Origin: a virus
Reading direction: 5' to 3' (one strand)
IMG/VR virus record: IMGVR_UViG_3300030393_000006
Span: 1-48,558 of that record
Length of the DNA stretch: 48,558 bases
Positions 1-48,558 of this stretch are shown one piece after another. The notes beneath the pieces were generated by a model. That model saw only the letters and a program-made list of their open reading frames with translations, was not told the origin of the DNA and made no database searches. Within the stretch, counting starts at the first letter, position 1; every line of letters starts with the position of its first letter. Position numbers and translations under genes: made by a program.

Positions 1-90
1 CCTGCAACGGTCGGCTCACTAAAAATAGTCGCGCAAGCAACCAAAGCTACAGCGTAGTAAACAAGAGCCATAGGGATTAACCATGCCGCA
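1..90. repeat. terminal redundancy, left copy
   Basis: Identical to 48469-48558 except base 84 (T here, C at 48552). The repeat is internal to a gene, has no terminus-like features and ends abruptly, so it is best read as the overlap of a circular assembly rather than a packaging repeat. Confidence 0.9.
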
Positions 91-188
91 AGAATGGTTG
101 CCGAGGAGCCAATTGTTATATCTCGCCATCCCGCATTGGTAATCGTCTCGTTCCCGTCAATCTCTTTTGTTATTTTTATGTCAATCAT
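1..188 (-). CDS. putative holin-like membrane protein, 5' part (gene crosses the circular joint)
   Basis: The ATG at 186-188 follows a purine-rich leader and opens a frame beginning MIDIKITKEIDGNETIT that runs off the left edge at base 1. Because bases 1-90 equal 48469-48558, the frame continues at 48468 and ends at 48333, giving about 107 residues. It has a charged N-terminus and two hydrophobic segments (about residues 28-55 and 69-86). Small size, two membrane spans and a position next to other membrane genes suggest a holin or lysis accessory protein, but no family motif is visible. It is transcribed from the class I promoter at 220-247. Confidence 0.7.
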   Translation of the reverse strand, partial: MIDIKITKEIDGNETITNAGWRDITIGSSATILAAWLIPMALVYYAVALVACATIFSEPTVA

Positions 189-219
189 TCTTTTTTCTCA
201 TTCAGTTAATAGAAAGTAG

Positions 220-247
220 ATGTTATCACTTTGCTGCCTCTAGTCAA
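220..247 (-). promoter_or_regulatory. class I promoter
   Basis: On the minus strand an A/T tract AAATAATCG leads into TTGACT (242-247), 16 bases, then TAACAT (220-225). It lies upstream of the gene starting at 188. Confidence 0.65.
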
Positions 248-270
248 CGATTATTTTGTTTTAGGCAATA

Positions 271-294
271 AAAAAGGCCACCTAAGCAGCCTTT
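271..294 (-). terminator. rho-independent terminator
   Basis: On the minus strand AAAGGC/GCCTTT (289-294 with 273-278) forms a stem followed by a T-run and the recurrent TTATTGCCTAAA tail. It closes the unit carrying the gene at 319-594. It is nearly identical to the terminator at 47577-47598. Confidence 0.65.
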
Positions 295-318
295 TGCAAA
301 TCAATTTAATGACTGGAG

Positions 319-594
319 TTAAATAAACAGTTGAGCGATATATCCAAAAAATAAGCAAGCCGCACATGTGAAAGCAACATCGATGGCAACCTCAAATTCC
401 TCTAAATCTTTTCTGTGTTCAATGTATTGCTTGGTGCATAAGTGCATAATAATGCATACGCCAATAGATGTGATTAGATTTACCTCAATACCCGTAATTG
501 GCATTAAAAACCAGCGCCAAAGATTCATAAATACAAACCCTTTAAAAGATAATAGCGCAAGGTCGATCGTTAATGCAGTTAAAATCTTTTTCAT
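319..594 (-). CDS. small multi-span membrane protein
   Basis: A 91-residue protein with three hydrophobic segments (about 8-32, 39-52 and 70-91) separated by a short charged loop (HRKDLEEFE). The ATG follows AAAAAGAG. It is a single-gene unit between its own class I promoter (626-653) and the terminator at 271-294. Topology and position beside another small membrane protein make a holin or antiholin role possible, but no family signature is visible. Confidence 0.6.
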   Translation of the reverse strand: MKKILTALTIDLALLSFKGFVFMNLWRWFLMPITGIEVNLITSIGVCIIMHLCTKQYIEHRKDLEEFEVAIDVAFTCAACLFFGYIAQLFI

Positions 595-625
595 CTCTTT
601 TTCTCATTTAGTTAATAGAAAATAA

Positions 626-653
626 ATCTTACTCTATTTTGTTACTTAGTCAA
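626..653 (-). promoter_or_regulatory. class I promoter
   Basis: Minus-strand AAATAACTG then TTGACT (648-653), 16 bases, TAAGAT (626-631). The leader after it (CTATTAACTAAATGAG) almost matches the leader after the promoter at 220-247, so the two units share a duplicated promoter-leader block. Confidence 0.7.
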
Positions 654-670
654 CAGTTATTTTAGTTTAG

Positions 671-697
671 GTAATAAAAAGCCCAGATTGAAGGGCT
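671..697 (-). terminator. rho-independent terminator
   Basis: Minus-strand AGCCC/GGGCT stem (680-684 with 693-697) followed by TTTTTATTACC. It ends the unit containing 725-1132. Confidence 0.55.
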
Positions 698-724
698 AAA
701 GAATCGACCGCAAACCTGCAACGC

Positions 725-1132
725 TCATTTCTTTTCTTGCGCTTCTATTAGCTGCTTTATTAGTGCGTCAGTGCTTGACTCTTTGCTTGATTCATTTATC
801 ATGTTGGCGCAAAACAGTACGACAATAGCACCTATAAACTTCCACCATGCGCCGCGAGCCTCTTTTTTTAGCTCTTTAACTTGCTCCGTTGTGCTGCTGT
901 TAGTTTGTATGTCTCTACTATGCGATTCCACTGCCTGCTCTATTTTTGATACTCGCTTTTCTATGCCGTTTATCTCTACCTGTCTAGCTTCGTCATTAAC
1001 TAACGTCTCCGCTATCTTATCTAGCGCCTTTTCCATTTTATCTGCACGCTTTTCGTTATTCTCGTTTGTTACTTTCTGAATTTCGATAAAGCTTGCTAGA
1101 GCCTGTAGTGTTTGGTCTTGCTGGTTCGACAT
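725..1132 (-). CDS. coiled-coil protein with C-terminal membrane anchor (XhlA-like)
   Basis: 135 residues. Residues 1-90 are charged and heptad-like (EKRADKMEKALDKIAETL, then NGIEKRVSKIEQAVESHSRD). One membrane segment follows at about 97-112 (WWKFIGAIVVLFCANM) and then a short charged tail. This layout resembles XhlA/haemolysin-type phage lysis accessories and other membrane-anchored coiled-coil proteins; exact function is not shown. It is last in the 1716-725 group, which has a class II (late-type) promoter, consistent with a lysis role. Confidence 0.6.
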   Translation of the reverse strand: MSNQQDQTLQALASFIEIQKVTNENNEKRADKMEKALDKIAETLVNDEARQVEINGIEKRVSKIEQAVESHSRDIQTNSSTTEQVKELKKEARGAWWKFIGAIVVLFCANMINESSKESSTDALIKQLIEAQEKK

Positions 1133-1143
1133 TTCTTAGGCTC

Positions 1144-1584
1144 TTAATTAAAATTAATATTGCGATATATAATATCACAGAATCGGTTATAAATAGCGCG
1201 ACTATTATCGCTAACAAAATTAAATCCATCTTTTCCAGCTATTAGCAGTGCCGCGATTTCTACGGCTAGGTATATGTTATTCAGGCATAGCGGCGCATCA
1301 TGTTTGATATATGACAGTGTCGCGTAGTTCGAATAATCTAGAAATAGCAGGTTAAAAAGGCTGGATATAACCATGCAACAAATAAGCATTAATGATAACA
1401 CGAGCTGTATTGATTTTGTTTTTGGCAGTAGAAACCAAGATATTACGGCGCACGATGTATAAGTTAAGGATATAAAAACAACATAAAGGCTGTAATTATA
1501 GTTATACAGGCTATAAGATGTAAATTTTGAATCCAAAAAAATGCCAGCTAAAAAGCTGACACTTAAAATTAATAGCAACCTCAT
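1144..1584 (-). CDS. polytopic membrane protein, unknown
   Basis: 146 residues with about four hydrophobic spans: an N-terminal signal-like segment at 1-18, then about 33-53, 58-82 and 103-116. The C-terminal 30 residues are polar and basic. No catalytic or family motif is recognised. It starts four bases after the stop of the small gene 1588-1716 and lies 11 bases upstream of the coiled-coil gene, so the three are probably co-transcribed from the extended -10 promoter at 1746-1754. Confidence 0.6.
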   Translation of the reverse strand: MRLLLILSVSFLAGIFLDSKFTSYSLYNYNYSLYVVFISLTYTSCAVISWFLLPKTKSIQLVLSLMLICCMVISSLFNLLFLDYSNYATLSYIKHDAPLCLNNIYLAVEIAALLIAGKDGFNFVSDNSRAIYNRFCDIIYRNINFN

Positions 1585-1587
1585 TAT

Positions 1588-1716
1588 CTAAGGCTTTGTT
1601 GGTGGTGGCTTGGTTGTGTTTCCCCCGAGATCGTCGTCGCCTTTGTCAGCGCCCGTATAGCCCTCGATGCCAGTGAATTCACCAAAAATGCCCCAGTACT
1701 CTTCAGATTTACGCAT
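1588..1716 (-). CDS. small acidic, proline-tailed protein
   Basis: 42 residues: MRKSEEYWGIFGEFTGIEGY, then an acidic stretch (ADKGDDD) and a proline/threonine-rich tail (TKPPPTKP). The ATG follows AAAGAGAGGTAGAGTT, a good ribosome-binding site. It is the first gene after the extended -10 promoter at 1746-1754 and its stop is 3 bases before the next ATG. Function unknown. Confidence 0.6.
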   Translation of the reverse strand: MRKSEEYWGIFGEFTGIEGYTGADKGDDDLGGNTTKPPPTKP

Positions 1717-1745
1717 AACTCTACCTCTCTTTTAAACGAATGTTA

Positions 1746-1754
1746 ATTATAGCA
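1746..1754 (-). promoter_or_regulatory. class II (extended -10) promoter
   Basis: Minus-strand TGCTATAAT (-10 hexamer at 1746-1751) about 30 bases upstream of the ATG at 1716. It matches the TGNTATAAT element found before structural genes, suggesting late expression of 1716-725. Confidence 0.6.
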
Positions 1755-1758
1755 CGAA

Positions 1759-1908
1759 TTATGATTTACTTTGAGGCCTATCAATCTCGCGCTTATAGTT
1801 TTTAATGTCTTTCTCTGCCGCTTCAAAGGCTGGATAGTCGCCGCGATTACTTGCGTCTTGCTGTTTAGCTTTTGTGCGTTCTATTGCTGATTTGTAGTAG
1901 TTAATCAT
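1759..1908 (-). CDS. small charged protein, unknown
   Basis: 49 residues, rich in Lys, Glu and Gln (MINYYKSAIERTKAKQQDAS), predicted mostly helical. Its ATG overlaps the stop of the upstream membrane gene (ATGA at 1905-1908), indicating translational coupling. No recognised domain. Confidence 0.55.
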   Translation of the reverse strand: MINYYKSAIERTKAKQQDASNRGDYPAFEAAEKDIKNYKREIDRPQSKS

Positions 1909-2054
1909 TTGTTGTATTGGCTGATGCTGTTAGCCCATAACAAAAGGAATATGCCAGCGACAATTTTCCAGTCGCCAATGATATACCCGCCAACAGAAGC
2001 TATAGCCATAGACGTAATAAGTAAAGCTATACGCATTTTAAATTTCTTAGTCAC
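1905..2054 (-). CDS. small membrane protein, unknown
   Basis: 49 residues starting at a GTG (2052-2054) that has a near-perfect ribosome-binding site, AGGAGGG, seven bases upstream; an internal ATG at 2036 lacks one. MTKKFKMR is followed by two short hydrophobic spans (about 9-24 and 29-41). It begins two bases after the stop of the 2057-3157 gene and overlaps the next ATG. Function unknown. Confidence 0.6.
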   Translation of the reverse strand: MTKKFKMRIALLITSMAIASVGGYIIGDWKIVAGIFLLLWANSISQYNK

Positions 2055-2056
2055 GA

Positions 2057-3157
2057 TTAACCCTCCTTATTCAATGTTATTGTGAATTTGTTTGACGCTA
2101 GTAGCTCATCTTGCAGCCCTGACATTTTACCGATATATGGATTAACTGCATCGGTAATAGCGTCACGCAACTTTTCTTCGTCGGTGCGGGTGTCGATTGG
2201 TTTTATTTCATTTGCTTTTGAAATTGATATCGCTGCGTATTCATGACCACTTACTAGCTCAACCATTTCGCCAACAATATCAGACATGCTTGTATGGCCT
2301 ATTGTTATACATAACTGATTATCACCATCGAGGTACTTGGCGCCAATTACAGGCAATTGACCAGCGTCAGCCATTGCTTGTGTGAATACTGGATTATCAA
2401 GAACAGAGCTAAGCGGTGCGCTAAAAGTAATTTCACCAGAGTTAATTTTACCAAAGACCTCTTTGTTTAGCGGGTGATCGCTTAATTTTACTGGTTCACC
2501 GCCCTCACGCATCTCTTGCGTATAAAATGGCTTGCTTTCAAAATTCGGACTCAGCGGCGACTCGCTTTCATGCGGATAATGCTCCCCGTTATTGCCGTTT
2601 TGGCCGATCGCGTCGATACGGTCGTTTTTAGGCCATTGTTTTTCGCCAGTCGGTGCGCTAAATGTTATTTCACCAGAATTAATTTTATCGATTACTTCTT
2701 TTTTTAGCGGATGCTCGCTTAGTTTAACTGGCTTTCCAATCTTACTGTAATACTCATCACGTGCCATTTGTGTTAGGTCGTGGCGGTTGTCGTGGGTTGA
2801 TTTAACCCATCTTTTATTATCGTCAGTGACGCCAGTATTCCAGCCGTTTATTCCGTTGTGGTCGTTTTCTTCTGACACGGTGATTGATTTTCCACTTTCA
2901 GTGATGACGACATCACCTTCCTCCAAAAGATGTTCAGCATCTAAAAACCATTCAAGCGTTGGATAGCCCCTGCCTGTTTCGTCGGTTAGGCTTGTCAGTT
3001 TCAATGCCGGGCCAAACTCCTCCCACTCGAAATTGGTTGTGCTGCCCATCATAAATGAGATTCCACCGCATAACTTATAAAAGTTAATTTTACCGACCTT
3101 GCTTATAGCGTAATGAGTGGCATCTTTTGTATTCTCAAGTGTAAATTCATTTTTCAT
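2057..3157 (-). CDS. phage protein with internal duplicated motif, unknown
   Basis: 366 residues, soluble. A block of about 27 residues is duplicated at 143-169 and 222-248 (PVKLSEHPLKKEV and PVKLSDHPLNKEV, each followed by KINSGEITFSAP). The duplicate retains its reading frame and is diverging, so the block is probably a small folded repeat. The N-terminal 130 residues suggest a substrate-display or adaptor type of protein, but I recognise no family. Its start overlaps the end of the HTH gene by 11 bases, so both are in one unit. Confidence 0.6.
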   Translation of the reverse strand: MKNEFTLENTKDATHYAISKVGKINFYKLCGGISFMMGSTTNFEWEEFGPALKLTSLTDETGRGYPTLEWFLDAEHLLEEGDVVITESGKSITVSEENDHNGINGWNTGVTDDNKRWVKSTHDNRHDLTQMARDEYYSKIGKPVKLSEHPLKKEVIDKINSGEITFSAPTGEKQWPKNDRIDAIGQNGNNGEHYPHESESPLSPNFESKPFYTQEMREGGEPVKLSDHPLNKEVFGKINSGEITFSAPLSSVLDNPVFTQAMADAGQLPVIGAKYLDGDNQLCITIGHTSMSDIVGEMVELVSGHEYAAISISKANEIKPIDTRTDEEKLRDAITDAVNPYIGKMSGLQDELLASNKFTITLNKEG

Positions 3158-3650
3158 TTTTTATTCTCCAGTTGTACGCTATATTGTGCGCGGTTTGCAT
3201 TGAAATCCCTAGCTCGTCAGCAATAATTTTTCTTTCTTTCATGTTGGCGTTTGCTATCTCTTCTCGCTGCTCAAGTGTTGTGTATTTTGCAGCTTTTCGT
3301 ATTAGCTTACTTGCGTATTGCGGGTAATCTCGATGCACAACAAGCCTTGCAAAGTCTCTTGTTATGCCTACCTTTTTTGCTACTTCACCGATGTTTTCGC
3401 AGGTCTTCATGGCTTCGATAAATTGAGGTGCTGTAAACGGCGCTTTTCTTACTAACTTTTGATGAATGTCATAGTTATGACGCTCAATTAAAGACGTCAG
3501 CCTATTGTTGGAGTTATCAAATCCTAGCCTTGTCAAGAGACCCGTTAGTGTTTTGTCGGTGTCAATCTTCTCTGACATTAACCACTCACAATCACTTCTT
3601 AGTCGAAAGTCCTTGCCCATATCTTTAGATAAATCTGCAACTCTACCCAT
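3147..3650 (-). CDS. probable DNA-binding protein with two HTH segments
   Basis: 167 residues. Two segments have helix-turn-helix character: about 94-112 (NIGEVAKKVGITRDFARLVV) and about 139-160 (IIADELGISMQTAHNIAYNW). Both have the alanine/glycine turn pattern of phage regulators. The N-terminus is charged and helical. Adjacent to an ANR-like small regulator, it is the best candidate transcription regulator of the left arm, though target sites are unknown. Confidence 0.6.
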   Translation of the reverse strand: MGRVADLSKDMGKDFRLRSDCEWLMSEKIDTDKTLTGLLTRLGFDNSNNRLTSLIERHNYDIHQKLVRKAPFTAPQFIEAMKTCENIGEVAKKVGITRDFARLVVHRDYPQYASKLIRKAAKYTTLEQREEIANANMKERKIIADELGISMQTAHNIAYNWRIKNEK

Positions 3651-3652
3651 AA

Positions 3653-3859
3653 TTAATAAACCGTATTGCTATTTGCTGCGCTGTGCAGTTCTGAGTTTCC
3701 AGAAATGTAAGACTGCGAGCACCTTGTTTCGCAGATTGTGAACGCCTCTTCTGTTTCTGCGATTTTTGCAGCGTCACGCCAGACTTTGGCAGCGCCTAAT
3801 TGATTACCCTGACGCTCAAGTCTTAACGCCTTTAATCCTAATTGTTTACAAGTTTTCAT
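3653..3859 (-). CDS. small ANR/PerC-like regulator candidate
   Basis: 68 residues. The stretch ALRLERQGNQLGAAKVWRDA followed by R-C spacing matches the pattern of small ANR/PerC-type proteins (A..ER.G....AA..W..A, then R..C). Such proteins modulate AraC-type or other host regulators in Gram-negative bacteria and are often phage-borne. The ATG has AAGGAA upstream, and its stop is two bases from the following HTH gene. The assignment rests on pattern only. Confidence 0.45.
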   Translation of the reverse strand: MKTCKQLGLKALRLERQGNQLGAAKVWRDAAKIAETEEAFTICETRCSQSYISGNSELHSAANSNTVY

Positions 3860-3868
3860 TTTTATTCC

Positions 3869-4039
3869 TTAAATTAAATTTGATGTTATTTTGTTTTTGA
3901 ATATAGATACTGCGCCCTTACCTTCAAGCGACTCAATCATTGATAGCGGGTACTCAGATTGGTCAACCTCGGAAATAAATAAGAATTTACACTTTTCAAC
4001 CAGCTTGATAAATTTCACTTGTTTCTTTGTTAGCTTCAT
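3869..4039 (-). CDS. small protein, unknown
   Basis: 56 residues (MKLTKKQVKFIKLVEKCKFL...), basic N-terminus then a mixed amphipathic segment. A good AAAGGAAATC ribosome-binding site precedes the ATG at 4037-4039. It is the first gene after the class I promoter at 4073-4101 and probably leads the 3859-2054 unit. No known domain. Confidence 0.6.
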   Translation of the reverse strand: MKLTKKQVKFIKLVEKCKFLFISEVDQSEYPLSMIESLEGKGAVSIFKNKITSNLI

Positions 4040-4067
4040 TTTGATTTCCTTTAAATTAAGTAAGTAA

Positions 4068-4101
4068 CGAACACTTTAAATTAATGGCAAGTGTTCGTCA
4101 A
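4068..4101 (-). promoter_or_regulatory. class I promoter inside a perfect palindrome
   Basis: Minus strand: AAAATAATCG, TTGACG (4096-4101), 17 bases, TAAAGT (4073-4078). A 9-base perfect inverted repeat CGAACACTT/AAGTGTTCG (4089-4097 with 4068-4076) puts its 5' arm at the -35/spacer and its 3' arm over the -10. Read-through RNA would form the hairpin; RNA started here would not. Confidence 0.7.
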
Positions 4102-4109
4102 CGATTATT

Positions 4110-4565
4110 TTATTTATTTTCCCAAGCGCCCATATTTTCAAATATGTTCATTGCCAAGTCTCCCTCGTTAATTAAATCTATACCACTTGGCGAGGCAATC
4201 CACCCAACATTAACTTTGTGTGACGGGTTTACACTTTGCACCAGTTTTACGTGACATTCCGTTAACTCGTCAATCATGTGTCGTTGCAACATAGGCTTTG
4301 GCGTGAATGGCTGGTCTGTTTTCATATACCGTTCGCCAGTTAGCTCGATGTAACAATGCACAGCTGTTAAACATGACCATTTATGTGCGACTCGACATAG
4401 CGCATTAACTAGGGTTTCTGTCGCATTAATAAATTCGCCAGTGCGCCCATCAAGGATTTTTGCTGGTTCATCGCCAAGACTGCAAATCAATAAATCTTTA
4501 GTGCTAGCCCTCGCGATACGCTGCAACCTTGCATGGTTACAGTTCTTTTTGTTACGTTTTTTCAT
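4110..4565 (-). CDS. phage protein, unknown
   Basis: 151 residues from the ATG at 4563-4565 (a TTG one codon upstream is also possible). The N-terminus is very basic (MKKRNKKNCNHARLQRIAR), followed by a mixed alpha/beta sequence with several Cys and His. The ATG overlaps the stop of the coiled-coil gene (TGATG). No family recognised. The class I promoter for the next unit lies just after its stop. Confidence 0.55.
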   Translation of the reverse strand: MKKRNKKNCNHARLQRIARASTKDLLICSLGDEPAKILDGRTGEFINATETLVNALCRVAHKWSCLTAVHCYIELTGERYMKTDQPFTPKPMLQRHMIDELTECHVKLVQSVNPSHKVNVGWIASPSGIDLINEGDLAMNIFENMGAWENK

Positions 4566-4696
4566 CAATAACCCCGCGCCTTTTTCTTTAGTTCTGCAAT
4601 TTCTTCTTGTGCGTTTTTTAGCTGGTTTTCTAGTAGGACGTTTTCGTGTGTTAGTGTGGATATTTTATTGACGTAACCTTCCGCCATCTTGCCCAT
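4565..4696 (-). CDS. small coiled-coil protein, start uncertain
   Basis: 43 residues from the ATG at 4694-4696: a leucine/glutamate heptad pattern (LTHENVLLENQLKNAQEEIAE) ending KKKARGY. The same frame is open upstream to the stop of the previous gene at 4736, with coiled-coil character (KKIVELESHAV), so translation may begin at a non-standard start further up. Unknown function. Confidence 0.45.
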   Translation of the reverse strand: MGKMAEGYVNKISTLTHENVLLENQLKNAQEEIAELKKKARGY

Positions 4697-4735
4697 GTCG
4701 ACTGCGTGAGATTCAAGCTCAACGATTTTCTTTTG

Positions 4736-4906
4736 TTAGTCAAAATCTATAGCACTACCGCCAAGCAAGCCCTCAACCAAACTTATTGGCTCGCGCCCTC
4801 TCATCTCAGTTCGATACATGTATCGTGACAGAAATTTCTCAAGCTGCCGTATACGCTCTTGGTTTTCGTCGTATGCATTGATTGCCTTTAACTTTACCTT
4901 GTTCAT
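4736..4906 (-). CDS. small phage protein, unknown
   Basis: 56 residues from the ATG at 4904-4906, which has AAGGGGAAG upstream (MNKVKLKAINAYDENQERIR). The second half contains a basic helix and a glycine-rich tail (LVEGLLGGSAIDFD). It is the first gene of the unit driven by the nested promoter at 4927-4960. Confidence 0.6.
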   Translation of the reverse strand: MNKVKLKAINAYDENQERIRQLEKFLSRYMYRTEMRGREPISLVEGLLGGSAIDFD

Positions 4907-4926
4907 TTTACTTCCCCTTAAAATAA

Positions 4927-4960
4927 AAACCCAGCTTATCACGGCTGGGTTTTGTGTCAA
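4927..4960 (-). promoter_or_regulatory. class I promoter nested in a terminator hairpin
   Basis: Minus strand: TTGACA (4955-4960), 16 bases, TAAGCT (4933-4938). The spacer carries the 5' arm AAACCCAGC (4944-4952); the loop and 3' arm GCTGGGTTT (4927-4935) cover the -10, followed by TTATTTT. The hairpin plus T-run is a convincing terminator for RNA coming from 5372-4974. Confidence 0.7.
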
Positions 4961-4973
4961 CAGCTATTTTAAA

Positions 4974-5372
4974 TTAATTTGCAAACAATCTATTAATAAC
5001 AATTTCAAACTTATCAGGCAATGCCGTCATTAATTGATCAAGCGTGCGCTTGCTTGATGCGACATCCATAATCCCGTCACGGTCAATATCTGCGATTGAT
5101 TCGCCGACTAGAATGCAGCCCTTCGTCTGACTGGTGAAGTTGCCAGCGTGAATCAATATGTAAGCTCTACTACATACGTTTTTAACCCTTGTGCACTCAC
5201 CAAATTTAGGCGATACGTGTTTGACACACTCATAAGTTCCAGCGGGAATACAGCTAATATTTTTATGGTTATTAATCCACGGCAATTCTAGCGTGTAGCA
5301 TGTAAAATCGCCGTACTCCATTGCGCCTAACGTGTTGTAAGGCGTTTCGATTGTGTTTAGTTTTAGTTGCAT
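4974..5372 (-). CDS. DUF5675-family protein, candidate peptidoglycan-acting enzyme
   Basis: 132 residues. Motifs of the DUF5675 family are visible: IPAGTYECVKHVSPKFGEC (about 42-60), IHAGN (about 75-79) and the TKGCILVG segment (about 83-90). The spaced H...GC arrangement recalls L,D-transpeptidase-like active sites, and these proteins are frequent in phages, but activity in this family is not settled. No other intact endolysin candidate was found, so this may contribute to cell-wall degradation. It is followed directly by the nested terminator/promoter at 4927-4960. Confidence 0.7.
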   Translation of the reverse strand: MQLKLNTIETPYNTLGAMEYGDFTCYTLELPWINNHKNISCIPAGTYECVKHVSPKFGECTRVKNVCSRAYILIHAGNFTSQTKGCILVGESIADIDRDGIMDVASSKRTLDQLMTALPDKFEIVINRLFAN

Positions 5373-5620
5373 TTTGCATTCTCCTTTAACTGCTTAATAA
5401 TGCTTTCACGTACGAACTCAATCATTAATATTTCGCTTATTTCTTGCTGCTTATTCTTGCCGTCAAAGTTCGCGTACAATTCTGTCAGCTCGTACATTTC
5501 AGGCTCGCTTGGCTCATCGTAACCACCATTATAAGATGGATGGTAATAGCCCCACACGTAACAGTCCACGGTACGCCCGTTAATATCTAGCGTTACTAGC
5601 TCTTCTGTAATTGTGTTCAT
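5363..5620 (-). CDS. phage protein, unknown
   Basis: 85 residues, acidic, with a tyrosine/glycine-rich middle (VWGYYHPSYNGGYDEPSEPE) and a helical C-terminus. The start has GAGG upstream inside the end of the previous gene, and its end overlaps the DUF5675 start by 10 bases. No recognised domain. Confidence 0.6.
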   Translation of the reverse strand: MNTITEELVTLDINGRTVDCYVWGYYHPSYNGGYDEPSEPEMYELTELYANFDGKNKQQEISEILMIEFVRESIIKQLKENAKCN

Positions 5621-5823
5621 TTCTTAACCTCTATTGCGTTGACCTGCTTAGCCACCTTGATTATATGCTCTAGCAGATAGTCATTTTCCTTGCAGTACTC
5701 AATCATTGCATCAAGCGTGACGTAACCATCTGGACACGAACCCCAAAGCTGATTTCCAACCTCGAACTCATCACGTAAGTATTTTAAATCGTCTGATAGT
5801 TTAGTTATTTCTTGCGTGTTCAT
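5617..5823 (-). CDS. small acidic phage protein, unknown
   Basis: 68 residues from the ATG at 5821-5823, supported by GAGGATGAA upstream (MNTQEITKLSDDLKYLRDEF...). Predicted helical and acidic; no recognised family. ATGA overlaps on both sides show tight coupling in the 6183-4974 unit. Confidence 0.6.
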   Translation of the reverse strand: MNTQEITKLSDDLKYLRDEFEVGNQLWGSCPDGYVTLDAMIEYCKENDYLLEHIIKVAKQVNAIEVKK

Positions 5824-6005
5824 TTCTTCATCCTCAAGCATTCCTCAGCAACTTTTATCGCGTCGGATGCTATTTGTTTGTATTGCTCCACTTGCTGCTC
5901 CACTTGCAGCTCCTTGTTGTAAAGCATAACGTTAAGCAGAACTATAACGGCGCACAACGCAACAGTAACAAAACAATGAATATTGTCTAGTGTTTTATTT
6001 TTCAT
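5820..6005 (-). CDS. small membrane-anchored coiled-coil protein
   Basis: 61 residues from the ATG at 6003-6005 with GGTGG upstream. One membrane span at about 9-27 (CFVTVALCAVIVLLNVMLY) precedes an extramembrane glutamine/glutamate-rich helix (LQVEQQVEQYKQIASDAIKV). This is the topology of i-spanin-like and other phage inner-membrane proteins; no nested lipoprotein partner was seen, so a spanin role is only a possibility. Confidence 0.55.
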   Translation of the reverse strand: MKNKTLDNIHCFVTVALCAVIVLLNVMLYNKELQVEQQVEQYKQIASDAIKVAEECLRMKK

Positions 6006-6183
6006 TGCAAACCACCGAAACATTAACGTCATCAATAAGCTTTAAATCGGAATTAGCAACGTATAGCCAGCTATCATCTGTAAACAAAGCCTCCTTACCA
6101 TTTCCGCTAGTCATTAAATATTGAACCTTAAGGCCAGTACTTAGCACGTAAGCGCCACCAACTTCTAAATCTTTAATTTTCAT
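5995..6183 (-). CDS. small phage protein, unknown
   Basis: 62 residues from the ATG at 6181-6183, directly after GGAGGGGTAAG. The sequence (MKIKDLEVGGAYVLSTGLKV...) is beta-rich, like small SH3- or KOW-like phage proteins that open with 'I.DL..G..Y'. It is the first gene after the promoter at 6205-6238. Confidence 0.6.
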   Translation of the reverse strand: MKIKDLEVGGAYVLSTGLKVQYLMTSGNGKEALFTDDSWLYVANSDLKLIDDVNVSVVCNEK

Positions 6184-6204
6184 CTTACCCCTCCAATTAA
6201 TCAC

Positions 6205-6238
6205 CCGCCCATCATATCGAATCAGGGCGGATTGTCAA
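6205..6238 (-). promoter_or_regulatory. class I promoter inside a GC-rich palindrome
   Basis: Minus strand: TTGACA (6233-6238), 16 bases, TATGAT (6211-6216). CCGCCC in the spacer (6225-6230) pairs with GGGCGG just after the -10 (6205-6210). The plus-strand promoter at 20196-20229 uses almost the same arms. Confidence 0.65.
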
Positions 6239-6351
6239 CGTTTATTTAATGTTTATTTCGGGTCAATTAACGTATTAGCAATGCCGACAATTATCTGTTT
6301 GTTTTTATCCTGCGGCTTCTTTACTTGATGTTCTTATTATAAATACGTTCA

Positions 6352-6579
6352 TTACATTTCCATCATGCGATTAAGCTCTTTAGCTTTGCGTATGGCTTTG
6401 CGGCGTGAGTAGAAAACTTTACCACTTTCCGTCATGTAATTAATTAATGTTTTGGATGTTTTGGGCTTTAACAGTCTGATTCTTACCACGCTGTAACCGT
6501 CATCGTAGTTCTCTCCGTGGGTTATAACGTAAACCGTCTGCCCCTGCCTGATTGATTTTGCTGTTAATTTTTTAACCAT
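6352..6579 (-). CDS. small basic phage protein, unknown
   Basis: 75 residues from the second of two adjacent ATGs (6577-6579), which is better spaced from GGGGG. Very basic and beta-rich (MVKKLTAKSIRQGQTVYVI...) ending in a lysine/arginine helix (SRRKAIRKAKELNRMMEM). It might bind nucleic acid, but no motif is defined. The 140 bases after its stop hold only a 15-codon reading frame and the next promoter. Confidence 0.55.
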   Translation of the reverse strand: MVKKLTAKSIRQGQTVYVITHGENYDDGYSVVRIRLLKPKTSKTLINYMTESGKVFYSRRKAIRKAKELNRMMEM

Positions 6580-6907
6580 CATAACCCCCGTTAATTTCTA
6601 TTACGCAGTCGATGAGGGCGACGCTCAAACTCTCATTAATTTGAAAGTTCTTGTGGGATTCTTCTCTATCCCACGCAAAATACCCTTGGATATAATCGTG
6701 TTTACCGGTTCTTATTTCAGATTTTCCCAGTTCGATATTATAATTAACCTGCAAATCCCACAATAGCGCCTTGTCTTGTTCGGGGTTGAACTCGTCACCA
6801 TTTTCAGTAATTGGCAATTGAATTCCATCCATAGTGTGAACGTCGTGAGTTATTAGCCCCAATATCTCCGCCAATCTCTTAGCGCGTTTAATTTGTTGTG
6901 GTGTCAT
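6572..6907 (-). CDS. phage protein, unknown
   Basis: 111 residues (MTPQQIKRAKRLAEILGLIT...). The N-terminus is a basic helix; the rest is mixed. The style resembles small phage proteins of unknown function that begin with a short helical motif. The ATG overlaps the previous stop (ATGA) and has GGAGGGTG upstream. Confidence 0.6.
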   Translation of the reverse strand: MTPQQIKRAKRLAEILGLITHDVHTMDGIQLPITENGDEFNPEQDKALLWDLQVNYNIELGKSEIRTGKHDYIQGYFAWDREESHKNFQINESLSVALIDCVIEINGGYDG

Positions 6908-7095
6908 TGTTCACCCTCCGAATATGGAGTTAAATTTGATGCTAATAGCCTTATCTTCCTAACCACTGGCTCAGGACTTAAATCTACATTAACTGTTGCG
7001 TATTTTTCGCACTTGCTATATTCGCAAAATTCTGCAATGTAGCTTGTGTATTTACCGCTATGGATCATAACGGAATCACCGTAACAATAGCGCAT
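6904..7095 (-). CDS. small phage protein, unknown
   Basis: 63 residues (MRYCYGDSVMIHSGKYTSYI...), beta-rich with three cysteines; could be a small SH3-like fold. AAGGGGAAT precedes the ATG. First gene after the nested promoter at 7115-7151. Confidence 0.6.
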   Translation of the reverse strand: MRYCYGDSVMIHSGKYTSYIAEFCEYSKCEKYATVNVDLSPEPVVRKIRLLASNLTPYSEGEQ

Positions 7096-7114
7096 TGTTT
7101 ATTCCCCTTAAAAT

Positions 7115-7151
7115 AAAACCCCAATTTAATAGTAAACTGGGGTTTTGTCAA
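7115..7151 (-). promoter_or_regulatory. class I promoter nested in a terminator hairpin
   Basis: Minus strand: AAATAATCG, TTGACA (7146-7151), 17 bases, TAAATT (7123-7128). AAAACCCCA in the spacer (7138-7146) pairs with TGGGGTTTT (7115-7123) beyond the -10, followed by ATTTTAAGGGG. It terminates RNA from 7491-7159 and starts the next unit. Confidence 0.7.
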
Positions 7152-7158
7152 CGATTAT

Positions 7159-7491
7159 TTAAATTAATTTAAAATGTTTGGCTATAGCGATTGCGTCATC
7201 TTTATTAAATCCTATGGTATCAGACGGCATTAAGTCGGAATCAAAGTCAAAGTTTATACGGCTTTTGTCTTTCGTGATAAAGTGATTAAAAATATCCTTA
7301 TCACTAAACTCGTGCTCGCTAATATCAAACGGCTTACGTGGGACTGGCTCATAATTATAAATGCTAGCAGCTTCATCCTCGCAAGCAACAAAAATAACCG
7401 GATGATTCTGAAGCGTAACCGACTTGACGACTTTGTAATGAGTCGCCCACTCTGGCGCATTATCAATTTCTTGTTGTGTTAGTTCGCGCAT
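7159..7491 (-). CDS. phage protein of the 'NAPEWATHY' type
   Basis: 110 residues. The N-terminal motif TQQEIDNAPEWATHYKVV is common at the start of small phage proteins of unknown function. The rest is acidic with alternating beta segments. It is last in the 9044-7159 unit, followed by the nested terminator/promoter. Biochemical role unknown. Confidence 0.65.
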   Translation of the reverse strand: MRELTQQEIDNAPEWATHYKVVKSVTLQNHPVIFVACEDEAASIYNYEPVPRKPFDISEHEFSDKDIFNHFITKDKSRINFDFDSDLMPSDTIGFNKDDAIAIAKHFKLI

Positions 7492-7513
7492 TTGATTCCT
7501 TTTTTTAATATTA

Positions 7514-7744
7514 TTAAAACTCTGAAAAACTCTTTATCACCCATTCGTTATTTGGCGCCTGTTCTTCACTTTTCGTTACTTCAACACTTGGGCGAGGGCA
7601 AAAATCAGGAACCCGCCAAAATGTGACTTTTTCTTGCTGGTAGTCGCAGTGGTGAGGGATTACATATCCCGTTTCACCACAACCAACAACTGACCATTTT
7701 TGTGATGGATCGAAACTTACTTTAGGGCAGTTTCCACAAGTCAA
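7514..7744 (-). CDS. small Cys-rich protein, probable zinc binder, premature stop near start
   Basis: 76 residues read from a TTG at 7742-7744 (LTCGNCPKVSF...). Cys-x2-Cys near the start and further Cys/His suggest a zinc ribbon. The natural ATG (7751-7753), with GGAGAAG upstream, is in the same frame but followed two codons later by TAA (7745-7747), which directly precedes the TTG. Either translation restarts at TTG or the gene has suffered a nonsense change. Confidence 0.55.
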   Translation of the reverse strand: MTCGNCPKVSFDPSQKWSVVGCGETGYVIPHHCDYQQEKVTFWRVPDFCPRPSVEVTKSEEQAPNNEWVIKSFSEF

Positions 7745-7764
7745 TTAAGACATATTTACTTCTC

Positions 7765-7986
7765 CTAACGATTGGTTATTTGGACTTGTAGCGCCCAAGA
7801 TTCACCACGTAATAACATGCTTGTGATGAAGTATTTGTTTTGACGTTTATTGATAATGACCTCTTCATTGCCATCAACTTTGATTATTTCTTTAACCGTT
7901 GTTCTTTGGTCGTCACTAGTTGATTTACCAATAATCGTTATTTCGTCCCCAACTTCTAACTGGTTTTCACCTGTTACAATAATCAT
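7765..7986 (-). CDS. small beta-rich phage protein, unknown
   Basis: 73 residues (MIIVTGENQLEVGDEITIIG...), almost entirely alternating beta-strand-like, compatible with an OB or SH3-like fold. TTAGGAAAAGTC precedes the ATG, a leader shared by neighbouring genes at 8823 and 9044. No recognised family. Confidence 0.6.
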   Translation of the reverse strand: MIIVTGENQLEVGDEITIIGKSTSDDQRTTVKEIIKVDGNEEVIINKRQNKYFITSMLLRGESWALQVQITNR

Positions 7987-7997
7987 GATGACTTTTC

Positions 7998-8240
7998 CTA
8001 ATTCATTGTTTGCTGCTGATAGTTTTCAAGTTCTAGCAACTCGGCCTCTCTTGCATAACGAACGGTAGGGTAACGCTCGGTAAAGGTCTGGCTATGTCCG
8101 CAGTTATCGCAAGAGTGCTCAAACTTTGCCGGGCTAGACATTAACATTGAATTACCGTTTGGCCTGTAATAGCCTTTGCTGCATTCATCGCACCGATAAT
8201 CAACTTGTATCGGACGTAGCGGGGTTTGCTCTCTAGGCAT
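7998..8240 (-). CDS. small zinc-ribbon protein
   Basis: 80 residues with two Cys-x2-Cys pairs, CDEC at about 17-20 and CDNC at about 44-47, the classic four-cysteine zinc ribbon. A helical Glu/Gln-rich tail follows. Probably a nucleic-acid or protein-binding adaptor; the target is unknown. Confidence 0.65.
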   Translation of the reverse strand: MPREQTPLRPIQVDYRCDECSKGYYRPNGNSMLMSSPAKFEHSCDNCGHSQTFTERYPTVRYAREAELLELENYQQQTMN

Positions 8241-8304
8241 AATTATTCCTCTTCCTAATGATTTGTTTTACTACTGACAACGCCGCAATGAAGCGGCTGT
8301 AAAT

Positions 8305-8499
8305 CTAGTGTTGATGCTTTATAACTTTTCGGCCATTTGCTGTGACTTTATTACTAACAATGCCGTCAATTTCCATTTGCTCTATCGCTCTCACTGCTCT
8401 GTTGTAGCCCCATTTGAAATGCCTTTGTACTTTCGTAGGAGTGCAGTTTTCTAAAGTTTTAGTAAATGCAACAACGTCTTCATAATATTTATCTTTCAC
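8305..8499 (-). CDS. FtsK-gamma-like winged-helix DNA-binding protein
   Basis: 64 residues from a GTG (8497-8499) with GGGGAAAAG upstream. The sequence TPTKVQRHFKWGYNRAVRAI followed by EQMEIDGIVS and NGRKV matches the FtsK gamma domain: S/T..QR.F..GYNRA...IE.ME..GIVS....G.R.V. In FtsK this winged helix reads KOPS sites and contacts XerD. Here the domain stands alone, without motor. It may bind a specific short DNA sequence or interfere with host FtsK; this is inference. Confidence 0.75.
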   Translation of the reverse strand: MKDKYYEDVVAFTKTLENCTPTKVQRHFKWGYNRAVRAIEQMEIDGIVSNKVTANGRKVIKHQH

Positions 8500-8517
8500 G
8501 ATTACTTTTCCCCGAAA

Positions 8518-8823
8518 CTATTTATTGAGTAAAATGCCAAGTTCATTAAGCCCGGCATAATCATTAATTGTTAGCTTACCTACCTGCGGCATTACATCAT
8601 CATATAAAGCCTTTGCTAATGACTTTAAGCGCTCATAATCCTGTGCGCTTTTATGTTGCTGTAATTCATCATTCGAAACCCATGCAGTGCATTGATTCGA
8701 ACCATGGCCGTATTCTTGGCACTCTAAATCATCACAAGACCCTATAAATCCCTGCAATCCGCAATGTTGACAATCATCATCACCGGGCTTGCAATGTGTG
8801 CATTCTCTTATCTTTCTAGCCAT
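8518..8823 (-). CDS. Cys-rich zinc-binding phage protein
   Basis: 101 residues from the ATG at 8821-8823 (AGGAAAAGTCC upstream). MARKIRECTHCKPGDDDCQH carries CTHC and CQHC pairs, followed by more cysteines (GSCDDLECQEYG), suggesting one or two zinc sites. The C-terminal half is helical. Short proteins of this kind recur in phage early regions; function unknown. Confidence 0.6.
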   Translation of the reverse strand: MARKIRECTHCKPGDDDCQHCGLQGFIGSCDDLECQEYGHGSNQCTAWVSNDELQQHKSAQDYERLKSLAKALYDDVMPQVGKLTINDYAGLNELGILLNK

Positions 8824-8843
8824 TGGACTTTTCCTAATTAGAT

Positions 8844-9044
8844 TTATTCTTCTGACCATTCGACAAATGCAATACCATCATCACAACTTATAACGCCTTT
8901 GTTGTCGCATTGCTGACAAGTAACCTCGTCACCATCATAAAGTAGTTCACCATGACCGCGTTCAGTTTCAACTCTATGAGGTTTATCTTCTGTTGAGCCG
9001 CATCGTTCACAGCTACCTAACCAAGTTATATTTAATGTTTTCAT
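8844..9044 (-). CDS. small zinc-ribbon protein
   Basis: 66 residues with CERC (about 11-14) and CQQC (about 43-46), a four-Cys ribbon, and an acidic C-terminus. First gene after the class I promoter at 9082-9110. One of three adjacent Cys-rich small proteins (8240, 8823, 9044), perhaps an expanded family. Confidence 0.65.
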   Translation of the reverse strand: MKTLNITWLGSCERCGSTEDKPHRVETERGHGELLYDGDEVTCQQCDNKGVISCDDGIAFVEWSEE

Positions 9045-9081
9045 TGTTTCGACTTTTCCTAACGTTATTTAATGAACACCC

Positions 9082-9110
9082 ATGCTACCCATTTACGACG
9101 CAGGCGTCAA
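9082..9110 (-). promoter_or_regulatory. class I promoter
   Basis: Minus strand: AAAGTAACTG, TTGACG (9105-9110), 17 bases, TAGCAT (9082-9087), upstream of the gene at 9044. Confidence 0.6.
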
Positions 9111-9161
9111 CAGTTACTTTAAATAATTTGCTAAAAATCTCTATCAGTTATTTCGACTTCT

Positions 9162-9299
9162 CTAGAGGCCTCTGTAGCGCGCTTTAATGCCTCTTTTTGC
9201 CTTGCTGCGACTACTTGCATCAACAGCATTGTTTAGGCGCCGTGACGCCTCGTTAAACGCATTACGAGCTAAATATAGCTCTTTATCTAAGTTATTCAT
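9162..9299 (-). CDS. small basic protein, unknown
   Basis: 45 residues (MNNLDKELYLARNAFNEASR...), strongly basic helical C-terminus. AAAGG lies six bases before the ATG at 9297-9299. A shorter overlapping frame from an ATG at about 9228 gives a helical 29-residue peptide (MQVVAARQKEALKRATEASR...) ending further downstream; which frame is used, or whether a frameshift joins them, cannot be decided here. Confidence 0.45.
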   Translation of the reverse strand: MNNLDKELYLARNAFNEASRRLNNAVDASSRSKAKRGIKARYRGL

Positions 9300-9315
9300 A
9301 ATATACCTTTATGTT

Positions 9316-9362
9316 GTCAACATTTTGACGCTTTTACATACGAAAGCGTCAACTTTTTGACG
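9316..9362. promoter_or_regulatory. paired palindromic operator candidate
   Basis: GTCAACATTTTGACG (9316-9330) and GTCAACTTTTTGACG (9348-9362) are two copies of one 15-base palindrome, 32 bases apart, about three helical turns. The interval adds a 10-base inverted repeat around 9333-9352. No -10 is properly spaced, so these look like protein-binding sites rather than promoters. Confidence 0.55.
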
Positions 9363-9440
9363 TTATATTAATATAAGCGCCGCAATAATAACGCACACTA
9401 TAATTCCAATGTTTTCGTTTAGAAATTCCAACATGTTCAC
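9363..9440 (-). CDS. 25-residue membrane micropeptide
   Basis: GTG at 9438-9440 overlaps the stop of the upstream gene and is preceded by a near-consensus GGAGGTG. The peptide MNMLEFLNENIGIIVCVIIA ends ALILI: a short polar head and one membrane helix. Such single-span peptides can act as holin-like or toxin-like inhibitors of membrane enzymes. Too short to assign, but the ribosome-binding site is strong. Confidence 0.5.
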   Translation of the reverse strand: MNMLEFLNENIGIIVCVIIAALILI

Positions 9441-9904
9441 TTATTCACCTCCTGCCACTCTCGCAACTCTTCAATGCTTATTTTGCTGTCTTTCCATCGG
9501 TCTGCGGACAGGCATGGCATAAAACCAGATGACAGCACATTACCTCTATTATCAAACCACCCGTCCTGTGCGTTACCTTGAATGCTGATTACGCCGTAAA
9601 TATCGAAAACCATTGCATCAGGCATATCTTTTAGCCAAGGGCGCTTGTCGACTTTTGATACCATATCAACACAGCAATGACTATTGTTTTCGCCTTTATT
9701 GTTATACAGACCAGTAAACCCACCGTGTTTGGTATCAGTAAATACATATCTAAAATCACCGCTAGAGGCAATAAAAACGCATTCAAGTTTGTTTTCATTT
9801 GCATCCAAATACTCATCACCAACTTTTGTATTACTTAAATCAAGTTTGTTTCCGTTTGCGTCTAAATACCAGTCCCCAACTTTCGCATTACTTAAATCAA
9901 TCAT
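9437..9904 (-). CDS. phage protein with N-terminal tandem repeat, unknown
   Basis: 155 residues. The first 36 are a tandem duplication: DLSNAKVGDWYLDANGNKL then DLSNTKVGDEYLDANENKL, encoded by adjacent 54-base units. The remainder is an aromatic, beta-rich domain. The repeated motif resembles the small 'L...KVGD.Y.D..G.K' modules in phage proteins of unknown function. First part of an upstream-overlapping unit 10943-9437. Confidence 0.6.
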   Translation of the reverse strand: MIDLSNAKVGDWYLDANGNKLDLSNTKVGDEYLDANENKLECVFIASSGDFRYVFTDTKHGGFTGLYNNKGENNSHCCVDMVSKVDKRPWLKDMPDAMVFDIYGVISIQGNAQDGWFDNRGNVLSSGFMPCLSADRWKDSKISIEELREWQEVNK

Positions 9905-9915
9905 TTTGTTTCTCC

Positions 9916-10215
9916 CTACCCAATAAGCTTGAAGTTAAGACCTAAAACATCGCTATAATTAATGCCGATTTTATTACAAATAAACTCTATAAGCGCTTTA
10001 GTGTCTTCGTTGTGATAAATTAAAACACCACTAAAATCCCCATCAAAATCACGCAGTACAGTGTGATTGTCTTGCCACTTTTCGCTTGCAAGGTCGTCAT
10101 TGTCGTCAAGATCTGGCGATCCATTTAGAAACTCATCAATTTTAGCGCCAAGGAACCTATGAGATGTGTTGAAGTCGATTTCATACCACTGTTCTATAAT
10201 TTTTTTATGCTTCAT
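9916..10215 (-). CDS. acidic phage protein, unknown
   Basis: 99 residues, starts MKHKKIIEQWYEIDF; the middle is very acidic (SPDLDDNDDLASEKW). GGAGAAACAAA precedes the ATG. Shares the MKHKK start with the neighbour at 10581, perhaps reflecting a duplicated start region. No recognised domain. Confidence 0.6.
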   Translation of the reverse strand: MKHKKIIEQWYEIDFNTSHRFLGAKIDEFLNGSPDLDDNDDLASEKWQDNHTVLRDFDGDFSGVLIYHNEDTKALIEFICNKIGINYSDVLGLNFKLIG

Positions 10216-10373
10216 TTTGTTTCTCCATTTTTACCGGTAAGTTCACCCTGCAACCTTAACACTTCGCGCCTTGATTGCAAGATTAATTTTTTAAGCTTAT
10301 CAATTTTATCTAGTTGTGCAGTTATCTTTTGCTGTATAAGTGCGTTGCTTGCGTACGGTAGTTTATCTCTCAT
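10212..10373 (-). CDS. small coiled-coil protein, unknown
   Basis: 53 residues from the ATG at 10371-10373 (MRDKLPYASNALIQQKITAQ...), continuing as a leucine/lysine heptad helix. ATGA overlaps the start of the next gene. No known family. Confidence 0.55.
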   Translation of the reverse strand: MRDKLPYASNALIQQKITAQLDKIDKLKKLILQSRREVLRLQGELTGKNGETK

Positions 10374-10374
10374 T

Positions 10375-10581
10375 TTAATTGCTCCACGCCTTGTACTCCT
10401 CAAGAATTAGCTTTCTTGCATAATCGTAATTTAGACCTTTGGCGCTAATTAATTTTACTTTTCTAAACATAAACCATTTATTTAAGTTAACTACAGCGCT
10501 AATGTAATTTCCACCTGTAAATATTTCTACTAATGTTCCATCTCCGTAAGGCTCAAAAAAAACACATTTTTTATGCTTCAT
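10375..10581 (-). CDS. small phage protein, unknown
   Basis: 68 residues (MKHKKCVFFEPYGDGTLVEI...), mixed beta N-terminus and helical C-terminus (YARKLILEEYKAWSN). GGAGGGTAAG precedes the ATG, which overlaps the stop of the upstream gene by one base. No recognised family. Confidence 0.6.
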   Translation of the reverse strand: MKHKKCVFFEPYGDGTLVEIFTGGNYISAVVNLNKWFMFRKVKLISAKGLNYDYARKLILEEYKAWSN

Positions 10582-10943
10582 TACTTACCCTCCAGTCTAG
10601 CAACGACCGCCTTAGCTCTAGCTAACTCTTTTTTGTCACGATCAGCTTGCAACTTAGCTGCATTTTCTGGAGAGTTACGCTCGTTTGATTCCGCTAGTAG
10701 TATGTTTAGTTCGGTGATTGTTTCGTCAACCCACTCTTCGACGTATGCGCTTTCGTGCTCATCGATGTAAATTGAAAACAGCTCATCATTGATGCTCATT
10801 GAATCATAACCGTCCTCATATACAATCAGCTCAATATAACCACTATGTGAATCATACTGAAAAAATAAATCGAAAGTTTCACTACTATTCTCAACGCACC
10901 ATTGCGCCAGTTTTGCTATTGATTGTGCTTTTGTTGGGTTCAT
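10581..10943 (-). CDS. acidic phage protein, unknown
   Basis: 120 residues. An acidic N-terminal half (about 20 Asp/Glu) precedes a C-terminal basic helix (KLQADRDKKELARAKAVVAR). First gene of the leftward half, reading from the class I promoter at 10984-11011. Acidic DNA-mimic-like character is possible but not demonstrable from sequence. Confidence 0.6.
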   Translation of the reverse strand: MNPTKAQSIAKLAQWCVENSSETFDLFFQYDSHSGYIELIVYEDGYDSMSINDELFSIYIDEHESAYVEEWVDETITELNILLAESNERNSPENAAKLQADRDKKELARAKAVVARLEGK

Positions 10944-10983
10944 TTTATTTCCCTTTGGTTAGTTGTTTCGTTTAATTGGTTCC

Positions 10984-11011
10984 ATCTTACCTTATTGGTT
11001 GGAGGTGTCAA
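10984..11011 (-). promoter_or_regulatory. class I promoter, first leftward
   Basis: Minus strand: TATAACCG, TTGACA (11006-11011), 16 bases, TAAGAT (10984-10989), followed by a 40-base leader to the ATG at 10943. Confidence 0.7.
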
Positions 11012-11029
11012 CGGTTATATTGAAATAAA

Positions 11030-11560
11030 TGGGATTATTTTGTGATACTACCGCTGGTTGACCAGCGGTGCCCAGTTTTTTCAAGAAAATAATCATTATA
11101 AATCAATGGTTTATTGGTTTTTGGTAAAATTCTGGGAAGTTAACCCCAGTTTTTGGACAGTTTTTTTCTCTTACATTTCAATGCCTTAAGTCGCTTTTTT
11201 CACTTTCTGGGGATTCTGGGGAGTGATAGTAAAATATCGACATGCCACCCCCTATATATTTTCTTTAATATATATAGGTTAAAAAATAGTTTATCTCCCA
11301 GTTTTTTTTATGGTCAACCAGTTATTCAATTTTTTATTTTTTTGTCCCCAGATTCCCCACTTTTGGCATTTTTGCGCAAAAAATGAACAAAACACCCCTT
11401 GAAAGCCATTGGATACGTTAAAAAAAATTTAAAAAACTGGGGATTGAATTCCCCACTTTGTCCCCAGAAGTTGAGTTTCTGGGGAATTAATTTGTCGTTT
11501 CTGGTGCTTTTAGTGTCACTTTCTGGGCGCTTTCTTTTGCTGTTGTTGTACAACGTTAAA
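11030..11560. other. candidate replication origin: iteron-like CTGGGGA repeats, AT-rich
   Basis: About 650 bases without a convincing gene between the divergent halves. CTGGGGA or its complement TCCCCA(G) occurs at 11207, 11216, 11345, 11354, 11437, 11450, 11461 and 11479, with near-copies at 11132, 11143, 11294 and 11522. Long A/T runs, a palindrome CCTATATAT...ATATATAGG (11251-11278) that could unwind easily, and CCGCTGG-TTGA-CCAGCGG (11051-11068) add structure. This is the layout of an iteron origin; binding protein unknown, with 11600 or 11785 products as candidates. Confidence 0.55.
11051..11068. repeat. perfect hairpin CCGCTGG/CCAGCGG
   Basis: Seven-base stem with a TTGA loop. Its core CTGGTTGACC recurs in inverted form at 11312-11321 (GGTCAACCAG). 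Confidence 0.6.
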
Positions 11561-11574
11561 CAATGATGTATAGT
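11546..11574 (+). promoter_or_regulatory. promoter of the replication operon
   Basis: TTGTAC (11546-11551), 17 bases, TATAGT (11569-11574). The -35 sits in the perfect palindrome GTTGTACAAC (11545-11554), a possible operator. The ATG at 11600 has AAGGGGGG upstream. Confidence 0.55.
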
Positions 11575-11599
11575 CTCACCTTGTCGAAAGGGGGGTAAA

Positions 11600-11785
11600 A
11601 TGAATTACAGACAATATATACAATCCATAATTAGCAAAACGTCAGTGGGTGACACCCTGATTGTTGATGTTCAAGGCAAATCAAAGGGCGTTGTTCGCAT
11701 GACTATAGATAGGTGCAAAGGCGATATGGTATTTAAGACCTTAGTTGGCATTGATGGTGAGTTTTTAGTTAAGAGGGTCAAGTAG
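11600..11785 (+). CDS. small protein leading the replication operon
   Basis: 61 residues (MNYRQYIQSIISKTSVGDTL...), followed by beta-rich basic sequence (VQGKSKGVVRMTIDRCKGD). Strong ribosome-binding site. Its position next to the putative origin and overlap with the DUF3987 gene suggest a DNA-binding or regulatory protein, but no HTH is visible. Confidence 0.55.
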   Translation: MNYRQYIQSIISKTSVGDTLIVDVQGKSKGVVRMTIDRCKGDMVFKTLVGIDGEFLVKRVK

Positions 11786-13329
11786 TGAATGAGCTAATGA
11801 ATGAGCTTGGCGCTTTAGGCGTTACGGAAGTCGAAGGGCAATTAGGCGTAGTAAAGGCAAGACTAAAGGCAAAGCAAATAGTACCTGCTGTTATATGGCC
11901 TGATTATTCGCCAAAGGAGCTTGAGGATACTGATTATGATGACGTTAACCTAGTTAACGATACCGACAATGATATTCTGTCGAGAATGTCGCGCGAAATT
12001 TCGGAGCGCATCCAGTTCCCTATAAACACGGTTTATATACACGGGTTAGCGGTAATTGCTAGTGCAATGGTCAAGGGTTTTCGCTACGAATACAACGATG
12101 AAGAAGTTGTTTCAATATACAGCGTTACAGGTCAGCCTCCGTCTACTGGCAAATCTGGCGTTCATAATGCGTTCTCAAAGCCAATACGCGTCGCATTTAG
12201 CCATTACAATGACAACCAGCAAGTTAAGCGCGACATCATAACCCGCGACATAAAGACAAAAAAAGAAGCGCTAAAATCAGAGCATGAAAATGCAATACCT
12301 GAGATTATGCGTGAGATAGTTGATCTAGAAAGAAAACTAGAGCAGACGCCAATATATAACTACTGTGTTTCGGACGCTACGCCAGAGGCTCTTGTTCAAG
12401 GTGCACTAGCTCGCGGAGGCATGTTTAACGTAATGTCAGACGAAGGTAGCGCAATAGAATCGGTGCTTGGTAATCTTTACGGTAACGGCGGCGTGGTCAA
12501 CACGGAGGGTATTCTTCATGGCTGGGATAACGGGTTTTGTTCTATATCAAGGAAAAGTACTGGCGATATAAAAGGTCACGTTAGAGGTTGCGTGGCTGTA
12601 CTGGCTCAAGGAAATACGGTTAAATCAATATTAGATGCAGCGGCTAACGGGAACGGTGTAGCAGAACGCTTTTTCTTGCTAAAAGAACCTTGGGCTTTTG
12701 GCGAAAGAAATAGACGAAAAAGAAGTCGGAAGCCAATAGATAAATCACTACACGCTGAATACGCTAACTTAGTTACAAAGCTAGTAAATTGTGACGATAT
12801 TGTATTTACGTTTAATGATGAATCAATTGATCTAATTGACGACCTACTTGAATATTACGAGCCGTTTTTAGCGCAGGGGCAGAAGTACGGAAACCCAATG
12901 ATGCAAGGTGTTGTTGGCAAGGCCGATAAACGCATCTGTAAAGTTGCCTGTGTTTTGCACGTTGCCAAAAACTGGAATGCGAACGGCGGCGGTACAGTAG
13001 TTGATACTGAGTGCGTAGCTAAGGCCATCGATATTTGTAAGCAAATGCTAGTAGCTTATGAGAAAACGGCTATTACAAGCGGTTACATCGGCGAAGTGGC
13101 TGAGTGCCAAGCGGTAGTTGAAGAAATAACAAAGATGGCGCAAAAAGGCAAAAAAGATTTTGTTTGCAGCGAGATGAACAACAAATTTAAGCGCGGATCT
13201 GTTTTTGGTGAACAACCAAGCCTATCAAAACACATTCGTGAAAAGGTAATTCCAAAGCTTGAGCAGGCTGGATACTGCGCCGCAATCGGCAAGCGAATTT
13301 ATATCAATCCGAAACTAAAAGGCGGGTAA
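11785..13329 (+). CDS. DUF3987-family helicase/primase-like ATPase
   Basis: 514 residues from a GTG overlapping the previous stop. Typical DUF3987 layout: N-terminal linker with acidic residues, a Walker A loop GQPPSTGKS (about 116-124), a central ATPase core with an acidic SDEG (about 217-220), and a C-terminal helical segment (IVFTFNDESIDLI ... ICKVACVLHVA). These proteins accompany primases in phage and plasmid replication and are thought to act as replicative helicases. With no phage polymerase, it likely recruits host machinery. A diverged copy of its C-terminal segment sits in the GIY-YIG gene at 13773. Confidence 0.8.
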   Translation: MNELMNELGALGVTEVEGQLGVVKARLKAKQIVPAVIWPDYSPKELEDTDYDDVNLVNDTDNDILSRMSREISERIQFPINTVYIHGLAVIASAMVKGFRYEYNDEEVVSIYSVTGQPPSTGKSGVHNAFSKPIRVAFSHYNDNQQVKRDIITRDIKTKKEALKSEHENAIPEIMREIVDLERKLEQTPIYNYCVSDATPEALVQGALARGGMFNVMSDEGSAIESVLGNLYGNGGVVNTEGILHGWDNGFCSISRKSTGDIKGHVRGCVAVLAQGNTVKSILDAAANGNGVAERFFLLKEPWAFGERNRRKRSRKPIDKSLHAEYANLVTKLVNCDDIVFTFNDESIDLIDDLLEYYEPFLAQGQKYGNPMMQGVVGKADKRICKVACVLHVAKNWNANGGGTVVDTECVAKAIDICKQMLVAYEKTAITSGYIGEVAECQAVVEEITKMAQKGKKDFVCSEMNNKFKRGSVFGEQPSLSKHIREKVIPKLEQAGYCAAIGKRIYINPKLKGG

Positions 13330-13776
13330 ATGGTTATATTTAGCGATTTAACAAATGATGACTGGATAGAGATTGCAACGATAAACATGCCTCCAAGTCT
13401 TGAAATGCAAGTTAAGCAGGAGATAAGAATTAGAGCTAACAATGACTACGGGATTCATTTTGATGAGCGTGGGTATGTTGTGAAGGCGTTTTTTAGTGGG
13501 TCGAACCGAGAAGTTTACGGTTTTGATAGCGCAGAGTCAGCTAAGGACTATTTGCTATCAAATCACTACGCAAGCTTGTTGGCTGAAATTAAATACCCGT
13601 CTGTTCGTGGTGACTGGCGCGGATTTAGTGACGCGGAAATGGTTAAAATAAAATCCATAATGCCAAAAAATATCGCTGATTTAATGGAGGTGTACGCACC
13701 TAATTACCGCGATGCAAAAAAAGCAACTAGTGAGTTTATTAATTTTAAAAACAAATTATTGGAGAAAATCAAATGA
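13330..13776 (+). CDS. replication-region protein, unknown
   Basis: 148 residues, starts at the base after the DUF3987 stop. Mixed alpha/beta, with a tyrosine/aspartate-rich middle and helical C-terminus (YRDAKKATSEFINFKNKLLE). No recognised domain. Co-directional, adjacent to helicase, so probably a replication accessory. Confidence 0.55.
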   Translation: MVIFSDLTNDDWIEIATINMPPSLEMQVKQEIRIRANNDYGIHFDERGYVVKAFFSGSNREVYGFDSAESAKDYLLSNHYASLLAEIKYPSVRGDWRGFSDAEMVKIKSIMPKNIADLMEVYAPNYRDAKKATSEFINFKNKLLEKIK

Positions 13777-14474
13777 TTAATAAATACAAGTGCTATAAAC
13801 ATCTTACTGACGAGCTAAACAGTGATGTATTGTCAGTTTGCGGAAGTAAGGGACTTAAATTCGCCTATAAATTTAGGTTTTCTCTGTGCGTCGTTGGCTG
13901 TTCTGATCGAGGTGTAACCCCTGACTGTAGTATCGTTCAATTTTCAGATGGTGCTTTGGACTTGATCCGCATGGAAATGAATCGTGTTGAGCAGCATCTT
14001 GCCAATGGAAAAATGTACAGCTCAGAACTAATGAGGCGTGTAGCAGGAAGATCTAGCGAGTACATTTGCAGGTATGCGGCAGCTCTGTTTATTAAGCACT
14101 TTAACGGAGATGGAGAAATAAACGAGGATTGCGCTGTTCAGGCGATAGCATACTTTAGATCTAAAGTTGAGAAATACCAGAAACAAGAAAGAAAGGAAGG
14201 AAACGCAGAGCTATACCTAATGCAAAACGGCGACTTTTTGAAGGTTGGCATTTCTGATAACCCAACAAGGCGCATTAAGGATATGCAGACGGGGAACCCA
14301 ATCGAGATAACTTTATTGCAATCTAAAGTATTCGGATCTAGATTCAAAGCTGAGCAAGCAGAATCAAGATTGCATAATAAATTAAAATCGCCTCGATTGC
14401 ACGTAAGAGGTGAGTGGTTCAATAAGTGCGATGAAGTTTTCAAAGAATTTAGCAAAGTAAGGAGCGTAAAATGA
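13773..14474 (+). CDS. GIY-YIG (T5orf172-type) endonuclease fused to a DUF3987-like segment
   Basis: 233 residues. The C-terminal half is a T5orf172/GIY-YIG nuclease domain: LYLMQNGDFLKVGISDNPTR (about 149-168), then AEQAESRLHNKL and RGEWF. The N-terminal half (about 50-135) aligns with the C-terminal segment of the neighbouring DUF3987 protein: FSDGALDLI vs FNDESIDLI, LANGKMY vs LAQGQKY, ICRYAAAL vs ICKVACVL, CAVQAI vs CVAKAI. It appears to be a mobile nuclease that has acquired or disrupted a second helicase copy. ATGA overlap with the previous gene. Confidence 0.7.
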   Translation: MINKYKCYKHLTDELNSDVLSVCGSKGLKFAYKFRFSLCVVGCSDRGVTPDCSIVQFSDGALDLIRMEMNRVEQHLANGKMYSSELMRRVAGRSSEYICRYAAALFIKHFNGDGEINEDCAVQAIAYFRSKVEKYQKQERKEGNAELYLMQNGDFLKVGISDNPTRRIKDMQTGNPIEITLLQSKVFGSRFKAEQAESRLHNKLKSPRLHVRGEWFNKCDEVFKEFSKVRSVK

Positions 14475-14677
14475 ACATATTACAAAAACTAAAAATAAAG
14501 CTGTTTGGTAAAGAACGGTGGCGTGTTGTTGGTGGTTGTTCGCCAATACACGCTGGAGATTTAATTGTTTATACGGATGGTAGTGGCTGCGAATTTGTAT
14601 GCAACCACTCAGAGTGGTTATTTGACTGCATGATAAACACTAAGAAGCAATATGTAGCATACAGAAAAGTAAATTAA
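14471..14677 (+). CDS. small protein, unknown
   Basis: 68 residues (MNILQKLKIKLFGKERWRVV...), basic amphipathic N-terminus then a compact Cys/Tyr-rich domain (YTDGSGCEFVCNHSEWLF). ATGA overlap with the nuclease gene; last gene before the class I promoter at 14681. No known family. Confidence 0.5.
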   Translation: MNILQKLKIKLFGKERWRVVGGCSPIHAGDLIVYTDGSGCEFVCNHSEWLFDCMINTKKQYVAYRKVN

Positions 14678-14680
14678 CCG

Positions 14681-14708
14681 TTGACACCTACACCGATTGC
14701 TGTAATAT
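14681..14708 (+). promoter_or_regulatory. class I promoter
   Basis: AAATTAACCG, TTGACA (14681-14686), 16 bases, TAATAT (14703-14708). Spacer end GATTGCTG is repeated in the promoter at 19538. Confidence 0.75.
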
Positions 14709-14738
14709 CGTTGTTGAATTTAATTAAGGGGAATGAAA

Positions 14739-15362
14739 ATGAAAACATTTACAGATAAAAAAGAATTAAAAGAGCTTAACGCTTGCGCAGATGGTTACAA
14801 AACTTTTATCGAGACTCACGGTGATAATGACGCTAAACTGTCTGAATGTTTGAAATCTAACGGATGGGATGACACGTGGTGGCTGATTGATGAAACTTAC
14901 GATCAATTTAGCGATAGTCAGAAAAAAGATATTCGATTACTTGGCTGTGAATACGCTTTATCTTGCATTGAAAATTTTGAAAAAGAATTTCCAGAAGACA
15001 AGCGCCCAAGGTTAGCTATTGAAGCCACGGCGAAGTTTGCAAGGGGTGAGATTAGCGTTGATGAGCTTGAAGCAGCACGGTCAGCAGCAGAGTCAGCAGC
15101 ATGGTCAGCAGCAGAGTCAGCAGCATGGTCAGCAGCAGAGTCAGCAGCATGGTCAGCAGCACGGTCAGCAGCACGGTCAGCAGCACGGTCAGCAGCACGG
15201 TCAGCAGCATGGTCAGCAGCACGGTCAGCAGCACGGTCAGCAGCAGAGTCAGCAGCACGGTCAGCAGCACGGTCAGCAGCATGGTCAGCAGCAGAGTCAG
15301 CAAACAAACAAATGTTAATGAATTTGCTTTTGAAATGGGAACTAGAGACTGACGAGGGGTAA
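14739..15362 (+). CDS. phage protein with C-terminal (AAXS)n repeat
   Basis: 207 residues from the ATG at 14739-14741 (AAGGGGAATG upstream; the ATG at 14733 is too close to it). Residues about 1-108 are an acidic helical domain with conserved aromatic residues (WDDTWWLIDE). Then about 19 tetrapeptide units Ala-Ala-X-Ser follow, where X is only Arg, Glu or Trp. The four-residue period gives a long helix with one charged or aromatic stripe. Similar Ala/Ser-repeat tails occur in phage proteins of unknown role; binding or structural function is possible. Confidence 0.65.
   Translation: MKTFTDKKELKELNACADGYKTFIETHGDNDAKLSECLKSNGWDDTWWLIDETYDQFSDSQKKDIRLLGCEYALSCIENFEKEFPEDKRPRLAIEATAKFARGEISVDELEAARSAAESAAWSAAESAAWSAAESAAWSAARSAARSAARSAARSAAWSAARSAARSAAESAARSAARSAAWSAAESANKQMLMNLLLKWELETDEG
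15072..15303 (+). repeat. 12-bp minisatellite inside a gene
   Basis: About 19 copies of TCAGCAGCANRG-type units. Units differ almost only in the last codon: CGG (Arg), GAG (Glu) or TGG (Trp). The order is R E W E W E W R R R R W R R E R R W E, with blocks of EW and RR suggesting repeated duplication. All other frames stay open across it by composition. Confidence 0.9.
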
Positions 15363-16192
15363 TGAGCGCACTAATCCCACAACACGAAATAGACCGCATA
15401 GCTAACAGCGTCAATATTGTTGATGTAATTGACGGCTATGTTAAATTAAAAAAGTCGGGCAGATCGTACAGTGCTTGCTGTCCATTTCACGGGGAGAAAA
15501 CGCCGTCATTTCACGTAAAACAAGATAAGCAATTTTTTAATTGTTTTGGCTGTGGCGCTAGTGGTGACGTTTTTAAATTCATACAGGATTATACGGGCTG
15601 TACGTTTGTCGAGGCCGTGGAATCAATCGAATCAAATATTAGATATGATGCAGATCCAACAAAAGTTAATGTAAAAAAGAGGGTAAATTTACCGATGAAT
15701 CTAGAAAAGAATGAAGATGCAATAAAATTTTATGAGTCAGTGCCAGTTGATGAGGCGCTAGGGATTAGGTTAGTTAATGGTGCGGAGGTTATCGCGGTTA
15801 CTGACGTTCACGGAAATCAGGTTAGTTGCTCGCTAAGTGCTGGAGCTGGCAATCCATTAAAACCATTTGGCAAAAAATTAATCTTTGGTTCGTGCGTAAT
15901 TTTTGGCGAGATTAAAGATAAGGTTATTTTGACGGCTGATTATTATCAAGCTAAAAAACTAAACGCGACAAAAGGATTTAACGCAATCTGTTTTTTTGAA
16001 CCGCTTAACCTGCATTTTATACATAGAGAGATTAAATCGCTAGCTAAGTTTATGCCTGTTTGTCATGAAGCCGAAGCGGTTATACAAGCTGAAAAGTGCG
16101 GCTTTGAGTTGTACATGACGCCTCAAGGCAAAGTTGTTGACGTTAAAAACATGGCCTCTTTTTGTAGTGGTTATGATGCGGAGATTGTTTAA
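15362..16192 (+). CDS. CHC2 zinc-finger primase-like protein
   Basis: 276 residues. N-terminal CHC2 zinc finger of DnaG-type primases: CCPFHGEKTPSFHV with C40/H43 and C61/C64 (FNCFGCGASGDVF). The remainder is shorter than DnaG and carries no complete TOPRIM signature that I can see, so it may prime with help of host DnaG or the DUF3987 protein. TAATG overlap with the repeat gene; co-transcribed in the replication unit. Confidence 0.8.
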   Translation: MSALIPQHEIDRIANSVNIVDVIDGYVKLKKSGRSYSACCPFHGEKTPSFHVKQDKQFFNCFGCGASGDVFKFIQDYTGCTFVEAVESIESNIRYDADPTKVNVKKRVNLPMNLEKNEDAIKFYESVPVDEALGIRLVNGAEVIAVTDVHGNQVSCSLSAGAGNPLKPFGKKLIFGSCVIFGEIKDKVILTADYYQAKKLNATKGFNAICFFEPLNLHFIHREIKSLAKFMPVCHEAEAVIQAEKCGFELYMTPQGKVVDVKNMASFCSGYDAEIV

Positions 16193-16250
16193 TGATCACA
16201 GTTGCATCCGTAACGGTATTTTGTTATATTTATCAAATAAAGGGGCTTTT

Positions 16251-16412
16251 ATGGCTATCGAATTAAGAAAGTGTGTAATCTGTGGGGCTGAATATTATGG
16301 ATCAAAAAATAAAATCACGTGCAGCGGAAAGTGTAGGGCGCAAAAATTCAGAAACGAGCGCAAAATTCTTGCACATAATAACGATAGGGAAAGCAAAGAA
16401 GTTGGGGCTTAA
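16251..16412 (+). CDS. small four-Cys zinc-finger protein
   Basis: 53 residues from an ATG with AAAGGGG six bases upstream: MAIELRKCVICGAEYYGSKN with CVIC and CSGKC pairs, then a basic tail. This is the zinc finger often found fused at the N-terminus of phage HNH nucleases. Here it overlaps the HNH gene in a different frame, so it may be a separate protein or the front of a frameshifted fusion. Confidence 0.6.
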   Translation: MAIELRKCVICGAEYYGSKNKITCSGKCRAQKFRNERKILAHNNDRESKEVGA

Positions 16413-17283
16413 AAGTTATTTTACTGGCTTGCCTTGTAAATATGGTCACGTTTCGGAAAGGAGCATGTCAAGGAGTTGCAAAAAATGCTCTATCGACAAT
16501 CACCTAATATCAAAACATGGAAGAGATGACATCAAAAGCGAAAGGATAAAATTTTTAACTCTCAATGATAAAAAGGTGCGAGAAAGCCTAGTTTTTGAGA
16601 ATAAGCAATTTATTCACTTAATATCAAAACCCAAAGCAAAATCACTTGGTATGAAATTGTTTTTTACTGGCGAGCCGTGCAGAAACAGGCACGTAAGCGT
16701 CCACTCAGTATCCAACGGGTGCATGGTTTGCGCAAGGGAGAAGTCTGCAAGGTCGAAGTCGAACCCAGAAAACAGGGCTAGATATAATGAGCAAGCCAGA
16801 AGAAGGCGTAAAACCCCAGAATGGAGATCGAAGGAAAGGGACAAGTATCACAGCAATGTAGAGAAAAGCAGAGCCAAAGCAATGGCTAAATACTGGAAAA
16901 ATCGAGACGCAATACTATTAAGAAAATCAATAAGGGGCAAAGAAAGATTAAAGGAAGATCCTGAGTACGCATCAATGGTTTCAATAAGAAACATGGTATC
17001 AAGGGTTTTAAGGCTTACGTCGACCAATAAAGCAAGTAAAAGCGAGGAACTAATTGGGTACACAAGGCTTGATCTTCGCAGGCACTTGGAGTCTCAGTTT
17101 ACGGATAAAATGAACTGGGGAAATTGGGGCGCTTATTGGGAGATAGACCACATAACTCCTGTTAGCGTTATGGTTAGGTCTGGCGTTGTTGATCCTAGAG
17201 TTATTAATGCGCTACCAAATTTAATTCCAATACCAAAATATGAAAACAGATCGAAATCAAATAAGGAGATATTTTTGATATGA
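16297..17283 (+). CDS. HNH-type homing endonuclease-like protein
   Basis: About 328 residues; start uncertain (ATG 16297, or GTG 16282). Two copies of an 'AK.LG...FFTG.PC..GH' module (about 42-77 and 111-145, each with paired Cys/His) bind zinc. A long basic helical region follows, then a C-terminal HNH-like core: WEIDHITPVSV and LPNLIPIPKYENRSKSN (H...N...). Free-standing enzymes of this type spread between phage genomes. Its stop overlaps the helicase ATG by four bases. The first 30 residues are an out-of-frame reading of the zinc finger. Confidence 0.65.
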   Translation: MDQKIKSRAAESVGRKNSETSAKFLHIITIGKAKKLGLKSYFTGLPCKYGHVSERSMSRSCKKCSIDNHLISKHGRDDIKSERIKFLTLNDKKVRESLVFENKQFIHLISKPKAKSLGMKLFFTGEPCRNRHVSVHSVSNGCMVCAREKSARSKSNPENRARYNEQARRRRKTPEWRSKERDKYHSNVEKSRAKAMAKYWKNRDAILLRKSIRGKERLKEDPEYASMVSIRNMVSRVLRLTSTNKASKSEELIGYTRLDLRRHLESQFTDKMNWGNWGAYWEIDHITPVSVMVRSGVVDPRVINALPNLIPIPKYENRSKSNKEIFLI

Positions 17284-19112
17284 GCAAACTAAAACCATAC
17301 GAATTTCAGAAAAATGCAATTAACGATATGATAAATGAAACGAGATTGAGATTGCGCGGCGAAAAGGAAAACACGGCTTTTTACGGTGACTTTTATGTAT
17401 CCGCTGGAAAATCGCTAATAATGGCCGAGTATGCGCTGCACTGTCAAAAAGTTGGCGCTAAATTATTAATGCTTGCTAGAACTGGTGAGCTGGTTGAGCA
17501 AAACAGCGAGGCGATTTTTGAGCAAGGTGGCAGATGTTCAATATTTAGCGCATCACTTGGCAGAAAATCAACTTATTTCGATACGGTGGTTGGCACAGAA
17601 GGTACGGTGGCTAATCATCTTGATAGGGAGTTTTCTGGCTGGATTCCGAATGTAATACTTTTTGATGAGTGTCATCAGTGTCATTGGAAAGATGTTTTAG
17701 ACAATGGCGATACTGGTTATTCGAAAATAATAAATCACTTTAAGACGCTGAACCCGAAGTTGGTTGTACTTGGTGTTACTGGCTCTCCCTATCGCGGCGT
17801 TGAGTCAATAAAGGGCGACTTTTGGAAACAAAAAATTGAACCGTCAATAGGTCGTGAATTTTTAGTTGAAAACGGATTTATTCATCACACTGAATTTGGC
17901 CACGCTGCTGGCGGTTATGACCTGTCAGAATTCGACAATATCGAGCAAAGCGGCACAAAAGATTTTAGCGCGTCGGACATCGAGAAGATGCACGATAAAA
18001 TGACATTGAGCGCAACGCAAAGCATTATGCAGGAAGTTGTGACGGTGACGCAAAGCCGATTGTGTGCGCTCGTTACATGCGCCGGCAAAAAACACTGTGA
18101 AGAGGCCGCCAGTTGTGTTCCGCCCGACGAATACGCGATTGTAACTGATAGCACCGGTAAAAAAGAACGTCGCAAAATATTAAACGGCGCAAAAAAAGGA
18201 GAGCTAAACGAGCGCGGGACTTTTCGTTATAAGTATATTTTTCAGATAGGATGTTTAACTACGGGAGTCAGCGTTAGCCCATGGGACACTAGCGTATTGT
18301 TGCGCCGCATCGGCTCTTTAACGCTTTTAACTCAATTGTTAGGTCGCGGAATGCGGCTGTTAAAGCCTGAGCATGAGCAAGCTGGATACTCAAAATCTAG
18401 CCATTTAGTAATGGATTTTAGCGGCACGATGGCGGCTATGCACGAAATGTTTGACGATCCACTATTGGAGGATGCCGTAAATGACCAGCGCGAATATGAG
18501 AAAAATTTAATTGCTTGCCCTAAGTGCGGCGAGATGAATAGCGAACACGCTAGGCGCTGCGTAGGTTCTGATTTTGATGAAGACGACGGGCGTTGTGGAC
18601 ATTGGTTTAAGTCGAGATTGTGTGAAAATCAGGTTAGAAATGGCATTACAGTAATTAAAGGCTGTGGCGCTGAAAACGATATTGCTGCTAAAGAGTGTAG
18701 AAAGTGCGGCGTTTACTTGATTGATCCTAACGCTAAATTGATGAACAAGGCGTACTCAGCAGAGGATTGGAAACCTGTTAAAAAGTTTGAAATTCTAGTT
18801 GCTGGCAGGGAGCAAGACAGCATAACAGTTAAATATTATTTAGACAGCTTTGGTATCGACGGTAAACAAGAGGTTGCAACTGTCACTTATTGGAAAATTA
18901 ACGGCAACGGTAAGCAAGCTTATTTGAATAATTTTGTTATAAAGCTTATTCCCGACAGGAAGTGGGCTGCAAGGTTTGCAAAAATGAAGCCTGTTAACGC
19001 AGTTAGTAATAAAGCAATGCTTGGCATTGTAGGCCATATTACGCACCGCATTAATGAAAAAGGTAAGTCCGTGGTAAATGGCGTTAGATTAATTAGTGGA
19101 ACTGAATCATGA
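17280..19112 (+). CDS. superfamily 2 DECH-box helicase with zinc ribbons
   Basis: 610 residues. Motifs: Q-like start, Walker A variant DFYVSAGKS (about 37-45), DECH (129-132), TGSP (167-170) and the arginine-finger motif QLLGRGMR (352-359). Cys clusters at about 413-475 (CPKCG, CGHWF, CRKCG) form zinc ribbons, and a C-terminal beta domain follows. This is the phage-type UvsW/type III-like helicase group, often followed by a VRR-NUC nuclease as here, acting in replication fork or recombination remodelling. Confidence 0.85.
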   Translation: MSKLKPYEFQKNAINDMINETRLRLRGEKENTAFYGDFYVSAGKSLIMAEYALHCQKVGAKLLMLARTGELVEQNSEAIFEQGGRCSIFSASLGRKSTYFDTVVGTEGTVANHLDREFSGWIPNVILFDECHQCHWKDVLDNGDTGYSKIINHFKTLNPKLVVLGVTGSPYRGVESIKGDFWKQKIEPSIGREFLVENGFIHHTEFGHAAGGYDLSEFDNIEQSGTKDFSASDIEKMHDKMTLSATQSIMQEVVTVTQSRLCALVTCAGKKHCEEAASCVPPDEYAIVTDSTGKKERRKILNGAKKGELNERGTFRYKYIFQIGCLTTGVSVSPWDTSVLLRRIGSLTLLTQLLGRGMRLLKPEHEQAGYSKSSHLVMDFSGTMAAMHEMFDDPLLEDAVNDQREYEKNLIACPKCGEMNSEHARRCVGSDFDEDDGRCGHWFKSRLCENQVRNGITVIKGCGAENDIAAKECRKCGVYLIDPNAKLMNKAYSAEDWKPVKKFEILVAGREQDSITVKYYLDSFGIDGKQEVATVTYWKINGNGKQAYLNNFVIKLIPDRKWAARFAKMKPVNAVSNKAMLGIVGHITHRINEKGKSVVNGVRLISGTES

Positions 19113-19528
19113 TAATCAAAAAACGAAATAAAGCTGGTGTTATGTGCTATTGGGATGATGAGCAGAACGCTAGCAAAATTAAAAGTCGCAAGGAATACCT
19201 AGAACAAATTGATTTTGTTAACTGGGCGCGATATGAATATCCGATTTTAGAATTATTGTTGTTTGCACCGATGAATGAGGGCGACGCAAAGCCGCAATAT
19301 AGATCTAAAATGAGGTCTATGGGGCTTACAAGTGGCGTTAGCGACTGCATTTTACTTTGCAATGGTATTGGCGCTATCGAGCTAAAAAGAAGTCGCAAGC
19401 GTGACTCAAGCGCTAGCAAAGAGCAAGTTAAGTTCAATTTAGGCGTAGAGGCCGCTGGAGGTTTTGCGGTTGTGGCCTACGGTGCGCTTGCTGCAAAAGA
19501 GGCGTTAAAAGATTATTTAAATAAATGA
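19109..19528 (+). CDS. VRR-NUC domain nuclease
   Basis: 139 residues. VRR-NUC signature of the PD-(D/E)XK superfamily: glutamate at about 32 (EQIDFVNWA), GLTSGVSDCILL (about 72-83, with the catalytic Asp), AIELKR (89-94) and the downstream KEQ. Phage versions are structure-specific nucleases for branched DNA. Four-base overlap with the helicase gene suggests they work together. Confidence 0.85.
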   Translation: MIIKKRNKAGVMCYWDDEQNASKIKSRKEYLEQIDFVNWARYEYPILELLLFAPMNEGDAKPQYRSKMRSMGLTSGVSDCILLCNGIGAIELKRSRKRDSSASKEQVKFNLGVEAAGGFAVVAYGALAAKEALKDYLNK

Positions 19529-19537
19529 AATTAGTTG

Positions 19538-19565
19538 TTGACACGCTGATTGATTGCTGTAAATT
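19538..19565 (+). promoter_or_regulatory. class I promoter
   Basis: AAATTAGTTG, TTGACA (19538-19543), 16 bases, TAAATT (19560-19565). Confidence 0.7.
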
Positions 19566-19615
19566 AGTCCGTATTGAAACGCGGTGATAATGCCGAAATA
19601 AAGAGGAAAATTAAA

Positions 19616-20191
19616 ATGTCTGAGTTAATCAGGTTAAAGGAAGTTGGGTTTGAGGTTGTAGAACGAGATCCAATAATTAAATTAAAGGAAGTTGGGCTTG
19701 AGGTTGTAAAAAAACATAAGAATAGGAAACAAAAAATGATTACATTAAACGATTTAAAAAATATTGGTAACGGAGAAATAAAGCCAGAGCCTACCTTGGA
19801 TCAAGTAAAACAAAATGGCTACGCATTGCAGTACGTACACAATCAAACGCCTGATATTTGTTTGGAGGCTGTAAAACAAAATGGCTACGCATTGCAGTAC
19901 GTACACAATCAAACGCCTGATATTTGTTTGGAGGCTGTAAAACAAAATGGCTACGCATTGCGGTTTGTACACAATCAAACGCCTGAGATTTGTTTGGAGG
20001 CTGTAAAACAGGATGGTTACGCATTGCAGTACGTACACAATCAGACGCCTGAGATTTGTTTGGAGGCTGTAAAACAGGATGGTTACGCATTGAAGTATGT
20101 TGACGCATCTATATTTAAAGATGACCCAAAAGAGATGACCTTATCAGAGCTATCAAATCTTTTAGGCTATGACGTTAAGATAGTTAAATAA
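19616..20191 (+). CDS. DUF4116-like repeat protein
   Basis: 191 residues from the ATG at 19616 (AGAGGA upstream). A short LKEVG.EVV duplication at the N-terminus precedes five tandem 22-residue units of the type VKQNGYALQYVHNQTP...CLEA, as in DUF4116 proteins. Their function is unknown; the units resemble small helical repeats used in protein interaction. The DNA units are near-identical, implying recent expansion. Confidence 0.7.
   Translation: MSELIRLKEVGFEVVERDPIIKLKEVGLEVVKKHKNRKQKMITLNDLKNIGNGEIKPEPTLDQVKQNGYALQYVHNQTPDICLEAVKQNGYALQYVHNQTPDICLEAVKQNGYALRFVHNQTPEICLEAVKQDGYALQYVHNQTPEICLEAVKQDGYALKYVDASIFKDDPKEMTLSELSNLLGYDVKIVK
19805..20098 (+). repeat. 66-bp tandem repeats
   Basis: Copies begin at 19805, 19871, 19937, 20003 and 20069 (the last partial). 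The first two differ by almost nothing over 66 bases; the later ones carry a few substitutions (Q to R/K, N to D). Confidence 0.9.
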
Positions 20192-20195
20192 ACCG

Positions 20196-20229
20196 TTGAC
20201 ACCTTGCGCCCGTTTGGTAAGATGGGCGT
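20196..20229 (+). promoter_or_regulatory. class I promoter with flanking palindrome
   Basis: AAATAAACCG, TTGACA (20196-20201), 16 bases, TAAGAT (20218-20223). GCGCCC in the spacer (20206-20211) pairs with GGGCGT (20224-20229) after the -10. Confidence 0.7.
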
Positions 20230-20250
20230 GATTTTAAACAAGGAGGCAAG

Positions 20251-21222
20251 ATGATCAATAACATACGCAATATTCAAATCTACAAAGCAGATGAGCTATC
20301 AAACGATGACTACCACAGCGAAGAGTTCAAAGATTATTCAAGCGGTTCTGAATTGTGGACTGTGCATGAAACTTGTCCAGCACAGGTTAGATTTGGCGAA
20401 CATAAAGAAACGGCGGCCTTGCATTTCGGCACTGCTTCACACGCTGCAATATTAGAGCCTGACGAGTTCAATAAGTTATTTGTTCGCGGTCTTGATAAGG
20501 AAGATTTTGACATTAAGTCAGACGCAGACATTAAGGCAAAATTAAAAGAAATGGGGCGCACTGGTTACTCAACCAAAAAACACCCTGATTTAATTATTAT
20601 GCTGTTAGATTGCGACGATAGCTTGATGCCTTTTAGTTTAGCGCAAACTATTCAAGAAATTGAATGTAAACATGATGGAAAAACAATTGTAAAGCCTGAT
20701 GATTACGATAAAATAATGGACATGCGCGGTACGATGTTTAATTATCCGTCTAACGTTGAATTGTTTAAAGGTTCGGTTAACGAACTTTCAATTTTTGCAG
20801 AGGTTCAAATCAGTGAAAAGTGGTTTAAAGTTAAATGCCGTCCTGATTGCATTACAAAAGACAAGCAGATTCCAGATTACAAAACAACGGTATCAATTGA
20901 GCCAGAAGCATTTGGGCGGCAAGCTCATAACGCTGGTTACTGGTTTAAAATGGCGTTCACGCTTGATATTGTTAACGCTGCGCTCGGCAGTGGTCACAGC
21001 GCGTCATTGTTAGCACAGCAAAAAACAGCGCCGTATCTAGTGCAAAAATACGACCTGACAGAGCAGCAATTGCAAATTGGTCGTGAGCAATACATAGAAA
21101 CATTATTTAAGTGGCAGCAATGCAAAGATGGTGATAATTTTCCTGCCTATTTTGATGGTAGCGTTGATTTGGTTACACCTGAGTGGGCTGCTAATATGTA
21201 TGGCTTTGATGATTTAATTTAG
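20251..21222 (+). CDS. RecE-like PD-(D/E)XK exonuclease (DUF3799 type)
   Basis: 323 residues, AAGGAGG before ATG. Landmarks: FGTASHAAILEP (about 71-82), a central helical region, then the nuclease core RPDCI (about 203) and DYKT (about 212-215), the D...(D/E)xK arrangement of RecE/exonuclease VIII. With the adjacent unknown gene and SSB it likely forms a recombination module, producing single strands for annealing. Confidence 0.8.
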   Translation: MINNIRNIQIYKADELSNDDYHSEEFKDYSSGSELWTVHETCPAQVRFGEHKETAALHFGTASHAAILEPDEFNKLFVRGLDKEDFDIKSDADIKAKLKEMGRTGYSTKKHPDLIIMLLDCDDSLMPFSLAQTIQEIECKHDGKTIVKPDDYDKIMDMRGTMFNYPSNVELFKGSVNELSIFAEVQISEKWFKVKCRPDCITKDKQIPDYKTTVSIEPEAFGRQAHNAGYWFKMAFTLDIVNAALGSGHSASLLAQQKTAPYLVQKYDLTEQQLQIGREQYIETLFKWQQCKDGDNFPAYFDGSVDLVTPEWAANMYGFDDLI

Positions 21223-21230
21223 GGGATAAA

Positions 21231-21935
21231 ATGGAAAGCTTAAATACAGGTGATGTCACAACCTTGGCACAGGCCAAAAGTGACCAAATGAACGCAGCCG
21301 ATATTACTGGATCTTCAATTACAGTGATGATCACAAAGGTTGTTCAAACAGGCAAGCTTGACCAGCCGCTTGACGTTTATATCAGTGACCGACCTTTACC
21401 GTGGCGACCATCAAAAGGCATGATTAGAATGCTTATTGGTTGCTTCACAAAACACTCAATTAACTGGGTTGGTCAAATGATTGAGCTTTACGAAGATCCT
21501 ACCGTAACTTGGGCGGGGAAAGCGGCTGGCGGAATTCGATTTAGCGCTGCAAGTCACGGCGAATCTAAGCCTAAAACTTTTAGAATTCCAACATCAAGAA
21601 GCAAAAAGGTATCTTTGTCAGTTGCTAATATTGAAGCTAAACCATACTCAGATGATAAATTCCAAGCCAATAGGGGTAAGTTTATTGACGCTATGCAGCA
21701 GGGTAAAACCGATTTAGATGGCGTTGTGTTGCGCGTTATCAATGATGGTGTGTTGACGATTGAGCAGCGCTTGGAATTGCTAGGGGGCAACCAAATCGAG
21801 CCAGTGCAGGATTACACGCCAGAACCACAAGAAGCGAAACAAGGCTTTACACCAGCACCGAAACAAGATAAAGTGCAGCACGAAGAATCAGCGAAGCAAG
21901 CGCCAAGCGACGAAGATGTAAGCAATAACTTTTAA
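21231..21935 (+). CDS. recombination-module protein, unknown family
   Basis: 234 residues. Core phrases RPSKGMIRMLIGCF, INWVGQMIELYEDPTVTWAG and GGIRFSAASH recur in phage proteins located between an exonuclease and SSB; the role is not established, but single-strand binding or annealing is the natural hypothesis. The C-terminal 50 residues are proline/glutamine-rich and disordered. Starts 8 bases after the exonuclease stop. Confidence 0.6.
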   Translation: MESLNTGDVTTLAQAKSDQMNAADITGSSITVMITKVVQTGKLDQPLDVYISDRPLPWRPSKGMIRMLIGCFTKHSINWVGQMIELYEDPTVTWAGKAAGGIRFSAASHGESKPKTFRIPTSRSKKVSLSVANIEAKPYSDDKFQANRGKFIDAMQQGKTDLDGVVLRVINDGVLTIEQRLELLGGNQIEPVQDYTPEPQEAKQGFTPAPKQDKVQHEESAKQAPSDEDVSNNF

Positions 21936-21954
21936 TGATAAATAGGAAATAATT

Positions 21955-22500
21955 ATGCACGTAGTAACAGGCGAGTTAAGAAAAGCACCGTATATCAAGG
22001 ATGGATGCGGTCAAGATGGGCAATCTAAAATGTACATTTTAGAGTTGTCGGAAGTTATTAAAGACTATCAGACACAGGAAAAGTCATATACAAATTACAG
22101 CGCAATGATTTTTGCAAAATCTCAAGGTCAAAAAGATTACTATGATAAGTCTTTAATCGAAGGTAACTGGGTAAGCTTGACGGCTGACAAGTTAAAGGTG
22201 GATGTTAGCGATTGCGGTCAGTATATTAAGTTGCGCATGGAAAATGCTCGAATTGAGAATTGTGGCTATATTGACACTAACCAGCAAGCGCCACAACAGC
22301 CCGCACCGCAACAGCAAGGCGGTTTCCAGCAACAAGCGCCACAGCAACAGCAACAAGGCGGCTATAATCAGCCCCCACAGCAACAGCAGCAGCGAATGCA
22401 GCAACAAGCGCCGCAGCAAGGTGGACAACAGCAACCTAAAGCACCAGATTTAGACGAAGGCTGGGACGACGATATTCCCTTCTGGCAAACGATAAATTAA
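21955..22500 (+). CDS. ssb: single-stranded DNA-binding protein
   Basis: 181 residues. An OB-fold-like N-terminal domain of about 105 residues (MHVVTGELRKAPYIKDGCGQ...) is followed by a glutamine/proline-rich linker of about 60 residues and an acidic tip DLDEGWDDDIPF, the classical SSB protein-interaction tip. Unusually five residues (WQTIN) follow DDDIPF, which normally is the exact C-terminus. It closes the recombination module and is followed by a hairpin at 22503-22526. Confidence 0.8.
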   Translation: MHVVTGELRKAPYIKDGCGQDGQSKMYILELSEVIKDYQTQEKSYTNYSAMIFAKSQGQKDYYDKSLIEGNWVSLTADKLKVDVSDCGQYIKLRMENARIENCGYIDTNQQAPQQPAPQQQGGFQQQAPQQQQQGGYNQPPQQQQQRMQQQAPQQGGQQQPKAPDLDEGWDDDIPFWQTIN

Positions 22501-22502
22501 TC

Positions 22503-22526
22503 GGGTTTATTTTAAATAAACCCTTT
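22503..22526 (+). terminator. AT-rich terminator after ssb
   Basis: GGGTTTATTT / AAATAAACCC near-palindrome immediately after the stop, then TTTAC. It overlaps the -35 of the ncRNA promoter. Confidence 0.5.
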
Positions 22527-22552
22527 ACATTAACAAATAAATGAATTAATAT
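22524..22552 (+). promoter_or_regulatory. promoter of the structured RNA
   Basis: TTTACA (22524-22529), 17 bases, TAATAT (22547-22552); predicted start near 22559. Distinct from the class I A/T-CG-TTGAC context. Confidence 0.6.
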
Positions 22553-22558
22553 ACTTAA

Positions 22559-22910
22559 AACTTAGCAGTACGGAGTTGGATTGTTTTTCTATCACGTAGC
22601 GGTCACTCTAAGTAGTTGTAGCGAATGCTAGTTACACGCACGGCGGACTCACCGTCCTGAGAATGTACTCCTTTCATTCTGACAGTGCGTGATAATAACA
22701 AATTCGTAGGCAGGGGTTATCTTTCCCTTTCATGACGCTGGTCACGTTGCTGATTCGACCAACTTTATTTGTATGTGTTTTATATTGGGCAAGAATGCCA
22801 ACTTGCTACAATCCCTATTGGCATGGGTGTAAAACACATAACAAATACAGTTACTAATAATAAAAACCACGCTCCACCATTTGACCGCTAACATTAGCGG
22901 TCTTTTTTTT
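22559..22910 (+). ncRNA. candidate structured non-coding RNA, about 350 nt, with pseudoknot
   Basis: No reading frame of note, yet it has its own promoter and terminator. Helices seen: TATCACGTA/TGCGTGATA (22590-22598 with 22686-22694, one G-U); TAGC-GAAT-GCTA (22619-22630); AGAATG/CATTCT (22660-22680); TGGTC/GACCA (22739-22761); and a 16-bp helix with one bulge, 22767-22782 with 22830-22846. Inside the last, hairpin GCAAG/CTTGC (22789-22806) has loop ATGCCAA, which pairs with TTGGCAT (22818-22824): a candidate pseudoknot. I match it to no known family (not tRNA, tmRNA, RNase P or a group I intron core). Confidence 0.65.
22883..22910 (+). terminator. strong rho-independent terminator
   Basis: GACCGCTA-ACAT-TAGCGGTC (22883-22902), eight perfect pairs, followed by eight T (22903-22910). 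Confidence 0.9.
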
Positions 22911-22926
22911 GCCTAAAATAAAGTTG

Positions 22927-22954
22927 TTGACGTTTTCGTGCAGTGTGCTATGTT
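22927..22954 (+). promoter_or_regulatory. class I promoter
   Basis: Preceded by the recurrent GCCTAAAATAAAGTTG block: TTGACG (22927-22932), 16 bases, TATGTT (22949-22954). Confidence 0.65.
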
Positions 22955-22982
22955 TGCATTTCTAATTAATGGAGAAAAGTAA

Positions 22983-24557
22983 ATGTTTACGCCTGATGAT
23001 TTGGTTGAAATAGTACGACTAAGGGAGCAAGAAAACCTTAGTTATAGAAAAATAGCATCAAAATTTTACGTGTCAGTTAACGCTGTGGGTGATTTTTTTC
23101 GCCGCCAAAGTTACAGTAATTTTTGGGAGCAGCACGACGACAAGCCGATAGCAAAAGGAACCGTTTTAAAGCCCGACGACACACGCAAAAAGCTATCAGG
23201 TAGCTTATTTGTGCTCACTTCTGCTCAAAACAATACATACGTACATGACAAGTGGTTAAAGTCGCTAGAAACGTATTGTGCGCATAATGACGCGCAATTA
23301 ATTGTTGGCGGCTTTACTTATGATTTAAGTGGACGCCAAGTTAGTCAAAAAGATGGTGTCTGGTACGACCCTAAAATAACAAAATACATGATAGATGAGT
23401 CGATGCAAATAGCAAAAGGGCTTGTGTGGTGTGGCGAGTTAAATATATTGCCAACAGCAAAAGACCCATTGAGCGGTCTGGATAATCATACTAATCACGA
23501 TTGTTCGATAGTTCCGCACGCTAAATTGCAAATGAAATCGATTGCAACGCCTAAAGTTATGGGCGCTAGATTGATGTACACGACTGGCTGCGTCACTCAG
23601 CGAAATTATATACAAAAGAAAGCTGGGCAATTAGCAGAGCATCATCATTCATTTAGTGCGTTAGTCGTTGAGGTTGGTGGCAGCGGAGACTGGTTTGTCA
23701 GACAAATAAGCGCGGAAAAATTAACGGGCGAATTCTACGACTTAACAGACAGGTACACCCCCCAAGGCGTGACGCACAATCACGATATTGAAGCGATAAA
23801 TTTTGGTGACATACATAGCGCAAAGCCTGACAAAGTGGTTTCAAGTGCTAGCTGGATTGATAGCGATTCGATGCTTGATGCATTGCGCCCTAGATATGTT
23901 TTTTTGCATGATACGTTAGATCAACAAGCTAGAAATCATCATAACGTGCGTGACCCTCATTTTATGTTTGCTATGCATCATAATAAAACTGAGTCGGTAA
24001 AAGGTGAAATCGTATCAACAATTGATACGATTAACGAATTTAGGCGCGAATTCTGCACGACCGTAATCGTTGAGTCAAATCACGACAAGTCAATAGAGCG
24101 CTGGCTAAAAGAGCAAGACTACCGCCACGACCCAGTTAACGCTGTGTTTTTTCTTGAGTTACAATTAGCGAAATATAAATCAATTCAAAGCGGTGAAAAC
24201 TTTAGCGCGTTTGAGTCAGCTTGTAAGATGGCGGGCTACGACGGAGGTGCCATATTTTTGCGTGAAGATGACACCTTTATGATTGCGAATGGTATCGAGT
24301 GCGCGGCTCATTCGCACTTAGGCAGCAATGGAGGTCGCGGAAGTGTTCAAGCATACGTTAAAACAGGTGTTAGGCACAATATAGGTCATAGCCATAGCGC
24401 AACGATTAAGGACGGCGTATGGCAAGCTGGCGTTTCTGGTTCGCTCGATATGGGGTATAACTCAGGAAATAGTAGTTGGTCTAACAGTCACATTGTTACA
24501 TACAAAAACGGTAAGCGTGCAATGGTTACCATCAAAAACGGTAAGTGGCGAAAATAA
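22983..24557 (+). CDS. HTH plus metallophosphoesterase protein (T5 A1-like)
   Basis: 524 residues. An HTH at about 19-42 (LSYRKIASKFYVSVNAVGDF) precedes a large domain with calcineurin-type metallophosphoesterase motifs: GDIH (275-278), HD (309-310), SNHD (365-368) and GHSH (about 474-477), all expected metal ligands. Proteins of this layout in T5-like and marine phages are often labelled A1-like; in T5, A1 acts in host DNA degradation and DNA transfer. Nuclease activity is plausible; the HTH suggests sequence targeting or regulation. Own class I promoter. Confidence 0.7.
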   Translation: MFTPDDLVEIVRLREQENLSYRKIASKFYVSVNAVGDFFRRQSYSNFWEQHDDKPIAKGTVLKPDDTRKKLSGSLFVLTSAQNNTYVHDKWLKSLETYCAHNDAQLIVGGFTYDLSGRQVSQKDGVWYDPKITKYMIDESMQIAKGLVWCGELNILPTAKDPLSGLDNHTNHDCSIVPHAKLQMKSIATPKVMGARLMYTTGCVTQRNYIQKKAGQLAEHHHSFSALVVEVGGSGDWFVRQISAEKLTGEFYDLTDRYTPQGVTHNHDIEAINFGDIHSAKPDKVVSSASWIDSDSMLDALRPRYVFLHDTLDQQARNHHNVRDPHFMFAMHHNKTESVKGEIVSTIDTINEFRREFCTTVIVESNHDKSIERWLKEQDYRHDPVNAVFFLELQLAKYKSIQSGENFSAFESACKMAGYDGGAIFLREDDTFMIANGIECAAHSHLGSNGGRGSVQAYVKTGVRHNIGHSHSATIKDGVWQAGVSGSLDMGYNSGNSSWSNSHIVTYKNGKRAMVTIKNGKWRK

Positions 24558-24563
24558 AACTAA

Positions 24564-24599
24564 ATAGCCGTTGACATAATTCTGCGGCTATATTATTGT
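24564..24599 (+). promoter_or_regulatory. class I promoter with palindrome around the -35
   Basis: TTGACA (24571-24576), 17 bases, TATTGT (24594-24599). ATAGCCG (24564-24570) and CGGCTAT (24585-24591) flank the -35, an operator-like arrangement unlike the nested hairpins elsewhere. Confidence 0.65.
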
Positions 24600-24629
24600 G
24601 TGTGCAAGTTAATTAATTGGAAGTAAAAA

Positions 24630-24890
24630 ATGGCTAATCACGACATAGAACTAACATCATTAAATAATAATTTTGATCAATCTTTTAACATGCCGCACAA
24701 GTCAATCGCCGATGCGAATAAAGCTGCATCAGATTTAAAGGACGAGAAACACGGTGATGCACTAACGTACACAACCGAGTCGTGCACCGCAACGCCTGAG
24801 CGCATACGGCTTAAAAAGCTAATGGATAAAAAGCGAGAAGAACGAGAGTTGCAAATAGCAATACATGGAGAGCATCTATTGCCAGATTAA
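24630..24890 (+). CDS. small phage protein, unknown
   Basis: 86 residues, polar and acidic/basic mixed, no hydrophobic segment (MANHDIELTSLNNNFDQSFN..., C-terminal basic helix RIRLKKLMDKKREEREL). TTGGAAG precedes the ATG. No recognised family. Confidence 0.55.
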   Translation: MANHDIELTSLNNNFDQSFNMPHKSIADANKAASDLKDEKHGDALTYTTESCTATPERIRLKKLMDKKREERELQIAIHGEHLLPD

Positions 24891-24938
24891 CCAAAAAGTG
24901 GTAGATTTAGCCAAATAATAATAAAAAGCAAATTTACC

Positions 24939-25160
24939 ATGAGAATATATACAAAAGCGATGTGTCAGCAAGTTGAAAAGCTTGGTGAGAAGTATATAAA
25001 CAAGGGCGACTACGAAAGCGCCCTTTTTGAGTTTAGACGCGCCAGAGGTCGATACGCAACACTAATAGATAGAAATATTAATGTTGCGGACGACTTAGTG
25101 CGTTGTGATTATTTTATTGATTACTTGGATGGTTTGGCGGATTATCGGGCTGTGCTATAA
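24939..25160 (+). CDS. small TPR/helical-repeat-like protein
   Basis: 73 residues. MCQQVEKLGEKYINKGDYES followed by ALFEFRRARGRYA resembles one TPR-like helix pair (Y...G.Y..A...F..A). Could be an adaptor; the ribosome-binding site is weak. Its end overlaps the tail-spike promoter. Confidence 0.5.
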   Translation: MRIYTKAMCQQVEKLGEKYINKGDYESALFEFRRARGRYATLIDRNINVADDLVRCDYFIDYLDGLADYRAVL

Positions 25161-25161
25161 T
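25134..25161 (+). promoter_or_regulatory. class II promoter of the tail spike
   Basis: TTGGCG (25134-25139), 16 bases, TGTGCTATAAT with extended TG and -10 at 25156-25161. It lies in the end of the preceding gene and matches the TGNTATAAT late element. Confidence 0.7.
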
Positions 25162-25190
25162 GGTACAACGAAACTAATCAGAGATAAATA

Positions 25191-27104
25191 ATGGCTATCA
25201 GCCCAGAATTGCAATACCCAAACAAGGTAGCTCCATCTACTCCAGAATACCCATACGGCGAGGCGCGGAACACCACCGTGCCCGGCGACGGCACAGGTAC
25301 GCCGTGGGAGGCCGAACTAGTTAACGACCATTGGGGCTTTAATCAGGCACTACTCGTCGCGGCGGGAGTAATCCCGAGCGGAGTCCCGGATAAGGTGGGG
25401 GCTTCGCAATATCTTGAGGCGTTAGGTAGGCGTTCGTCCGTGACCAAAAGCACGGTCGCAGAGATGAAAGCTGACTTAACGCTGGCCGAAGGCCAACTAG
25501 TCGCTGTATTAGATTATGCCGCAGGCAACAATTCAGGCATCTTATTCGGTAAAGTGGTTGCCGCGGCGACAGGGACAGACGACGGGGGTAGCTTCATCGA
25601 CCTAGATAACGGACTACAGTGGCAGCAAAACTTTAAAAAAGACGGTATCCTTATTAACCAATTTGGTGCCAAACCAAGTACAGATAGCACGGCGGCTATA
25701 AAGGCGGCACTAAATAAAGGCGGCATGATAACGGGCAACTCCGGCACTTATATTGTATCGGAGGTGTTAAGACCTATCGCAAATACTGTTATATTCGGCC
25801 AACGTAGCTTGATATTTAAACTCGCCGACAGTGCAGATTTAGACATTTTTGACGTATCTGCTAATAGCGACATTGTATTCCACGGCGTAACGATCGACGG
25901 AAACAAGGCCAATCAAACCGTGGATTTTAACGCCGTAGGTGTTCGCGGTGACGGATGTTCTAATGTGGTAATAAATAAATGTTTGATTAAAGACACCGCG
26001 CTAACTGGTGTTAATATCCGAAACGCCGATGGGACGAGGATTCTTTATAACGTGCTCGACGGGTGTGGCACGCAAGTGACTGTTAACAGTGGCGACGCAG
26101 TGTTTCTTGCTTTTAACACCGATGATTTAGTTCAAGGAAATCGCGTCATAAATCCCGCCAGAATCGGGATCGTCATAAAAGGCTCTTCAACTGTTAAGAG
26201 TGATGGCGCTAGGGTACTGGGGAACTATGTTAATAGCTCAGGGGAAAATGCCATATCGACAGAGGACGGCTCAATCAATTTCATTATTTCTGATAATGTG
26301 GTTCACACGACAGGCACAAGCACTTTCTCAAGCACTAAGTCAGGGATTGCTTATGGTGAAGAATCAGACCACGGTATCATACGCAATAACATCATAGTCG
26401 ACGCGGGATCACTAGGGATTGAGCTAACTAATGGCGCTAATAATGCGCAGATAGCGGGTAATTTGATTATCAACCCTGTTACTACGGGTATCGAGGCCAG
26501 CGCATCAGACGCGCTTGGAGGAATAAATAATCTTGAGATTTTAAATAACACTGTTTTGGGCGCCGGATTAGACGGGGTGGCGATAGTTTCAGCGCCTACA
26601 GACCCCCTTAACTCGGCGCGAACCAACAAAGACATAGCTATTAAAGGGAATACCATAGATAACGCCGGACGGGACGCGATAGTTGGCTCCGCAATGGTTG
26701 ATTTCGATATTGATGAAAACCGAGTTAACGGATCTGTAGGTGCAGGTGTACGAGTGATTAATTCTGTAGATGGTTCTATTGATGGTAACAAGGTCAGAGA
26801 CGCTGGTTCTAGGGGTGTGTACGTTCAGGGCGCTTTAGCGAATTGTAATAATGTAGCCATAAAAGGCAACACTTTAACAGCGTGTGGGACTTGGGGTGTA
26901 TTCCTAACCAATTCAGATAATGCTAGCGTTATGAATAACACTGTAAAAAATCGCTCTGGAGGGAGCGCTACTACTGTAGGCGTAAGGTCGGAAGGTGCAG
27001 GTAATGCTAATTTAATCGTTAATAATGACACTAGAGGCATAGCCACAGGGATCAGTTCCGCTGTAACTGGAGCCGTTGACACTATTACACCTAATTTCAC
27101 TTAG
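25191..27104 (+). CDS. right-handed beta-helix tail spike
   Basis: 637 residues. The first about 110 (YPNKVAPSTPEYPYGEARNT...) form a virion-attachment-like domain. From about 150 on the chain is a ladder of short repeats rich in Asn/Gly/Ile (LGNYVNSSGENAI, IRNNIIVDAGSLG, IKGNTIDNAGRDA, IDGNKVRDAGSRG), typical of trimeric beta-helix spikes. Such proteins bind and often cleave surface polysaccharide. It is the only structural gene on the plus strand, with its own late-type promoter. Confidence 0.85.
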   Translation: MAISPELQYPNKVAPSTPEYPYGEARNTTVPGDGTGTPWEAELVNDHWGFNQALLVAAGVIPSGVPDKVGASQYLEALGRRSSVTKSTVAEMKADLTLAEGQLVAVLDYAAGNNSGILFGKVVAAATGTDDGGSFIDLDNGLQWQQNFKKDGILINQFGAKPSTDSTAAIKAALNKGGMITGNSGTYIVSEVLRPIANTVIFGQRSLIFKLADSADLDIFDVSANSDIVFHGVTIDGNKANQTVDFNAVGVRGDGCSNVVINKCLIKDTALTGVNIRNADGTRILYNVLDGCGTQVTVNSGDAVFLAFNTDDLVQGNRVINPARIGIVIKGSSTVKSDGARVLGNYVNSSGENAISTEDGSINFIISDNVVHTTGTSTFSSTKSGIAYGEESDHGIIRNNIIVDAGSLGIELTNGANNAQIAGNLIINPVTTGIEASASDALGGINNLEILNNTVLGAGLDGVAIVSAPTDPLNSARTNKDIAIKGNTIDNAGRDAIVGSAMVDFDIDENRVNGSVGAGVRVINSVDGSIDGNKVRDAGSRGVYVQGALANCNNVAIKGNTLTACGTWGVFLTNSDNASVMNNTVKNRSGGSATTVGVRSEGAGNANLIVNNDTRGIATGISSAVTGAVDTITPNFT

Positions 27105-27117
27105 ACATAAAAATAGG

Positions 27118-27235
27118 GAGGAATATATTATCAACGAAATTTCAAGGGTCGAAGGCGGGTACGTTAACGGCCCGCCAAACTAATTTCGGGATTACGGATG
27201 AAGGAGTTAACTTGGTTGCGATAAAGCACGCATAG
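27118..27235 (+). pseudogene. remnant of a GH108-type muramidase
   Basis: Frame 1 (27127-27183) reads IINEISRVEGGYVNGPPN then stop; frame 2 (27179-27235) reads TNFGITDEGVNLVAIKHA then stop. These match in order the EGGYVN..., ...TNFGIT catalytic-region phrases of N-acetylmuramidases (GH108), whose Glu lies in the first phrase. The two pieces are out of frame and the conserved linker is missing about 15 bases, so the gene is a decayed fragment of an endolysin. GGGAGGAAT precedes it, perhaps the old ribosome-binding site. Confidence 0.6.
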
Positions 27236-27238
27236 AAC

Positions 27239-27694
27239 CTATAAAGTCGATATTCCGGTGTAGTCTCCCGCCTCTCCACCGTCACCACACTCTATGCCGT
27301 TTCCACATTCAGCTTTGTAGTTGCGTACTGCAAATAACTCCCAGTTTCCGCTAATTCTTGCATAAAGCCCTGTGTTTTTAGGCGCGTCGCTTATAACCTC
27401 CGCTGTGTATTCAATTGAGTTATCAGCCCATATTGAAATCTGACCGTATTCATTTGTGTAAACTGGATTTTGTTCTGGAGCTAAATGAGAGATAAAGTAG
27501 TCTCCCGCCTCTCCACCGTCACCACACTCTATGCCGTTTCCACATTCGGTAGGCGTTGCGTATGTGTCAGCTACTTTGAATATGCTAGCTAGCGAGCCGT
27601 CTACATTTTTTATGTAAATTGGCACGTTACCGATCAAGTTGTTGGGCTCATCGCGTAGCGAGAATATGCTAATTGTTTTTTCTGTAATGGACAT
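27239..27694 (-). CDS. tail-fibre-associated protein with duplicated CGNGIECGDGG loop
   Basis: 151 residues from the ATG at 27692-27694, overlapping the previous stop (TAATG). The beginning (IGNVPIYIKNVDGSLASIF ... VYTNEYGQISIWAD) is paralogous to the upstream 27694-28059 protein. A 17-residue element ECGNGIECGDGGEAGDY occurs twice, at about 53-69 and at the end. It is the last gene of the tail operon, so probably a virion-tip or accessory fibre part. Function unknown. Confidence 0.6.
   Translation of the reverse strand: MSITEKTISIFSLRDEPNNLIGNVPIYIKNVDGSLASIFKVADTYATPTECGNGIECGDGGEAGDYFISHLAPEQNPVYTNEYGQISIWADNSIEYTAEVISDAPKNTGLYARISGNWELFAVRNYKAECGNGIECGDGGEAGDYTGISTL
27260..27310 (-). repeat. 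51-bp perfect direct repeat, copy 1
   Basis: Identical to 27497-27547; encodes the C-terminal CGNGIECGDGGEAGDY element. Confidence 0.95.
27497..27547 (-). repeat. 51-bp perfect direct repeat, copy 2
   Basis: Identical to 27260-27310 on the same strand and in the same frame, 237 bases away. Confidence 0.95.
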
Positions 27695-28059
27695 TATGGG
27701 TATTTCACCCATATACCACCACCACGAAGGTAGGTATTACCGTCGTTTGGAGCTTCATCTAAAACGCATCCGCTTTTTATCCTGACAGAAAGCCCGCCAC
27801 CGCTAGCGTTTACCGTTCTTCTGCTAGATGATTCTACAACATTAAGTGACTCTGAATCGCACCAAAATTCAATCACCCCATAACCGTTAGTCGTAGCGCC
27901 AAGTTGCGATATGTTCCTTTCTCCTTCGCCGTCCTCGAATATTAGCGCTAGAGCCCCGCTACTTCCGTCTTCGTTACGTATTCTTACCTCTACAGGTATC
28001 CCAGACGCAAAATTAACATCGCCGATAAAATTAGCTAATGCAACACTAAAAAAAATCAT
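27694..28059 (-). CDS. tail-associated protein, paralogue of the next gene
   Basis: 121 residues. IPVEVRIRNEDGSSGALALI and TNGYGVIEFWCDSE parallel the next gene's VPIYIKNVDGSLASIF and TNEYGQISIWAD, so both carry the same small beta-domain. Overlaps neighbours by one to a few bases. Located between the glycine-rich adhesin gene and the end of the operon; probably virion-tip associated. Confidence 0.6.
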   Translation of the reverse strand: MIFFSVALANFIGDVNFASGIPVEVRIRNEDGSSGALALIFEDGEGERNISQLGATTNGYGVIEFWCDSESLNVVESSSRRTVNASGGGLSVRIKSGCVLDEAPNDGNTYLRGGGIWVKYP

Positions 28060-30632
28060 TATGATCGTCTACCTTTAATATTTAAGCTGTTGTCGCCTGC
28101 GGTTATTATAACATTATTACCGTTGCTAACAATTGCGAATCCAGTATCTCCACCCTTCTGACCAGAAACAATTTGTAAACTACCGTCAACCAAGATGTCG
28201 TCTTCTGGCTGGTTGTCGCCTTTTTCACCGAATGCTCCGCCACTTATTACGCCGATACTACCAGCGGCAGAAACCGATCCGTTAACGCCATCTACAGCGC
28301 CGAAGTCGTAACCGTTAGCACTTCCTTTTGTGCTGCCAGCGCCACCAATAAAACCTTGCCCGCCACTGCCGCCGTTGCCAGCCTTTCTCTCAACAAAAGT
28401 TCCGTCACCAAAAGTGTAAGACGTGCCGCCAGCCGCGCCGCCACCTCCAGCCCATATTTCACCAGACCCCGTGTTAATCGTGCAATCAATGGTAGCCTCG
28501 AAAGCGTTTCCGCCAACAAAACCAATCTGACCGACTTGCTCATAGTACGCTGTAACGGGTGAAACTAATACGCCGCCAGCACCGCCAGCACCGCCAGCAC
28601 CAAGAATCGACCCGCGAACAATAAAATCAATTGTGACTCCTGTCGCTTGAGCGCCAGTAGTAAATGCTGGCAGCAACGTTGAAGTTGCACCGATTGTTAC
28701 ACCTAGATCAATTAGTACCGTGTAACTACCAGACACTGGAGCAAACTCAGTTGACAGGTCGTAATCATTTTTGTTTTCAGAAATCGTAAAGTCGATATTT
28801 ATACCCTGTATAGGATCTTGAAACAATCTAGCGGTTACTTCGTGTTTCATGCTGTCTCTTTTCTGCTGTATCTTTAGTATCTGGTATAGCTCAGACTTTG
28901 TACTACCGTCGGCATTTTGAGACTCGCTAGTTGCCAAGCTGATAATAGTGCCAAGCTCCAGCTTTCCGCCCTGAGTATCACCTACGTTTTCCGCATCCAG
29001 CGTTATACTTGCGATTTTTGGTATTGACTTTGTTCGATCGATTGCCCTTTGTGCAATGGCCGTTCCTTTTGCCGTGTCGCCGGCTTGACTTGTTAACCAT
29101 CGGCATTGAAAGGTTTTTTTTTCGTTGATTTCGCCAATGTTTCTATCGCTTTCCGCGCTTACGTCAGCGGTTAAGTATTTGATGGAAAAATCGTCTGTTT
29201 CTTTTGCTTTTGTTGCGTCAAATGGAGACCAGTTAACTCCAGCTCGCGTGTATTGCGTTTTGGCATCTAGCAATATCGTTGCGCTGTCTATTTCAACGTG
29301 GTCATTTTCGTTAATGCTTATCGGCTGTACGTCTTGCTCTGCAACTTGTTTTATGCGGATTAGTTTTTCGTTTTCATCAAAAAACATAGTTAAATCGCCG
29401 ACCACGATTAGCTCATTAATCAACTTTGATACTGATTCTGACTTGCTTATTTTTGTCGTTAGCGTAATAGCTGCCGTAGCGGCAATGACAGAAGTGTAAT
29501 CATCAAAAAAGCGTGAGGCAATGGATGTAAATCTAGTTAGTAGATCTATAATTATTTCAACTACGTTTACGCTGTCGTAAACTAAGCACTCCTGAACTGT
29601 TGCGTTTATGCCGTGGTCTTTTTCTTCGCTGCCATCAACCCCACGAGACACAACAATCAATCCAAATTCGCTAGCAACTGTACATTCAATTATTTCTGAC
29701 TCAATGCGTACAAAAACACTGTCGCCAATTTGCCCGTATTTAAATCCTACGTCGTTAGCATAAGTAAATGAACCAGTTCCGCTAGTTATAGCGCTTGCGG
29801 TTGTGCCGTTATTCGTGATCGGCGCTTTTGATTTCGTTTCTTCTGCTAGCTGCAATGGGTCAACGCCCTTGATTGTAAATAAACCTTTCTTAAGCTGAAC
29901 GTAATCAATAATGTATTCTTGCGACACAAAATTATCAATATCAAACTCAAGCGGATTAAAGCCGCTGTAACGCTCAATTTTGCGCCCTTTAATATTTGGG
30001 TGTCTAGCTAAAATCTTACCGAATAGCGTTCCGTTGCTTGTGCGCTTGCTTGGGTATGGTACGTATACGTCATTATCAACGCTATCTGCTACCGTAGCAG
30101 TTAACGTTGCGCGACTGCCCATTGACTCCGCTGGCTTTACTTGTCCAGACGAGCGAGAAACGCTACGAAATCCGCTGTATGTGATTTTTGATAAATCCAT
30201 GCGCGTATCAGGAAACGTGAAAGTTTTGGTTGATGTGGACAGGTAAGCATCACCATTGCTGCAATGATGCGGAAAGCCCCAACATGAGCCGTCAGATTCA
30301 CCTTGATGAACTAAATTTGCCGCACCTGCTGCGTGCGCCACATCGCTTGTTCCAAATTGCCCACGCGCTGTAATTGTTAATTGATTGTCACTGTCGATAG
30401 TTATTTTTATTAACTCATCGTTAACACGTAGGTAATTATTTGATTGCGTCCATAGCGTAGCGTTGCCGCCAGTTATAGCGATCGCTCCCACGTAACCCTG
30501 CGCGATAGCTGGCGCAGACAAAGCGCCAGCGGCCAGATATTCGGCGCTGACATAGCGACACCAGTCTAGCGTCAAATCAATAAATTCACACGTTTTAGCG
30601 CCGTTAACTTTTTTTAAATCGTTATATGACAT
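28059..30632 (-). CDS. tail tip/hub protein with glycine-rich adhesin-like C-terminus
   Basis: 857 residues. About 1-580 is a tail-hub-like region (YSGFNPLEFDIDNFVSQEYI, later LINELIVVGDLTMFFDENEK, like phage tail-tip proteins). From about 620 the chain is a run of glycine-rich loops (GAGGAGGAGG, GGGGAAGG, GGSGGQGFIGGAG) like the polyglycine sandwich of T-even gp38-type adhesins, which bind outer-membrane receptors. A hub fused to an adhesin fits a receptor-binding tip. Gly-rich tip loops are where host range would vary. Confidence 0.65.
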   Translation of the reverse strand: MSYNDLKKVNGAKTCEFIDLTLDWCRYVSAEYLAAGALSAPAIAQGYVGAIAITGGNATLWTQSNNYLRVNDELIKITIDSDNQLTITARGQFGTSDVAHAAGAANLVHQGESDGSCWGFPHHCSNGDAYLSTSTKTFTFPDTRMDLSKITYSGFRSVSRSSGQVKPAESMGSRATLTATVADSVDNDVYVPYPSKRTSNGTLFGKILARHPNIKGRKIERYSGFNPLEFDIDNFVSQEYIIDYVQLKKGLFTIKGVDPLQLAEETKSKAPITNNGTTASAITSGTGSFTYANDVGFKYGQIGDSVFVRIESEIIECTVASEFGLIVVSRGVDGSEEKDHGINATVQECLVYDSVNVVEIIIDLLTRFTSIASRFFDDYTSVIAATAAITLTTKISKSESVSKLINELIVVGDLTMFFDENEKLIRIKQVAEQDVQPISINENDHVEIDSATILLDAKTQYTRAGVNWSPFDATKAKETDDFSIKYLTADVSAESDRNIGEINEKKTFQCRWLTSQAGDTAKGTAIAQRAIDRTKSIPKIASITLDAENVGDTQGGKLELGTIISLATSESQNADGSTKSELYQILKIQQKRDSMKHEVTARLFQDPIQGINIDFTISENKNDYDLSTEFAPVSGSYTVLIDLGVTIGATSTLLPAFTTGAQATGVTIDFIVRGSILGAGGAGGAGGVLVSPVTAYYEQVGQIGFVGGNAFEATIDCTINTGSGEIWAGGGGAAGGTSYTFGDGTFVERKAGNGGSGGQGFIGGAGSTKGSANGYDFGAVDGVNGSVSAAGSIGVISGGAFGEKGDNQPEDDILVDGSLQIVSGQKGGDTGFAIVSNGNNVIITAGDNSLNIKGRRS

Positions 30633-31439
30633 TTATGAATAGCCGTTAATTTCTAATGATAACTCAGTGTGATATGGCGTTACATATCTTAATTTGGTCA
30701 TTGTTTTATAGTTTTGTTGGCCGTATGCAACCTCATCATTATTCTTTGACCATTTAAAGAACATAGCTTTGCTATCTAGCACGTGATTCTGAAATCGTTC
30801 ATACCAAACCTTAGCATCAATAAATTCTAGTAGCTTAAAGTCGCCTTTCGTTTGAAATCCGCGCTTTTTTCTACGCCCAATGATAAAGTTACTGCCTTCT
30901 GTTTGGAATTGCTCCACAGTGTCAAGCGGCGCGTATCGTCCAGATTGAAAGCCAACGCTAGGGCATTTTAGCTTTAAAAACTTTCCGAACTGAATTGCGC
31001 CGATGTATGTTTTTTCTGTGTGGACGATTGTTAATCGTTGAGCAGATGAGGCTATTTCGTCAAAAGTAAACATGAACGGGCGATTATCTTTTATCGATGA
31101 CCACTCAGCAACGGTTATGTAGCTAAGCCCGTCGAACACCTCAAACTTGCCAGTCATTTCTGACGACTGAGAGTTGTGAATTGCAAACGCAAAATAATCA
31201 ACTAGTGATTGTGTTGGCTGCGTAAAATCAATTACAGTTGTTCCGCTATCTTGATTTGGGCTGTAAACCGTGTTGTCTCGATAATCAATAGTATTTAAAA
31301 ATGGAAATGCGGGATCTGAATTGTCGCCCGCAAATGAACTGGACGGTAAAAGAGTATCAAAAGCTAATGCGGCAAAGTCTAGTTGACTAGCCGCATTTTG
31401 CTGCTCTGTTCCTGTCGATATTAATACAGCACTAGCCAT
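30633..31439 (-). CDS. distal tail/tail-tip protein
   Basis: 268 residues, beta-rich. Located directly after the tape measure and before the hub, the usual place of a distal tail protein. Contains FVEFDGLSY-like beta segments (KFEVFDGLSYITVAEW) and a basic patch (IGRRKKRGFQ). No clear family. The start codon is ATG at 31439, after a class II promoter at 31469-31474. Confidence 0.6.
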   Translation of the reverse strand: MASAVLISTGTEQQNAASQLDFAALAFDTLLPSSSFAGDNSDPAFPFLNTIDYRDNTVYSPNQDSGTTVIDFTQPTQSLVDYFAFAIHNSQSSEMTGKFEVFDGLSYITVAEWSSIKDNRPFMFTFDEIASSAQRLTIVHTEKTYIGAIQFGKFLKLKCPSVGFQSGRYAPLDTVEQFQTEGSNFIIGRRKKRGFQTKGDFKLLEFIDAKVWYERFQNHVLDSKAMFFKWSKNNDEVAYGQQNYKTMTKLRYVTPYHTELSLEINGYS

Positions 31440-31468
31440 GTTTTAGCCCAATATAATTCAATTGAGTT

Positions 31469-31477
31469 ATTATATCA
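31469..31477 (-). promoter_or_regulatory. class II promoter, with weak hairpin
   Basis: Minus strand TGATATAAT (-10 at 31469-31474). Right after it ACTCAAT and ATTGGGC can pair in a weaker version of the late hairpin, followed by TAAAACATG of the gene at 31439. Confidence 0.6.
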
Positions 31478-33488
31478 CACCAAGTCTTGCTGCCTCGGCT
31501 TGCCCTTCTGTTATTTGAACTATTGTGTTCTCGTCAGATATGACGCTATTAGTCGCCTCTGCAACGGCTAATGAGAAAGCGCTACCATCAGTCCTAAGAT
31601 CTATTACTCTCGCAGTTTGCTGCACTTGCTGGGCTTGAGCTGTTGGCGTTGATATAGATTGTGGCGCACTAGATGAGGCTGCTGGAGCCGCTGCCCCAGA
31701 TGAGGCGCTGTTAATGGTTGCTAAATTAGCTAGCCCCGTCTCGGCAATAGAGGTGGCAATTGGTACTGCTCTAATGTAATCATTGGTCGCAAACGCTAAA
31801 GAAATGCCCGCCGCCGTATCAATGATTACAGACTTTTTACGAGCGCGTTTTTTCTCTTTTTCGCTTTTCGCGTTGCTTGAGATTTGGTTTTTTAATAGCG
31901 CAGCGCCAAGATTTACACCAGTTGTTAACAGGCTTGCGCTGTTTCGCTGTCTTTCCGCTTCTTCTTCTTTTAGCTTTCTGATTCTATTGTCGGACTCCTC
32001 CGCCGCTATAGCTGTTAGCGTCCCCTCAAAAATTCTAGCCTCTTCAAGCTGCTGCTCCTGAAATACTAGGCGCAACTCTTTTTTAATTGCCTCATCTTCC
32101 GTAAGTTTTGCTATTTCTGATTCAAACCTTGCTGTATCTGACGCTGTTTTATTTGAAAACCTCAGCACCTCTTCGCCAATTTCTGCGTTGATAGCCCCTT
32201 CGCGTATTCCTGCACGTATTGCGTTCTCGCGCTGTAACGCCTCAGTTTCTAGGGCTAGATTTGCTTTTAGCGCATTTAAAGCTTCTGCTGCTCTAGCCGC
32301 TGCATCTGCCGCCGCTTTTTCTGCCGCCTTTTTTGCTGCATCTTCTTTTACGTTTGTAGTCAGCTCTGGAGCTTCTGAACCTGCCGCGCCAGCTCTAGCC
32401 GCATCAACCTCACCAGCCGCGTCTGCGTTCGCAAAACCTGAACCCTCGAAAATAGCGCCTTTTGATACAGATTGGAGCTTTTCTATCTGTTCGCGTAGTT
32501 CTTTTATTCTTTCTTTTGCGTTATCAATATCGGAGGTGCCAAATAAAGAGCCAAATTTTTCAACGCGTTTAGTTGTTCTTTCTAGACTATCTTCTACCCT
32601 TGCCAGCTCTTTCTCTAGCTCGACTACTGATTTTATGCTCTCTACGTCTTTGAATGAGTTTATAAATTCAATTAGCGCCTTTGTTGCGGGCGGGATAAGC
32701 TTTGTTATGTCGGTAAACGTTTCACTGATAGCGGGAGCAAGCCTTGAACTTATCGCTATTTTTGCTTGTGTAGCCGTGCCCGATAATAAATCAAATGTTT
32801 CAGAAACTTTTTTTAGATCGCCACTTTCTGCCGCGCTAATTGATAGCTGATTGTTTAAGGAGTTAAATCCGCTGGTCAGCCTCTCCAGCTCTGCGCTGTT
32901 TTTTGTTAGTAATGGAATTAGTTTTGTTGCATCGTTGCCAAGCGATTCGAGAACAAAGCTGACGCGCCCACCAGAAACTCCAGCGGCCTCTAGATTCCTA
33001 ACGACTTCTTTTAAAACTTGATCGCCGCTAAGCTTTTCAAATTCAAGCGCAGCTAATTGGGCTTCTCTTGCGCTTAGCTTCATAACGTCAGCGTAATCTT
33101 GAAAAGCGCCAGTGCCAGCGGCGGCGAACTCTGCTACTTTCTCGCCGACATCTTTTGATATATCGCTAATTTGGTCAGCGCTAACCCCATATTGAGCTGT
33201 GGCAAACGCTAGAGCATTAAATTCAGTCGTTGTTATTCCAACCAGCTTAGCCATTGTTTCTAGCTCTCTGTTTGCGTCTGCGCTTGATTTTACCATCGCC
33301 ACAGTCGCCGCTGTTGCTGCCGCTATTGCTGCCGCTACAGCTACCGCGCTTTTTGCCAACTTACCGACGGACTTTACAGTACGGTCTGCGCTAGCCCCGA
33401 TACCTTTGACGTCTTTAGATAGCGCCTTGGCATTGCGTCGTGCGCTAGTAGCCCGTAATTCAACATCAATTAATTTATTAGTTGTCAT
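31470..33488 (-). CDS. tape measure protein
   Basis: 672 residues. Long alanine-rich coiled-coil stretches (about 290-500, many Ala/Glu/Lys), a hydrophobic segment near the N-terminus (VAVAAAIAAATAATVAMV, about 50-67) and a second near the C-terminus, as in tape measures of long-tailed phages. Length predicts a tail of roughly 100 nm by the usual 0.15 nm per residue rule. Preceded by the frameshifted chaperone as expected. Confidence 0.85.
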   Translation of the reverse strand: MTTNKLIDVELRATSARRNAKALSKDVKGIGASADRTVKSVGKLAKSAVAVAAAIAAATAATVAMVKSSADANRELETMAKLVGITTTEFNALAFATAQYGVSADQISDISKDVGEKVAEFAAAGTGAFQDYADVMKLSAREAQLAALEFEKLSGDQVLKEVVRNLEAAGVSGGRVSFVLESLGNDATKLIPLLTKNSAELERLTSGFNSLNNQLSISAAESGDLKKVSETFDLLSGTATQAKIAISSRLAPAISETFTDITKLIPPATKALIEFINSFKDVESIKSVVELEKELARVEDSLERTTKRVEKFGSLFGTSDIDNAKERIKELREQIEKLQSVSKGAIFEGSGFANADAAGEVDAARAGAAGSEAPELTTNVKEDAAKKAAEKAAADAAARAAEALNALKANLALETEALQRENAIRAGIREGAINAEIGEEVLRFSNKTASDTARFESEIAKLTEDEAIKKELRLVFQEQQLEEARIFEGTLTAIAAEESDNRIRKLKEEEAERQRNSASLLTTGVNLGAALLKNQISSNAKSEKEKKRARKKSVIIDTAAGISLAFATNDYIRAVPIATSIAETGLANLATINSASSGAAAPAASSSAPQSISTPTAQAQQVQQTARVIDLRTDGSAFSLAVAEATNSVISDENTIVQITEGQAEAARLGVI

Positions 33489-34224
33489 TTCTTGTTCTTC
33501 CGTCTAATTTCTTCGCATCTAGCATCAATGTATGCGTTATCTATTTTTTGAATTGCCTCAATAAATAAGTCGTCTGGGTAGCCGTTTGCGCCGTAATATT
33601 CAATATATTCACGAATGCTTTTGTTTAGAATTGGCATTGGCGCACTATTTTCTAGTCTGCGCTCTTGACTTAGCTGATTAAACGCACCTAATAACCTGTA
33701 TCGCTTTTCGTTCATGTCAGCTTTTAGTTTTTCTATTTCTTCGCTTCTGCCTGCCATTTTGGCCATCTGAACGGCTTCAAACTCTTCTTGACCGTAACCA
33801 ACTTCGCTTCTATATTTTAACTCTTTTTTACCGCCTCTACGTCCTCGCTCATTTCGTCATGCAGATAATGAGCGTAATTCGTAGCGTGACGCAATAAATC
33901 TTGGTTTAGAGATAGCATGTATTGCGGATTAGTGAATATATCCAGTGAATTACGTGTTGAGTATTCAACTTCGTCGCCGCCATTGCCGATGCCTTCCCAC
34001 CCTGTAACGCCATGCTCTGCCAGCCAATGACCTAGCAATAATTGTTCATCGTGCTTATCTGCAAAACCAAATAATCGACGCTTTAATTGCTCAAGCTCTT
34101 TTGTTGTTTCAGTTGTACCAAATCGACGCACAAGAATAAAAGACTCTTCACCCAAATAGCACGGCGATCCTTTATCTTGCTTGCTTTTGTCTTCTTGGTA
34201 GTTTGCTTTAATATCTATATTCAT
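33485..34224 (-). CDS. tail assembly chaperone, -1 frameshift fusion (gpGT-like)
   Basis: Slippery heptamer A AAA AAG on the minus strand at 33829-33823, just before the zero-frame stop at 33817. A -1 shift continues directly through an open frame ELKYRSEVGYGQEEFEAVQ into the downstream frame MAKMAGRSEE..., giving about 246 residues. The alternative ATG at 33766 could also start this C-terminal part alone (93 residues). This is the conserved G/GT arrangement between tail tube and tape measure; the long form recruits the tape measure. Confidence 0.8.
33817..34224 (-). CDS. tail assembly chaperone, zero frame (gpG-like)
   Basis: 135 residues, acidic, ending ...EDVEAVKKS just after the slippery site A AAA AAG. 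Located between tail-tube and tape-measure genes, the canonical place of the chaperone. It is the abundant short form; the fusion arises by -1 frameshift. Confidence 0.8.
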   Translation of the reverse strand: MNIDIKANYQEDKSKQDKGSPCYLGEESFILVRRFGTTETTKELEQLKRRLFGFADKHDEQLLLGHWLAEHGVTGWEGIGNGGDEVEYSTRNSLDIFTNPQYMLSLNQDLLRHATNYAHYLHDEMSEDVEAVKKS

Positions 34225-34233
34225 AAACGAAAA

Positions 34234-34251
34234 CGGCGCAATTAAGCGCCG
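34234..34251 (-). terminator. attenuating hairpin after the tail-tube gene
   Basis: Minus-strand CGGCGC-TTAATT-GCGCCG then TTTTCG, right after the tail-tube stop at 34271. It would lower downstream expression relative to the abundant tube protein. Confidence 0.65.
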
Positions 34252-34270
34252 CCCTTACATTAACTTGTTG

Positions 34271-35437
34271 TTACGTCCAGCTTCGGAAGATTTGAACCGT
34301 TGCGCCTGTTGTTGGATCGCCCTCTGCCGTGTATGACATGTTGTTCTCAACAAAGCTATCACCGTCGAATGAATGCTCATTAACTACCGCGCGTGTAACT
34401 TCTAGCACCATCCAGCGACCATCAGGCCAATAAACATGCGAGGCCAATGCAATGCGCGTACCGTTTTGCTGGCGGTCATGCCACACCATAGAGTCGTCAC
34501 GGAACGATTTAGCAACTAGCGCACCAGTAACGCCGATTTGACCGCGCCCATACTCTTGAGGACAGCCACCAGCGCCGCCGCCGTCACCCTCATGATTATT
34601 TGCAAACTCAACATCCATCGAGCTTAATAAGCAGCCTGAGTTAACGCCGTTAACAAATAACATGCGCGTATTGTTGTCTGCTGATACCACATCGCTAGTG
34701 TCTTTTGCTGCGTCAGTTTGACCAGCAATTGCTGCTCGACTTGCTTCTGGATTACCGAGATTGTACTCGAACGATCCTGTTACAATTCCGCTTTTGCCTA
34801 TTGAAATCGTGCCACTATCAGAGATTACATTTTTAGCAGTCATGTAATCAATGTTACCAACTTTTGAGCCGTCAAATGTACGTTGTTGCGCAGTGATTAC
34901 TGTTTGCGTTGTGCCGCTAGCGCACTTGATGCTGGTTAGCGTTACGCTTGCGCCTGCCGCCTCTGTTGCTGCTGGGGCGGTTGCGGTTGTAATTTCTGTT
35001 GCGCTGTCGATTGATTCAACTTTGTAAACCGAATCAAGTTCACTATTTGTAAATCCTGACAACTGGAACCAGTCACCGACGCTTAACGCTGAAATGTGGC
35101 CGCTTGGCATGACAAACCCAGTGGCAGTGGCCTCAATGCCAGTATCAGCCGCTTGGCTATTATCTTGTTGCGCCCCGTGGATTAAGTTTTCAAATAACCC
35201 AGCCGTTTGCTGGTTCATATCAAATTCAACGGTCATCGATGATTCGCGCAATAATTGAATTTGTTTTGCTGCTTGTCCGTCAGTTTGCAGTTCGTTACCC
35301 TGCACGTAAGTCGGGTTGCTAACTAATCCGCCACCAGTTTTGCGCACCTCAGTAAAAACAGGGTTTGTGTCGATTGCGTCATACACCGCCTGCGGTGCGA
35401 TATGTAAGGTTATATCCTTACGTTCTAGTAATGCCAT
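34271..35437 (-). CDS. major tail tube protein
   Basis: 388 residues, beta-rich. N-terminal tail-tube segment (residues 1-90, TEVRKTGGGLVSNPTYVQGN...) and a C-terminal portion with MVWHDRQQNGTRIALASHVY. An internal segment (about 115-185) resembles an extra domain inserted in the tube core. Size and place (after connectors, before chaperone) fit the TTP of long-tailed phages. Strong ribosome-binding site region and terminator suggest high expression. Confidence 0.75.
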   Translation of the reverse strand: MALLERKDITLHIAPQAVYDAIDTNPVFTEVRKTGGGLVSNPTYVQGNELQTDGQAAKQIQLLRESSMTVEFDMNQQTAGLFENLIHGAQQDNSQAADTGIEATATGFVMPSGHISALSVGDWFQLSGFTNSELDSVYKVESIDSATEITTATAPAATEAAGASVTLTSIKCASGTTQTVITAQQRTFDGSKVGNIDYMTAKNVISDSGTISIGKSGIVTGSFEYNLGNPEASRAAIAGQTDAAKDTSDVVSADNNTRMLFVNGVNSGCLLSSMDVEFANNHEGDGGGAGGCPQEYGRGQIGVTGALVAKSFRDDSMVWHDRQQNGTRIALASHVYWPDGRWMVLEVTRAVVNEHSFDGDSFVENNMSYTAEGDPTTGATVQIFRSWT

Positions 35438-35440
35438 TAG

Positions 35441-35845
35441 TTAGCTACCTTCGTAATAGTAATTTGTTTGTATCTGTATAGTATACCAGCTATCGTTAAC
35501 GCCCGTAAAAAGGATGCTCGATGCTTGAGTGCTGGTATTTGAAAATCGTTTGTTTTCGAATGTTGATTTAATGTGTTGTGCGTCGGTTATTGCGTCGGTT
35601 TCGCCGCTATCTTTCGGATAATTAACCTCAACGGTAAATATGCCCGCTGTAATCTTATGTCCGCCACCTGCTGCGTTATTATCGGTGTCGTTGTTGGTTA
35701 TTACTGCGCGTAACCACTTTGAATTCTTTGGTGTTTTAAATTCAACATTAGGCCAATTAACATCGTCAAGGCTGTACCCCGCTGGTAAGTTATCACGCAA
35801 AGTTTCAATTAAATCATTGCGTGTTAGTAAAATAGAATCAGCCAA
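35441..35845 (-). CDS. tail terminator/tail completion protein
   Basis: 134 residues, probable TTG start (35843-35845) with GAGAGG seven bases upstream, overlapping the previous stop. Alpha/beta with PAGYSLDDVNWPNVEFKTPK near the N-terminus, as in tail terminator (gpU-type) proteins. Located directly before the tail-tube gene. Confidence 0.6.
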   Translation of the reverse strand: MADSILLTRNDLIETLRDNLPAGYSLDDVNWPNVEFKTPKNSKWLRAVITNNDTDNNAAGGGHKITAGIFTVEVNYPKDSGETDAITDAQHIKSTFENKRFSNTSTQASSILFTGVNDSWYTIQIQTNYYYEGS

Positions 35846-36221
35846 GTTTTACCTCTCCAAGTCCTGCTTTTTGTACTGCCGCCGCCACAAAGTGACTGTT
35901 TTGGTCAGACCATCCGTTTTCTAGTCGCACAATGTAAGGCTTTAAGTTGGTGATAAACAAATCTTGCAGCTCAACCGAAGCAGTGCCTTTTTTAATTACG
36001 CTTGTGCCTTCTGTTAGTGCGCCGCTAGCCCTACGCAATTTAGATCGCTCTTTTCTTGTTGGCTCGCCTACTGCAACTTGCCAGCCGCCTTGAGCCTCAC
36101 CAGTATCTTTAGGTGTGCCAATTATTACACCGTTCAAAACGGTCAAAGCGGCCACGCGCTGAACTTTTTGTATATCTGCAAAAATCTCAGCTTCAATATC
36201 AAAATCATCTTCAAAACTCAT
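35838..36221 (-). CDS. head-tail joining/neck protein (HK97 gp10-like)
   Basis: 127 residues, basic; contains TPKDTGEAQGGWQVAVG and an RLENGWSD segment similar to HK97 gp10-type tail components. ATGA overlap with the preceding gene. Acts in joining head to tail or as tail completion protein. Confidence 0.6.
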   Translation of the reverse strand: MSFEDDFDIEAEIFADIQKVQRVAALTVLNGVIIGTPKDTGEAQGGWQVAVGEPTRKERSKLRRASGALTEGTSVIKKGTASVELQDLFITNLKPYIVRLENGWSDQNSHFVAAAVQKAGLGEVKLG

Positions 36222-36574
36222 TTGTCGCTCACATGTAATTCAGTTGTAGCCCCAGCGGGATCCACTTTTACATTGACTATGTTAACCTCGACGCCATTAA
36301 CTGTGCATGACAAAGAATTTGACATGGTTGTGTCTCGAGGATTATTGGCAAATAAAACTTTACGGTCAGTTAGCCCGACGCCGTCAGCTTGTCGCTCGAC
36401 ATTTGTAAAATCAGAAATTAACGCTCTATCAATTGTGTCTGTCGCAATAACAGTTCCTACATTTGAAATTGGATCGATGCCGCCAGTCTCAGTTAAAATA
36501 ATAGTGTTAAAAGTTTGCGGAGACGCATTAATCATACGATTTGCAGTTGCTAGCCACTGCGTGTTAGTGGCCAT
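36218..36574 (-). CDS. head-tail connector protein
   Basis: 118 residues, beta-rich, with no strong family signal. The gene order (DnaT-like adaptor, this protein, gp10-like, terminator) corresponds to the head-closure position. ATGA overlap with neighbours. Confidence 0.5.
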   Translation of the reverse strand: MATNTQWLATANRMINASPQTFNTIILTETGGIDPISNVGTVIATDTIDRALISDFTNVERQADGVGLTDRKVLFANNPRDTTMSNSLSCTVNGVEVNIVNVKVDPAGATTELHVSDK

Positions 36575-37068
36575 TACGCACGTACCACGCTAAAAGATGA
36601 ACCGCCAGATGTAGGTGATAACATATCTAAATATGTGTCTGCGTTATCAGATTTTGGCTCAATTATTGAATCTTCAAAGTATTCAGTTTTAAAGCCTGTA
36701 ACCAATGATTCTGACTTTATATTGCTTGGAGTTGCAACTACATCAAAGACACCCTTAAATACAGATATAGCCGCCTCAAGTTGCGCCCGCTTCAATTCGT
36801 TAGGTATTGTGTTTTTACCGACTGGCGCGCCGTTAACATAACTAACAGACTGAGGGTATCGCAATGATTGCGTTGCGCTTGTTTTTGACTGCATCCGTGT
36901 TAATTCATTATCCACGTAATCAGTAGCGCGAATTAACTCAATTTCACGCGCAGCAGCATCAGCACCGATAGTTATTCCGCGAGCCGCAGCGAAGTCTACG
37001 TAATCGGCGTCAGAGTTATACGAATTTGCATTAGGAACAATTGTTCCATCTTCCACGATAATAGCCAC
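36574..37068 (-). CDS. head-tail adaptor (DnaT-like family)
   Basis: About 164 residues from a GTG at 37066-37068 (MAIIVEDGTIVPNANSYNSD). Features of the 'DnaT-like' phage adaptor family: NSY...ADYVDFAAARGI, RATDYVD and RYPQSVSYVNG (the QxLxYPR-like segment). Despite the name it is the first head-tail connector. It starts immediately after the U-run of the hairpin at 37071-37096, with a GGG from the stem as the ribosome-binding site. Confidence 0.75.
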   Translation of the reverse strand: MAIIVEDGTIVPNANSYNSDADYVDFAAARGITIGADAAAREIELIRATDYVDNELTRMQSKTSATQSLRYPQSVSYVNGAPVGKNTIPNELKRAQLEAAISVFKGVFDVVATPSNIKSESLVTGFKTEYFEDSIIEPKSDNADTYLDMLSPTSGGSSFSVVRA

Positions 37069-37074
37069 AAAAAA

Positions 37075-37106
37075 GCCCAATAAAAATGTATTGGGCTATT
37101 ATATCA
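37075..37106 (-). promoter_or_regulatory. class II promoter overlapping a terminator hairpin
   Basis: Minus strand TGATATAAT (-10 at 37098-37103), one base, then GCCCAATA-CATTTT-TATTGGGC and TTTTTT up to the GTG of the connector gene. Expected RNA start falls inside the 5' arm, so the hairpin stops read-through RNA but is absent from RNA begun here. Confidence 0.7.
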
Positions 37107-37127
37107 TGTTTGGGGTTGGTTATTTAT

Positions 37128-37430
37128 TTAAGGAAGTAGCAACATAACAACTGATACAGCCAAGGCGACATTAACAGCCATAAGACACCCCGCCACCTTG
37201 CCGTTAAAATCAGCTCGCTTTTCGTGCGTGTCTGCTTTTAGTCGTTCGTAGCTAACGTTAATTAATGAAGCCTCAAGCTTATCTAGCGCTTGCTTTTTAT
37301 TGATATTAGCATCTTCTCTCAGTGTTTCAGCTAAAACCAACTTTGACTCTAGTAGCTTATTTTCGGTAGCTAGCTTCAATATCTGATTATTCGCGATCTC
37401 TTGCGCGTTTTGTTCGTGTAGTTTTTGCAT
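37128..37430 (-). CDS. coiled-coil protein with C-terminal membrane span
   Basis: 100 residues from the ATG at 37428-37430 (TAATG overlap with the upstream gene). Long charged helical stretch (about 1-75) then a membrane span at about 83-99 (GCLMAVNVALAVSVVML). Resembles the other membrane-anchored coiled-coil protein at 725. Together with its neighbour it forms an insulated cassette with a class I promoter inside the late region; likely a lysis or exclusion function, unproven. Confidence 0.6.
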   Translation of the reverse strand: MQKLHEQNAQEIANNQILKLATENKLLESKLVLAETLREDANINKKQALDKLEASLINVSYERLKADTHEKRADFNGKVAGCLMAVNVALAVSVVMLLLP

Positions 37431-37627
37431 TAAAAAATCCCCCACAAAAATAAGCCCCAACCAACAACACTAACAGCACAAGCCGCAATGTATTTCAAAT
37501 TACCAACAGCAAGCGCCATTGATAATATTTTATGTGTCGTGCGCCCAGTAAATTTGCTTTCTTTATGCGCCTCAACTTCAATGCGCGACTGATAACGATT
37601 AATAAATCTTAGTAGTTTTTGTTTCAT
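37430..37627 (-). CDS. small membrane protein of the same cassette
   Basis: 65 residues: basic N-terminus (MKQKLLRFINRYQSRIEVEA), then two short hydrophobic spans (about 33-50 and 53-65). AGGAGC precedes the ATG. First gene after the nested class I promoter at 37650-37684; TAATG overlap with the next gene suggests a two-subunit system. Confidence 0.6.
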   Translation of the reverse strand: MKQKLLRFINRYQSRIEVEAHKESKFTGRTTHKILSMALAVGNLKYIAACAVSVVGWGLFLWGIF

Positions 37628-37649
37628 TTTAATAGCTCCTTAAATAATA

Positions 37650-37684
37650 AAGCCCACAATAAATTAATATTGCGGGCTTGTCAA
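37650..37684 (-). promoter_or_regulatory. class I promoter nested in a 12-bp terminator stem
   Basis: Minus strand: AAAAACCG, TTGACA (37679-37684), 17 bases, TATTGT (37656-37661). AAGCCCGCAATA (37668-37679) pairs with TATTGTGGGCTT (37650-37661, one G-U), loop TTAATT, then TATTATTT. Clearest example of the chimera. Confidence 0.8.
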
Positions 37685-37697
37685 CGGTTTTTAGTTA

Positions 37698-38276
37698 CTA
37701 GGTTTTGTAGTTAAATCCTCTCAAGCTGTAAACGCTAACCTGTGCCGCTGGCGACGAGCTTAACCCTTGCGATACAAGCGACGCGCTAGGTATTCCAGCT
37801 ATAAGACTGCCAAAGTCAGTACCTAGCGAACTTCTAGCGAACACTTGACGAACAAGCAGTCCTGATGGAAATTCGGCGGGGCTGAAATCAAAAAATATTT
37901 CAACTTGCCTGCTGTCATCAATCTTAACATCAACTGAGTTTCCAATATTAATCCAGCTAGCTCCGTTATCAGTGGATATTTGCGCCTGTAAAAATAATTC
38001 GGATTCCCCAGAACTTGCGCCAACTCTTGCCGCTCTCGCTCTGGTTTTAAAGAAGAATGCGCCGCCCTTCAAGACTTTAAAGAACTTTCCAGTGTCGTCA
38101 TATTCAACCAGTCCGTTTATTGATGTTTTTGACTCGCCGAAGTCAATGGAAGAAAGTAGGTCAGTTACAGCATCTTGCTGGTCTAGGCTCGTAAAGCTTT
38201 CCTCAAGCTCCCATATTCCGTACTCGCTTATCATTGAACTTACTTGAGAGGCGGTTAATATGCTTGGCAATGTCAT
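37698..38276 (-). CDS. virion-associated protein, unknown
   Basis: 192 residues, beta-rich with an N-terminal helical part (ILTASQVSSMISEYGIWELE). A jelly-roll-like segment with NNGASWINIGNSVDVKID in the middle. Sits between capsid-decoration candidate and cassette; structural role inferred from position only. Confidence 0.5.
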   Translation of the reverse strand: MTLPSILTASQVSSMISEYGIWELEESFTSLDQQDAVTDLLSSIDFGESKTSINGLVEYDDTGKFFKVLKGGAFFFKTRARAARVGASSGESELFLQAQISTDNGASWINIGNSVDVKIDDSRQVEIFFDFSPAEFPSGLLVRQVFARSSLGTDFGSLIAGIPSASLVSQGLSSSPAAQVSVYSLRGFNYKT

Positions 38277-38279
38277 TAA

Positions 38280-38660
38280 CTACCCCTTGAAGCTACTAAC
38301 GGTCAGTATCGCATGGGTAGCGCCGCCGCTATCAGTTATGTTTAACTCAGCTTTTGCGAACCTATACGACCCGCTCATAACGCCCACCAGCTCATTAGTC
38401 CCTCCAAGGGTTAGTATGCCGTTACTGTCCGAATTAACCTGCATTACCCCGTATTCGTCGCCGTTGATAGTCGCAGAAAAAACAACTGTGCCAGCCATGT
38501 CTGATTTGCTAACGATTTTAGTACACTGAGCATCGCTGTAAAATGTAATGCTGACGTAATGATCTTTAAATAACCCCGTCATCTCCTTTGACATAATAAC
38601 GCCATCAGAAATTGGGGTTTTTAACGACTCTACCTTTGCACTGTTAGAACCTACCGCCAT
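38280..38660 (-). CDS. putative capsid decoration or connector protein
   Basis: 126 residues, entirely beta-rich (SDMAGTVVFSATINGDEYGV, then LVGVMSGSYRFAKAELNIT). Compact Ig-like/decoration-like protein in the head module, just downstream of the coat gene group. Function inferred from position. Confidence 0.5.
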   Translation of the reverse strand: MAVGSNSAKVESLKTPISDGVIMSKEMTGLFKDHYVSITFYSDAQCTKIVSKSDMAGTVVFSATINGDEYGVMQVNSDSNGILTLGGTNELVGVMSGSYRFAKAELNITDSGGATHAILTVSSFKG

Positions 38661-38661
38661 T

Positions 38662-38811
38662 CTACTTACCTCGCGTTTTTGGTTTCGCCTTTGGTTTTGC
38701 TTTCGGTTTGTCTTCTTTCAGCGTATCGCAAAGTAATGCGCGCGGATCATCTGCGTTAACCGTGATGTTTCGACCGTTTAAGATTATTTTCTTGGTTTCT
38801 AAAATTGCCAT
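38662..38811 (-). CDS. small basic protein after the coat gene
   Basis: 49 residues (MAILETKKIILNGRNITVNA...), ending in a lysine/proline tail (DKPKAKPKAKPKTRGK). GGAAAAA precedes the ATG (38809-38811). Overlooked because of its length; starts 17 bases after the coat-gene terminator, its stop is 1 base before the next ATG. Possibly a small virion or DNA-contacting protein. Confidence 0.6.
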   Translation of the reverse strand: MAILETKKIILNGRNITVNADDPRALLCDTLKEDKPKAKPKAKPKTRGK

Positions 38812-38821
38812 AATTTTTCCA

Positions 38822-38859
38822 ATAAAAAAGGGTATCGAATTGATACCCTTATTTTAACA
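38822..38859 (-). terminator. coat-gene terminator with promoter-like -10 upstream
   Basis: Minus-strand AAGGGTATC-AATTC-GATACCCTT (38828-38850) then TTTTATT: strong terminator for the coat transcript. Directly before it TGTTAAAAT resembles the extended -10 of class II (TG-T-TAAAAT at 38851-38859), the same geometry as at 37098 and 44313. Confidence 0.7.
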
Positions 38860-38877
38860 CATTTAGCAACTAGGGTT

Positions 38878-40044
38878 TTAGCCTAGTAGTTGCGCCGCGT
38901 GTTCAGGCTTGATACCTTTAACGCCCCAAGCTAGTGCAACTTCCCACTTGTTTTTGCGTGCGCCTTTCCAGTGCGAAATCTCGAAAGATAAACCACTAAC
39001 TGGATCGGTGATAACCATGCTGTCTGCGCGGCCGTCACCCTCAGCAGGCATTGCGGGGGCACGAGTAACAAGCTGAATACTTTCACGGTCAAACGCCATG
39101 CCTACCTCAGCAGCAGCACCAACCGCAACGGCGTCATTAGCAGAGGTAGCAACACGAAGGCCGTTACCGCCAATAATAACATCACCCGTTGCTGAGTTAC
39201 CAATAGTCACATCTTCAACAACTACATACTTGTCATCACCACCAGCAAACGTGATTGTTTGGCCTGCAACTAGCGTTAGCGTATCATCGGCGTCACAAGT
39301 AACATTGATTGTTGTTGAGCCGATAGCGTTAATGCCCGTTACGGTTGGGTCGCCAGTTAAGCCGCCTGCCGCTACGTCACTCAATGCGCCAGATTCGCGA
39401 ACGGTGAAGCCTCGAACCATCTTGTTGCCGAGAGCGCCTTGACGTAAGAAGTCTGTATCACCTGAGCGATCTACGTCTGATAACTGTGTTAAGTTACCGA
39501 AGTTAACACCCGCAGTGGTATCCATTACTAATTGCATATCACCAGTTGGCGCACCGTTATCAACCAAGATCTTACGAAGCTGGTTAAGGTCGTTTAAGTT
39601 GGTAGCAAACGGGGTCGTGCCAGCCGTGCCGTAAGCACGTGAAGCATTTGCGCGAGCTTCGTCTGCTACGTCTTGTTCAATTTCATTAACAAGAGTGCGC
39701 ATTGCTTGAGCAATTTCTTTAACTTGAAACTCGTTAACGCCTGAGCCGTTATTAAGGCCGCGAGTTTCTTCACCAGTAATACCGAAAGTAACTGATTTAG
39801 ATTTCGTGATTTTAACATCAACGTGATTAACGGTTTTATCAGTTGGTTCTGATATCGTCATCGATGGCGAAATATCGCTTGACGTTGAAGCTGTAGAGAT
39901 TGGTACGCGAATTGCTTCGTTTACCGCTGCCGCCGTGCCGCTTAAATTTGTACCCACAGCAGGAATGTAGCCCGTTAATTCACGTGATACCTTGTCCAAT
40001 GCTGCGTATAAATCAGGGATTAAACCTGTTAGTGTATTAGCCAT
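38878..40044 (-). CDS. major capsid protein, P22 coat-like
   Basis: 388 residues. Phrases of the P22 coat-like family: N-terminal helix (MANTLTGLIPDLYAALDKVS), VTFGITGEETRG, KEIAQAMRTLVNEIEQDVAD, and a C-terminal LSFEISHWKGARKNKWEVAL. A central inserted domain (about 225-310, Thr/Val/Gly-rich) would be the surface domain. Preceded by scaffold and followed by a strong terminator, consistent with the most abundant late protein. Confidence 0.85.
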   Translation of the reverse strand: MANTLTGLIPDLYAALDKVSRELTGYIPAVGTNLSGTAAAVNEAIRVPISTASTSSDISPSMTISEPTDKTVNHVDVKITKSKSVTFGITGEETRGLNNGSGVNEFQVKEIAQAMRTLVNEIEQDVADEARANASRAYGTAGTTPFATNLNDLNQLRKILVDNGAPTGDMQLVMDTTAGVNFGNLTQLSDVDRSGDTDFLRQGALGNKMVRGFTVRESGALSDVAAGGLTGDPTVTGINAIGSTTINVTCDADDTLTLVAGQTITFAGGDDKYVVVEDVTIGNSATGDVIIGGNGLRVATSANDAVAVGAAAEVGMAFDRESIQLVTRAPAMPAEGDGRADSMVITDPVSGLSFEISHWKGARKNKWEVALAWGVKGIKPEHAAQLLG

Positions 40045-40053
40045 TTTTATGCC

Positions 40054-40812
40054 TTAGTCTATAACTGTTGTATTTTTAAAGTCGAATTTAGATTTTCGGT
40101 ATGGCGTTAACGCTTCGAATTCAGCGCGGCTAATCGCTTTGCTTGCTCCGCTGTCGTTGCCACCTTTACTACCGTGTCCGCCCTTACTTGATGCGAACTT
40201 AGCATATCCCGCATACATTGGGTTTTGGTTTAAAACCTCAATATAACGCTCTACGCTACCGTCAACAGCTTCACCACTGGCATTTGTGAAAACGGCTTTA
40301 CCACCAACATTTTTAATGTGGCCATCGAGTACAAGCAACTTGCTCAGTCCCGCAGCCATATCTGGCGATGTAAATTGTGTAGCGATTGACATTGCCAATG
40401 CACTATTATCTTTCTCTGCGATTTGCGCGTTTAGCTGGTCGTACTTCGTTTGCCACTCTGCGCCCGTTGCTTCAACGGTTGATAGCTTGTCCTGCATTTG
40501 CTGCATCTGTAGCTTGTGCAGCTCTGAGTGCTCGCCGTTATCTTTTAGCTTCGTCATTTGTTCAGCTAGCGCAGCTTCTTGTGCAGCTTGCGCCGCCGCA
40601 GCTTGTTCGGCTTGCTTCTCTTCGATACTAGATCGAAATGAGCCAAACTCATTTTTAAGCGTGTTCAACTGACCTAAATTTCTAAAAGTCTCTTTCTTTT
40701 GTTCCGCTAAGCTTTTGTGCATAAAAACGGTTGTGCCGTCTTGCTCAAATGGGACAAAGCTCTCTTTTGCATCTTGCGGAACGTCCGCTTCGTTGCTGTA
40801 CTCTAATTGCAT
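40054..40812 (-). CDS. scaffolding protein
   Basis: 252 residues from the ATG at 40810-40812 (MQLEYSNEADVPQDAKESFV). Long coiled coil at about 50-130 (AAAAQAAQEAALAEQMTKL...), Gly-Ser-rich flexible part, and C-terminal basic EALTPYRKSKFDFKNT. This layout and the position between portal and coat gene mark the scaffold. Leader hairpin GATAG-GGT-CTATC places AGGG before the start. Confidence 0.8.
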   Translation of the reverse strand: MQLEYSNEADVPQDAKESFVPFEQDGTTVFMHKSLAEQKKETFRNLGQLNTLKNEFGSFRSSIEEKQAEQAAAAQAAQEAALAEQMTKLKDNGEHSELHKLQMQQMQDKLSTVEATGAEWQTKYDQLNAQIAEKDNSALAMSIATQFTSPDMAAGLSKLLVLDGHIKNVGGKAVFTNASGEAVDGSVERYIEVLNQNPMYAGYAKFASSKGGHGSKGGNDSGASKAISRAEFEALTPYRKSKFDFKNTTVID

Positions 40813-40825
40813 GATAGACCCTATC
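40813..40825 (-). promoter_or_regulatory. leader hairpin carrying the ribosome-binding site
   Basis: Minus-strand GATAG-GGT-CTATC immediately before the scaffold ATG; the AGGG of the stem and loop is the likely ribosome-binding site. The same hairpin with an A-T in place of the outer G-C pair precedes TerS (47498-47510). Confidence 0.6.
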
Positions 40826-40851
40826 TTAATTGCATTTTGTTTGTGTAAACT

Positions 40852-40860
40852 ATTATAGCA
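40852..40860 (-). promoter_or_regulatory. class II promoter for scaffold and coat
   Basis: Minus-strand TGCTATAAT (-10 at 40852-40857), then AGTTTACACAAACAAAATGC and the scaffold start 40 bases later. Confidence 0.65.
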
Positions 40861-40874
40861 CAATTAACTATTTG

Positions 40875-42335
40875 TTAGTCAAATTGACTAATTGTGCCGC
40901 TACCCATTTCTAACTCTTGCATTATTACCTCGATTTCGGCTTGCAATACGCCTCCAGCTTTTAGCTGTCTTTGCGCTTCTTCTAGCGAGATTACGCTCAT
41001 GTTGTACTCATTGATAATCGCCGCTCGCTCAGCAGGCTCTAGCTTGCTAGTGTTAAATTCTTTATTTAGCATTACCTTAATTTCAGGCTCTCCGCCTGTA
41101 GTCATGAAGCGGTAACAAATCTCAAGCATATCGGTAAAAGCTTCTTCACATGAATTAGCGGTACTAACCAAAGCCGCCATTTGTTCTGCGCTCTTGATTT
41201 TTGCAACGCCAACGGCCTCCTCTTTTGCATCACTAGTATCAAATGAGCCACCAAGCGCCCTGACTTCTTTTTCGTTTCTATCTGAAAAATTAAAGAAATA
41301 AGAATTATCGGCGTTAGACTCTAGGTAGCTTATATCAACGCCGTCTGGCAAGTTTATTCCGCCTTCTGCGCCCAGCTTTATTTGCTTGCTGCCGTTAAGC
41401 TCATTGTAGATTTCGCCACTGCCAGCGCTCCATCCCGTAGATTTAACCGTAGGCTGCGCGAATCGGTGTAGGACTTCCTGTAAATTTGCACTGTTGCGGT
41501 ATCTAGATAAGGCTTTTAGCGCGATTGGGTATAAGATTCCAAACCCTTTAGGGACTCTATTTATTTCGCTTGAATCGTCGGTAACAATACGAAACGGCAA
41601 AGAATCGAACCTTTGACCGTTTGCTAATGGGTATTCCTTTTCGCTGATCTCGTCCTTTCCTGACTCGTCAGTTGTAATTAGCTGTTGATAGTAAAAGCCG
41701 TCATCGTCAAGCGCAAGTATCAAGTGATTTGTTTTCTCTTCGCGTTCGAACGTGTCTTTATTAACTGATGTTGTTTTTTCTGACAACTTGGCGTATGACA
41801 TTTGATAAACGCCATTGACTACCGAGAAGTCCCAATCAACCAAGCTTTCTCGCGGATAGTGCTTTATTGATGCTTTTAGCCCTAGTGCCTTAGCCTGTGT
41901 TACCGTCATATTGTCGTCTTGCACCAAACCATTAAAATCAGCAAGAAGGCAGTGAAACTTAACCTGCAGAATATTATCGGCGGTTGACTCTATCGCTTTT
42001 TTCAATGACGTTCCGCTGCCGTCGCTATCATCTATTAGGTATTCAATTTGTGATGGTAATTCAAAAACAGGCTCGACCGCATTAAACGCACCATTAAGCC
42101 CAACTAAAGTCTTGCTAGTAAACCCGTCAAACTCCGCCGCCGCCTTAAAGCGTAAATACCGCGCTTTTGCAGCGTCGCTTGTTTGGTCTACGTCGCTAGG
42201 GTGCGGGAGGTATGTTAATCCGCCGTTTCTAGACTTTACAGCGAGCTGACCATCTACGCAGTCGCGAATTTTTCTAACTTCGTCAATTGTTGCGCTGTAG
42301 TCTGGGTGCTTTATACCCATCATTGAATCTGTCAT
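40875..42335 (-). CDS. portal protein (DUF4055 type)
   Basis: 486 residues. DUF4055-style portal: opening HPDYSATIDEVRKIRDCVDG, TYLPHPSDVDQTSDAAKARY, FDGFTSKTLVGLNG, then NRVPKGFGILYPIALKALSR and YRNSANLQEVLHRFAQP. Forms the DNA-entry vertex ring. ATG at 42335. Unusually, the MuF-like gene precedes rather than follows it, with an antisense cassette between them. Confidence 0.85.
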   Translation of the reverse strand: MTDSMMGIKHPDYSATIDEVRKIRDCVDGQLAVKSRNGGLTYLPHPSDVDQTSDAAKARYLRFKAAAEFDGFTSKTLVGLNGAFNAVEPVFELPSQIEYLIDDSDGSGTSLKKAIESTADNILQVKFHCLLADFNGLVQDDNMTVTQAKALGLKASIKHYPRESLVDWDFSVVNGVYQMSYAKLSEKTTSVNKDTFEREEKTNHLILALDDDGFYYQQLITTDESGKDEISEKEYPLANGQRFDSLPFRIVTDDSSEINRVPKGFGILYPIALKALSRYRNSANLQEVLHRFAQPTVKSTGWSAGSGEIYNELNGSKQIKLGAEGGINLPDGVDISYLESNADNSYFFNFSDRNEKEVRALGGSFDTSDAKEEAVGVAKIKSAEQMAALVSTANSCEEAFTDMLEICYRFMTTGGEPEIKVMLNKEFNTSKLEPAERAAIINEYNMSVISLEEAQRQLKAGGVLQAEIEVIMQELEMGSGTISQFD

Positions 42336-42362
42336 TTAAAATAGTCCCGATAAATTTTAGTG

Positions 42363-42371
42363 ATTATAACA
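42363..42371 (-). promoter_or_regulatory. class II promoter for portal
   Basis: Minus-strand TGTTATAAT (-10 at 42363-42368), upstream of the portal ATG at 42335, back to back with the plus-strand class I promoter at 42383. Confidence 0.65.
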
Positions 42372-42382
42372 TTAATTAACTG

Positions 42383-42410
42383 TTGATATTGGCGGCATAG
42401 TTGGTAAGAT
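42383..42410 (+). promoter_or_regulatory. class I promoter of the antisense cassette
   Basis: AATTAACTG, TTGATA (42383-42388), 16 bases, TAAGAT (42405-42410), with GGTAAGATG as at 20216. Confidence 0.65.
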
Positions 42411-42439
42411 GTGAAAACTTAAATAAATGGGAAGTAGAA

Positions 42440-42712
42440 ATGAATAAAACACAACGCTTATGGGATTACATCGATGAGAATCACGAAGGTAGCGCGTCAG
42501 CGTTTGCGCGGTCAATCGGAAAATTTAGGCAAGAAGTTAATCGCTGGAATTGCAAGCTTAAACCAGAAGGTCACAAAGGGCGCTGGCATAGTGCAATTGT
42601 AAAAGACGGCGCTGTATGGATGCGATGCAATATGATTCGAAAGGATTACACGTTAACGCATCATAATGGTGATATGTATCGGCACGTTTTTACGTTGGAG
42701 AGCTTAAAATGA
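42440..42712 (+). CDS. HTH-like small protein of the antisense cassette
   Basis: 90 residues from the ATG at 42440 (TGGGAAG upstream). LWDYIDENHEGSASAFARSI followed by GKFRQEVNRWN looks like a Cro/YdaS-type HTH (a helix, then a small residue, then AFA..IG....V.RW). The remainder is a C-terminal beta segment. It lies on the strand opposite the late genes. Possibly a repressor-like or regulator protein. Confidence 0.6.
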   Translation: MNKTQRLWDYIDENHEGSASAFARSIGKFRQEVNRWNCKLKPEGHKGRWHSAIVKDGAVWMRCNMIRKDYTLTHHNGDMYRHVFTLESLK

Positions 42713-42783
42713 AAGAGCTCGCAAAATCACTAGGGTATGCAACTTTGTTTTTCGGGTCTTTATGCTTAGTTTATGTCGTTTAA
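42709..42783 (+). CDS. 24-residue hydrophobic peptide
   Basis: MKELAKSLGYATLFFGSLCL ends VYVV: one membrane span. ATGA overlap with the preceding gene; downstream 11-base overlap with the next small gene. Part of a four-gene overlapping cassette. Confidence 0.5.
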   Translation: MKELAKSLGYATLFFGSLCLVYVV

Positions 42784-42889
42784 CACATACACAAAATACA
42801 AAACCAGCGTGACAGATATTATTGAGCGCGGGATAGTGCTGGTTACGCCTGTTTTGTTTTTATTATTTTTATGGTGGATTTATGGGTAA
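42773..42889 (+). CDS. 38-residue membrane peptide
   Basis: MSFNTYTKYKTSVTDIIERG followed by a single membrane span (IVLVTPVLFLLFLWWIYG). Its end overlaps the start of 42882-43154 by eight bases. Small size and hydrophobicity resemble toxin-like or exclusion peptides, unproven. Confidence 0.5.
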   Translation: MSFNTYTKYKTSVTDIIERGIVLVTPVLFLLFLWWIYG

Positions 42890-43154
42890 GTTCGTAAGAG
42901 GGCAACAGGTTTTTGCCGTAGATACTGGCGAGATAGGAATTGTTAGTATGGTTACTGGCTCAGGGATTTTGTTGTCGCACAGCGATAAGCCTTGCAATGC
43001 GGATTGCTTGCTTCCTTACTTTCAGTATTGGCAACAAAACACAATACTAGACGTAGGCGCCAAAAGCCTAAAAGAGCTACCCGCCGCAGATAAAGCAGCG
43101 AGAATAGCAAATAGCGCAATTGAACTTATGATTAATCAAGCCCCGCCAACCTAA
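42882..43154 (+). CDS. last protein of the antisense cassette, unknown
   Basis: 90 residues: beta-rich N-terminus (GQQVFAVDTGEIGIVSMVTG) then a helical C-terminus. The stop lies inside the 3' end of the convergent MuF-like gene (43132-43154). Not recognised; resembles small SH3-like nucleic-acid-binding domains by pattern only. Confidence 0.55.
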   Translation: MGKFVRGQQVFAVDTGEIGIVSMVTGSGILLSHSDKPCNADCLLPYFQYWQQNTILDVGAKSLKELPAADKAARIANSAIELMINQAPPT

Positions 43155-44286
43155 ACGCCTTATCAGCAACGCCGCTTTCTTTTAGTTCTTTAATCGAAAG
43201 CGGTCTTCCTGTAATATCTGAGAATTTGCTAATAGGCAATTTACCATCCAAAAACAATTTAGCGCCCGTTACGCCCAAACTTGATTCTACATACTTTCTA
43301 GGCTGCAATCGTAAAAACTCGCCGCTAGTCATATCGCTCGGAACTTTCTGTACGCCGTAACGTGAGTCTTTATTCCCGCGTCGCTTGGTTGAATAATCGA
43401 CATCGTTTGTCGTACCCTGTACCGCTGGTTTTGTTCCTTCGAGTGGGTCGATTCCTTTTAACCTTACCAAGTAGGTACTACGGCAATTCATATGCTGTGG
43501 AATGCGAGGATAGCTTTTGTCTTCAATCGGCCATTCTTGCAAGTTCCACTTCATACACGTTTTTGATGTGCGATTATCCATTACCGCATAAAAAATGCGC
43601 GTCTCAATAATATCTTTGTTTGCTGCGTAAGTTCGGTCACGCGCAGAATTTGAGTAATGACTAACGCCAGTACGAACAAGTGAGGCCGCCTGGTTTTTTA
43701 CCTTGCCTTGCAAAATCCCGCCTTGGTAAAGCTTTGTCCTGCGATTGTAAGTACCGCGAATGTTTCGTTCTATTTCGCTATTTGTTAAATCTGCGTTGTA
43801 ACCTGCGTCAATTTGACCAATTATTGCTTTGCTTGACGAATCTATGTTGTTTTTGACGAATGATTCCCACACTCCTGATTGAGCTGCCGACCCAGAAGTT
43901 AAGACCATTGTTGCCGCATTTGCATAGCTTGCCAATATCTTTTCATTGGGTATTTTGAATGGTTGACCTAGAAAGTCATCGTAAATATCGCTTACATGCT
44001 CAGCATCAAGCGGCATCATTTCAATCATATCTTGCGTGACCAAATCAAATCCTTTCGCCATTTCTTCGATCATCGCTTGACGTATTATCGAGTCAATTTG
44101 TTTTCTATCGGCTTTATTTAGGCTTGAATACTCGCCAAACTCACCAAGCAGGGATGGCAATTGTTTAGCGAAATCATTAATAGATTTTCCGATGTGCAGA
44201 TTAATTAGGTGTGATGCAAACCTAGCTAAATAAGATTCGCGCCTAACTAATGATTCAATTATTGTATCTTCGTTTGGAGTTGCCAT
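43132..44286 (-). CDS. MuF/SPP1 gp7-like head morphogenesis protein
   Basis: 384 residues. Conserved MuF motif near the C-terminus: VMDNRTSKTCMKWN...PRIPQHMNCRSTYL (DxRTxxxC ... P..H.NCRS). These proteins are injected with or bound to the portal and act in head assembly. ATG follows the U-run of the hairpin at 44291-44310. Its 3' end overlaps the antisense cassette by 23 bases. Confidence 0.8.
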   Translation of the reverse strand: MATPNEDTIIESLVRRESYLARFASHLINLHIGKSINDFAKQLPSLLGEFGEYSSLNKADRKQIDSIIRQAMIEEMAKGFDLVTQDMIEMMPLDAEHVSDIYDDFLGQPFKIPNEKILASYANAATMVLTSGSAAQSGVWESFVKNNIDSSSKAIIGQIDAGYNADLTNSEIERNIRGTYNRRTKLYQGGILQGKVKNQAASLVRTGVSHYSNSARDRTYAANKDIIETRIFYAVMDNRTSKTCMKWNLQEWPIEDKSYPRIPQHMNCRSTYLVRLKGIDPLEGTKPAVQGTTNDVDYSTKRRGNKDSRYGVQKVPSDMTSGEFLRLQPRKYVESSLGVTGAKLFLDGKLPISKFSDITGRPLSIKELKESGVADKAFRLAGLD

Positions 44287-44290
44287 AAAA

Positions 44291-44321
44291 AAGCCCTATT
44301 CTGTGATAGGGCATTATAGCA
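44291..44321 (-). promoter_or_regulatory. class II promoter overlapping a terminator hairpin
   Basis: Minus-strand TGCTATAAT (-10 at 44313-44318), immediately followed by GCCCTAT-CACAGA-ATAGGGC, six T and the MuF-like ATG. AGGG in the 3' arm doubles as the ribosome-binding site. Confidence 0.7.
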
Positions 44322-44348
44322 TTGTTATTTTGAAACAAAATAAATCAG

Positions 44349-44657
44349 CTAATAATCATATGTTCTTTTAAATATTTCAGGCTTGCATGGATAAAACTCT
44401 CCGCTCACACCTTTAATTATGTAATCACCAACAGAGGCTAGCTGAGTATCTCCATTTGATTCTAGAGTTCTTATAAAAATCCCACCGTCAGATTTAACTA
44501 TGTTGCAGTATTCATCAAACTTGTCGGACGCCATATCGAAATCTGTATTAACTGTTTGCCCCATAAATTCTAGGGCTAATCTTATTGATCTATTGTTTAG
44601 CTCCAGCAAAACAGCCTCGACGACCACTGGCTTTTTTGTTGCTTTTATTACTGTCAT
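44349..44657 (-). CDS. phage protein with GEFYPCKP motif
   Basis: 102 residues. Conserved ending VGDYIIKGVSGEFYPCKPEI followed by F, with an ATKKPVVVEAV opening: a very widespread family of small phage proteins of unknown function. Lies in the cassette at 44349-44944 with a class I promoter. ATG at 44657 after AGAGATAAATT. Confidence 0.7.
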   Translation of the reverse strand: MTVIKATKKPVVVEAVLLELNNRSIRLALEFMGQTVNTDFDMASDKFDEYCNIVKSDGGIFIRTLESNGDTQLASVGDYIIKGVSGEFYPCKPEIFKRTYDY

Positions 44658-44788
44658 AATTTATCTCTATTTTACGTAACGCATATCAGTTACAGTGTTG
44701 TGATGTTACCTGTTTGGGTTACTTGTTTATGTCGCATCAGTAGCAAAGCTCATTTGTTATCCTTAGTGGCCGACTTGTGTTTGTTCGT

Positions 44789-44944
44789 TCACGTTTCATC
44801 CTTAAGTGTTATAAGCGTAAAAGAATAACACAGCAAGCAAAATACCACATCAATCCAAAAATCACGACTTAACCCACCAACTTCGTAATCACACCAAGCG
44901 AAGCTGCTCCAAAAAATAGCCAATATAAAAAATATAACGCTCAT
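44789..44944 (-). CDS. 51-residue membrane protein
   Basis: MSVIFFILAIFWSSFAWCDY, an acidic/basic loop (EVGGLSRDFWID) and a second span (VVFCLLCYSFTLITL). GGAGG six bases upstream. First gene after the class I promoter at 44969-44996. The 130 bases after it contain only very short frames (9 and 8 codons). Function unknown. Confidence 0.6.
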   Translation of the reverse strand: MSVIFFILAIFWSSFAWCDYEVGGLSRDFWIDVVFCLLCYSFTLITLKDET

Positions 44945-44968
44945 TTGTTAACCTCCAATTAAAAGACC

Positions 44969-44996
44969 ACTGTAACACTTCCATGTGTTATGTCAA
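44969..44996 (-). promoter_or_regulatory. class I promoter inside a palindrome
   Basis: Minus strand TTGACA (44991-44996), 16 bases, TACAGT (44969-44974). TAACAC-ATGGAA-GTGTTA (44973-44990) places its 5' arm after the -35 and 3' arm over the -10. Confidence 0.65.
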
Positions 44997-44999
44997 CGA

Positions 45000-45437
45000 T
45001 TATAGCGAATCTTTTTTATTGCCCTTCATTCCGTCAAAGCTCCTCATCCCTGCAACACCAAGCAGACCAGTAACAACGGAGCCTAAAACGGCACTCTCAA
45101 TCATTGGCGGGGGATTACCATCCATTTGAGCAAACGCCCACACCCAAACCAACAGCGGATGAAATAAGCCTGACCACGCCATGCTAAAGCCGCCAACCCA
45201 AATAATGAAAGGCCTTGCACCACTAACAAACAGCGAGGGGTTTTTAGCGCTCACCTTATTTACTTCTATTTGCGCTAGCGTAATCCTTACGTATGCTTCA
45301 AGCTCTGCTAGCTCACCCTTCTGGCTTAATTCAATTAGCTTTCTCTCTTCCTCGGCTTGTTTTTCTGGGTCGTCCCATATCCGTTTTATAGCCATCTTGC
45401 CAAGTTCAAGTATTGCGGTTATTGCTAATGCGCCCAT
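45000..45437 (-). CDS. three-span holin of the GTA-holin type
   Basis: 145 residues from ATG 45435-45437 (AGAGAGG upstream; the longer frame lacks one). N-terminal amphipathic helix (MGALAITAILELGKMAIKRI), a charged middle helix (about 28-52), then ARPFIIWVGGFSMAWSGLF and further spans. Matches the three-span holin family used in gene-transfer-agent release and many marine phages. Lies right after the large terminase gene, separate from the other lysis genes. Confidence 0.75.
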   Translation of the reverse strand: MGALAITAILELGKMAIKRIWDDPEKQAEEERKLIELSQKGELAELEAYVRITLAQIEVNKVSAKNPSLFVSGARPFIIWVGGFSMAWSGLFHPLLVWVWAFAQMDGNPPPMIESAVLGSVVTGLLGVAGMRSFDGMKGNKKDSL

Positions 45438-45447
45438 ATTAACCTCT

Positions 45448-47022
45448 CTAAAATATTCTGATTGTTGGTGGTTTAGTCCAAACTTTTGAACCCATTTCAA
45501 CCACTGATAAATAACGGAATGCGTCAGCGCCATCGGAAGCCCAATCATGCAGCGGCTTGTCTCTGTAGCACCCTAGTTTATCATTCCATTGTTTCTTGTA
45601 GTTCTCCAAACATGTTATACCGCGCTCGCATTTGTCCTTGTCGAATACACATATATCAAGCGCTTTGCGTGAGTAGTTTATCCCGTCCTCTACACTTAAC
45701 TTTGCCACTTTAATAAAGTTTATTCTGTATAGCTTGCCGTCGCCATCCAAATCAAAACCGTCATATGCTAGCTCTTTTCGTGTTCGTCCGTTGCCGCTAA
45801 AGTCTCTATTGTCAATATCGTGTGGCGCATAATGGTTATCGTAATTATAACCCTTATCGCGTAATACCTTGGCGTAATGCTCGAGTCCCTCACCCTCATT
45901 CTCGTAATAATCAATCAGGTGAATTTCATTATTAATCCGCTGATAAAACCATATAGCGGTACTATCGCCAACACCCAAATCCCATGCAGTATTTACTGGT
46001 GCGTCATTGCCAAACCCCTCGCAAATTCTGCCGTCCTTGTATATTTTTGCGAACTGATTAGCGTAGTATGCGCCCTCGATTGACACTTCAAACGCTTCTT
46101 TTGGTGTTGATGGGTACTCGCGCTTTACGTCGTCAAATAGGTCTTCCTCTTTTGCTGCGTACCACCTCTTTTGCCCTTCGGTAAATACGCGCCCAGTTTC
46201 CAATGACAGTTTGGCAAAGTACGCTTCTATACGCTCAGGTACGCCGCGCTCATCATCTAAAGAATATTCGGCACGCAACCACCACGGGAAGAAGTGAAAC
46301 CTAAAATCAAGCGCCGTAAGTGGCTCCGCTTGCTTTAGTTTTTTCTCTGCACGTTGGCAATATTTATAAAAATAACCGTCGCGCCCTTCTGCGGTTGATT
46401 CGATCGTTATCGTGCCGTCAGTACCTACCGCTTGAAATGCACCAGTAACAATTTCTTTTGCTTTTTCTGGGTACTTTTTACATATCGAGCCGAACTCTGA
46501 TATGTGCAGCGATTGCAATGTGCCGCCACGGTAGCCGCTGGAAACTTTTATTTGCGAGCCGTTCGAAAACTTGTACCCGTTATTTTTATCGCTAACAGGT
46601 AAGGGCAACTTAAACCCAACCGATGCTAGCAGCTCTTTTTGCTGGCTGCTTATGCTCTGATAGGCAAACCTAATTTTGTTCTCGTAAATATCTTTTGCCG
46701 ACTCTAAGTTATGACAAATACAACCGGCGCTATGATTGGGAATAAAAAGGCAATCGTCTAGGTCGTCAATCATTTTGAACGTGGTGAAGCCAAGCTGTCG
46801 CGCCTTTAGAATTATGTCGCGCTTATGTTGTCCAGCATAAAACGACTCTTGCTCCCCGTTGGGAACAAAAAGTATCTTCTGGCCTGCTTTATCCTTAATG
46901 TGATAAAGCGTGTTAAGGCGAAACCATTTATAGGTGAGCGCGTCGGCCATCTCGTTAATGGTGAGCGAATCTAAGTTTTGCAGGTACTCTTTAGCCTGCG
47001 CGTGATTAGCGCTTACTTCCAT
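45448..47022 (-). CDS. terL: large terminase subunit
   Basis: 524 residues. ATPase N-terminal half: RDIILKARQLGFTTFKMID (Walker-A-like R/K-rich loop, about 68-86) and LHISEFG (about 172-178, Walker B-like). C-terminal nuclease half: TAWDLGVGDSTAIWFYQR with the metal-binding Asp, HYAPHDIDNRD and DWASDGADAFRY. Packages DNA into proheads. Overlaps TerS by 17 bases. Confidence 0.9.
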   Translation of the reverse strand: MEVSANHAQAKEYLQNLDSLTINEMADALTYKWFRLNTLYHIKDKAGQKILFVPNGEQESFYAGQHKRDIILKARQLGFTTFKMIDDLDDCLFIPNHSAGCICHNLESAKDIYENKIRFAYQSISSQQKELLASVGFKLPLPVSDKNNGYKFSNGSQIKVSSGYRGGTLQSLHISEFGSICKKYPEKAKEIVTGAFQAVGTDGTITIESTAEGRDGYFYKYCQRAEKKLKQAEPLTALDFRFHFFPWWLRAEYSLDDERGVPERIEAYFAKLSLETGRVFTEGQKRWYAAKEEDLFDDVKREYPSTPKEAFEVSIEGAYYANQFAKIYKDGRICEGFGNDAPVNTAWDLGVGDSTAIWFYQRINNEIHLIDYYENEGEGLEHYAKVLRDKGYNYDNHYAPHDIDNRDFSGNGRTRKELAYDGFDLDGDGKLYRINFIKVAKLSVEDGINYSRKALDICVFDKDKCERGITCLENYKKQWNDKLGCYRDKPLHDWASDGADAFRYLSVVEMGSKVWTKPPTIRIF

Positions 47023-47494
47023 CAGTCAACATTTCCGCTAATGTCTGTTTAACCTCAAGCTCTCCGTTTACCTCTATCTCTGCCTTGTCTTTCCACATTT
47101 CAGGCGCATGTCTAGATAGCAGGTGTTTAAGCGCGTTAACGTCTGGGGCGTGCTCTTTTGTTGTTACCTCGGTTCTTATTACTGTGCCGCCTTCGGTGAT
47201 TTCCTTTTTTTCTTGGAATTCAAAGCCGTTAGCTTTTTTTACTAGGTTTCTGTGAGCTGTTGACACTAAATTTATTTTAAACTTGTCGCAGGCATGTTTC
47301 ATTTCTGGGTATCTTTCCACCCACCCATGGACTGTTGATTTGTTTACGCCGAAAAAACTTCCTATCTCTGCCAAGCTGCAACCAATTGATTTGTAGTTTG
47401 CGTAGTGCTCAGGATGATAATCTGGATCGTACTTTTGATGAATGTGTTTTTTTCTGCCGTCTTGGTTTGTTTTTACGCTTTCTGGTTGTGCCAT
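47006..47494 (-). CDS. terS: small terminase subunit
   Basis: 162 residues from the ATG at 47492-47494. HTH at about 41-60 (CSLAEIGSFFGVNKSTVHGW) binds the packaging site; a central coiled helix and C-terminal acidic tail. The start lies after leader hairpin AATAG-GGT-CTATT. Followed by TerL with a short overlap, as usual. Confidence 0.85.
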   Translation of the reverse strand: MAQPESVKTNQDGRKKHIHQKYDPDYHPEHYANYKSIGCSLAEIGSFFGVNKSTVHGWVERYPEMKHACDKFKINLVSTAHRNLVKKANGFEFQEKKEITEGGTVIRTEVTTKEHAPDVNALKHLLSRHAPEMWKDKAEIEVNGELEVKQTLAEMLTDGSKR

Positions 47495-47497
47495 GTT

Positions 47498-47510
47498 AAT
47501 AGACCCTATT
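47498..47510 (-). promoter_or_regulatory. leader hairpin carrying the ribosome-binding site
   Basis: Minus-strand AATAG-GGT-CTATT just before terS, same fold as at 40813-40825 with the outer pair changed from G-C to A-T. Confidence 0.6.
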
Positions 47511-47545
47511 TTATATGGACTGCGCGACTCGCGCCTTGTTGGGCT

Positions 47546-47554
47546 ATTATAGCA
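47546..47554 (-). promoter_or_regulatory. class II promoter of the packaging operon
   Basis: Minus-strand TGCTATAAT (-10 at 47546-47551), transcript starting AGCCCAAC, upstream of TerS by about 50 bases. Confidence 0.7.
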
Positions 47555-47570
47555 TAGGAATTTTAGGCAA

Positions 47571-47598
47571 TAAAAAAAAGGCCGCAGAAGCAGCCTTT
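47571..47598 (-). terminator. rho-independent terminator
   Basis: Minus-strand AAAGGC/GCCTTT stem (47593-47598 with 47577-47582) then eight T and TTGCCTAAA. Closes the 48196-47601 unit and is nearly identical to the terminator at 271-294. Confidence 0.7.
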
Positions 47599-47600
47599 TG

Positions 47601-47936
47601 TTACAAGTTCGATATGCTTTGTATGTAATCCTCCAGCTCATCCGGCTGTATTGAGTTTAAAAAACCTTTGTTAGTAAACTTGTCCTTTAAATTATTTAAT
47701 GCCATTACCTCTTGAGACAGCAAGGATGTGGACAAGCTGTCAATTATGCCCTGCTGCCTGCTCCATCCTGAAGTGTATTGAGATAATCGACTTGACTTTC
47801 TTTCCAGCTCGCTCTGTAGCGCTTCAATGTGGGCAAAAAGTTCATTAGCGTCATTCATATCAAGAATTAGATTTCTTGCCGTTGCTTTTAGCTGAGACAG
47901 CCTTTCCTTGCTTAATATCTCTTTTTTCTGTTGCAT
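47601..47936 (-). CDS. coiled-coil protein, unknown
   Basis: 111 residues from the ATG at 47934-47936 (MQQKKEILSKERLSQLKATA). Long amphipathic helix (LQSELERKSSRLSQYTSG, later IDSLSTSLLSQEV). An upstream GTG extension at 48062 reads through the overlapping gene and lacks a ribosome-binding site, so is not favoured. Shares 77 bases with the zinc-type gene. Function unknown. Confidence 0.55.
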   Translation of the reverse strand: MQQKKEILSKERLSQLKATARNLILDMNDANELFAHIEALQSELERKSSRLSQYTSGWSRQQGIIDSLSTSLLSQEVMALNNLKDKFTNKGFLNSIQPDELEDYIQSISNL

Positions 47937-48051
47937 TTTTCTTGGCCTCATCAAAGAATAAATTAAAGCACACATTATTACTACAGTGCTTAGATAAAAA
48001 CGTACGAGGCTCAAACTCAGCCCCGCAAATACAAATTTTATTTTGTTGCAT
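47860..48051 (-). CDS. small Cys-rich protein, probable zinc binder
   Basis: 63 residues from ATG 48049-48051: CICG near residues 7-10 and CSNNVC at about 22-27, a plausible zinc site of the MQQNKICICGAEFEP...C....C type seen in host and phage zinc fingers. The C-terminus is lysine/serine-rich. Overlaps the preceding stop by 14 bases and the next gene by 77. Confidence 0.55.
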   Translation of the reverse strand: MQQNKICICGAEFEPRTFLSKHCSNNVCFNLFFDEAKKNATEKRDIKQGKAVSAKSNGKKSNS

Positions 48052-48196
48052 ACGATTCGCACTCGCTATATAAGCTAGTTGGTATTTCGTACTCACTGGT
48101 CATATAAAGCTCTCCAAATTCAACGTAAGCATTTGACACGTTGAAACCCTTAAGCTCTGGAAAGTTAAATTCTAATTCGCTAGTTAGGTTTGGCAT
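48038..48196 (-). CDS. small acidic protein, unknown
   Basis: 52 residues from the ATG at 48194-48196 (MPNLTSELEFNFPELKGFNV...), acidic and aromatic. First gene after the class I promoter at 48249-48276. No recognised family. Confidence 0.55.
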   Translation of the reverse strand: MPNLTSELEFNFPELKGFNVSNAYVEFGELYMTSEYEIPTSLYSECESYATK

Positions 48197-48248
48197 AATA
48201 TTCTCACTTTTAAAAAGGTGGCTAGCGGTATTGCTTGCCGATGAGTTC

Positions 48249-48276
48249 AATTTACACTAGCAATAATTATTGTCAA
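48249..48276 (-). promoter_or_regulatory. class I promoter
   Basis: Minus strand: TTAAAATAGTTG, TTGACA (48271-48276), 16 bases, TAAATT (48249-48254). It lies right after the 48302-48322 terminator and the TTATTGCCTAA block. Confidence 0.7.
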
Positions 48277-48301
48277 CAACTATTTTAACTTAGGCAATAA
48301 A

Positions 48302-48322
48302 AAGCCGCTGTGATAGCGGCTT
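48302..48322 (-). terminator. rho-independent terminator
   Basis: Minus-strand AAGCCGCT-ATCAC-AGCGGCTT then TTTATTGCC; ends the holin-like gene 188-48333. Confidence 0.8.
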
Positions 48323-48332
48323 GACTGGTTGG

Positions 48333-48558
48333 TTACTTAAGCTTTGGTTCGAAGTTGATTGCTGTTAGTATTAGCGCACTAATCCTGCCTGAAAGCCAGT
48401 CACAAACCCTAACCACGCCTGCGCTCGCAAACAGAACAATAATAACACCCCAAGGATCTGCCGTAACTCCTGCAACGGTCGGCTCACTAAAAATAGTCGC
48501 GCAAGCAACCAAAGCTACAGCGTAGTAAACAAGAGCCATAGGGATTAACCACGCCGCA
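48333..48558 (-). CDS. putative holin-like membrane protein, 3' part (continues at base 188)
   Basis: Second part of the gene that starts at 188. Within this window copy the frame is open to the right edge; the ATG at 48537-48539 is internal to the full protein. The stop lies at 48333, followed by the terminator at 48302-48322. See the first entry for domain content. Confidence 0.7.
   Translation of the reverse strand, partial: AAWLIPMALVYYAVALVACATIFSEPTVAGVTADPWGVIIVLFASAGVVRVCDWLSGRISALILTAINFEPKLK
48469..48558. repeat. terminal redundancy, right copy
   Basis: Duplicates 1-90 with one mismatch (48552 C versus 84 T), synonymous (GCG versus GCA alanine) in the gene that crosses the joint. 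Confidence 0.9.

Follow-up and report, generated by a model that had tools for sequence, protein, structure and literature searches.

The window, that is, the whole stretch of DNA analysed here, is an entire IMG/VR virus record of 48,558 bases. The locus considered below lies downstream of ssb (21955-22500, phrog_44) and upstream of a gene at 22983-24557 that encodes a member of the T5 A1-like 'DNA transfer protein' family (phrog_1745, E 1e-179). An earlier, sequence-only reading of this DNA had named ssb and a metallophosphoesterase as the neighbours; the first assignment was correct, but no metallophosphoesterase domain was present in the downstream gene product (Pfam, E 0.001). The gap between the two genes appeared to be noncoding, as had been proposed: no ORF of more than 50 aa could be identified on either strand, and no frame was conserved in a homologous locus, L055 (IMG/VR contig 3300030393_000005). 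Among the replication genes of the same record, DUF4116 repeats make up most of the protein encoded at 19574-20191.

The features of the gap are listed in Table 1. Both signals that had been read as defining a separate transcription unit could be recovered, namely the promoter with its 17-nt spacing and the terminator, whose stem (22883-22902) is followed by T8. When examined with Rfam, both at the gathering thresholds and at E 10, the RNA between them belonged to no credible family; the weak matches of sroB/CyaR type stemmed from the terminator, and nothing in the window scored over threshold, which agrees with the previous statement that no known RNA family was recognised. The complete RNA folds at z = -3.3, and no shuffled sequence out of 100 was equally stable. 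The long bulged helix described before (helix H) was confirmed and contains 17 pairs, compared with 13 for the best inverted repeat among 60 dinucleotide-preserving shuffles of this 482-bp sequence. It encloses an insert made of a hairpin (CAAG/CUUG) and a pseudoknot (AUGCCAA/UUGGCAU), the loop ATGCCAA (22795-22801) being complementary to TTGGCAT (22818-22824).

Table 1. Features of the RNA locus in the window, with the basis of each; L055 and L001 are the two homologous loci
Feature	Position	Strand	Basis or remark
Terminator-like palindromic hairpin, an insulator between the ssb operon and the RNA gene	22503..22523	.	Same sequence in L055
Promoter TTTACA-17-TAATAT	22524..22552	+	Hexamers and spacing identical in L055
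Structured noncoding RNA	22559..22911	+	Ends deduced from the promoter and the terminator
Possible closing stem GGAGU with GCUCC, then ACCA	22572..22576 with 22871-22875	+	Minimum-energy fold; weak, five pairs
Helix PA	22621-22626 with 22702-22707	+	Two two-sided changes
Helix PB	22635-22641 with 22685-22691	+	L055 fully paired, L001 poorly
Helix PC, pyrimidine-rich loop	22660-22665 with 22675-22680	+	Three two-sided changes
Helix PD	22712-22715 with 22725-22728	+	Comparative alignment
Module A hairpin UGGUC/GACCA, 13-nt loop	22738..22761	+	Most conserved element; two copies in L001
Helix H	22766-22782 with 22830-22847, bulge A22841	+	Pairing 100% in the window, L055 and L001; two-sided changes at three pairs
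Variable insert of helix H	22783..22829	+	Unrelated sequence in L055 and L001
Site of abiF RNA and domain D3 in L055, both missing from the window	22852..22865	+	Comparison
Intrinsic terminator, 8-bp stem and T8	22883..22910	+	Stem identical in L055

To find homologues, IMG/VR contigs were scanned with a degenerate pattern describing the two arms of helix H. Two of the 33 matches were true relatives, which could be told apart by arms that still pair: L055 and L001 (IMG/VR contig 3300008222_000010). L055 retains the upstream hairpin, the hexamers of the promoter, the 5' region and the terminator, as well as the possible closing stem (GGGGU/GCUCC). In L001, conservation covers the 5' region, module A and helix H, and much else has diverged; the promoter at the corresponding place reads TTGCAA-17-TATTAT. 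Neither set of neighbours reproduces that of the window, since ssb is followed by an exonuclease gene (phrog_704) in L055 and a Gp157-like gene lies upstream of the RNA in L001. A covariance model of the 5' part (R2) scored 188 bits on the window, 186 bits on L055 and 126 bits on L001, and the rest was noise (45 loci); as R2 was built from these same three sequences, the scores measure consistency and are no independent discovery. We also found that L001 carries module A twice (3966-4100), the two copies lying at a distance of 104 nt and differing in their loop letters, and that more unaligned sequence separates the second copy from helix H.

Whether homologues keep or break the helices had been proposed as a check, and pairing is kept in the 5' part and in helix H. 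In the three-sequence alignment, pairing across the five helices of the 5' part amounted to 96.3%, and six pairs differed on both sides. Shuffling the partners equalled this in 2 of 500 trials, and slid partners were only 32-43% paired, with 0-1 two-sided changes. Helix H was fully paired in all three phages and contributed three further two-sided changes, bringing the compensatory changes to nine; as these counts come from only three sequences, they are supportive rather than final. One pair of helix H reads U-A, U-G and C-G across the phages, a series that fits the expectation for an RNA. The same series, passing through a G-U intermediate, argues against a DNA element (a replication origin or protein-binding palindromes) in place of an RNA, to which the inverted repeats beside replication and recombination genes might otherwise point. 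The promoter and terminator are conserved as well, and the GC skew flips sign near 11 and 27 kb, not at the RNA locus, which makes a DNA element highly improbable. Thus, the description as an undescribed structured phage RNA is supported by the conserved promoter and terminator, the compensatory changes and the lack of an Rfam match; on comparative evidence, the structured RNA is real, and it is absent from Rfam.

Several details of the sequence-only reading fared less well. No support was obtained for the pseudoknot as the feature that defines the RNA: both L055 and L001 have unrelated sequence in its place, half of the pseudoknot cells of these relatives (7 of 14) are unpaired, and the inner hairpin has no counterpart in L055 or L001. 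The helix proposed to close a second domain (22590-22598 with 22686-22694) shows two A-C mismatches in L055 and is absent from L001, whereas the competing helix PB is kept in L055 through an A-U to G-C change. The possible long-range pairing (22611-22620 with 22846-22855) keeps 10 of 10 pairs in the window, 8 of 10 in L055 and 6 of 10 in L001. On the whole, the earlier observation was confirmed in part and its interpretation supported in part, and it is the modular relatives, not the pseudoknot, that are most informative about the window RNA.

The L055 RNA is approximately 160 nt longer than that of the window. The first of its two extra segments (5836-5872) matched the abiF RNA (RF03085) with 43.2 bits, above the curated cut-off of 37, over the full length of the model (1-37 of 37) and with the conserved strings AAGCCUCU and AUGCUCAAAU kept, and it sits within the promoter-terminator unit of the RNA in this homologue. 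An abiF-like hairpin was also observed in L001, at 17 bits and hence under the cut-off; the words that flank it (TTAACAACACC and GTTACT) are the same, but its position in the order of modules is different. The window RNA gave no RF03085 match at E 10, with 23 candidates scored; by eye, its helix H insert resembles abiF in layout, with a stem, a hairpin, a short single strand and a further stem, but the model does not recognise it, and we take this likeness only as a lead. No gene for the Abi_2 toxin (PF07751) could be identified in the window, L055, L001 or four Vibrio phage records. The abiF RNA is the antitoxin of AbiF abortive infection and neutralises the AbiF toxin in trans by direct binding (PMC12373285), and a standalone copy has been annotated in cyanophage S-CREM1 (PMC9964418). 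The L055 copy resembles the RNA of the AbiF/AbiD system in being complete and above the cut-off, and differs from it in lacking a toxin gene and in lying inside a larger structured RNA. A decoy function, one of the roles suggested before, gains independent support because a close homologue holds this standalone antitoxin RNA. On the other hand, a single phage might have picked up the abiF hairpin only recently, as a passenger.

The second extra segment of L055, domain D3, is approximately 105 nt long, forms three hairpins and ends in CCA. It is common to L055, L001 and Vibrio phage 1.060.A (blastn E 1e-9) and missing from the window RNA. Its central stem is compensated among the copies (GUCAGC/GCUGAC, GCUAGC/GCUAGC and GCAGGC/GUCUGU), and the model built for it (R1) scored 107-121 bits on its own source sequences. 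In 1.060.A, D3 comes immediately after a tRNA-Gly, the arrangement being tRNA-CCA-AACAAT-D3-CCA-AACAAT. In the phages 1.197.A, 1.047.O, 1.113.A and ZQ26, which are related to 1.060.A, tRNA-like units follow a shared left flank, GTTTA(G/T)TAGTTAT, and D3 is absent; the T-arms of these units are fully paired, their stems differ and ARAGORN calls none of them. Because R2 found no match in the Vibrio loci, D3 is the single link between the Vibrio RNAs and the family of the window RNA. Taken together, modules at these loci have been gained, lost, duplicated (module A in L001) and swapped. Between D3 and the abiF-like hairpin of L001, inside the RNA unit, there is also a 97-aa frame (4453-4743) to which no family was assigned.

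Such CCA-ended units could be explained in another way, as members of a cluster of tRNA-type or other stable RNA genes that is decaying or turning over; they would be processed out in the manner of phage tRNAs and of T4 species 1/2 and would function in translation or as substitutes for cut tRNAs. In favour of this, the ends of D3 form a 7-bp stem and carry CCA, D3 stands behind a tRNA with the same CCA-AACAAT linker, the Vibrio cassettes have paired T-arms, and T4 rnaD adjoins a tRNA; species 1 and 2 (rnaC and rnaD) are stable phage RNAs that lie next to a tRNA gene, as D3 does in 1.060.A. However, ARAGORN and Rfam called no tRNA or tmRNA in the window, L055 or L001, the sole call in this comparison being the tRNA-Gly of 1.060.A, and the window has neither D3 nor a T-arm. 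The T4 RNAs were not matched by R1 (5.3 bits at most in the rnaC/rnaD/tRNA-Arg stretch). We consider this explanation quite unlikely. Neither rnaC nor rnaD (locus L168, 1409-1672) had an Rfam match, and the T4 species 1 RNA contains a T-arm-like CCGGGTTCGAATCCCGG near its 3' end. A tmRNA, considered from the words GATTCGAC, GGCGAAATAG and CTCCACCA, was ruled out by ARAGORN and Rfam. The D3 words GGCGAAATAG...CAGGTGCG also match apparent tmRNA 5' ends in many viral contigs (L065, L066, L068 and others), a likeness that we judged to be chance because no tmRNA was called in the carriers of D3.

The Vibrio phage loci deserve a separate description. Nine of them (L119-L127, in the order 1.060.A, 1.197.A, 1.291.O, BUCT006, 1.284.A, 1.287.O, ZQ26, 1.047.O and 1.113.A) have a largely untranslated stretch of 800-1000 nt that separates the head completion adaptor gene from lysozyme/peptidase genes. 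It contains TTGACG-16-TAATAT, which resembles a promoter, as well as a conserved 5' part of approximately 250 nt and an exchange site at which tRNA-Gly, tRNA-like units or other sequence vary among close relatives. This stretch is a second undescribed modular phage RNA. With regard to its annotation, the tRNA-Gly of 1.060.A (L119, 3427-3498) was deposited on the strand opposite to that called by ARAGORN and Rfam, and the annotated tRNA-Cys of 1.291.O (L121, 1144-1265) was missed by ARAGORN.

Further relatives could not be identified in the searches made. A blastn search with the window RNA against phages and plasmids returned no relative of the RNA, and loci found through ssb and A1-like proteins yielded no further copies with R1 and R2. 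Viral scans with patterns for helix H, module A, D3 and the 5' domain returned only L055 and L001 besides chance matches and tmRNA 5' ends. Among 84,980 bacterial and archaeal genomes, module A had 28 matches, all of them chance; in 369 genomes taken from the class of a gammaproteobacterial MAG, the D3 model gave one chance match and the helix H pattern none. Thus, no bacterial counterpart of module A, helix H, D3 or the 5' domain was found in these searches.

Two further roles should be considered for an RNA of this kind. First, it might be a trans-acting regulatory sRNA whose pyrimidine-rich loops base-pair with mRNAs of the phage or its host; CUCCUUU and UUUCCCUUU, for example, are loops with complementarity to ribosome-binding sites. 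Predicted pairing with the start regions of the phage itself was no better than that of shuffled RNA (best -42 kcal/mol; shuffled RNA, median -39 and minimum -49 kcal/mol), and a regulatory sRNA seems decidedly unlikely. Second, structured phage RNAs with no assigned function, including GOLLD, ROOL and T4 species 1/2, are a long-standing puzzle, and the main competing explanation is a structural RNA of the GOLLD/ROOL type, which folds, perhaps oligomerises and carries the abiF and tRNA modules as passengers. The independent transcript, the elaborate conserved fold and the combination of conserved and variable regions would agree with such an RNA. GOLLD and ROOL are likewise large ornate phage RNAs near tRNAs, and the tRNA embedded in or adjacent to the RNA of a relative recalls the variable linkers of GOLLD, which can hold tRNAs (PMC12286853). 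In contrast, the Rfam models miss the window, L001, L055 and the Vibrio loci, the window RNA is shorter, at only about 350 nt, and the antitoxin motif of a host system carried by L055 would be left unexplained. A structural RNA of this type is therefore unlikely in our opinion.

RNA mimicry by phages has been reported before. The pseudo-ToxI RNA of phage PhiTE defeats ToxIN (PMC3475682), RNA anti-CRISPRs (Racr) defeat CRISPR in a similar way (PMC10651486), and some phage tRNAs act against retrons or against defences that cut tRNAs (PMC10264068, PMC11555353). A fixed frame, mobile modules and a host antitoxin RNA with no toxin gene are best accommodated by RNA counter-defence through mimicry, and a scaffold RNA with exchangeable mimics of host RNAs is our tentative best explanation, with a probability that we put somewhat short of even. 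It is proposed that the conserved frame (5' domain, module A hairpin and helix H), expressed as its own transcript, would carry exchangeable RNA modules that imitate RNAs bound or cut by host immune or toxin proteins. The abiF antitoxin RNA of L055 and the tRNA or tRNA-like units of the D3-linked Vibrio phages would be such modules, and the hairpin or pseudoknot insert of helix H is the candidate in the window. By occupying these proteins in infected cells, the RNA would prevent abortive infection, acting as do pseudo-ToxI and the RNA anti-CRISPRs. If this holds, the RNA would resemble pseudo-ToxI as a phage noncoding RNA mimicking a host RNA antitoxin; the two differ in the antitoxin that is mimicked (ToxI there, AbiF here) and in that pseudo-ToxI is made of short tandem repeats, whereas here one motif lies in an ornate RNA. 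Racrs are also small phage RNAs that mimic an RNA component of host immunity, but what they mimic are CRISPR repeats. Counting against counter-defence is the fact that the window RNA has neither an abiF match nor D3, and for this RNA itself the role may only be extrapolated from its relatives.

A more specific form of the counter-defence explanation, which we regard as somewhat unlikely, is a composite decoy array in which each plug-in module of the scaffold would mimic a different host RNA: the AbiF antitoxin, tRNAs or tRNA-like RNAs and further immune RNAs such as the helix H inserts. These modules would be acquired, lost and exchanged between phages as the RNA-based defences of their hosts change, and, if so, the remaining modules would point to undiscovered RNA-binding defence proteins. 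More generally, the member with a host RNA antitoxin suggests a concrete and testable role for these RNAs, namely counter-defence by mimicry. If this is right, their remaining modules would serve as baits for RNA-binding immune proteins, and the intergenic regions of phages would be a place to seek anti-defence RNAs.
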